Virus record (IMG/VR): IMGVR_UViG_3300025305_000064
Span: 1 to 34,005 of that record
DNA: 34,005 bases
Strand: one strand, 5' to 3'
From: a virus
Positions 1 to 34,005 of the stretch are shown in pieces (the stretch's first letter is position 1; each line of letters begins with the position of its first letter). The notes beneath the pieces are model-generated. The model worked only from the letters and a program-made list of their open reading frames with translations, ran no database searches and was not told the DNA's origin. Both the position numbers and the translations under genes were made by a program.

Positions 1-217
1 CACCAAATCCACCAGGCATATTGATGCCGCCAAGGGATCTGGCTAGACGATCAGCAGAAGCAGTAATTTTATCGAGGTCGCCAGAGGCTTTATCGGAGAA
101 GGATCGGAACCCGGCAGAGAGGCGATCTAGCTCATCGCGGACAGACTTGAAAGAGGCCCGCATGTCCTTCATATCCGCTTCTAAGCGAATACTAAATGAG
201 GTTGCTCTCTCAGCCAT
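1..217 (-). CDS. Tape measure protein, N-terminal fragment (runs off the window)
   Basis: The frame opens at the ATG whose first base is 217 and stays open to base 1, giving 72 codons, so this is only the N-terminus. It begins MAERATSFSIRLEADMKDM and is a charged, heptad-like helical segment rich in Leu, Arg, Asp and Ser, followed by a Gly-rich stretch at the window edge. Its place directly after the two overlapping tail-assembly genes is where tape-measure genes are found in tailed phages. These proteins set tail length inside the tube and often reach the membrane on infection. The ATG overlaps the upstream stop as TAATG, with GAGG about six bases before it. The identity rests on synteny and helical character, not on a recognised domain. 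Confidence 0.75.
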   Translation of the reverse strand, partial: MAERATSFSIRLEADMKDMRASFKSVRDELDRLSAGFRSFSDKASGDLDKITASADRLARSLGGINMPGGFG

Positions 218-765
218 TATGCGCCTCGATAGTCGTCAGAGAACGTCTTGTAAATATCAGGAATATCTCCTGTACCTCTAAACATCCCCTCAAGTTGCTC
301 TGCCTCGCGTGCAGCCTTTCGGGCTGCTTCTGCCGCTTGCACCCGTCGAACTCGGTCCTTGAGCTTTTTCCGCTCCTCTTCAGGCAATCCCTCAGTCAAG
401 TCAGGATTAATCCCCTCTGATATCTGCTTCTCCCAGCGATCAATCAGAGGATCACCTGATGTGGGTAGCCCAACAGCACCAAGGTCTTCTCGCTCATCTT
501 TCCATACACGCTTCTTATCTTGCGCGTAGTAGTCCTCGAAAAACTCAATCATCAACTCCCAAATGGTATACCGCTGAAACTCATCCGATTTGGGTGACGA
601 CCGGTACTTTCTCGCCCACCATTGCCTGATCACTATTAACGGATCTTTCCGCAGATTGTGTCGAGCTATGGTTTTCACCGCTTTCAGAGTGGGAAGACTC
701 TCCGCTGTCTCCCGCTCCTCCTTGTTCATCGTCGGTGGTAGTAGCTCTACGAAAAGACGCCTCAA
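217..765 (-). CDS. Tail assembly chaperone, downstream overlapping frame
   Basis: This gene overlaps the end of the preceding tail-assembly gene by 185 bases and ends one base into the tape-measure ATG. Such a pair is the usual G/GT-type chaperone arrangement that keeps the tape measure soluble and recruits tube subunits. The product is charged. It has a helical block around RQWWARKY and a Trp/Phe/Tyr-rich segment (TIWELMIEFFEDYY), then a long Ala/Arg/Glu helix. Expression is uncertain. The frame is +1 (equivalently -2) relative to its partner and is open only below base 772, where TAG occurs. A TTG at 765 follows a strong AAGGAGG by about nine bases, so independent initiation is possible; the first ATG is at 729 with no good ribosome site. 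Alternatively it is the tail of a frameshift product. Confidence 0.7.
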   Translation of the reverse strand: MRRLFVELLPPTMNKEERETAESLPTLKAVKTIARHNLRKDPLIVIRQWWARKYRSSPKSDEFQRYTIWELMIEFFEDYYAQDKKRVWKDEREDLGAVGLPTSGDPLIDRWEKQISEGINPDLTEGLPEEERKKLKDRVRRVQAAEAARKAAREAEQLEGMFRGTGDIPDIYKTFSDDYRGA

Positions 766-1093
766 AGGCGTCTACCTCCTTGTACACCGCCTCAAGAAGA
801 GCGATGTCAGTAAGTTTCGTAGGCTCACTAAACCACTCCGGTGACTGCACCAGAGCGACCGTACAATGAGCGATCATCTCAGCCATGATTGACTGACCAT
901 AAGGTAGACCTCGACCAGTCAGCGGGTTGTAACTCAACCCACCCGTCATTTGAGCCATCTCGGTGCCCATCTTGAGCATGTCCCCGATGGTCAACTTCTT
1001 AGTCGTAAAGTTTCCCTGATACCGTCTGTCGTCAACCTCAGATACAAGGTCCACATAGAACGTCTTAGTCATAGACTTAGCAAATGATTCCAC
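581..1093 (-). CDS. Tail assembly chaperone, upstream frame
   Basis: This 170-residue protein lies between the tail tube and tape-measure genes. The first 120 residues look folded (KTFYVDLVSEVDDRRY, then a Met-rich helical part). The last 50 are low-complexity Ser/Gly/Glu/Thr and lie over the second frame. That layout, a folded N-domain with a disposable tail where the next frame begins, is typical of phage tail chaperones that use recoding. The GTG start at 1093 is preceded by GGGAG about ten bases away; ATG at 1072 is an alternative without a ribosome site. The function comes from position and overlap, since these proteins diverge quickly in sequence. Confidence 0.7.
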   Translation of the reverse strand: MESFAKSMTKTFYVDLVSEVDDRRYQGNFTTKKLTIGDMLKMGTEMAQMTGGLSYNPLTGRGLPYGQSIMAEMIAHCTVALVQSPEWFSEPTKLTDIALLEAVYKEVDAFEASFRRATTTDDEQGGAGDSGESSHSESGENHSSTQSAERSVNSDQAMVGEKVPVVTQIG

Positions 1094-1132
1094 TTCTTCT
1101 TATCTCCCTTAGATACGAAATTCATGCCGACT

Positions 1133-1588
1133 CTAGAAGTCGGACTCATCCTTCATACGGATCGCTACGAACGAAATGTTCTCAGCGACAATGCCCCGAG
1201 CAGAAATATCAAATGAGTGACCGGAAGCTTTGACTCCCTCAAACTTCGCCATCGTCACACCAGAGTTCAGACGGTCTTCGATCTCAGCCTCAAGATCCCC
1301 AGAAGTAAGAATATGATTGGGGGAACTCAGCGGCACGTTGTTAGACGCCATAATCGCTTGCCCCGCATCACCAAATGCGTGCAAGGACGAGTTGATCACC
1401 CGAAAGATTTGGGCACTCAGGGAGCACCTGTAGGCTACGGGCACATATTCCCGAACTTCGAGCTTTCCGAGCACATCAACGGGTTGGTAGTCGATGACTT
1501 CCTCCCCAGATACACCAGCAGCGAATCCAACAGGAACACCGTCAATTTTGAATCGCGCTCTCGCACCACTAAAGGTTTCAGTTGCCAT
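1133..1588 (-). CDS. Tail tube protein
   Basis: The 151-residue product should form the inner tube of the contractile tail, stacked inside the sheath and serving as the DNA conduit. It starts MATETFSGARARFKIDG and runs through IDGVPVGFAAGVSGEE and a VREYVPVAY segment, the kind of beta-rich pattern seen in myovirus tube proteins. The size is normal for the family. The ATG at 1588 is chosen because GGAG lies nine bases upstream (AAGGAGAAAACCAAG). A longer frame to a GTG at 1627 would cover this ribosome site and is rejected. It lies downstream of the sheath gene, separated by one virion gene and a structured spacer, and upstream of the chaperone pair. Confidence 0.85.
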   Translation of the reverse strand: MATETFSGARARFKIDGVPVGFAAGVSGEEVIDYQPVDVLGKLEVREYVPVAYRCSLSAQIFRVINSSLHAFGDAGQAIMASNNVPLSSPNHILTSGDLEAEIEDRLNSGVTMAKFEGVKASGHSFDISARGIVAENISFVAIRMKDESDF

Positions 1589-1643
1589 CTTGGTTTTCTC
1601 CTTTCGATAGCGGAACCAGGAATACACCTGGAGTTTAGACTAA

Positions 1644-1657
1644 AGGGACGAGTCCCT
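1644..1657 (-). other. Small hairpin in the leader of the tail tube gene
   Basis: In the transcribed orientation the sequence AGGGA-CTCG-TCCCT forms a five-pair stem with a tetraloop. Flanking CTAA/TTAG bases could extend it. It sits about 55 bases before the tube ATG, downstream of the larger fold at 1681-1768. No U-tract follows, so it is unlikely to be a simple terminator. It may be an RNA stability or processing element of the tube mRNA. Confidence 0.35.
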
Positions 1658-1680
1658 CTACACGTTTAGTTTGAATTTTC

Positions 1681-1768
1681 TGTAGCCTAGCGTTGAGCAG
1701 GAAGGGGGGTCGTGGGAGTTGACCAGCCCCAGTGCTCAACAGGTGGGAATATACAGTGCTAGGCTACA
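1681..1768 (-). ncRNA. Long structured RNA element between virion genes
   Basis: The spacer between the 451-residue virion gene (stop at 1790) and the tail tube gene contains nested perfect inverted repeats. The outer arms TGTAGCCTAGC (1681-1691) and GCTAGGCTACA (1758-1768) pair over 11 bases. The inner arms GTTGAGCA (1692-1699) and TGCTCAAC (1733-1740) pair over eight. The apical part can add GGTC/GACC and GGGG/CCCC pairs, and a 17-base strand bulges on one side. The element starts about 21 bases after the stop codon. It is followed by GAAAATTC and not a T-run, so a standard intrinsic terminator is not evident. A processing site or stabiliser for tube mRNA would fit. Confidence 0.6.
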
Positions 1769-1789
1769 ATCAGATAGGCTAACCAGGAA

Positions 1790-3145
1790 TTATGGAACGA
1801 GTGTCGTGTGTTGGGTAGCTACTTGCGTTACAGCAAGTCGAAGCCACTCAGCCACAGTTCTTCCTGCGTGCGGAAAGAGCGGGGCTCGCTTACGACGACC
1901 TCGATCAACTCCAGCAGCCGCTACAACAACAAGTGTAGGAATATCCGCGTCAGCAGCCAAAGCGGTTACTGTTAAAGTATTCGGACCCTGCCCACCACGA
2001 CGAGCATTTACGGCAACAACAGTATCAGTATTTGTAGTCGCACCAGATAACGCATTCACAGTAACAACTGTGTCACCGACTTGAAATAACGAAGCGTCCT
2101 CTACTGCCAGAGTTGTTGCTCCTGTAGCTGCGGGAGCAGTTAAGGTTGATCGCACTGGAACATCGTGAGCTAACGCTCCAAACGTTGCGCCATTAACAGT
2201 CTCAGCGGGCATGGCCCCATTAAACTGATCAATGATGAACGCGAGCGCATTTAACACGGTTGTACCCAACACCCCTGGAGTAAGCGACGTGTCTGACGTG
2301 CCACGGGCACCCGTATTAGTCGCCCCTGCTGGGAGGTAGGCATCCAATTCCGCGAGAACATCATCAATCACCGGGAAAGACACCCGATAAGTATCCCCCG
2401 CTTGAGCGGCATCTGCTAAAGCACCGGGAGTGCCCGCTGTTGGGAACGTAAACCTGTCTGCGCTGGGGGTCGCAGATATAACCGCAGTCGTATTCCGCAA
2501 ATTTGCGGTCGTGGTATCCGGCTCAAAGGTGACGGTCGCCCCAACCATACAATTATTTCCGAATGTTCCAGGGTTGACTCCGGTATTGTCAACCTGAGTT
2601 GCTGACCCGCCCGTAGCGACTAGCTCAAGTCCTGGCACACCGCCACAAGACAGCCCAGCATCGCTCATCAAAGACCGAACAAAGGCAGCCACGTCATGCA
2701 CACCAACCAGCCCACTGTCTAAAGCGGTTGCAGGAAAGGGTACGTCCCCGGCATCCAGCCAGATGTCAGTGTCAACAGCGTGATATGTCGCCGCACTAGC
2801 TGTGGTGAAAGTCAGTCTTGCAGCAGGAGCGTGTCCCCGAGAATCCGGCATACCTACTCGACCGCGCCCATCAACAGACTCTACCCGCGCAATGGTAAGC
2901 CGCTCAGTGTGCGGACCATCATGCAGCACTACCGTACCCCCGACAGGCCAAAGGTGCCCATTCGTTACGACACAGGTATTTGCAGCAGCGAGGTCTGTGA
3001 CAAGTCGCCCAGAAACCTGCGCTCTAGGGTGAACATTTGGGAGGCTATCGTGAGCGTCTGTTAAAGCCCTGTGAACTCCCCGATCTGCCTGAATGAGCAG
3101 GCTATCGAGAATACGCCGCGTACCTGTAGTCAAGTTAACTGCCAT
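1790..3145 (-). CDS. Virion structural protein next to tail sheath (unknown)
   Basis: This 451-residue protein has an N-terminal helical start (MAVNLTTGTRRILDSLLIQ) and then a long stretch rich in Ala, Thr, Val, Gly and Asp that reads as beta structure. Short segments such as ATGATTLAVEDASLFQVGD resemble the repeats of phage appendage or decoration proteins that bind to tube, sheath or host surface. I see no catalytic motif, membrane segment or cysteine cluster. AGGAG lies eight bases before the ATG and the gene follows the sheath gene by ten bases, so co-expression is likely. The function is unknown; a tail-associated component is the best reading from position. Confidence 0.7.
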   Translation of the reverse strand: MAVNLTTGTRRILDSLLIQADRGVHRALTDAHDSLPNVHPRAQVSGRLVTDLAAANTCVVTNGHLWPVGGTVVLHDGPHTERLTIARVESVDGRGRVGMPDSRGHAPAARLTFTTASAATYHAVDTDIWLDAGDVPFPATALDSGLVGVHDVAAFVRSLMSDAGLSCGGVPGLELVATGGSATQVDNTGVNPGTFGNNCMVGATVTFEPDTTTANLRNTTAVISATPSADRFTFPTAGTPGALADAAQAGDTYRVSFPVIDDVLAELDAYLPAGATNTGARGTSDTSLTPGVLGTTVLNALAFIIDQFNGAMPAETVNGATFGALAHDVPVRSTLTAPAATGATTLAVEDASLFQVGDTVVTVNALSGATTNTDTVVAVNARRGGQGPNTLTVTALAADADIPTLVVVAAAGVDRGRRKRAPLFPHAGRTVAEWLRLAVTQVATQHTTLVP

Positions 3146-3155
3146 GAGTTTGCTC

Positions 3156-5612
3156 CTATGCCGAAATTACCGGGAGTTGAGCGAACAACTCCAACAGTTC
3201 GTAGTTAATCCCGGTAACCGGGAAGATGCTGACTTTGATAGTTGCGATATCACCACTCACCGTTACGGTGATGTTGTTATACGCTTTAACCGCTGATCCG
3301 CTGGTTACATCAAAGCTGTCCACGATGATGTCGGACTGCCTGTACGTCTCAAGAAAACCCTCGATGTACGACTTGATGCTCGCAACAGTAGCGGGGAGTG
3401 CTTTAGTGCCTGTAAATCTGTCCTCGATCCCTGTGCGGAGTTCGTAGGAGATGAAATTCAGGACTTCATTAACTGAGATATCCGTGTAGGCGAGGTTATC
3501 GTCGATCAAGTACGAGGTGAGTCCTCGCACCCAACGATGCCCCTTTCCTCGGATAAACTCAGTGAACATCACACCGCCAAGCAAAAGCTGATTTGACGTG
3601 GTGCGATCTCTCGGATCAAGTGTCGATCCGTTGTTATTGACGCTGTTGATCTTAGCGTACTTGTAAGTCAGGGGCTCACCAACCGACGACCCAGCCTGCA
3701 TACCCGCCGCGATCATCGCTAAAGCCCAAGGGTCTTGCTCAACCAGACTACTGTTGATGTCTAGGACTGTTGGGCTCTGGTAAATCAGAGAAACATTCCT
3801 ATTACCCAAGTCCTGAGCCATATCCAAGACTTCGTTTAGTCCATCAACAGCCGGGGGTAAGAACGACGCATACGCATTACGCTCATTCCGACCAATTCCC
3901 GATGCCGTGTTTACATGGCTCGTCAACTGGGCATGTACGGAAGATACGGTTGCAGTACCTACTGTGAGGTCAGCGGAGATAAGCGGGACAACGATATTGA
4001 TTCGTGTCTTGAGAAGTTCATCAAATGCGTTTTGCCAATCCGTATTAGTGGACGTGCCTCGCACAGCACCCGTGAGAACGGCAGGAGAGGCTGTCGTGAA
4101 GAACGTCGGAGGACCACTCCCCTCTAATGCGCCCCCATCCTCTCTCGTCGCAGAGATTAGGGTACTGTTGGCGTTAACTGCATTAACGATGGTGTTGAGG
4201 TTATCCGAGAAATTTGCCGAGGTAATATCCACATCCGAATCGGTGCGAATATTAACCGCAGCATTTCCACCCGCGCCCCAATCAAATAACGTAGCAGAGA
4301 GTGCCCCATTCCTACCGGGACCGACCGCTGCTTCGTAGAAACCGCCAATCGCAGGTTGAGTGGAGAGAGCAACTTGAGCGTTAATCTCAGCCACCACCTG
4401 AGCCACAGTCTTGCCCGTGAGAGTAACACTCAGATCATGCCCCATACCTGCGATGGCTTCAGTATCCGTGTGTAACGTAGGAGTACATGCGATAGTGGTC
4501 GCAGCACCAGTTGCCCCAGTAATCGAGGCTGTCGCTACCGTGCAATTTACGATTGCAAACGAATCACCGCTTGCAGGATCGGTATCAAAGTCCTCTGCCA
4601 GCGTTACAGTGATATCCCCACCAGAAGAACCACCAGCATGTGCCTGAGCACTAATAACACGGATTTGCCCCTCACCTTCACCGCTGGTAATGCGGAGCAT
4701 CATGCCAACTAAAGAATTGGTCGCAGCCGTTTCTAAAAATAGTGTCCCACCCCCAGCAAGAGCGGGGGAAATGTTAGCCGTGTCAGACGTTGGAGCAACA
4801 TCAAACGTGCCATCAATCACTCTAGCGGCGATGATTTGATACGTTGAGCCAGCCGGAACAGCGGCAGAGAACCCTGCGGCTGCTGTGCCCGCAGAAACAG
4901 CAAGACTTGCCCCGGCAGTCACCGTGGTGATCCGACGAATTTCTCCGACTATATTAGGCGCCGAAGAAGTCAGAATCTCAACAAACCAGCCAACTTTAGC
5001 CGTACCGGCAGCCACCGAGGTGTCGTTTATCTGAGTGACAGTGCTTGCAGCAGCAGCCGTACCCGAATAGGTGACGATAGGGGCATCCGGTCCCTTCAAC
5101 GAAAGCGTCATAAGAGAGTTACCACCGATGTTAGTGGTAATCTCTTTCACATCACCCTGAGTCACCTGCGTCATGTACTGCGCGGTGTTAATCGGGTCTT
5201 CGGTTAGACTAAACGTGATGGCATTTGCAGACGTGCCGTACTCCTTACTTTCGAGGCGCATCATGTCCTGAAACGCTGCGTCCTCAAGCACGACAGCACT
5301 TCTGGTAGACAAGTTGGTCTTGTAGCTCACTACACGGAACGCGCCACCAGGAATACGCGGGTCCGAACTAGGCTCAAACGCCAACCGAATAGCGTCCGCA
5401 AGCGGGCCACTACGAAATACAGCCCTAGCACCACTAGGATCATCCATCGTGATCAAGGTACGCGGAGTACCTGTACCACCATCGGATTCTCCGATAATTC
5501 CAATGATCCCGGTAACACCAACACCAGTCTGTGCCATTGCAGACACATCGACCTTGCTGAGTCCACCGGGATGAACGAGAGTTAGACCATTAAAGACGAC
5601 GAAGCGTGCCAT
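3156..5612 (-). CDS. Contractile tail sheath protein
   Basis: The 818-residue product forms the outer contractile tail layer. The N-terminal domain (about residues 1-115) holds the family pattern: a hydrophobic strand run with Gly (GVGVTGIIGIIGESDGG), an AFRVVSYK strand and a helix between. The C-terminal 260 residues contain the conserved core (QDPWALAMIAAGMQAGSSVG, then TEFIRGKGHRWVRG, then the AINYELLELF-like final strand seen here as TGINYELLELF). The middle third is a beta-rich insertion, making the protein longer than T4 gp18 (659 residues). It establishes that the phage is a myovirus. The start is supported by AGGAG six bases upstream of ATG. Confidence 0.93.
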   Translation of the reverse strand: MARFVVFNGLTLVHPGGLSKVDVSAMAQTGVGVTGIIGIIGESDGGTGTPRTLITMDDPSGARAVFRSGPLADAIRLAFEPSSDPRIPGGAFRVVSYKTNLSTRSAVVLEDAAFQDMMRLESKEYGTSANAITFSLTEDPINTAQYMTQVTQGDVKEITTNIGGNSLMTLSLKGPDAPIVTYSGTAAAASTVTQINDTSVAAGTAKVGWFVEILTSSAPNIVGEIRRITTVTAGASLAVSAGTAAAGFSAAVPAGSTYQIIAARVIDGTFDVAPTSDTANISPALAGGGTLFLETAATNSLVGMMLRITSGEGEGQIRVISAQAHAGGSSGGDITVTLAEDFDTDPASGDSFAIVNCTVATASITGATGAATTIACTPTLHTDTEAIAGMGHDLSVTLTGKTVAQVVAEINAQVALSTQPAIGGFYEAAVGPGRNGALSATLFDWGAGGNAAVNIRTDSDVDITSANFSDNLNTIVNAVNANSTLISATREDGGALEGSGPPTFFTTASPAVLTGAVRGTSTNTDWQNAFDELLKTRINIVVPLISADLTVGTATVSSVHAQLTSHVNTASGIGRNERNAYASFLPPAVDGLNEVLDMAQDLGNRNVSLIYQSPTVLDINSSLVEQDPWALAMIAAGMQAGSSVGEPLTYKYAKINSVNNNGSTLDPRDRTTSNQLLLGGVMFTEFIRGKGHRWVRGLTSYLIDDNLAYTDISVNEVLNFISYELRTGIEDRFTGTKALPATVASIKSYIEGFLETYRQSDIIVDSFDVTSGSAVKAYNNITVTVSGDIATIKVSIFPVTGINYELLELFAQLPVISA

Positions 5613-5621
5613 ATCTCGCTC

Positions 5622-5873
5622 CTAATAATTCGAGAAGAGTTTTTCCCATTGCTCTGCCGTCGCATTTCTACGACGACCAGCGAACTTCTTCATAGCTGGG
5701 AGGTGGTGCGCGGGCACGCCTTTAGCCAGCATGTAGATGTCCAATGGGATATGTTTCACTTTCTCCAGCCGGTAAATCTTCTTCTCTACTACTGGGGCAG
5801 ACGACTCTTCCGTTTTCTCAACGGGCTTCGACGCTTTCTTAGTAGGGGTCCGCTTCTTCGGAGAAGTTGTCAT
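5622..5873 (-). CDS. Small Lys-rich virion-region protein (unknown)
   Basis: This 83-residue basic protein has a disordered Lys/Thr/Pro/Ser-rich N-terminal third (TSPKKRTPTKKASKPVEK). It then has a compact segment, IYRLEKVKHIPLDIYMLAKG, ending in an Arg/Trp-containing tail. It lies nine bases upstream of the sheath gene. AGGAAT lies ten bases before the ATG. No known domain is recognised. Its position suggests a small neck or tail accessory protein, but I would call it hypothetical. Confidence 0.65.
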   Translation of the reverse strand: MTTSPKKRTPTKKASKPVEKTEESSAPVVEKKIYRLEKVKHIPLDIYMLAKGVPAHHLPAMKKFAGRRRNATAEQWEKLFSNY

Positions 5874-5910
5874 GGGTCATATATTCCTGTTCAAGAGTTT
5901 CGTGTCAACT

Positions 5911-6999
5911 TTACGAAACCGTCAGACCATTTTCGAGGGTTGATTCGCACAGGTCTGGGTTAACTAAAGTCACGTCAGTGGTGCCCGTGGAGTGAGGTAT
6001 GATGGTAACTCTGAGCTTATTCCCGTCGATGTATTCCGTACTGAGCACCTCTATGCCCGTAGGACCAGTGACAGAGTACGGCATGTCATCGAATCGAAGT
6101 AGGGCTTCCCGTTGTATGTTTGTGCCCGTGGCAATAATGATGGTCTGCACGCCTAGAGAAGCACTCGATGGAGTTAATCCGGTAAACGATGGGGGTTGGC
6201 TTAATACCGAAATGGGAGTCTCAATCCCATCCCCGTCAATCACACCTAAAGTGATCCCAAAGCAACTAGCGAGCCCCTCAACATTGGGAATGAAGTAATC
6301 GAAGTAGTTAGTAAATCGGATGCTTAGACCTCGACTGAACACAAAGTCTGGGAAGAATGCGGGTTGAGGAACAAAATCTGTCCCCGCCATTGTGAGTCCA
6401 ATCAACCCATTACGTTCAAGCATCAAGCGGTTCCTGATCAGGATGAACTTAATCAGGATATACAGAAATAGTGTGAATTCCTGATGTGTCGTCATCACCT
6501 GTAATAAGTATGTGACGCTGAATCCCGTCCCCTCACGCATCTTCGGAACGGCATCGTCGTTAAGAAGCTTTCTAGCCTCCCCAACGATTGTCTGAGTAGG
6601 CTCCGTTATAGGTGAGGTGTCTGGGGTAGCACTCCCAGTTTTATCAAAGAAGAACTCTTCCCGAATACTGGACCCAACACTTCCCCTAGCAGCAGAGCCC
6701 ACCGGCTGGGTTCCATCAATGGTTGCAGGACCATACCCCCAACCAATGAAGTCACCTATGAGGGGCTCTTCCTCGTTCTCACCTTTGAGGAGAATGGCAA
6801 TGCAGGGGAATTGTGAATCTTCTCGCGGGTAATTGAAGGTGATGTCGATGGGGGTATTCTTGAGAACTTTCTTGAGTGAGGCGACCGCTGGCTGATCCAT
6901 ATTCCTAAGTAAAATGTCTAAGGTATACTCGTCCTCCCGAGCCGCCTGAATCCCGCGCACAAGCAAATTCTGTAATATGACTTCTGGTAAAATACTCAT
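5911..6999 (-). CDS. Neck/tail-terminator region protein with C-terminal IPT/TIG-like domain
   Basis: The 362-residue product has an alpha/beta N-terminal half beginning MSILPEVILQNLLVRGIQAAREDEY in two adjoining parts, with a hydrophobic block near the middle (FTLFLYILIKFILI). Its last 85 residues match the immunoglobulin-like IPT/TIG pattern: PSFTGLTPSSASLGVQTI, then IIATGTNIQREALLRFDD. Such domains are common adhesive add-ons on phage virion proteins. Its position between the gp10-like tail completion gene and the sheath gene is where neck and tail-terminator proteins are encoded. The ATG at 6999 follows the previous stop by 15 bases, with only a weak ribosome site. The exact neck role is inference. 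Confidence 0.65.
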   Translation of the reverse strand: MSILPEVILQNLLVRGIQAAREDEYTLDILLRNMDQPAVASLKKVLKNTPIDITFNYPREDSQFPCIAILLKGENEEEPLIGDFIGWGYGPATIDGTQPVGSAARGSVGSSIREEFFFDKTGSATPDTSPITEPTQTIVGEARKLLNDDAVPKMREGTGFSVTYLLQVMTTHQEFTLFLYILIKFILIRNRLMLERNGLIGLTMAGTDFVPQPAFFPDFVFSRGLSIRFTNYFDYFIPNVEGLASCFGITLGVIDGDGIETPISVLSQPPSFTGLTPSSASLGVQTIIIATGTNIQREALLRFDDMPYSVTGPTGIEVLSTEYIDGNKLRVTIIPHSTGTTDVTLVNPDLCESTLENGLTVS

Positions 7000-7014
7000 A
7001 AGTTGAAGATAGTT

Positions 7015-7767
7015 TCACCTATGATAGTGGGTGGTTCCTGAGCGGCGAAGTAACGCAATGAGCGGGTCAATAATCTGGGGAGCAAGAGTCGATTCAATGT
7101 GCGCTATCACCCGTTCATGAATCATGTGCGCTGTGAATCCTGGGTGAATCCACGAATTCGGATCTGAGTCCTCCGACATTGTACGGAACGTATGCCACCC
7201 AGATTTCATCTTCGTTAGTTTTTCATATCGAGGTACTTGAGATACATACCCAGTTGCCGTACCCCGAGTCTTATATCTATCAGCAATACCTTTAAGCACT
7301 GTGCCACGCTTTGCGCCCACCATCTGTTTAACAATTGGCATTGGGGGCACATGCATCCTGCGGCTTCCAGCGGACCCCTCAGTTCCGTGCCTGAACGGGA
7401 CGATAGCGTATAGCTTGCCTGTCTTCTTTGACACCCTGATACGCCTAAATAAATCAAACTGAACGTGCCTATGCCCCGTACCAGCAGACCCATATAAACG
7501 GCGCTTCATATCGAACTTAGGTGTACCAAACTCGACAGCCATCGGGATGAACCCGCTAATTCCGATATCAATTCGGTCAAGCCCACCCGCACCAGGAGAA
7601 GGCAGCATCTTCAATGACCCAACATAATCCGCATACGACGTGTTCAACTCAGAATCAGCGATGCTCTTCCAATAAGCGTAGGCTTGTACGCCGATTGCCT
7701 GTAAGCCAGTGTTAACTGCCCGTTTGAGAGCGGCATCATTAGGGTCCAATCCGGTTGGGATCGTCAT
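7015..7767 (-). CDS. Tail completion / head-tail joining protein (HK97 gp10-like)
   Basis: From the ATG at 7767 the product has 250 residues. It contains a helical N-terminus, a VEFGTPKFDMKRRLYGSAG segment and, near the end, WIHPGFTAHMIHERV. The combination of xVEFGT and W-IHPGF is what I associate with gp10-like neck or tail completion proteins, which join the preassembled tail to the head. The start is ambiguous. A TTG at 7785 overlaps the upstream stop and has AAGGTGA before it, while the ATG at 7767 has no clear ribosome site. The call is moderate because it rests on short motifs plus gene order. Confidence 0.65.
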   Translation of the reverse strand: MTIPTGLDPNDAALKRAVNTGLQAIGVQAYAYWKSIADSELNTSYADYVGSLKMLPSPGAGGLDRIDIGISGFIPMAVEFGTPKFDMKRRLYGSAGTGHRHVQFDLFRRIRVSKKTGKLYAIVPFRHGTEGSAGSRRMHVPPMPIVKQMVGAKRGTVLKGIADRYKTRGTATGYVSQVPRYEKLTKMKSGWHTFRTMSEDSDPNSWIHPGFTAHMIHERVIAHIESTLAPQIIDPLIALLRRSGTTHYHR

Positions 7768-7781
7768 CTTTACGATCTTAA

Positions 7782-8714
7782 TCAAACCGTCACCTTACGA
7801 GTGAATAACGTAGCACTATGTGCGGATTCATTGACCGTAGGATCAGTGATGTCCGATAGCTTGTCAGCGTCATTACGTTGACGATCAACAATGTGTCGAC
7901 GACGAAGAATAACTCTTGGTCCCAAACTCTTCCCCACATCACGCCGCTCAAGTGGGGGATTAAACACAACCCACTCTAGATAGGCGAGATACTTTACTAC
8001 AATTCGCTTATTCCTAATCGGAATACTACCCTGCCACCGGATCTTCTTCCCATCGAACACGAAGTCAGCATCCTGGTAGTAGATAACCCCGTCTTCATCC
8101 TCAACATGCAACGCTTCGGCAGCGTGGTAATGCAAAAAGTCCTCGTTCTCTGCGAGACTTACCGAAGATCCGCCCATATTTGTCGGGTTGGCGTCGTTAC
8201 CTAGCTGCCTCTGCAACCTACGGTATTGCGCCCCTCGCACGATGACTTGCCCGTCATTCACAGGTTGGGGCCATGTAAATCGTACAGTGTCGAAGTCCGT
8301 AACTTGGGGGGACAACTTAGGGGATGTGGACATCACACAATCCCCAGGAATGACGAACCCACCCTCGATAAGATCCCGAGATGCGCTAATGCTGGTAATC
8401 AACGCCTGGATATGTCGCGGGTTACGGTAAAGAAATCCAGCCTCACAGCTAGGGCAATCTACGACCCGCAGAATATGGTCACCGGAATCCCCAGAACGAC
8501 AACGGGGGCAGGCAACACCCATCGAGTGGATGACCATCTCCCCGCGACTGTTGATTAACTCATCTTGAAGCTTCAGGTTATCCTGAAAATTTACTCCAAA
8601 ACCCAATCCAAGAGCCGCGTGCCCACGAAAACCTAGCCCCTGAGTACGTTGACCCCGATTGTTATGTCGAATAGCACGATTTGCCGACTGATTTTCGGGC
8701 CGCTTACCTGCCAT
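7782..8714 (-). CDS. Zinc-ribbon neck/connector protein
   Basis: This 310-residue protein has two CxxC knuckles, C69-x2-C72 (CPRC) and C87-x2-C90 (CPSC), 14 residues apart, which should bind one zinc. A Gly-rich basic N-terminus (about residues 1-40) precedes the finger. A beta-rich C-terminal domain follows, with the segments FTWPQPVNDGQVIVRGAQYR and RIVVKYLAYLEWVVFNPP. The start overlaps the previous stop (TAATG). Its neighbours are connector-like and tail-completion genes, so I infer a structural role at the head-tail junction, with the zinc ribbon stabilising the fold or contacting DNA. The family is not identified. Confidence 0.65.
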   Translation of the reverse strand: MAGKRPENQSANRAIRHNNRGQRTQGLGFRGHAALGLGFGVNFQDNLKLQDELINSRGEMVIHSMGVACPRCRSGDSGDHILRVVDCPSCEAGFLYRNPRHIQALITSISASRDLIEGGFVIPGDCVMSTSPKLSPQVTDFDTVRFTWPQPVNDGQVIVRGAQYRRLQRQLGNDANPTNMGGSSVSLAENEDFLHYHAAEALHVEDEDGVIYYQDADFVFDGKKIRWQGSIPIRNKRIVVKYLAYLEWVVFNPPLERRDVGKSLGPRVILRRRHIVDRQRNDADKLSDITDPTVNESAHSATLFTRKVTV

Positions 8715-10153
8715 TAGACCACCATTAAGTTCAGGCCACGGTACTTCGCTCGCATGTCCTTAACATGGTCCTTAATCCAACGTCGGTGGTCCTCAATTGA
8801 TGCCGAGTAGATGCCGTAGATGGCAGATGCGGTGTAGCTCACTGACTCACTCACACCATCCCGACTAATGCTCTGACTGGAATAACCTGACCGGAACGCC
8901 TGACCGGCAACAGTCAAAACAGGAATAGCCGCCATACGACCAATAAGTTCCTGCACGTCGCCAGGAACATCCCTTAACCCAGCCAAGACGTTGTATCTCC
9001 AAAAGGAGGGTATCTCCACCGCTCCGCGAAGAGATTCAACAAAGACCAATCCGATGAAATCAAACGCAATCTCTTGATTAAACGGCACAAGCTGGACAAA
9101 GCCCTGCTTCTCCGCGAGTTCTACCCACTCTAAATTGATGTCCACAACGCGGGTGTTAGCAACTGCCCCAAAGAGGCTGTCTACCCGTAAGACGTGATAC
9201 ATCGGTAACTGAATATCAATCCATTTAGCACTGTTAGGGGCGTAATAGGTGACCGGGGTTGTAATGAAATCGAAATCAGCATCCAACACGATTGGACTAA
9301 GGTTCTGCGATGAGAACGTAATCTGTGTGGGGTCGATATCAGTTACACACCGGGTGGGCTCCAGATATACCTGGAGTGTTGTATCCTCCACCTGTGAGAC
9401 AGCTTGTTGTATGTATCTACGCAAAGTCTCATCTTCGATTTGCTTCTCTTCAACAAAGAGTTGATCAACTTGAGAGGTCGTTGAAAGCAATCTGGGATCG
9501 ACCCTTACAATAACGTAATCCTGCCCAATCGGAGCAGGAAGCATGTAGTCACGAACCCCACCCGCATTTACTGTTACGTCATCTCCACCTGCCCATGACA
9601 GAGAAGATCGCGCCCCACTAACAGTGTAGGTTAACGAGTATAATGCAAGAGGGTGTGCGCGGGACACCTCGCTCAATGTCACACCAGTGATGTTCGCAGG
9701 TGGCAGTTTCCACCCCCGAACTTCATTAGCTTGAAGATCCAAACCAAATAGGTAATCACTTCGTAACCTAGACACAGTAATGATAGACACATCAAAATCA
9801 TCAGAACTAGCGGTGATCAACTCAGTCGCAGTATCCTCGGCTTTAGCGAAGTATTTTCCCGCCTTCATCAATCGAATGAGATCAGGTGCGGTACGCACAT
9901 CGGGCAAGTAAAACGTCACTTCGACACCATTGGTATTGAAGTCGTTCACCACCCCATCAAACGTGTATATTTGACTGGCAACTACAACGTCCCGATTTCG
10001 CCTAGCCTTGATGAGATCAATTGTGATTTGATCGTTAAGTAGCGGTTGAGCCGGTGTCCCGATGACGCGCACCGTGATGGTGTCCCGATCCCGCTCATAT
10101 TGAGAATAATCGTCTAAATCAGTCTCAACGACTGTAATTCCGGTGATAGCCAT
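8714..10153 (-). CDS. Neck / head-tail connector structural protein (unknown family)
   Basis: The 479-residue product is mostly beta-rich in its first 200 residues (repeated hydrophobic/Asp/Thr strands). A Glu-rich helix follows (QLFVEEKQIEDETLRRYIQQ), and a C-terminal helical part ends HRRWIKDHVKDMRAKYRG. The Glu-rich helix with VSQVEDTTLQVYLEP resembles the N-terminal part of head-tail adaptor proteins that dock under the portal, but I cannot name a family with confidence. It starts on the TAATG overlap with the preceding gene and ends the same way with the next, so the three genes are translationally coupled. Confidence 0.65.
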   Translation of the reverse strand: MAITGITVVETDLDDYSQYERDRDTITVRVIGTPAQPLLNDQITIDLIKARRNRDVVVASQIYTFDGVVNDFNTNGVEVTFYLPDVRTAPDLIRLMKAGKYFAKAEDTATELITASSDDFDVSIITVSRLRSDYLFGLDLQANEVRGWKLPPANITGVTLSEVSRAHPLALYSLTYTVSGARSSLSWAGGDDVTVNAGGVRDYMLPAPIGQDYVIVRVDPRLLSTTSQVDQLFVEEKQIEDETLRRYIQQAVSQVEDTTLQVYLEPTRCVTDIDPTQITFSSQNLSPIVLDADFDFITTPVTYYAPNSAKWIDIQLPMYHVLRVDSLFGAVANTRVVDINLEWVELAEKQGFVQLVPFNQEIAFDFIGLVFVESLRGAVEIPSFWRYNVLAGLRDVPGDVQELIGRMAAIPVLTVAGQAFRSGYSSQSISRDGVSESVSYTASAIYGIYSASIEDHRRWIKDHVKDMRAKYRGLNLMVV

Positions 10154-10797
10154 TATGCTATCGAGAACAAGTTAGCGGTCGCTGTGGAGGGAACGAGTAC
10201 CGATCTCCTGTACCCAACTTCAGGAATAATCACGTCCGCTGTAACCCCTTGGATTAAACTAAGTTCAAAATACCCCGCAGAATCGGTAAACGCCTGTACT
10301 ATCTGCGTAGCCACACCTGCCCCTGAAAGGATTTTTGGTACGGATAGCACCCTAGCTGATATGCCCACGTTCTCCATAGCAACCCCAGCCGGGTCAATAA
10401 CATGATCCGAGATGGTGCAGAGGTTCATCGTAGCGGAGGGTAGTCCCCCCGCAGCAGTAACCTGAAACATCTGCTCAAAGTCTGGTCCGATACCCGAAGT
10501 ATCGACTACCGCAATATAATTACCAGCCGTGGTAATCTTGAACTCAGGAGTAAAGTAGATCGAAGGTATGACGGGATTCTGAGTCATATTGATGGGGTCT
10601 GGACTTGTCCCCCCAGCAACAACTGCTGCTCCAGCGGCATCATACAAAGTTACCGCAGACCCAGTGACAGAATCCCTGACTTGAAATGTGCTGGCAGATG
10701 CTCCCTCACCTGGACCGAAATTAGCGTACATACGAGTAAGTACGTTTGTCTTGAGGACGCCACCCCCATCTCCATCTCCGACTGTCAGGAACGCCAT
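10153..10797 (-). CDS. Virion protein with C-terminal carboxypeptidase-regulatory-like (prealbumin-fold) domain
   Basis: This 214-residue protein appears to have two beta domains. The first half (residues 1-115) follows an Ig-like strand pattern ending with an AGNYIAVVDTSGIG strand-turn. The second half (about 120-214) reads as a transthyretin-like regulatory domain: VIDPAGVAMENVGISARVLS, then a D-S-A-G-YFEL turn and a final strand with YRRSVLVP. Such domains act as structural or adhesive modules and not as enzymes. GAGGAG lies seven bases before the ATG, a strong ribosome site. It is the first gene of the neck block, after a 64-base spacer that carries a weak promoter-like sequence. Confidence 0.65.
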   Translation of the reverse strand: MAFLTVGDGDGGGVLKTNVLTRMYANFGPGEGASASTFQVRDSVTGSAVTLYDAAGAAVVAGGTSPDPINMTQNPVIPSIYFTPEFKITTAGNYIAVVDTSGIGPDFEQMFQVTAAGGLPSATMNLCTISDHVIDPAGVAMENVGISARVLSVPKILSGAGVATQIVQAFTDSAGYFELSLIQGVTADVIIPEVGYRRSVLVPSTATANLFSIA

Positions 10798-10825
10798 AAG
10801 GATCTCCTCAAAATATTCCTAGTGC

Positions 10826-10854
10826 ATATTGGAGTTGGTAACGTCCCCAGTCAA
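10826..10854 (-). promoter_or_regulatory. Weak sigma-70-like promoter candidate before the neck gene block
   Basis: On the transcribed strand TTGACT (five of six bases match the -35 box) is followed after 17-18 bases by CAATAT/AATATG, a poor -10 box. The octamer YAGGAATA lies just downstream. The 64-base spacer between the phosphoesterase stop and the next ATG gives it a plausible place. The -10 match is weak, so this is only a candidate. Confidence 0.2.
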
Positions 10855-10861
10855 GTTTAGG

Positions 10862-12421
10862 TTACTTATAAAGCACCTGAAATATGTCCACCTCACCGGA
10901 CGCCTTATCAATCCTAAACCCCTTCAGACCTCGTTGAGCGAGCGTAAACCCCTTCAATTGGTGCCAACGGTCAGGAGGAACCAGAGCGGGGAGTTTGTAG
11001 CATCTAGCCCCGTTAATGTCCTTTGCCTCAAAATGATGGTGGTGCCCATGAAAGAACACAGTACGTTTGGTCCTCCCCATAAGCTCGCGAGCTTCAACAG
11101 AAGCTAGTGGACCCATCTTCTCAGGCTTAACCCCATCTCCGTGGCAAAGCCCGATTAACGTTTCCCCATACACAGTATACCAACGAGACTTTTGGTCGTA
11201 TAGGTCTGGGGGCGCGATGTGCTCAGAAGTACGAAACCAAGCGTGCAGGAATGCCGAGAGTGCCACCGAGCTTTGCCTATCGTGGTTACCAGGAATAACT
11301 ACGACCTCCACCGGAGCCAACCAAGCACACCGCTCAACTAAGTCCCTAGCCATCTCTAGCCCGGTGATGAAGATATCAGCGTATGTTCCATCAACGTCCT
11401 GAGTCGTGCCCTTCGTTGTACTCCCATCCCAGCTATCCACATGTAGCCAATCTGACCCAAGGACAAGGAGAATCTTGTCAGGACGACCATGCTGCTTCCA
11501 CTTGTTGAACAGCCGATCAATGCACTTCAACAGCGTCTTCCGCGCAGCCTTCCGATCCCAATCAACTCCAGTTTCCATCGCATTTGTACGGAGTCCCCAA
11601 TGAAAATCACTTGGCGCGAGTATTCCTAAATACGGAGTATTTGTAGCTGGCTCCGGTTCTGGTACTGGGGGGACCGGATCAATGGACTCCACAGCGATTC
11701 GTAAAAGCGAACTGAGGTGCTCTTGTCTCGCTTCGGCATCCCACCAAAGACGTGCAGCCTTCCTCACCTCGCTTTCTCTGGCACGCTCTACTCGATCCCA
11801 CTTCGCTGCTTTGAGTGAGGCAAGTTGGTCTTGAACAATGTCCTCTGTAGAGGACAGGATGACCTCTTCATCGGTCATCGGTGCCCCATCGTGGGTCATA
11901 CCAAAGGCCCGAAGATACTTACGAACTCTAGGTCGCCCCCACTTGAGGACGCGAGCTAATTTATTGACCGAAGTAGGAATACCATTAAAGGATGAATATG
12001 CCTTTATGATAGCCCGGTGAATATCCCCCGGCATTACTAACGGGGGTTCCCCCACCAAGGTGACCGTGTAGCAATCCTCGGACTTGTCGTACCGATACGC
12101 TGTACGAATTATCTCGTCTGGGGAGTGCTCCTCATAATCCTCCAATAGCCGAGATAGCTCCCCTATTGACGGATGATTCGGTATCTCTTGTGCTTCCGTT
12201 GAATGGGCTTGGGTGAGATCTTTGATGGTGGAGTTAGGGGCACCCAATGCCACGCTAGGTAAATCCCCGCAGCGCACAAACCGACATAGTGCCGCAGCAC
12301 GCTCCAATGAGAGTCCGGTAGTTGTAGCAACTCTACGGTTGCTTCGCTTATGTCTAACGATCTTCTCACCGTAACGGGCCGCATAGGCTTTTAGCCAAGG
12401 GAGGTCGGGATGATGTGCCAT
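10862..12421 (-). CDS. Calcineurin-like metallophosphoesterase with helix-turn-helix region
   Basis: The 519-residue product carries the full metal-binding set of the calcineurin-like fold in order: SDFH (D-x-H, residues about 271-274), LGSDWLH (about 321-327), PGNHD (377-381), CHGDG (426-430) and HGHHHH (458-463). Two divalent metals and hydrolysis of a phosphoester or phosphodiester are expected from the family; the substrate is unknown. Residues about 135-175 (IHRAIIKAYSSFNGIPTSVN and on to WGRPRVRKYLRAFG) read as a helix-turn-helix, suggesting DNA binding or a nuclease targeted to DNA. A Pro/Glu linker (VPPVPEPEPA) separates the halves. The ATG at 12421 overlaps the stop of a 19-residue leader ORF; the GTG at 12424 is the alternative start. 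An enzyme among structural genes is unusual. Confidence 0.85.
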   Translation of the reverse strand: MAHHPDLPWLKAYAARYGEKIVRHKRSNRRVATTTGLSLERAAALCRFVRCGDLPSVALGAPNSTIKDLTQAHSTEAQEIPNHPSIGELSRLLEDYEEHSPDEIIRTAYRYDKSEDCYTVTLVGEPPLVMPGDIHRAIIKAYSSFNGIPTSVNKLARVLKWGRPRVRKYLRAFGMTHDGAPMTDEEVILSSTEDIVQDQLASLKAAKWDRVERARESEVRKAARLWWDAEARQEHLSSLLRIAVESIDPVPPVPEPEPATNTPYLGILAPSDFHWGLRTNAMETGVDWDRKAARKTLLKCIDRLFNKWKQHGRPDKILLVLGSDWLHVDSWDGSTTKGTTQDVDGTYADIFITGLEMARDLVERCAWLAPVEVVVIPGNHDRQSSVALSAFLHAWFRTSEHIAPPDLYDQKSRWYTVYGETLIGLCHGDGVKPEKMGPLASVEARELMGRTKRTVFFHGHHHHFEAKDINGARCYKLPALVPPDRWHQLKGFTLAQRGLKGFRIDKASGEVDIFQVLYK

Positions 12422-12480
12422 CACCCACCCCGCACGCCGTTACGGAAATTGATTACGCCTACTAAGTGCCTCCTCCCCAT
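12421..12480 (-). CDS. Possible 19-residue leader peptide coupled to the phosphoesterase gene
   Basis: An ATG at 12480 is preceded by AAGGAGGGTAT, the best ribosome site in this spacer. It opens a 19-codon frame (MGRRHLVGVINFRNGVRGG) ending in TGA, which overlaps the phosphoesterase ATG as TGATG. The phosphoesterase start has only a weak site of its own. A translated leader that couples ribosomes to the next gene would explain this. The peptide has no recognisable homology signature and may serve only through translation. Confidence 0.35.
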   Translation of the reverse strand: MGRRHLVGVINFRNGVRGG

Positions 12481-12536
12481 ATACCCTCCTTGGATTGGGG
12501 TTAGACCGCATGTAAGCTTTTACTTATCTGATGAAA

Positions 12537-12956
12537 TCAGGCTGAGTCCCACTTATCCGCGCTGCCGTCTGTCTTCACTAACAGGATTGTACGCAAAGTG
12601 TGTGCAAATTCCAACCGATCCTTTGCACGCTCCTCGGCATCCTTGTGTCGATCTTTGGCCCGCTCGTCAGAGTCAGCTTCTCTTAGGGAGGTTAAAGTAT
12701 CAGTGAACGCTACTCTGGTGGCATCCATTTCAGAAGCAAGAATATTTACTAATCGCTTAACTAACCAAACAATTAGACCACCAATTGCCGTACCTATAGA
12801 CAGCAGCACGGGAATTACTTCTGAGGTAATTCCGTTCGCAGCGTCCTCAGTAATCGAGGTGATCTCGGTGCTGAACGCAGCACAACTAAACAGGAGGCCA
12901 ATACCAAATGCCACGGTAACGAGAATAACCAGCGATCCTTTAGTACCGTGTAACAT
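12537..12956 (-). CDS. Two-segment membrane protein, holin- or accessory-lysis-like
   Basis: This 139-residue protein has two hydrophobic segments, about residues 8-27 and 46-69, joined by a short polar loop, and a highly charged C-terminal helix (residues 98-120, DERAKDRHKDAEERAKDRLE). A sequence like a lipoprotein box (LLFSC, Cys25) ends the first segment. Short proteins with this layout include phage holins, which trigger lysis by opening the inner membrane. No endolysin or spanin lies in the window to support that role, so a membrane virion component is also possible. No ribosome site is clear at the ATG, which lies close after the preceding stop. Confidence 0.6.
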   Translation of the reverse strand: MLHGTKGSLVILVTVAFGIGLLFSCAAFSTEITSITEDAANGITSEVIPVLLSIGTAIGGLIVWLVKRLVNILASEMDATRVAFTDTLTSLREADSDERAKDRHKDAEERAKDRLEFAHTLRTILLVKTDGSADKWDSA

Positions 12957-12965
12957 TGGGAGCGT

Positions 12966-13271
12966 TCACGTCATCTGGGTAGCGATGATTTCGTAAGAAC
13001 ACGTCCCGCCAGACGTTGACTGAATATGCAGGTGACCTAAAAACCAGTGCCCCTCTAAAATCCCTGTGTAAGCCTTGTCGATCTCGATTGCTGGGATAGT
13101 AGCAAACGTATTACAGTTATCGAATGAAACCTCTAATTGACGAGAGCCGTGGGTATTACGAATACGGACGTATTTAACTTGCGCCCCAAAATCAATCCGA
13201 TCAGCGTTTGCTGACGCTTTATTTGGGGCGTTCCCGTTCCTATGGATTGGCCTCCCGGCTAAACTCATCAT
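12966..13271 (-). CDS. Small beta-rich virion-region protein (unknown)
   Basis: The 101-residue product (start MMSLAGRPIHRNGNAPNKAS) reads as a small beta domain with the strands VKYVRIRNTHGSRQLEVSFD, then AYTGILEGHWFLGHLHIQS and a short C-terminal strand. The ATG overlaps the previous stop as TAATGATG; the next codon is also ATG. It directly follows the three head-decoration-like paralogues, so it may be a small capsid accessory or decoration protein. No family is recognised. Confidence 0.6.
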   Translation of the reverse strand: MMSLAGRPIHRNGNAPNKASANADRIDFGAQVKYVRIRNTHGSRQLEVSFDNCNTFATIPAIEIDKAYTGILEGHWFLGHLHIQSTSGGTCSYEIIATQMT

Positions 13272-13858
13272 TAGATTAAGGCTCCACCATCGACTTCTAA
13301 CGCAGCGACCGCTGGAGAAGCCGGGGTTAAAAGTACACGTTCAGGGGTACACGCAGCTTCCCACAATGAGAAGATAGTGACGGCACCAGCACCCTCGTTA
13401 TTATCAAAAAATGCTACGACATAATGACCAGCAGGAATAATTACAGGACGTAATGGGCGATATTCCGCGCCAAGCGTAGCTAATTGTGCGTCATCGCTCA
13501 TATCAACAGCAGTCATTGGCGGAACACCACCAGCCCCATCGAATTCAGTAACATACGCCAACGTCTCTACAGGCTCACCTTCTTCAGCAAGAAGCCCAGC
13601 ATGGGTGTAATACCCAATCTCAAGAGTAGAATCCTCATTACCCCAAGTAACGCCACTAAAGTTATGAATTAAGACGCGGGTTAAAACTGTGGGCTGAAAG
13701 GTATAAAATAACAGGTTCTCCGCTGTTTCTTCATCCCCGGCAGCTTCACTAAATGCAGTACCGCGCACTCTGGAAGCCATAAGACTTTCTTGGAGTCCGC
13801 GAATTGCTTGAGAGCCAGTGCTCTCAATAAATGTTCTCGTCCTTCCTACTACTGCCAC
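13271..13858 (-). CDS. Head decoration-like protein, paralogue 3 of 3
   Basis: This 195-residue product begins MAVVGRTRTFIESTGSQAIR and shares its start, middle (LTRVLIHNFSGVTWGNEDST) and end (AGHYVVAFFDNNEGAGAVTI) with the two genes upstream. The fold looks beta-sandwich-like, ending in a shared strand containing LWEA. It uses a GTG start after GTGGGG, the same leader as paralogue 2, so the copies duplicated with their ribosome sites. It differs most in residues 110-130 (PPMTAVDMSDDAQLATLGAE). A surface role on the capsid is inferred from position after the capsid genes. Confidence 0.6.
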   Translation of the reverse strand: MAVVGRTRTFIESTGSQAIRGLQESLMASRVRGTAFSEAAGDEETAENLLFYTFQPTVLTRVLIHNFSGVTWGNEDSTLEIGYYTHAGLLAEEGEPVETLAYVTEFDGAGGVPPMTAVDMSDDAQLATLGAEYRPLRPVIIPAGHYVVAFFDNNEGAGAVTIFSLWEAACTPERVLLTPASPAVAALEVDGGALI

Positions 13859-13868
13859 AGTGACCCCA

Positions 13869-14444
13869 CTAAATAAGAACGGTGTTGAGATTTTGTGACG
13901 AAGGTGTGGCGGGTATTCTAGGCTCTAGAAACACTCTTTCAGGAGTAGTCGCAGCTTCCCAGCAAGACAAAATTCCGACTTCCCCGGCCCCTTCGTTATT
14001 ATCAAACTTTACAATAACATAATGACCAGCAGGAATAAGCGTAGGTTTTAACGCACTCGAATTTGACCCAATCGAAGCTAACTGAGCGGCGTCAGCCATG
14101 TTAACTTCACCAAATGGGGTAACCCCGCCCCCACCAAGGTTAAATCCAGTAACAATCGCCAACTCCCCCACCGGAGGGTCACTCAACGATGCATAAAAAA
14201 CAATTGAAAGTATAGATGCTGCCTGGTTCCACGCTTCTTCACTGGCGTTAAGAACCATCACGTTCGTCAAAATCATTGGCTGAAATGTGTAACAGAGATG
14301 GTTCGTAGCAGCCGCCCCATGAGCGGCGGAGGGACCAACAGCCACCCCAAAGGTTCTAGAAGCCATAAGGCTTTCTTGGAGTCCGCGAATTGCTTGAGAG
14401 CCAGTGCTATCAACAAATGTTCTCGTCCTACCTCTTACTACCAC
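13869..14444 (-). CDS. Head decoration-like protein, paralogue 2 of 3
   Basis: This 191-residue member of the tandem trio begins MVVRGRTRTFVDSTGSQAIR. It shares ALKPTLIPAGHYVIVKFDNN and the NLNTVLI end with paralogue 1, which is its closest relative in the C-terminal half. The GTG start lies ten bases after the preceding stop, with GGGG five bases upstream. The strand-loop pattern and the absence of cysteine clusters or catalytic residues suggest a structural protein. The local tandem duplication could give a heterotrimer or a mixed decoration lattice. The family is not recognised. Confidence 0.6.
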   Translation of the reverse strand: MVVRGRTRTFVDSTGSQAIRGLQESLMASRTFGVAVGPSAAHGAAATNHLCYTFQPMILTNVMVLNASEEAWNQAASILSIVFYASLSDPPVGELAIVTGFNLGGGGVTPFGEVNMADAAQLASIGSNSSALKPTLIPAGHYVIVKFDNNEGAGEVGILSCWEAATTPERVFLEPRIPATPSSQNLNTVLI

Positions 14445-14454
14445 AGTGACCCCA

Positions 14455-15027
14455 CTAAATAAGAACGGTGTTGAGCTTTTCTGTCGAGGGAACGGCAGGT
14501 GTTTGAGGCGATATAATTACCCTTTCAGAAGTAGATGCCCCCTCCCATAAGGTAAAAATCCCTGTAGACGCCCCCTCCTGATTAACAAACCCAACCAAAA
14601 CATAATGACCAGCAGGAATAAGCGTAGGTTTTAACGCACTCGAAGTTGATCCAATCGAAGCTAACTGAGCGGCGTCAGCCATATTAACGGTGGTCCCAGC
14701 AGGAACACCCGCACCCACATTGAATCCCCCAACATAAGCGTGCCCAACGGCAGGACCGACGAGGGCACCACCTACTGTGGCAGACCAGCCAAAAAATAGG
14801 TGGGAGGCAGCTTGATCCCAGTTTTCTCCACTGGTGTTCGTGACCAAAATATTCGTCAAAAGCAGGGGCGTAAACGTATAACAAAGATAATTAGTTGCAG
14901 TTGATCCATGAGCGGCAGGTTGCCCAGACCCACTACCATAGGTTCTCCCCGCCATAAGGCTTTCTTGGAGTCCGAGAATTGCCTGAGAGCCCGTGCTATC
15001 AACAAATGTTCTCGTTCTACCCGCCAT
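14455..15027 (-). CDS. Head decoration-like protein, paralogue 1 of 3
   Basis: The first of the three tandem paralogues has 190 residues (MAGRTRTFVDSTGSQAILGL). It has a small Gly/Ser-rich segment, hydrophobic strands, and the shared IPAGHYVLVGFVNQEG and ALKPTLIP elements. GAGGGG lies seven bases before the ATG, the strongest ribosome site of the trio. The preceding 253-residue gene has a related C-terminal strand (NAGDHLVWAYYNKTSANVSL), so all four may share a fold. Position directly after the capsid and a Lys-rich protein suggests a capsid surface protein, stated as inference. Confidence 0.6.
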   Translation of the reverse strand: MAGRTRTFVDSTGSQAILGLQESLMAGRTYGSGSGQPAAHGSTATNYLCYTFTPLLLTNILVTNTSGENWDQAASHLFFGWSATVGGALVGPAVGHAYVGGFNVGAGVPAGTTVNMADAAQLASIGSTSSALKPTLIPAGHYVLVGFVNQEGASTGIFTLWEGASTSERVIISPQTPAVPSTEKLNTVLI

Positions 15028-15051
15028 AGTACCCCTCGAAACTTAGAGTAA

Positions 15052-15813
15052 CTAGCGTCCCCGCGTAAAGAAGGGCTTTTGCGTAAACGTCGGGGACAGG
15101 TTCAACTGATCCTTCACCGGACGATACCCAACAGAAGCCATAAGCGAGACATTCGCGGAAGTCTTATTGTAGTACGCCCACACCAAGTGATCCCCCGCAT
15201 TCATCGCAAACCCACCCGTGATGGAAACTGGGTCCGAGTTACCAAAGTTTGTACCCGCCAAGGTGCTTTCCAGGTTGGCAGCAAGAATACCGCTCGCACC
15301 ACCCGTAGCCGTAAGGCCGACCAGTTCACCGACTTCGCCACTTTGAAAACGGTTCGCAGATGAAAACACCGCCCCAGTAGTGGAAAAAACTACTTGGTAA
15401 GTGCCAGCAGCACCGAGCGCAACACCCGCAAAGTCACCATGAATCCCATCAATTGCGGAGCCCGCTAAAAGCTGCGTCTGCGACGTAGACCCATTTCCTT
15501 GAATCCAAGTAGCCGGTACTCGAAGCAAAGCAAACGTAGTTTGTACGGGGGTACTCGCGTCACCGTTTGATCCGACAAAACACAACTTTACGCTCGTCAC
15601 GAACATGTCTTCAGACGCTACCAACAGGACGCCAGAAGATCGCTCGTTATCTCCAAACAGGATATCATCGGCGGCTCCCGTCCCAGCGGACGCTATGGGC
15701 TGGCGAAGCACCGAAAACGGGGTAACCGAGATAGCGCGGTTAAGCTGGCTCGCCATCTCATCGACAACAGCCGAGCCAACGTCGTTTACAAGGGTCTTCA
15801 ATTGAACTGCCAT
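15052..15813 (-). CDS. Beta-rich virion protein, possible relative of the decoration trio
   Basis: The 253-residue protein has an N-terminal helical segment (VGSAVVDEMASQLNRAISVT) followed by a Ser/Thr/Gly-rich beta body and the GDHLVWAYY strand that recalls AGHYV-type strands of the three genes downstream. The ATG overlaps the preceding stop as TAATG, so translation is coupled to the Lys-rich gene. There are no cysteine clusters or enzyme motifs. It is probably a capsid decoration or fibre-type protein; the family is not recognised. Confidence 0.6.
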   Translation of the reverse strand: MAVQLKTLVNDVGSAVVDEMASQLNRAISVTPFSVLRQPIASAGTGAADDILFGDNERSSGVLLVASEDMFVTSVKLCFVGSNGDASTPVQTTFALLRVPATWIQGNGSTSQTQLLAGSAIDGIHGDFAGVALGAAGTYQVVFSTTGAVFSSANRFQSGEVGELVGLTATGGASGILAANLESTLAGTNFGNSDPVSITGGFAMNAGDHLVWAYYNKTSANVSLMASVGYRPVKDQLNLSPTFTQKPFFTRGR

Positions 15814-16394
15814 TATTTACCGCTCCTCTTCTTAGCCGATTTGGTCGGCGTGGATTTTGATAGCTTCTTGCTGGAAGCTTGCTTAGTAACCTTCTTCGTA
15901 GCCTTCTTAGCTACCGCTTTAGTCTCAGTTTTCTTAGCTGGTGCCTTAACTTCAACCTTCTTAGGTTCTGCCTTAACTTCAACCTTCTTAGGTTCTGCCT
16001 TAACTGGGGCAGGGGGCTCTGCCTTCACGACAGCAGCGGTAGCTGGCTGCACATATGGTGCGGAGTACCCAGGCTGTCGAAGTAACGACTCAAAGTCTGC
16101 CCTAGCTGACCGGGGTACGCGAGCAATCGAGTTCTCATCAAAAATGAAAACCGTAGTTCCGACTACAAGCGTTTTATTCCGCATGTTCTGATGTTTGATG
16201 ACTAGCATATCCCCTCGGGTATCTCTTAAATTAACTGGTGTCTCTAAGCTGCTCTCAACAAGTTTCTTCTTTATCTCAGATAAGGTCTTACGTTTTCCAG
16301 CGGCATCCTTACGTTGTGCCCCCATACGGTCATAATGACCGTCCTCTATAAGACCCTTTCCGGTAAAAAACTCAAATTCAGCCTTACTTCCCAT
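15813..16394 (-). CDS. Protein with Lys/Ala/Pro-rich histone-like tail
   Basis: The 193-residue product has a folded N-terminal part (residues 1-118) containing GDMLVIKHQNMRNKTLVVGT and DENSIARVPRSARADFESLL. Its C-terminal tail (about 119-193) is almost only Lys, Ala, Pro, Glu, Val and Thr. The tail includes two copies of VKAEPKKVE and one variant (VKAPAKKTE) and ends TKSAKKRSGK. Such tails, as in histone H1, bind nucleic acid or polyanions without a fixed fold. AGGAAG lies just before the ATG. The gene directly follows the major capsid gene, so a capsid-lining or DNA-contacting role is plausible. Confidence 0.65.
   Translation of the reverse strand: MGSKAEFEFFTGKGLIEDGHYDRMGAQRKDAAGKRKTLSEIKKKLVESSLETPVNLRDTRGDMLVIKHQNMRNKTLVVGTTVFIFDENSIARVPRSARADFESLLRQPGYSAPYVQPATAAVVKAEPPAPVKAEPKKVEVKAEPKKVEVKAPAKKTETKAVAKKATKKVTKQASSKKLSKSTPTKSAKKRSGK
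15943..16005 (-). repeat. 27-base tandem repeat encoding VKAEPKKVE
   Basis: Two identical 27-base units (15943-15969 and 15970-15996) are followed by nine bases of a third (to 16005). They encode part of the Lys-rich tail. Identity at the DNA level means recent expansion. Length variation here would keep the reading frame. Confidence 0.9.
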
Positions 16395-16418
16395 GCTTCC
16401 TAATATACCTGAAAATTT

Positions 16419-16475
16419 GGGTTACTGCCTACCCACCAAAGGCGTCCGGCCAAGCTGGCGAGTAGACAGTAACCC
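16419..16475 (-). terminator. Long hairpin after the major capsid gene
   Basis: In the transcript, arms GGGTTACTGTCTAC and GTAGGCAGTAACCC pair over 14 bases with one G-U pair, and CGCC/GGTG can extend the stem. It sits about 25 bases after the capsid stop and is followed by AAATTTT and not a long U-run. It could be a partial terminator or a 3-prime stabiliser that raises capsid mRNA above that of downstream genes. Confidence 0.5.
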
Positions 16476-16501
16476 TACGAACTAAGTACGGTCAAATATT
16501 C

Positions 16502-18478
16502 CTAAATTCGACCGATATTCAGGAGCCGGGTCCACTTTCGCGGGGCGAAGAGGATCGGAGTTCCATAGAGCAAGCACATCCAGCGGTAAGCCGGGGCAAG
16601 CACAGCGATGTCCAGCTTCATGAGTGGTGCCAATTGCCGGAACGTAAGTACCTGGGGAGTAAGCTCTCCAAGATACGCAATCTCCGTGAACGGGATCAAG
16701 AAGTTACGATCCGCACCAGCCGTGGTTCCAGCACCAGCTTGGCTCGCAGCAGGAATACGGAGAATCTCCGAGAAATCTCCAGGCGTAGTCGTGACAACGC
16801 CGGGACGACTTCGGTAAACCCGAAAATACTCGGGGGGATTCGCACCAACCGCAGCAGCATTCGTGATCTGAATGAGCATCGAGTTATTCGCATTAACCTC
16901 TGCGGCAGTCGGAGCCATCGCAGGAGTAGCAAAAAACGGTGCAGACTCACCGAAGCGATTACAAGCAGTCACGCAGTAGGAAAACGTCGGAGCAACCGCG
17001 ACTGTACCAAGCTGCTTAGTCCACTCAGCCGATGCAGCCGCACCAGGACCAGTATCAGTAAGACCCGCAGGTGCAAGCGGGGCATTCGGGCTAGTAGCCG
17101 CAGCCGGGGGGCTCTTCAACTGGCGAAGGAAAACGTCAGGGTTGAACTGGATAACACCAGCCTGAGTAGCCATCGACTGAACAGCGAAACCAACCTGTCC
17201 ACCTACCGGGGCGGGAATGCTTACGCGCTCACGCGGGTAGAAGGTCTTGGTCAGGTCAGACATTGCGCGGGTGCCCAGGAACATATCCGTGGGATAACCA
17301 AACGCTTCAATGATCTGATTGGAAGCTTCCTCAATGTCGGCTTCCTGAAGGGGTTGCCCCTCCAGATCAATGAAAGAGTTAACATCAATGAGAGAATCCA
17401 GACCATCCCACTGTTCTGCTTCACCATCGAAGGCGAGAGCGGAATCACCGTGGAACAGGCTGTCCTCAACCCGCTCAAGCAGGTAGAGAATCCCATTCTG
17501 ATTTTCGAGCGCAATTACGTCCCCGTGCGCTGGATGTACCAACGTCGCCGGGTGGGTGACCTCGTTCGTGCTCTTGTTGCGTGAGCCGTTTAAACTCACT
17601 CTCCGAGTTTCCTCGGAGTGTCGGACTATATCATCATCTGCAATGAAGCAGATGTTGGGCACTCGTGGGGTCGATTATTGCTATCGCTGCTCACAACCCT
17701 AGTCTCTGAACCTTCCGAGATACTGCTATGCGTATTCACTCGGCTTGGCTGCTGATTGGCATAGAAAACCACCCAGTTTCCCTTAGCTTCCCAGCAATTC
17801 ACCCAATTTAACACCAGAGTCGCCCCTGGAGTGCGCCATCGACGCCCATGAACTTAACTAGCGCAGTACGACGTGCGTAGTTCGTGTCCCGAGTCTGGGG
17901 GAGTTCCCCTTCACGGACGAACGCACCGGCATCTGCCGCACCGTAGCTAACTAACTGATTGTACTCTTCGCAACTGTTATGTGAGTCGTTTAAGCTCACT
18001 CTCCGAATTTCCTCGGAGTGTCGGACTATATCATCACCCATAAAGGGTGCTGGGCGCTCTTGGGACAGGTTATTGCTTGTGCTGCTCACCGTCCTAGTCT
18101 CTGAACCTTCCACGTTACTAGAGCACTTCGCGTGGCTTGGCTGCTGATTGGCATAGGAAATCCCTTGATTTCCCTTAGCGTCCCAGCAATTCACCCAGTG
18201 TTTCATAGCAAGTTACCTTACTAAGCCGCCAACGAGACGGTCGAATATGCGGGCGACTTGGGAATCTTCTTCCACAATTTTATGTGGCTGTTGGTGTGCG
18301 TAACCACCTTGAGGCTTGCCTCAAGTGACTCAACACGCAGCGCACTTCCACCAGTCTGGTTAGTGATTGCGTAACCCGCCTCAAGTGCCTTCTTGAGTTC
18401 ATCAAGGTCGGCCTGAGACGTAGAACCAAAGCCGTTAAGACCGCCCTGGTAATTCATTAAAGAAATCTGATCGTGCAT
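16502..18478 (-). CDS. Major capsid protein, split by two group I introns
   Basis: The mature frame is a join of three exons: 18478-18237, 17970-17842 and 17570-16502. Together they give 1440 bases, exactly 480 codons (479 residues plus stop). The protein forms the icosahedral shell (HK97 fold). Family-like segments run across the joins: TGGSALRVESLEASLK and KIPKSPAYSTV in exon 1, EEYNQLVSYGAADAGAFVRE and ARRTALVKFMGV in exon 2, and THPATLVHPAHGDVIALEN, GYPTDMFLGTRAMSDL and TFYPRERVSIP in exon 3. Both introns fall inside a split GT-C valine codon (Val81 and Val124). Without splicing exon 1 stops after a few intron codons. Immediate neighbours are the scaffold genes upstream and a Lys-rich protein downstream. 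Confidence 0.9.
17571..17841 (-). ncRNA. Group I intron 2 in the major capsid gene (271 nt, no ORF)
   Basis: Conserved group I pieces are seen in order on the transcribed strand: P-like GAATTGCTGGGA (17789-17804), Q-like CCAATCAGCAGCCAAGC (17741-17760), R-like GGTTCAGAGACTAG (17698-17712) and S-like ATGATATAGTCCGAC (17620-17634). A P9-like hairpin CTCCGAG..CTCGGAG follows. The 5-prime exon ends ...GGCGT and pairs with intron GCGC through a U-G pair at the splice site (P1, five-base loop). The intron ends in G at 17571. It is a close relative of intron 1, with the last 15 bases after CTCAC at the same spacing. It has no open frame for a homing endonuclease. Confidence 0.88.
17971..18236 (-). 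ncRNA. Group I intron 1 in the major capsid gene (266 nt, no ORF)
   Basis: P-like GAATTGCTGGGA (18181-18196), Q-like CCAATCAGCAGCCAAGCC (18134-18152), R-like GGTTCAGAGACTAG (18094-18107), S-like ATGATATAGTCCGAC (18020-18034) and a P9-like hairpin CTCCGA..TCGGAG are present in order. P1 can form between exon end CCGT and intron GCGG with the U-G pair at the splice site and a seven-base loop. The intron ends in G at 17971, and splicing restores ...YSTV-EEYN. It resembles intron 2 through most of the core, indicating duplication or repeated invasion. It encodes no protein of its own. Confidence 0.9.
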
Positions 18479-18496
18479 CGTTCCCTAAACTCCTAT

Positions 18497-19411
18497 TTAG
18501 GTGTGGTTTTGGAGGCTTTTGGCAATCTCAGGCCGAAGTTCTCCGTAAAGCTCAAACTTGGTTACATCCAACGGCTGAACCTGCCCCTTCTGGAGCATGT
18601 CAACCAACGAGTCCAACGTCTGCTGACGCTGAACACGCACATCTTCAAGCGACTTATTGACATCAGAGGCAGACGCTTCAATGCCCTTAGTAATCGACTT
18701 GGGAGCATGAGCAGGAGCGTTCTCCTCCTCTTCAACCGTAGTCACGCTCTTCTCAAGTCGAGAGCGGATACCAACAACGCCTTCTGCGAGGCTCTTAGCG
18801 AACTCACCACGCTCATCGTGCTGAACTTCGATTTGAGCCCGAAGACGACGCTCCATATCCGAGAACGTGTCGTTAATCGACTTACGCAAGTAATAAAGGA
18901 ACTCACTGACTTCGACGCCCTTTCGGACATTCTCGTCCTCAGTGGCAAACTCTTGCGACTTAGCCATAGAGCGTCGAACTCCTCCACCACCCGGTCGAGT
19001 GATTGACGGGGGATTAGGAATAGCCTTCTTGGACTTCTCCTCTGATTCCTCGTCCTGTCCTTCGGGCTCTGCCTCTTCCTCACCTTCCGGTGCGGCTTCC
19101 ATGCCCTCTTCCTCTGCCTCGGCTCGACCCTGCTTCCGACTATAGGGCATGTCCCCTTCGTCTTCCTGAGCCTTGCGAGCTTTTCCGCCACGACCGTTAT
19201 AGTCAGTGCCGCCAGAAGAAATCCCGTCATCCCAGGAGTCCCCGTACTTCTCGGGGGCCATGTGATCCAGGCGTCCACCAGAGGAGCCCTTCCCTTGAAG
19301 GATTTGAGCTTTCTCCATGTCCTCACCATCGGGAGCGGGTCCACCCTTCAACAGCCCTTCAAGCCGCGAAAGTGAGTGGAGAAGCTCCCCCTCAGTAATT
19401 CGTTCTGCCAT
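18497..19411 (-). CDS. Scaffold-like protein 2 (prohead core)
   Basis: The 304-residue product starts MAERITEGELLHSLSRLEGL; the ATG at 19411 follows the upstream stop by one base and has GGGGG eight bases before it. The N-terminal part carries SWDD and GTDY motifs, then a very acidic stretch (residues about 95-125, Glu/Ala/Gly-rich). After that come coiled-coil-like helices (EVSEFLYYLRKSINDTFSDM) and a conserved end (PLDVTKFELYGELRPEIAKS). It is paralogous to the upstream 209-residue gene. The placement between protease and capsid genes is the classic scaffold position; such cores are removed by the protease during maturation. Confidence 0.7.
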   Translation of the reverse strand: MAERITEGELLHSLSRLEGLLKGGPAPDGEDMEKAQILQGKGSSGGRLDHMAPEKYGDSWDDGISSGGTDYNGRGGKARKAQEDEGDMPYSRKQGRAEAEEEGMEAAPEGEEEAEPEGQDEESEEKSKKAIPNPPSITRPGGGGVRRSMAKSQEFATEDENVRKGVEVSEFLYYLRKSINDTFSDMERRLRAQIEVQHDERGEFAKSLAEGVVGIRSRLEKSVTTVEEEENAPAHAPKSITKGIEASASDVNKSLEDVRVQRQQTLDSLVDMLQKGQVQPLDVTKFELYGELRPEIAKSLQNHT

Positions 19412-19412
19412 G

Positions 19413-20042
19413 TTAGTTGCCCCCATCAAGTCCAAGAGACTTCGCAATCTCAGGACTCAGTTGCTTCGTAGATTCATAACGAATGACTTCGATGGGGTCG
19501 ATCTGACCGGCTTCAACACCCTTGACCATCGCGTCAAGAATAGCTTCTTGCGACGGGGGTTGATTGCTGGTGCCAGTAAGTCCCGGTCGATCAAGGAACG
19601 ACACGTTCCCTAACGACTGCCCAGGAAGGGACTTAACAATCCCCCCTACGGACTCATCGAGGTAGTCACAACGATTGGATACGTCATTGACTCCATGCCC
19701 GATGTCCAAGACAGCCTCTCCGAGAGACTTATCAAACTCCGCAGACTCAATGTACTTATGATGAAGTACGTTGGTCATACGACCCTCGAAAGCCTCAAAT
19801 GACTTGCTAACCTCAGTCAGCAGATCATTCAGGAACGGGCTAACTTCGGCTCCCTCGATCAGTACGGGATGCTCCGCAGCGTGCTCTGCAAAGCTCTTAC
19901 CGATCTTCTGGGAAGCATAGTCAGTGCCATCCTTGCCAATATTGTCATCCCAGTCCTCTCCCATCTCAGTTGGAGATGGGTCAGGCCAGGATCGCCCCTT
20001 CTTCTCTTTTGCCATTCCGGCGATGATTTGCGATTTATTCAT
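19413..20042 (-). CDS. Scaffold-like protein 1 (prohead core)
   Basis: The 209-residue product shares an architecture with the next gene: DWDDN and GTDY near the start, an EVSPFLNDLLTEVSKSFEAF helix, a FDKSLGEAVLDIGHGV segment and the end IDPIEVIRYESTKQLSPEIA. The acidic Glu-rich block of its paralogue is missing here. It is helical, Lys/Glu-rich and has no enzyme motif. The gene follows the protease by about 50 bases and is joined to its paralogue by one base. A scaffold or internal head role is inferred from position and duplication. Confidence 0.7.
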   Translation of the reverse strand: MNKSQIIAGMAKEKKGRSWPDPSPTEMGEDWDDNIGKDGTDYASQKIGKSFAEHAAEHPVLIEGAEVSPFLNDLLTEVSKSFEAFEGRMTNVLHHKYIESAEFDKSLGEAVLDIGHGVNDVSNRCDYLDESVGGIVKSLPGQSLGNVSFLDRPGLTGTSNQPPSQEAILDAMVKGVEAGQIDPIEVIRYESTKQLSPEIAKSLGLDGGN

Positions 20043-20092
20043 ACCCTCGTCCTGGTTAAAGTACGCCCTCTTGGGCTACGTCCCGATAAATC

Positions 20093-20818
20093 TCACTCCC
20101 TGTGTGAGAAAATCACATCAGCTAATAATGCAGCCGTTGTTCTGGAATACCCGCGTAGCAACTGAATCTCTTCAATTGCCTGGGATTTATTCAGCTTCCG
20201 ACGCTTACGCCGGTCACCGTAAAGTTGGTCCTTCGCGTCACTGTCTAAACTTTCGGGGACCAACGGAGATCCATAGCCTGCGGCTAACGCTTTCTCTTCC
20301 GGCTCTTCGGAAGGCTCAACCCACCCATCCTTACCAAGAGACTTGACCACTTCCATCCAAGTCTTGGTGTTCACAGGTGCGGGAGTGATAGCAACGTCCT
20401 GAATCCAGCAATTCAGGATTTGCTTACCCATGCGGCGCTTAACTTTTCCTTGAATACTCATCCCCAGTTTACGTTTGTTTCCTGGGGTAGCATCCATGCT
20501 ATGCATGAGCTTCCAAATATCGTCCGCGACCTTGTGATTGTTGAAGAGTACCCCCTCAACATACAGACCATCTTTGGTCATCTTAGCGGACGTGGGATAC
20601 CCAACCTTATTCTCAAATCCAGATTTATGGTCGTTGTTGAAATACCCGTGCTTCATGAAATACGCGAAATCAACCCCGTGCTGCTGTACACACTCGTCTT
20701 GAAGGTCTTTATGGGAGGTAGAGGCGACCCCCTTAAACTTTCGAGTACCCTCGCCTCTGGGATCTCCTGCCTTTTGAATAGGCATCCAAAAGTTAAAATC
20801 TTCAATCGTGTCGCGCAT
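20093..20818 (-). CDS. Prohead maturation protease (serine type)
   Basis: From the ATG at 20818 the product has 241 residues. It begins MRDTIEDFNFWMPIQKAGD and contains ASTSHKDLQDECVQQHGVDF, then a His candidate (NNDHKSG, His64). The family-typical LGMSIQG holds the likely catalytic Ser121, and DVAITPAPVNTKTW follows. Caudovirus prohead proteases cleave scaffold and capsid proteins inside the immature head. The start was chosen because GAGGGG lies five bases before it. The GTG at 20887 would put the first codons through an intrinsic terminator and has no ribosome site. The C-terminal 70 residues are basic and helical. Confidence 0.85.
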   Translation of the reverse strand: MRDTIEDFNFWMPIQKAGDPRGEGTRKFKGVASTSHKDLQDECVQQHGVDFAYFMKHGYFNNDHKSGFENKVGYPTSAKMTKDGLYVEGVLFNNHKVADDIWKLMHSMDATPGNKRKLGMSIQGKVKRRMGKQILNCWIQDVAITPAPVNTKTWMEVVKSLGKDGWVEPSEEPEEKALAAGYGSPLVPESLDSDAKDQLYGDRRKRRKLNKSQAIEEIQLLRGYSRTTAALLADVIFSHRE

Positions 20819-20833
20819 ACACCCCTCAAACGC

Positions 20834-20874
20834 AAAAAGGGAGTCCAAAGGGACTTTGCCCTCTAAAACTCCCT
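20834..20874 (-). terminator. Intrinsic terminator before the protease gene
   Basis: In the transcript AGGGAGT pairs with ACTCCCT (20868-20874 with 20838-20844), GGG/CCC bases extend the stem inside, and TTTTT follows directly. It closes the upstream block (giant proteins, His-rich repeats) ahead of the protease ATG at 20818. Read-through or an unseen promoter must then supply the capsid genes. Confidence 0.75.
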
Positions 20875-20947
20875 CTAGGAGAAACACTACGGCAAGACAT
20901 TAAGTCAGGAATATCTTCTTAGTCAAGAAAAACTATTCCTAAATTTA

Positions 20948-22985
20948 TCAGCTACCGTGCCTTCTTGGTATCGGACCCCTAATCGCGCTAGAAGCTTCCG
21001 GCATACGCCCAACATCTGCCGCAACATCGGATGCGCGTAAATCACTAGCTAACTGATGCGGGTCTGACTGCGTATGGGTAGATAGCCCCCCACCCTCCGC
21101 ACCGTACTTAACACGTCGCCCACCCGCAGCAGGTGCCGGTGAACCGCTAGGCGTAGGATTTTTATCCCACTCTAATAATCCGAAGCGTTCAGACGCTTCA
21201 TCATCATCAGTCGAGGGGTGCCTACGGGCATGATTCTTCCCAGCCAACATAAGAGCGGCATCCCTAAAATGCCGATTCCTAGAGATTTGATGAGCACCCT
21301 CTTTTGTCCAACCTGAACGCTGCCTAGCTTGAGCGGGAGTAACTGCTGCCCCCCTACCCCACATCTTATCTGATGCGTCCTCCATCGCCTGAGAATTACC
21401 GTGAGCCTGCTCCATAGCAGTATGGTACTCAGACATATCTTGATGATGGCTACGCCAACTTTGCCCGACTATTCCAGGGGTATTACTCGTAGGTTCATGG
21501 AGCGCAGAAGTGTGTTCGCGGGCTAGTTCCGCGTGTCTATCGGCAGCAGAGTCGTGTCGAGACTGACCACCCGCTCCGCGCTTATTCCAACCACTGTGAT
21601 CTCGACTAAACCTCTCGGGAGATTGTGGCGTGTCATGGATGGGGTACTTTGCACCCTCATGGATGAAGTGTCCTAGCTCACCCTTGGAACCCAAAGGAGG
21701 TGACTTACCCCACTCTAGTAATCCAAATCGTTGAGAAGCGGGATCTTCTCCATGCCGTTTTCGATGATCCTTCCTCGCACCTGCTAAAGCAGTTTTGAGG
21801 TCGCTAGTGAACTTCTCCCGATTGACATTCTGGCTCGTCAGATAGGAACCGGCATCATGTGCCTCGGTCATATTGTGGTGATAATCTATCAACCTTGAAG
21901 GTGAACCTGGGCTCCGCTGAAGGTTTCTGGCGGTTATCCGGTGATAGTCGGAGGCATCGTCGTGCTGCTCATGGGTCCACCCCTTATGATGCGCTCTGAA
22001 TGTTTTTAGAGTCCACGGTGCGTCGTGTATGTCGTGTGATTTACCGTCATGCTCAAAACTTCCAAGAAGCCCCTGGCTACCAGGAGGTACTTTCTTGGCC
22101 TTATCCCACTCTAGTAATCCAAATCGCTCAGAAGCGGGGGATTCTTCGGGAGCTTTGGCACGCTCTCGATGATTCTTCCTCGCAGATGCTAAGTTAAATT
22201 TGAGATACTTCGATGAGTTGCTCGTTGTTGGCTGGTTATTGGGGAAGAATCCACGTTTGAGGCTGGCAATATGATCATGAGCCTGACCCATATTGTGGTG
22301 GTACATCTGGTTACTTCTGTCACGGTCGAACATTTTGCCGTGGTAATCTGCGGCAGCTTCATGCCGCTCAGGAGTCCACCCCTTATGATGTGCTCTGAAT
22401 GTTTTTAGAGTCCACGGTACGTCATGTACGTCATGTGATTTACCGTCATGCTCAAAACTTCCAAGAAGCCCCCTAGTGCCTTTAGGCCAGCCGGATGTGG
22501 GATCGTCATCCCACTCTAATGACCCGAAGCGTTCAGAAGCGGGGTCTTCCGCTTGAATATTCCCGTGTGCTTTACGAGCACTAGCTAGAGCCTGGTTACG
22601 ATGACCCCTGTGTGTGTCTGCGAACTCTTTGAACTTAGGATCACCTACAAGTTCGTGCATAGAGCGCAGATGTTTCTCATCTTGGGAGTGCCCGTGCGCC
22701 TCTGCCATATGATGGTGGTACAAATACCTCGATGCTGCACTGGTGCCCTCCCAAGGATCAGGCGCATCTGCTCTACCTGCAATCTCCTCATGCTTCTCTG
22801 CTGCGTCGAGGTGGTCTTGACGACTCCAATCCTTATGGTGACCTCTAAATTGGTTCGCACCCCACGGGGCAAAGTGAATGTCCTTACCGCTAGAGGTTTT
22901 ACCTCTCGGTCCTGTCGATCCTTTAGGCCAGCCGGATGTAGGATCTTTATCCCACTCAAGCATACCGAAGCGTTCAGACGCCGCT
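20948..22985 (-). repeat. Coding repeat units of the His-rich protein
   Basis: DNA encoding the ASERFG boxes and AHHKGW boxes recurs in units of about 400-540 bases. The clearest copies share the 31-base-or-longer run around 21983-22020 and 22383-22420 (GTTTTTAGAGTCCACGG within it), differing by a few bases. The outer copies are more diverged than the two central ones, indicating successive duplication with a recent central event. Confidence 0.7.
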
Positions 22986-23086
22986 GTATCGCTATCCGAG
23001 TATGGTTGGTCGGAGTATGCGCCCCCCATAGTGCGGGAGAGATCATGGGCTTTAAGGATCGTTAACGCTTTTAGGAAACTACCCAC
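20948..23086 (-). CDS. His-rich internal-repeat protein, candidate internal head protein
   Basis: The 712-residue protein is built from about five units of 130-180 residues. Each opens with ASERFG(L/S/M)LEW (residues about 36, 183, 318, 450 as ASQRFG, and 631) and usually contains GSFEHDGKSHD, a PWTLKTFRAHHKGW box and a YHHNM..AHD box ending ASARK. It is rich in His, Ser, Lys and Asp, with no membrane segment. GTG at 23086 follows the previous stop by one base, with GAGGAAAA before it. Repeats of this kind, next to a prohead protease gene, suit a packaged internal head protein cleaved between units, but no known family is recognised and the function is unknown. Confidence 0.75.
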   Translation of the reverse strand: MGSFLKALTILKAHDLSRTMGGAYSDQPYSDSDTAASERFGMLEWDKDPTSGWPKGSTGPRGKTSSGKDIHFAPWGANQFRGHHKDWSRQDHLDAAEKHEEIAGRADAPDPWEGTSAASRYLYHHHMAEAHGHSQDEKHLRSMHELVGDPKFKEFADTHRGHRNQALASARKAHGNIQAEDPASERFGSLEWDDDPTSGWPKGTRGLLGSFEHDGKSHDVHDVPWTLKTFRAHHKGWTPERHEAAADYHGKMFDRDRSNQMYHHNMGQAHDHIASLKRGFFPNNQPTTSNSSKYLKFNLASARKNHRERAKAPEESPASERFGLLEWDKAKKVPPGSQGLLGSFEHDGKSHDIHDAPWTLKTFRAHHKGWTHEQHDDASDYHRITARNLQRSPGSPSRLIDYHHNMTEAHDAGSYLTSQNVNREKFTSDLKTALAGARKDHRKRHGEDPASQRFGLLEWGKSPPLGSKGELGHFIHEGAKYPIHDTPQSPERFSRDHSGWNKRGAGGQSRHDSAADRHAELAREHTSALHEPTSNTPGIVGQSWRSHHQDMSEYHTAMEQAHGNSQAMEDASDKMWGRGAAVTPAQARQRSGWTKEGAHQISRNRHFRDAALMLAGKNHARRHPSTDDDEASERFGLLEWDKNPTPSGSPAPAAGGRRVKYGAEGGGLSTHTQSDPHQLASDLRASDVAADVGRMPEASSAIRGPIPRRHGS

Positions 23087-23087
23087 T

Positions 23088-23303
23088 TCAATTTTCCTCT
23101 AACACAAAGTGGGTCATGGACTTCTGCGTATCCCCATGTAATTGGAGGGGCACACCATGCTCCTGACCGCAATTTCGACAAAGAGCCAACGCATCGGACC
23201 CGTCAAACACGACTATCCTAGAGCGCAGCTTGATTCGACCATTAGGGTACGACTTGAGCAGCAAAGTGCCGCAATTACAGATTATGTCAGGCGAGTTGTT
23301 CAC
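23088..23303 (-). CDS. Small zinc-ribbon protein (Com-like)
   Basis: This 71-residue protein has a C9-x-C11 pair and a C42-x2-C45 pair around a basic middle (GRIKLRSRIVVFDG), the pattern of a small zinc ribbon like Mu Com. Such proteins bind zinc and often nucleic acid or protein partners. The GTG start overlaps the preceding stop as GTGA. The gene sits in the block of proteins that I infer to be packaged or used during head assembly. The specific partner is unknown. Confidence 0.65.
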   Translation of the reverse strand: MNNSPDIICNCGTLLLKSYPNGRIKLRSRIVVFDGSDALALCRNCGQEHGVPLQLHGDTQKSMTHFVLEEN

Positions 23304-24349
23304 AAATTACTCAGAGTCTTAAAGAGATTAAGGTCTTCGGACAGCACAGCATGAAACTTCGTAGACGGTTCCAATGACTTATGAATGTCACCTGAGTCAA
23401 CCCCCAACTCGGATAGCTCTAGAGCCTTACCGAGAAGTGCGCTCTCTTTAGGAATATCCGTATCGTCAAATCGCCACCAATAAGCAGTATCCACGATACG
23501 CATCACATCTGGGGAGACAGCCTTCTCTAACAACCACCGATTAAATACCACCGACTCATAACTTTGGTGACGAGAGGTTATGAGTCGAGAGGACTTCACC
23601 ACGTCTAACGCCTGCGTGATGTTCTCAGTTATCGGCTCGTCTAGCTGCTCGCTTAGACTTTTAAGAATCTCTTCGAGGCTAGTCAACTCATCCCCAATTT
23701 CAGGAATACTCTTAACAATCAAAGACCTTATTAGAGCATGATCCCCTAGCTTGGCAAAATACGCCCTCTCGGGAGACTTATCCTCCAACTTCCTCGATAA
23801 CATGCCACGCACACCACCAGGGAGCCTCTCGTAATTATCCTGAACCCAATCATAAGGGGAGTCTTCGCCGGGACCGAACACGACCGACTTCAATAGGTCG
23901 GAATGCATGAACGCAGAGTAATCTTCTGGGTGAAAGCACTCGGCTGTCTTCTCAGCATCAGGAGACAACGCGATAGCCTTTTGAATGAACCCCCGAACGA
24001 CTTGATATTCCTCGTCAGGAAGTTCCACGCTCCCTGCGTATGCATCCATGCTCTTGGTGTAATTACAGGTTGTGGGATACGTCCCCTCGATCATCCCACC
24101 AAACAGGTCTTGGCACCACGGGGCTTTCTCAAATCGCTCCTCGTATACTGAGCACCGATACTGCCCATTGCTCTTGAGCATGAGAAATTTGCACGGTAGT
24201 TCAGGGACCGTGATCTTAGCCTTATTGATACGAACAGATGCGTGGCAACAGTCCCCACAACCCGTACAATAGGATTCTAGGTCACGCGCCTTCTTCAAGC
24301 GGTCAATGTGTTGACCTACCTCTTCTGGAGAGTTGAGTTCCAGATTCAC
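23300..24349 (-). CDS. CxxCxxCC (YkgJ-like) metal-binding protein
   Basis: The 349-residue product has C28-x2-C31-x2-C34-C35 near the start (ESYCTGCGDCC). Further cysteines follow at about 53 (LPCKF), 66 (YRCSVY), 79 (WCQDL) and one in TTCNYT. This matches the CxxCxxCC domain thought to hold zinc or iron. The rest is helical with no recognised domain. The GTG at 24349 is chosen: it overlaps the upstream stop as GTGA and has GGGAG about eight bases before it. A metal or iron-sulfur protein in a virion cassette is unusual. Its substrate or role is unknown. Confidence 0.7.
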   Translation of the reverse strand: MNLELNSPEEVGQHIDRLKKARDLESYCTGCGDCCHASVRINKAKITVPELPCKFLMLKSNGQYRCSVYEERFEKAPWCQDLFGGMIEGTYPTTCNYTKSMDAYAGSVELPDEEYQVVRGFIQKAIALSPDAEKTAECFHPEDYSAFMHSDLLKSVVFGPGEDSPYDWVQDNYERLPGGVRGMLSRKLEDKSPERAYFAKLGDHALIRSLIVKSIPEIGDELTSLEEILKSLSEQLDEPITENITQALDVVKSSRLITSRHQSYESVVFNRWLLEKAVSPDVMRIVDTAYWWRFDDTDIPKESALLGKALELSELGVDSGDIHKSLEPSTKFHAVLSEDLNLFKTLSNL

Positions 24350-24936
24350 CGCACGTTCTCCCACCCACGATACTGCATCCAGTCGATGTCAAATACGGGC
24401 ACTTCAACAACCATCGGTGATGGCAAATATTCTACGTCCCCTTGAGCCTTACGCATCAAGTCCGAAGTAGGAATAACATATTCTCGCACCGTGTCATCTA
24501 ACGCCTTACACATTAGTACCGTGTAGTCAGTGTCAGGGATCTCAGTGATCTGGAACGTCCACCCGATGGGATTATCGGGTTGATACTCCGACTTGAGAAT
24601 CGTTGCCGTGCAGTCCTCAATCGCCAGAGTTGAATCTGACGTAGGGACTGCATTAAGTCCCTTTTGCATGAGGTCTTCCGCAAGCTCCTGAGATAAGGAC
24701 TTGTTTACCTGCTTGAGTTCATAGTCCTTTGGACGAGGAGAGAACCGCAATCTACCAGCCTGCTCATTCAAGTGGTTGGCAAGCACTTCAAGGACGCGCC
24801 TCTGCTCACCAGAGTCAGACTCCCTAGCTTGTTTGACGAGTTGGTGCGCTCGATGGGAAAGCTCACCAGCTTGCTGCTTACACTTTCTGTCCACGATGAT
24901 CGCTTGAGCGAGAATTTCAGGAATAAGTTTACTCAT
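24346..24936 (-). CDS. Unknown helical protein downstream of the helicase gene
   Basis: The 196-residue product begins MSKLIPEILAQAIIVDRKCK. Its first half is helical (LVKQARESDSGEQRRVLEVL) and its second half is more beta (NPIGWTFQITEIPDTDYTVL). ATG overlaps the helicase stop (TGATG) after GGGAGGG, a good ribosome site. There are no metal sites, membrane segments or enzyme motifs. Tight coupling to the helicase gene suggests a partner or a second packaged protein. Function not recognised. Confidence 0.6.
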   Translation of the reverse strand: MSKLIPEILAQAIIVDRKCKQQAGELSHRAHQLVKQARESDSGEQRRVLEVLANHLNEQAGRLRFSPRPKDYELKQVNKSLSQELAEDLMQKGLNAVPTSDSTLAIEDCTATILKSEYQPDNPIGWTFQITEIPDTDYTVLMCKALDDTVREYVIPTSDLMRKAQGDVEYLPSPMVVEVPVFDIDWMQYRGWENVR

Positions 24937-27900
24937 CAATACCCTCCCGACATGACTGCCGGTGCGGTTGCCTGTAGTACCTTCAATTGAGTCTCAAGCT
25001 CATTTCTCCGCTGCATCTCAAACGGAGAGTCCTCATGGTTATAGGTAGCGAAGTGGATCTGCTCACGCTTCTCAGCATCATCCGTCCTAGCGATCCGACC
25101 CATTAGCTGACGTAAATCGGCTCCCGTCTCTGGAAGACCCATGATGTGCATGACCTCACCAGCTTGCAGGTTGTGTCCCGCAGAACTCTTCGGGTCTACA
25201 AAGATGAACGGGATCTTGTCCTCTTTATCGTTTGTCCATTCACGCTTCGACTTCTCTACACGACCGGACTTCTGCGAGGAGGTGATGTCGCGCATATTGT
25301 AGTTCGTGTACCCCATCTTCTTTAGCGCAGCCTTAATCGCCGCTTTCTGCTTTTGGGAGTCTACGAATATGACGTGCTTCTTCCCCTCCCCAACAGACTT
25401 CACCTTATCCACAAAGGACTGCACTTTCGCGTTGGTGTCACTGTCCCCACCGTGCAAGTTATCCCTGTGGTCCTTGTATACCTGACGCATTACCCGCTCC
25501 CGAGCACGCTTCTTCCACGGACCCACGCGCTTCTCTTGAGGGACAGCCGCAATCGCATCCTCGATTCGTTGAGGAGCCCCCGCCTCGATCTCACGCGCAC
25601 GATCTAGTTGAGCGGGTGTACGAGACACATTCCTAGATTCTGTTGAGATTCGGAACGGCAACTCGGAGATTTTCCCGCCACTCACAAAGGGGGCAAGCTC
25701 CCCCCACAAAGCGTCTACCGTAGCGGAGTCTTGGGCGTTAGTGCCCTCCCCAAATCCTCCGTATGCACGATCAAATCGAGTACGGTATCCCAACGAGTTG
25801 TTTGGATTCGTCCAGCGTACAAGATCAAAGCTACCAACTGCGTTCTTCTTCGCTGGGGTAGCGGTCAGCGCAAGACGCCGATCAAATGGGATCTTCATGA
25901 TCCGCCGCGCACCCGCTCCCAAGCGACCCTTACCCTTGGTTGTCAACTCTTGGGGCTCATCAATGGTAGCCCCATCAAATCCCGCCTCATGAATATCTAA
26001 TGAGTCGTTCTGTGTTCCAGCGTGGTCATGGGCAACAATCAATACCTGCCCAGGCTTAACACTCTGATAAATCTTTTTGCGTGTCTCATACGGAGCATCT
26101 GGAGGAACGATCTGTACATCCATATCGGTGAAAGCATCTGCTTGCGACTTCCACTGTTCAACTGCCTTACGCGGGACAACAATCAGCCCCTTGTAGTTTG
26201 GGTCATGTGCGATCTCATGCCCGTGTGCCCCCAATGCCGTAAGCGTCTTGCCCGCACCCGTAGTCCGCGCAATTACTCCCCCACCCGCTCGCTTGTACCA
26301 CTCAAGGTCATTACGCTGCTCCTGTCGGAGTGAGATGGGCTTCCCAGCTAAATCAGCGGGTAAACCTGCTGCCCTGAGTTTCGCCTCATCATCTGGGAAG
26401 TGAGTCCGCAGCCCCTCAGACGTGTACCCCTCAGTAGATGAGGTATCGTTCTTGACCGCTTCCCACTCATCATTCCTGCGGGCTTCCTTCTTAGTTTGCG
26501 ACACGAACCGCTTTTGGTTCAGGTGTCGTGCGGTAGTATCAATAATCCAGCCCTTACTCGGATCGTATCGAACCCCTAGCTTTGGACCCTCATTAAGTTT
26601 CAACGCTGATAATTTGTGCTGTACCGCAATATCGGAGTGGCCCAAGATAATCGACATCGACGCATCGCTACTCTTAGCTGCCTTCTGGAGCGCGTCATAA
26701 AACGCAGCACTAGCTGACATTGATCCCAAGGCAATCCCTAAATTCCGACGTTGCCGCTCAAGATTATTCCCTTGATAATACGCGCCAGACTCCGCGCCCA
26801 ACCGTCCCGCATCAATATCTTCCTGAATGACCTTAGCCTCATTCATCAAACTGCCGTGCTTGGATAACGCCTCCCGCTCAGTCTCTTCAAGTTGAGCAGC
26901 GTTCTTATCCCGAACCCCAGCCATGAACTTCTTGTACTTCTCCTCACTCAACTGTGACTTGAGATCGAAAGCTAGGATTCTCGCGGCTGTCTCGGGACCG
27001 AAATGCTCAACAAGCTTTCCAGCCTCGTATCGAGCCCCGGTTATCTCGGATGGCATAAGAGCAGTCAGTGCAGTCGAGGCACCGTCAGTGGTGTGCTGGG
27101 AAAGCGTGTTCCCAACATCCTCGTTCCAATGATGCGCGATAGACTCATAGAACGACGCAGCAGAATTACTCTGCATGATACGATCAACGTACTCATCAGC
27201 GACACGCTCTACTTCTGCGTCAGACAGACCCTCCTTAATATGGAGCTTCATGTCCTCCAAAGTTGCAGATGAAGAGAACTTCTTGGCCTTTAGCTTATTG
27301 CTTTTGAGATTCTTTCGTATCTCCGCAGCTTCGGCATACTTAGTCTTATGCTCATCAAACAGGTCTTTGATTTCATTCGCCGCAGCCTCGTCCTTAACTG
27401 CTGCCTGCACTACTTCTGAGGTAGAGCTATCGTCCCCGGTGACAATTTTTACGCCGTCTTCGTCGTGAGAAACGTGCTCACTAGGAATATTTGCCCCCTC
27501 TTGCCCAAACGCTTCTTCATGATCGAAATGGTTCGCCAACTTAGACTCTAGTTCTGAGTCGCTCATTGACGATGAATCTTCAGGGATCTCTGGGAGAGTG
27601 TAGACCCGCTTATCGGGAATTTGGGGCTCATACTCCGTAGGCGTCGTAGGCTCTTCAGATTCGGGTAGTGTCTGTCCGCTGGAGAACTCACCAGAGGGTA
27701 GAGTTGGGGTATAGTTCCCCTCCTCGTTTACATCTTCCGTGTCATCAGCACCAAAGCTGATCCGCGCACCCTTGACCTTACGCTCCTCGTACTTCCGCTT
27801 AACCGCTTGCGCCCGCTCGACCATCTTTTGTTTACGGTGTCGAGCGTCACGGGAGTTGAGTAGCCGCTCTGCAAACTTCGCTACTCGACTTGCCTCCTCC

Positions 27901-28655
27901 TCATCCATGCCCTGCTGCTGATAGTGCCCCTTAACAGCCTCCCCAATCGCTGCCTTCTCAGCCTTGGTGTACGAAGCACGCTTCATACCCACCGCTTCAA
28001 TAAGCTTTGTTTCAGCCTCTTTCGAGGCTTTCCTAGCTTCTGTAGAAAGCTCCTTCGCTGCTTGAATCTGTGGGGCTTCCTCTTCAAGAATTTCCTGCTT
28101 CTTCCGCTCAAACTCTTCCGCTTTCTTACTCACCTTAACGGTGTCCATACGCATAGCTAGGTGTCTACGAGCAGCAATCTCCTTAGACCGCTCTTTCGGC
28201 TTCACTTCCTTTTGTTCAGGCGCAGCTTTCTTCTTTGGAGCAGCCTCTTTTGGTCCTGGCTCCCCCTGAACTGCGTCAGGATCAAAAGGCTTCTTTAGAG
28301 CAGGTGGAATCTTCGTGTGAGAACGCTTCTTAAATTCACCAGAGAGTGCTGCAAGCCCATCTGGACGTTTGGTAATCAGGATATGCCCGCCCGCCATAGG
28401 TCCATGCTTTGCGGTAATCCAAACCGAATCCCCCGAAGGAACGGAGTCCCAATGTAACTGCCCATCACGCATAGGCGTGCTAATAACGGCTTTACACACC
28501 TCCTCTAGCCGATCAAACATCGGCTCTGCGGCTGGGAAGTCCCCATTACATGCCTTGCGTAATCGCCCCACCTCCGTCAACACCTCGTAGTAAACTGGAG
28601 TTAGGATTTCACACCCCCAAGACGCAATCTGTTCCTTGGTAATCAACTTATTCAT
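24936..28655 (-). CDS. Large superfamily 2 (SNF2-like) helicase protein, DarB-like candidate
   Basis: The 1239-residue protein has an N-terminal domain (about 1-110) with DSVWITAKHGPMAGGHILIT. A long charged, coiled-coil-like region (about 140-600) follows, then a helicase at about 770-1220. Its motifs are: Q-type ISLRQEQRNDLEWYK (774-), Walker A TTGAGKT (798-804), DEPQ box (898-902), TATP (931-934), motif V AGHNLQAGEVMHIMG, and motif VI QLMGRIAR (1183-1190). ATP-driven movement on DNA is expected. The ATG at 28655 has GGTGGAG upstream and overlaps the preceding stop as ATGAATAA; the longer frame to 28697 is rejected. Large virion-borne helicases such as P1 DarB protect incoming DNA from restriction. 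That role is inference here. Confidence 0.85.
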   Translation of the reverse strand: MNKLITKEQIASWGCEILTPVYYEVLTEVGRLRKACNGDFPAAEPMFDRLEEVCKAVISTPMRDGQLHWDSVPSGDSVWITAKHGPMAGGHILITKRPDGLAALSGEFKKRSHTKIPPALKKPFDPDAVQGEPGPKEAAPKKKAAPEQKEVKPKERSKEIAARRHLAMRMDTVKVSKKAEEFERKKQEILEEEAPQIQAAKELSTEARKASKEAETKLIEAVGMKRASYTKAEKAAIGEAVKGHYQQQGMDEEEASRVAKFAERLLNSRDARHRKQKMVERAQAVKRKYEERKVKGARISFGADDTEDVNEEGNYTPTLPSGEFSSGQTLPESEEPTTPTEYEPQIPDKRVYTLPEIPEDSSSMSDSELESKLANHFDHEEAFGQEGANIPSEHVSHDEDGVKIVTGDDSSTSEVVQAAVKDEAAANEIKDLFDEHKTKYAEAAEIRKNLKSNKLKAKKFSSSATLEDMKLHIKEGLSDAEVERVADEYVDRIMQSNSAASFYESIAHHWNEDVGNTLSQHTTDGASTALTALMPSEITGARYEAGKLVEHFGPETAARILAFDLKSQLSEEKYKKFMAGVRDKNAAQLEETEREALSKHGSLMNEAKVIQEDIDAGRLGAESGAYYQGNNLERQRRNLGIALGSMSASAAFYDALQKAAKSSDASMSIILGHSDIAVQHKLSALKLNEGPKLGVRYDPSKGWIIDTTARHLNQKRFVSQTKKEARRNDEWEAVKNDTSSTEGYTSEGLRTHFPDDEAKLRAAGLPADLAGKPISLRQEQRNDLEWYKRAGGGVIARTTGAGKTLTALGAHGHEIAHDPNYKGLIVVPRKAVEQWKSQADAFTDMDVQIVPPDAPYETRKKIYQSVKPGQVLIVAHDHAGTQNDSLDIHEAGFDGATIDEPQELTTKGKGRLGAGARRIMKIPFDRRLALTATPAKKNAVGSFDLVRWTNPNNSLGYRTRFDRAYGGFGEGTNAQDSATVDALWGELAPFVSGGKISELPFRISTESRNVSRTPAQLDRAREIEAGAPQRIEDAIAAVPQEKRVGPWKKRARERVMRQVYKDHRDNLHGGDSDTNAKVQSFVDKVKSVGEGKKHVIFVDSQKQKAAIKAALKKMGYTNYNMRDITSSQKSGRVEKSKREWTNDKEDKIPFIFVDPKSSAGHNLQAGEVMHIMGLPETGADLRQLMGRIARTDDAEKREQIHFATYNHEDSPFEMQRRNELETQLKVLQATAPAVMSGGY

Positions 28656-31600
28656 TCTCTTCTCCACCTTCATGCCTATGGTGGTTATGAAACTCATCCA
28701 GTAGGTACTGCTCGACTTCGGGGTCTACCCAATGTGAGTGTGACTTCTCAATCCGCATCCGTGGTCGAGATACGTCATGAGGTAAATGCTCTAAATGAAC
28801 GTGCCGTACAGGAATATCCCGAACATGCGTTGGAATCCCTTGGTGGGGATCAGATTGTAAGTGACTCACCCGGTACTTGCCCCCCGACACCACTTCCTGC
28901 TCACTTTGATACGCACCCAGATGCGTAATATCCGTACCGTACTTGGGCTGGTGTACATGAAACACTACAGCCTGATGATAGTCAGGGTGATTTTGTCCTA
29001 CCGTGGGATTGTACTCAAACCCACCAGAAAACCCTGACGGGCCGGATCTAAATCCAGCGGTGTTATTAGCCAGCACCCTTGATTGTGCGTACTCCGACGC
29101 TAACGAGGAATCGCTTGTCCACGGACGAGCACGACCTCCACGGAATGTAGCTCCTGGTGTAAGCTTATCCAGCATCCGATTGGGTACGGATAACCCCCGC
29201 CAAATCGTTTCGGGGTAGTGCGACTGATACGGTGCGGAAGCTAGAGCTTTGATAAACGCATACGCCTTGGAGTTATCGTTCCGTACACGGTGACTGTTGT
29301 GCTTATGCAACTGGACAGCCTGCGCGAGATTGAAGTGGGCTCCGTCCTCATAGACGTGATCTAACAGGCCACGAACACCTATATGCCCCCCATCAGGAAT
29401 TTCCTTAGAGTGAATCATACTTGTAAGCTTATCCATCCTGCGCTGAGACTCAGCCGGATCGTGCTGCTTATAAGAAAATATCCCCTTCTCTAGATCCTCA
29501 ATGACGTGCTCCCGAGCATGATCTACCCACATACTCGTCAGAGCCTTAACAATCTTCTGCTCAACTTCTGGGTTAGCCGGAAGTCTGTGGTGGTGTTGGA
29601 ACTGCTCCTTTAAGGCGTCCTCTACCTCCTGATCAATCCAATCGTACCCATCGGACTTCCGAATGATACTGAGCTTCGGACGTTTAGCGTCGTGAGGAAG
29701 ATGCTCCAGATGAATATGGACTGGCCCCGTTACCGTGCCCAGTGGGGTTTCTTTTGGTGTGGGCATCTTGGGAGTGTTGATTACCCGGTAGTTTCCACCA
29801 CTAGCTACCTCTTGCTCCCCCTGAAATCCCGCCAGATTAGAAATGTCCGTACCGTACTTGGGATGATGCACATGAAACACCACCGAGTGAATCTTCCCCG
29901 CACGCGCAGACTCTAGGTTTTCTTTGGCTGTTCGATGATTGAGAGAATATTGTTTCGCAACAGCGTGCGATAACGACCAAGGAACTACAGTTCCAGCATG
30001 AAAAGTAGCCCCCGCAGCTAATTTACCAAGGTGCTCACTTGATAGTGCCGTACCTCGATAAATGGGCTTATCATCCTTATAAGTAGCCCTAGCTAGGTGC
30101 TTAATATACTCATGTAACACCGGCTTGTGAGCACGAACAATTCGAGCATCATATTTATGTTCTCGGATAGCCTTACCCACCCAGAGATGATTTTCTGACG
30201 GGTGCCCAACCTCACCATAACCAGCGGTGGACGTAACTGCGGGGCGCAATTGCCCAATGCTACCATGATACATCTTCCCAGACTTAACTAAATCCCGAAG
30301 GTCATGTGCCCAACCCTGAACATGCTCAGGATCATGCTTCATAGCCCGAGATAAGTGCCCCACCTGCTTTGAGAAAATCTCTCGGTCTGTCTTATCCCAA
30401 GGTTGAGCAGCCTTCCAATGATACGGCAACGTATCCCCTCTAGGGAAGAAGTCGAATGCCTTGCTAATCGTATACTCACGCGCCATATCAACCCAAAGAC
30501 TCAATAGCGACTTGACGAGATCGTCTTGTAGACCCTTACGCAAAGGAGACTCTTTCTGGAACTTGAGCACTGACGGGCTCGCAGCTAACTCAGGTAGCTC
30601 CGACTCAAACATGTGCTTGATCTGATCTTGCCTTTGTATCGCAGTAAGAATGGGCTTCTTGGGGTTTCCAAACTGCCGCTCCAAATCCCGCCTGAACATG
30701 TCCGCGAGTTGAAGAAACGAATACTTCGGTGAGAAGTCAGCCCCATTGGGGAGCATCTTTAGGAATATATCTCTAACCAACGTGTGGTAAGTGCCCTCGG
30801 ACTTAGACCTCGACTTCTTCTTTTTATCAGCAAAATGCTTAGTTACTATCCCTTGCCACTTCTTCTCAGATTTTGCGTATTCCTCTTTACTCAGCTTCTT
30901 CCCGGCCTTATCCCCAAGGATCTCCTTACGCTCCTCCATTGTCTTAATATACGAGGACGGTTCGTCAATCGGGAGTACCCAAGGCTTATCCATGTGCTCC
31001 GCGACCCAATCCTGGGACTCGTCATATGTGCGGGTGTCTGCGAAGGTTAAGTAGTTATCAAATACCGCTAACCCCTCGGGAGTCTCAGGTCCGACCTTCT
31101 CCAAAGTCCTCTCAAAGTTCTTCTCTTGAGCACGTCGCCAAGCTTCTTTGAGGAGGTGCTGCGTCTCCATATCGAGATTCACAGGCTTAGAGTACCGCTC
31201 AATAGCTGACTCAACCGCCGCAGAAGTCTTCTCTTCCGTCCGCTTAGGTTTAGCAGTCTTTATCTTTGCTGTGAGCTTCCCCTGCAAATAACGACGGACT
31301 GTACGCTCAATGTAAGAATATGCATAAGACGTGAACTTAAATCCTTTGGCGGGATCATACCTGTGTGCTGCCTCTAGCAGACCAACATGCGCTTCAGCCT
31401 TCGCATCATTAAATAACTCATTACGAGACTTCTTATCTGTCGGATAAAATCGGGCAAGATTCTTCGCTGTAATTGCGATCACCATACCGAGGTGCTCATC
31501 AGCGAACTTCGGCATAAACTCCTTTTCGGGTACTCGCCCCCCGGTAAAGTCGATACGCCATCGAAATGCCCTAGTCTTTGTCTTAGGGTCTGTATATTCC

Positions 31601-32376
31601 TCTACTCTAAAAGGTAATCTCCCGCTCTCCAGCAAAGAAGTCATGGGACGAATCTTCATCGCTTTAGATCCGACCTTCACCTTAGATTTACCGCGACTTC
31701 CCAACATCAACTGAGTCATTTTAGACCACCAAGATTCGTACTCTTGGCGATCTCGAAACACGCGAGTATCCCGCTTTGACCCACGGTACGGATCGAATGG
31801 GTGGTCCTTGTTAAACTTAGCGGTCATCCACGCCTCACGTCTTACTGCTGCGCGTGATGCTTGCGCGATGGCGGGCGTGAGAGTGTGATGCACCATCCCA
31901 GACGAATCAGTAACTTCAAATGGTCTATTGATTATCTTTTGCAGCCAACGAACCAAGTGGCTCGTTGATTTCATGTACGTCTTCTTCTTGCCCTCAAAGA
32001 CTATGTAAGGGTTTGCTTCCTTACCCGTGGACCGCACAGTAAGCATCGTGCGCCCGCTGATATTTTTCAGCTTCACCACCTTACGTCGAGGAGCAGCCAA
32101 AAATGCATTAAGCTCCCCCATCCACGCAGAGTGTTGGTACGCCCGATCAGGGGAGTGTGCGAGCTTATGACTGTCTGCATGAATATCTAAAGAGTGCTCA
32201 TCCTCAGACCAGGCATGACCATGCCCATGTCTAGATGTACGAGTCTTACGGTAGGTATAAACCCACCGACCCCCCTTACGCTTCCGTGAGATGTATTTAT
32301 GCCCCGGTTTAGGCGAGCGGAATAACGCCTTCTCTAGAATGTCTAGATCAGGGACATCTATGAATAGGTCATACAT
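28648..32376 (-). CDS. Sigma-70 region 2-like / double ADP-ribosyltransferase fusion protein
   Basis: The 1242-residue protein starts with a KYISRKRKGGRWVYTYRK linker type common in phage virion proteins. Residues about 298-368 match sigma-70 region 2: DAKAEAHVGLLEAAHRYDPA, then KGFKFTSYAYSYIERTVRRY, the region 2.3-2.4 pattern. I see no region 4. Residues 618-910 and 938-1215 are tandem copies of one module, each with an xYRG/xWRG Arg (774, 1060), a PWS/PWT segment (799, 1085) and Q-G/S-E-Q-E (E854-Q-E856, E1159-Q-E1161). This is the R-S-ExE signature of arginine-specific ADP-ribosyltransferases. Both copies keep the two catalytic Glu. The ATG overlaps the previous stop by eight bases. Packaging and injection, as for T4 Alt, are inference. 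Confidence 0.85.
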   Translation of the reverse strand: MYDLFIDVPDLDILEKALFRSPKPGHKYISRKRKGGRWVYTYRKTRTSRHGHGHAWSEDEHSLDIHADSHKLAHSPDRAYQHSAWMGELNAFLAAPRRKVVKLKNISGRTMLTVRSTGKEANPYIVFEGKKKTYMKSTSHLVRWLQKIINRPFEVTDSSGMVHHTLTPAIAQASRAAVRREAWMTAKFNKDHPFDPYRGSKRDTRVFRDRQEYESWWSKMTQLMLGSRGKSKVKVGSKAMKIRPMTSLLESGRLPFRVEEYTDPKTKTRAFRWRIDFTGGRVPEKEFMPKFADEHLGMVIAITAKNLARFYPTDKKSRNELFNDAKAEAHVGLLEAAHRYDPAKGFKFTSYAYSYIERTVRRYLQGKLTAKIKTAKPKRTEEKTSAAVESAIERYSKPVNLDMETQHLLKEAWRRAQEKNFERTLEKVGPETPEGLAVFDNYLTFADTRTYDESQDWVAEHMDKPWVLPIDEPSSYIKTMEERKEILGDKAGKKLSKEEYAKSEKKWQGIVTKHFADKKKKSRSKSEGTYHTLVRDIFLKMLPNGADFSPKYSFLQLADMFRRDLERQFGNPKKPILTAIQRQDQIKHMFESELPELAASPSVLKFQKESPLRKGLQDDLVKSLLSLWVDMAREYTISKAFDFFPRGDTLPYHWKAAQPWDKTDREIFSKQVGHLSRAMKHDPEHVQGWAHDLRDLVKSGKMYHGSIGQLRPAVTSTAGYGEVGHPSENHLWVGKAIREHKYDARIVRAHKPVLHEYIKHLARATYKDDKPIYRGTALSSEHLGKLAAGATFHAGTVVPWSLSHAVAKQYSLNHRTAKENLESARAGKIHSVVFHVHHPKYGTDISNLAGFQGEQEVASGGNYRVINTPKMPTPKETPLGTVTGPVHIHLEHLPHDAKRPKLSIIRKSDGYDWIDQEVEDALKEQFQHHHRLPANPEVEQKIVKALTSMWVDHAREHVIEDLEKGIFSYKQHDPAESQRRMDKLTSMIHSKEIPDGGHIGVRGLLDHVYEDGAHFNLAQAVQLHKHNSHRVRNDNSKAYAFIKALASAPYQSHYPETIWRGLSVPNRMLDKLTPGATFRGGRARPWTSDSSLASEYAQSRVLANNTAGFRSGPSGFSGGFEYNPTVGQNHPDYHQAVVFHVHQPKYGTDITHLGAYQSEQEVVSGGKYRVSHLQSDPHQGIPTHVRDIPVRHVHLEHLPHDVSRPRMRIEKSHSHWVDPEVEQYLLDEFHNHHRHEGGEENE

Positions 32377-32641
32377 CGCAGACGTAGTACCGCACTAGGA
32401 ATTGGTCCCCATGACTCGAATGTTGTGTATGAATGATCGCCTTCACTACCACCGCATCCGTTGGAAATTTATTTAGCTCCTCTGCCAACAAGTCCCACAC
32501 CGATTTCGCTCTGGCTAAGACCATCGCATGACTAATATCAATTACCCGCTCTTGATCACCGGGCTCAAAATAATCCGTGCTATTACGCAGATGCGTCTGA
32601 TTCCTGATCACGCCTTTCCAGTTCGCTAACAAGTTCTGCAT
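32369..32641 (-). CDS. Small protein overlapping the head morphogenesis gene
   Basis: This 90-residue protein (start MQNLLANWKGVIRNQTHLRN) has a helical middle (AKSVWDLLAEELNKFPTDAV) and an aromatic, likely beta end (FLVRYYVCDV). The ATG at 32641 has GGAGG six bases upstream, so it is chosen over an upstream start at 32707. This gives a 59-base overlap with the Mu F-like gene in another frame, unusually long. Its stop overlaps the next gene's ATG by eight bases. Function unknown; the overlap hints at coupled expression. Confidence 0.6.
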   Translation of the reverse strand: MQNLLANWKGVIRNQTHLRNSTDYFEPGDQERVIDISHAMVLARAKSVWDLLAEELNKFPTDAVVVKAIIHTQHSSHGDQFLVRYYVCDV

Positions 32642-33545
32642 ACAGATCCTCCGGTCGCATGAGCGCAAGGTTCCCCTGAGCATCGTAATCGAACCCAGGA
32701 GGAACATAATCTACCTCACATAGACACCAGGGGTGGTGCGGAGGTAGCACAGGTTTCCGTAACTTTTTCGGAACACCAATATTTGTACCATTAGCCTCTA
32801 AATCACTTAATTTCCAAATCTTGGGTTTTTGATTCAAATCGAGGTAATCCCGACGACATTCAGGACACGCCCCCGTCGTAGGACTAACAACAACTCGTTG
32901 GTCAGCCTGTTCTTCGGGAAACCCAGCGTACAACCCCTCCTTCTGTCGGATAGCATCTACAGTCCCCTGACACCTGGCAGCGTGCATCTCTGTCGAGGCT
33001 ACCCTGAGCCAGTCCCGATTATAGGACTGTAGCCTTCTAGGAATATCGTAGGCTAATTGGAGAACAGTTCGCCGGGATTCAAGCGCATTAACTACCTCAT
33101 CACGAATCCCCTGCCGAACAATACGTTCAGTCAGGTTACCCGTAATTTGACGCTCCATATCCCTGAATACGCCATTCTTGATATCGTCAGCTATACCCTG
33201 AACCCCACTTGCAGCATGTGCCTTCGATGCATCAATCCTAAACTGCTCCAAGATTGAGGGGGGCTCCATCTTGTGCCAACTTACCCCGGCAAGTTCTTTG
33301 AGCGCATCAAATGTAAGGGAACGATACTTATCAGACGTAAGCATCGCTTTGATCTTTCCCAACACATAACTGTACTCAAACAGTTTAGGGTCAGTCTCAG
33401 GCGGAATAAGCCCCGCCTTAATTAGTTCCTCGATGTCATCCTGGGAAACAACAGACGTACCAAGAAGGGAAACCAGGAATAGGTCAGTATGTTGTTTGAT
33501 TATACGGGCAAGTTCAGCCAGTTGTGAAGGTGTAAGTCTAGGCAT
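32583..33545 (-). CDS. Mu F-like / SPP1 gp7-like head morphogenesis protein
   Basis: The 320-residue product begins MPRLTPSQLAELARIIKQHT. It has a helical N-terminal half, and from about residue 185 the pattern ASTEMHAARCQGTVDAI, TTGACPECRRDY (C227, C230) and LPPHHPWCLCEVDYVP (C274, C276). This is the cysteine/histidine C-terminal motif of minor head proteins of the Mu F and SPP1 gp7 family. These bind near the portal and help head assembly or DNA delivery. The ATG at 33545 is preferred over a TTG at 33560, although neither has a good ribosome site. Confidence 0.85.
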   Translation of the reverse strand: MPRLTPSQLAELARIIKQHTDLFLVSLLGTSVVSQDDIEELIKAGLIPPETDPKLFEYSYVLGKIKAMLTSDKYRSLTFDALKELAGVSWHKMEPPSILEQFRIDASKAHAASGVQGIADDIKNGVFRDMERQITGNLTERIVRQGIRDEVVNALESRRTVLQLAYDIPRRLQSYNRDWLRVASTEMHAARCQGTVDAIRQKEGLYAGFPEEQADQRVVVSPTTGACPECRRDYLDLNQKPKIWKLSDLEANGTNIGVPKKLRKPVLPPHHPWCLCEVDYVPPGFDYDAQGNLALMRPEDLYAELVSELERRDQESDASA

Positions 33546-33571
33546 GTTAACACAATCCAAGCACGCAAAAT

Positions 33572-34005
33572 TTAAGACCTACGACGCCCACCACCAGGGG
33601 AACGCAACGCTTCTGCTGCCTGCCGAAGCTTGATTGACCCGCCGCGCACACCTCGACTAGCCCCTCGACCAGCACCCCCAACTCCACGGGCTGCGGCACC
33701 TAACGCATCTAAGGGTTTAGGACTCGCCAACCCCGCACCAATCGCATACCAATCTGCTACGGGCCGACTACTCTCCGCTTCATGCCGCTTTATGTCTCTG
33801 GCTAACTTATCAGAACGCTTCGCAGCCGCCTCTCTTCGGTCCTTTCTGGTCCCTCTAAAAATGCCCCCACGATCAGTAGTCGTGACTACCTCTTCACCAC
33901 TTGGAAGCGTGTGCGTTTCTGACGAACGATCACCTACAGCCAAGGAAGCAGCCCTTCTTCCCGCATCTCTAAGTCGGTCTGCGGCAGAGGGACCACGTTC
34001 AGCGG
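33572..34005 (-). CDS. C-terminal part of an Ala/Arg-rich protein (5-prime end beyond window)
   Basis: The frame is open to the window edge with no stop, so at least 144 residues of the C-terminus are seen, beginning AERGPSAADRLRDAGRRAAS. It is basic and low-complexity, with Gly/Arg/Ala runs at the end (SPGGGRRRS). Because it lies immediately before a Mu F-like gene, the C-terminal tail of a portal protein is possible, but nothing in the visible part proves it. A TTG at 33943 would be a poor internal start and is not taken as the beginning. Confidence 0.7.
   Translation of the reverse strand, partial: AERGPSAADRLRDAGRRAASLAVGDRSSETHTLPSGEEVVTTTDRGGIFRGTRKDRREAAAKRSDKLARDIKRHEAESSRPVADWYAIGAGLASPKPLDALGAAARGVGGAGRGASRGVRGGSIKLRQAAEALRSPGGGRRRS

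Follow-up and report, generated by a model that had tools for sequence, protein, structure and literature searches.

The DNA analysed here, hereafter the window, is a 34,005-base IMG/VR virus record and a fragment of a myovirus genome; it encodes a tail sheath protein (phrog_279, E = 3e-50) and a major capsid protein of the SPO1/SU10 type (Table 1). Upstream of the capsid gene, on the minus strand, an uninterrupted reading frame with an ATG start codon encodes a protein of 1,242 amino acids. A preliminary description had read this stretch as one protein in which a sigma-70 region 2 segment is fused to two ADP-ribosyltransferase (ART) modules. We found a single open frame with exactly the proposed ends, and both the sigma region 2 and the tandem ART-like modules lie within it. 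The GC content is even along the frame (48–52%), so a chimeric join is not suggested.

Table 1. Coordinates of the sigma-ART gene, its parts and its neighbours in the window
Feature	Position	Strand	Evidence or remarks
MuF-like head morphogenesis protein, directly upstream of the sigma-ART gene	32583..33560	-	Weak PHROG hits, E = 0.035
Sigma-ART protein gene: N-terminal module, sigma-like core, two putative ART modules	28648..32376	-	1242 aa
Conserved N-terminal module, residues 22-122	32011..32313	-	Family HMM built without the window, domain E = 5.6e-16
Predicted sigma regions 1.2 and 2, residues ~240-370	31267..31659	-	Pfam Sigma70_r2 at residues 306-365 (31282-31461)
Helical segment, possibly sigma region 4-like, residues ~500-612	30541..30879	-	Structure alignments continue into it
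Putative ART module 1, residues 621-935	29572..30516	-	R774 30055-30057, S801 29974-29976, ExE with E856 29809-29811
Putative ART module 2, residues 940-1235	28672..29559	-	R1060 29197-29199, T1087 29116-29118, ExE with E1161 28894-28896
SNF2-like helicase protein, next gene downstream	24936..28697	-	1253 aa; PF00176, E = 3.8e-8; ORF overlaps the end of the sigma-ART gene
Head maturation protease	20093..20887	-	phrog_1028, E = 2.3e-45
Major capsid protein gene	16502..18478	-	phrog_752, E = 3e-66; first exon probably extends to 18478

The gene sits in a cluster of head genes. Downstream of it follow, in order, the helicase, two smaller proteins, a repeat protein, the head maturation protease and the capsid gene, which agrees with the proposed position upstream of the protease and capsid genes. 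The MuF-like protein on the other side has homologues in 24 capsid-relative loci (tblastn E down to 4e-50), with a conserved motif, RVASTEMH, plus Cys/His residues. Polyvalent proteins, large proteins of phages that are believed to enter the host together with the injected DNA, have InPase, ART, MuF and SNF2 domains as hallmarks (PMC5512222). The SNF2-like helicase is a second candidate for this class in the window and has weak similarity to PADLOC PbeA (E = 2.5e-10); a scan of viral contigs found no relatives of it.

Other features of the cluster were recorded in passing. The capsid gene is split by two group I introns (17601–17880 and 18001–18246, minus strand; Rfam RF00028; about 90 bits each, E = 6e-22 and 5e-22) with an exon of ~120 nt between them, and the PHROG capsid match is split in line with both. 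Between helicase and head protease lies a 712-aa protein without a family hit (20948–23086, minus strand); it is built from some four or five diverged repeats, rich in His, of the form 'ASERFGxLEWDxxP...W..xxFRAHHKGW'. The cluster also encodes a YcgN-like cysteine-cluster protein (23300–24364, minus strand; NCBIfam E to 7e-10, under the cut-off), with homologues in nine capsid-relative phages and unusually many short K[SA][LIVM] segments (8 observed versus 0.8 expected). We considered these segments as a mark of head cargo and rejected them: they are enriched in the YcgN-like protein and in some relatives, but not in the sigma-ART protein (P = 0.08).

Several searches identify the sigma-like segment. 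Pfam Sigma70_r2 (PF04542) matches residues 306–365 (E = 4.7e-8; 33.1 bits against a cut-off of 24) and the sigma family phrog_351 matches residues 288–371 (E = 5.3e-11). Many NCBIfam sigma models also match at this segment, each under its own full-length cut-off. The best PDB sequence match is RpoS (E = 9e-4). Matches of the whole 1,242-aa protein in a plasmid collection are sigma factors only, and its sole tblastn match among phage records is SigG of Bacillus phage Goe26 (E = 2e-6); viral contigs scanned with the whole protein yielded no relatives. The claim of a sigma-70 region 2 segment is well supported by the two family models and by the matches of a predicted structure to sigma factors, described below.

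Alignment with Escherichia coli RpoD gives 13 identities over 46 positions. In E. coli numbering, the segment keeps D403, E407, F427 and Y430, has phenylalanine for Y425, and carries the changes Q406A, N409H, W433S and W434Y. We take the D403/E407/Y425/F427/Y430 group of sigma-70 to include clamp contacts and the pocket for the flipped −11 base, and W433 and W434 to help in opening the −10 element. Because the former residues are largely kept and the two tryptophans replaced, docking is plausible and normal promoter opening doubtful. Given the four changes, docking without promoter recognition and function as a true sigma factor seem equally plausible.

Structure prediction, which the preliminary description had called for, was run for the sigma part on residues 21–618 aligned with the eight relatives introduced below. 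The resulting AlphaFold model is of moderate confidence (mean pLDDT 65, with 65–80 over much of the sigma part) and matches mostly sigma factors. These are the best Foldseek matches in the PDB, none with an E value below 0.001, and they make up nearly all of the 50 rows in a VIA-align structure comparison. The model superposes on the SigE N-terminal domain and 1sig at about 1.9 Å over 74 residues, and on other sigma regions 1.2 and 2 at 2.9–3.4 Å over 94–100 residues (Z 8–9). In this moderate-confidence model the match reaches beyond region 2 to residues ~240–370, adding region 1.2. Alignments with full sigma chains continue to the sigma C termini, at an overall r.m.s.d. of 14–18 Å. The helical segment at residues ~500–612 also occurs in two relatives (L073 and L074); a profile comparison that sought region 4 there gave nothing, and Pfam Sigma70_r4 had no match. 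A complete sigma factor with region 4 is thus suggested by inspection and by the structure alignments, and lacks profile support.

The C-terminal half consists of tandem paralogues, residues ~621–935 and 940–1235 (BLASTP E = 3e-44, 32% identity), a duplication marked also by a nucleotide repeat at 28868/29783. Each copy preserves R-[S/T]-ExE, a signature whose elements come in the order found in ARTs: R774...S801...E854-Q-E856 in module 1 and R1060...T1087...E1159-Q-E1161 in module 2. The two copies share the motif contexts Y/W-R-G (R774/R1060), P-W-S/T (S801/T1087) and E-Q-E-V (854–857/1159–1162).

The ART assignment is weaker than the sigma assignment. Pfam, PHROG and PDB sequence searches with the modules gave no match, PF03496 (ADPrib_exo_Tox) had no match at E <= 10 in either the window or 47 related records, and an AlphaFold model of a module from a two-sequence alignment had a pLDDT of 32. 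Profile comparison was more informative. Against a profile of T4 ModA and ModB alone, the pair scored 27.8, which none of 200 column shuffles reached; when Alt was added to this reference the score was 23.4, reached by 1 of 200 shuffles. A deeper alignment of ModA, ModB and nine homologues taken from phage records gave 35.2 (pairwise E = 1.4e-4), compared with 22.6 for the best of 200 column shuffles and 13.5 for the reversed control. This match spans about 60 columns including the R and S/T motifs, and the EQEV of the window modules falls where ModA carries EQEV. Because of the motifs and the profile–profile similarity to the T4 ModA/ModB homologues, the modules are very probably ARTs of the R-S-E type. 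The two ART modules proposed at the outset thus have their motifs at the predicted places and a profile match, but lack a hit to a curated family.

The ART pair has no relatives in the viral contigs or the genome contigs. The motif EQEV.[ST]GG.YRV matched nothing in either set and VF.VH.PKYGTDI nothing in the viral contigs; tblastn of the ART half against phage records found nothing at E <= 1, and an R-S-ExE regular expression run across all the ORFs retrieved returned chance matches only. Because contig scans, motif patterns and tblastn all came back empty, the modules are without a detected relative outside this record.

The N-terminal half, by contrast with these modules, belongs to a family. 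A scan with the capsid protein gave 60 loci, and eight non-redundant phages with the same capsid type (L007, L043, L019/L020, L029/L055, L016, L073, L074/L075 and L060) encode a homologous large protein upstream of the capsid gene, which in four of the eight (L007, L043, L019 and L029) directly follows the MuF-like gene. These proteins can be aligned in the same order along the N-terminal half of the window protein: first GHKYxxR-GxWxYxY-HG, next D-x-x-G-x-P-W and last the sigma-like segment; within the N-terminal module, the motifs GHKYxxR..GxWxYxY..HG and then HSLxxH..SPDxAYxHS are common to the whole family. A hidden Markov model of the relatives built without the window matches the window protein (E = 2.3e-23) and RpoS (E = 1e-5), and L073 and L074 alone, again without the window, match sigma region 2 in a profile–profile comparison (E = 3.8e-7). 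Individually, the sigma segments of the relatives fall under the Pfam cut-off and are more degenerate than the window copy.

The C-terminal halves of the relatives carry other enzymes. Six of the eight have a topoisomerase IB domain (PF01028, E to 2e-23), and the same six have an InPase domain (PF18823, pyrophosphatase-like; E = 2e-34 to 5e-38); none of the relatives has the ART pair. The sigma-like core is therefore a family trait and the ARTs one payload; the proteins make up a family of polyvalent proteins in which the enzymes behind a sigma-like core can be exchanged, and of which the window holds the ART version. Because the same core precedes other enzymes in the eight relatives, the sigma segment is no device specific to the targeting of ARTs, and the earlier suggestion that the sigma part targets the ARTs to polymerase loses that specificity.

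The C-terminal parts of L016 and L060 have no Pfam hit and resemble the others by eye. Next to the L060 protein is a 910-aa protein (L060:4681-7410, plus strand) whose weak Pfam hits are zincin metallopeptidase-like (best E = 1e-6); polyvalent proteins often contain metallopeptidases. One phage that encodes a sigma-core polyvalent protein also has a separate short sigma-like ORF (L063:2012-19 region, G007:C1:7816-7983; 191-aa frame, E = 1.3e-5). In line with dependence on the host polymerase, no bacterial-type RNA polymerase beta subunit was found in 14 records of the group; these records are fragments, and a phage polymerase may be encoded elsewhere.

We propose, with a probability of about 0.4, that a myovirus of the SPO1/SU10 capsid type uses the window protein as a polyvalent effector, which is packaged, injected, docks on the host RNA polymerase and ADP-ribosylates the polymerase or its neighbours. 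The protein would be packed in the head with other proteins of the head cluster and injected along with the DNA. Its sigma-like domain would dock on the beta-prime clamp, bringing both ARTs close to the polymerase and to the transcription machinery, and modification of these targets by ADP-ribosylation would favour phage promoters or shut down host promoters before any phage gene is expressed. As most relatives carry topoisomerase IB and InPase on the same core instead, the theme common to the family would be that an injected protein takes early control of how the incoming genome is transcribed.

The packaged-effector reading is supported by the head-cluster position, the sigma matches, the ART motifs and profile, and the polyvalent domains of the relatives; the rise of the ModA/ModB score from 27.8 to 35.2 as ART sequences were added also counts for the mechanism. 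Family architecture, homology and gene position are shown at the level of sequence, and packaging, docking, activity and target are predicted from them. Against the mechanism count the ART modules, which have neither a curated-family hit nor a relative in the collections searched, and the clamp-contact residues, which are kept only in part (D403 and E407 kept; Q406A and N409H changed). The degenerate sigma segment of most relatives also counts against it, as the domain could be decayed or repurposed. A broader reading is tentative: the family may be delivered in virions and combine a sigma-like domain with exchangeable enzymes (ARTs, topoisomerase IB and InPase), such that one injected molecule would achieve promoter choice or polymerase capture together with covalent modification of the polymerase before phage expression.

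The state of the sigma segment bears on two other explanations. The protein may be a decoy or inhibitor, with the sigma part blocking the sigma site on the host polymerase while the ARTs act elsewhere, for example on translation factors or defence proteins. That the two aromatic residues which open the −10 element are lost (W433S and W434Y) fits this reading, as does the stronger decay of the sigma segment in relatives that carry other enzymes; T4 has postulated sigma decoys (Srd and Srh, by annotation) beside ModA and ModB, and T4 Alt and ModB also modify proteins other than polymerase (PMC2988021). However, the window copy keeps F427, Y430 and an aromatic residue at 425 (Y425F), and region 1.2, possibly with more helical parts, goes beyond the needs of a simple plug; on balance we regard a decoy as rather unlikely. 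The protein may instead be a working injected sigma factor that would direct the core polymerase of the host to early promoters of the phage, while the ARTs disable competing host sigma or alpha contacts. Region 2 resembles true sigma factors more closely in the window protein than in the relatives, the structure alignments continue to the sigma C terminus, and the topoisomerase IB and InPase of the relatives would aid transcription of incoming DNA. Yet region 4 has no sequence support from profiles or Sigma70_r4, W433 and W434 are gone and the relatives are more degenerate still, which makes this reading unlikely.

A purely structural role, in which the sigma-like and ART-like parts are virion or DNA-binding domains of a large internal head protein and act neither on polymerase nor as transferases, would account for the location in the head cluster and for an N-terminal module and sigma segment that stay constant while the enzymatic payload varies. 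It is difficult to reconcile with the retention of R, S/T and ExE in both ART copies despite 32% identity, with the recognizable enzymes that form the payloads of the relatives and with the specific sigma residues kept in the window region 2, and we consider it improbable.

To our knowledge, phage takeover of host transcription before protein synthesis is well studied for only a few phages (T4 Alt and the N4 virion polymerase). If our proposal is correct, a packaged sigma-like domain that binds polymerase and is joined to ARTs would account for the ability of an injected enzyme to locate a scarce target, and sigma domains would join the repertoire of polyvalent proteins. With nine related proteins carrying exchangeable payloads, the idea becomes testable.

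Among known systems, the polyvalent proteins (Iyer et al. 2017, PMC5512222) provide the class. Like them, the window protein is multidomain, is encoded beside virion genes, with SNF2 and MuF neighbours, and has an ART payload. Such proteins have at least two effector or enzymatic domains, here sigma region 2 and the two ART-like modules; a late virion gene setting, here between the MuF-like gene and the protease and capsid genes; and homologues with other domains of the network, here the PF18823 InPase of six relatives, a domain first defined among polyvalent proteins (PMC5512222). ARTs are frequent in polyvalent proteins (PMC5512222), and Alt/VIP2-type ARTs are often fused to MuF or encoded next to head genes (PMC9503650). 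However, the polyvalent ARTs of PMC5512222 have the H-Y-D active site of the Tox-ART-HYD2 clade, whereas both window modules are R-S/T-ExE. The word 'sigma' occurs 0 times in that paper, and sigma is also unmentioned in a 2022 survey of viral ADP-ribosylation systems (PMC9503650). We found no sigma–ART fusion in the open-access literature or in the sequence collections searched, in agreement with the first reading, to which the fusion was unfamiliar. A sigma-like core shared across a polyvalent family with differing enzymes appears, from the sequences compared here, to be new.

T4 offers the closest ARTs. T4 Alt, packed in the head, modifies Arg265 of polymerase alpha immediately after injection, and ModA makes this modification later (PMC2988021). 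The window modules share with Alt, ModA and ModB the R-S-E layout and motif order, the ExE motif (EQEV also in ModA) and a phage origin, with significant profile similarity. The likeness to the injected Alt and to ModA, which is aimed at RNA polymerase, is remote, and the T4 enzymes have no sigma domain, whereas the window places tandem ARTs behind a sigma-like domain in one chain. The initial comparison with Alt and ModA therefore stands for the ART modules, and the class is that of polyvalent proteins rather than T4 Alt alone. The T4 genes srd and srh, postulated sigma decoys beside modA and modB, bring sigma-related functions and ARTs together in one phage and may be a separate-gene parallel to the fusion; compared by annotation only, they differ as separate small early genes. 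Stand-alone phage sigma factors, such as SigG of Goe26 and those of cyanophages, share sigma region 2 with the window protein but are short genes away from the head cluster, without enzymatic fusion. Conceptually, the closest match is the fusion of an ART with an N4-type virion RNA polymerase, one of the polyvalent ART types (PMC5512222). In Roseovarius Plymouth podovirus 1, this fusion likewise combines an ART with a transcription component within one packaged polyvalent protein; it carries its own polymerase, whereas the sigma-like domain of the window protein would use that of the host.
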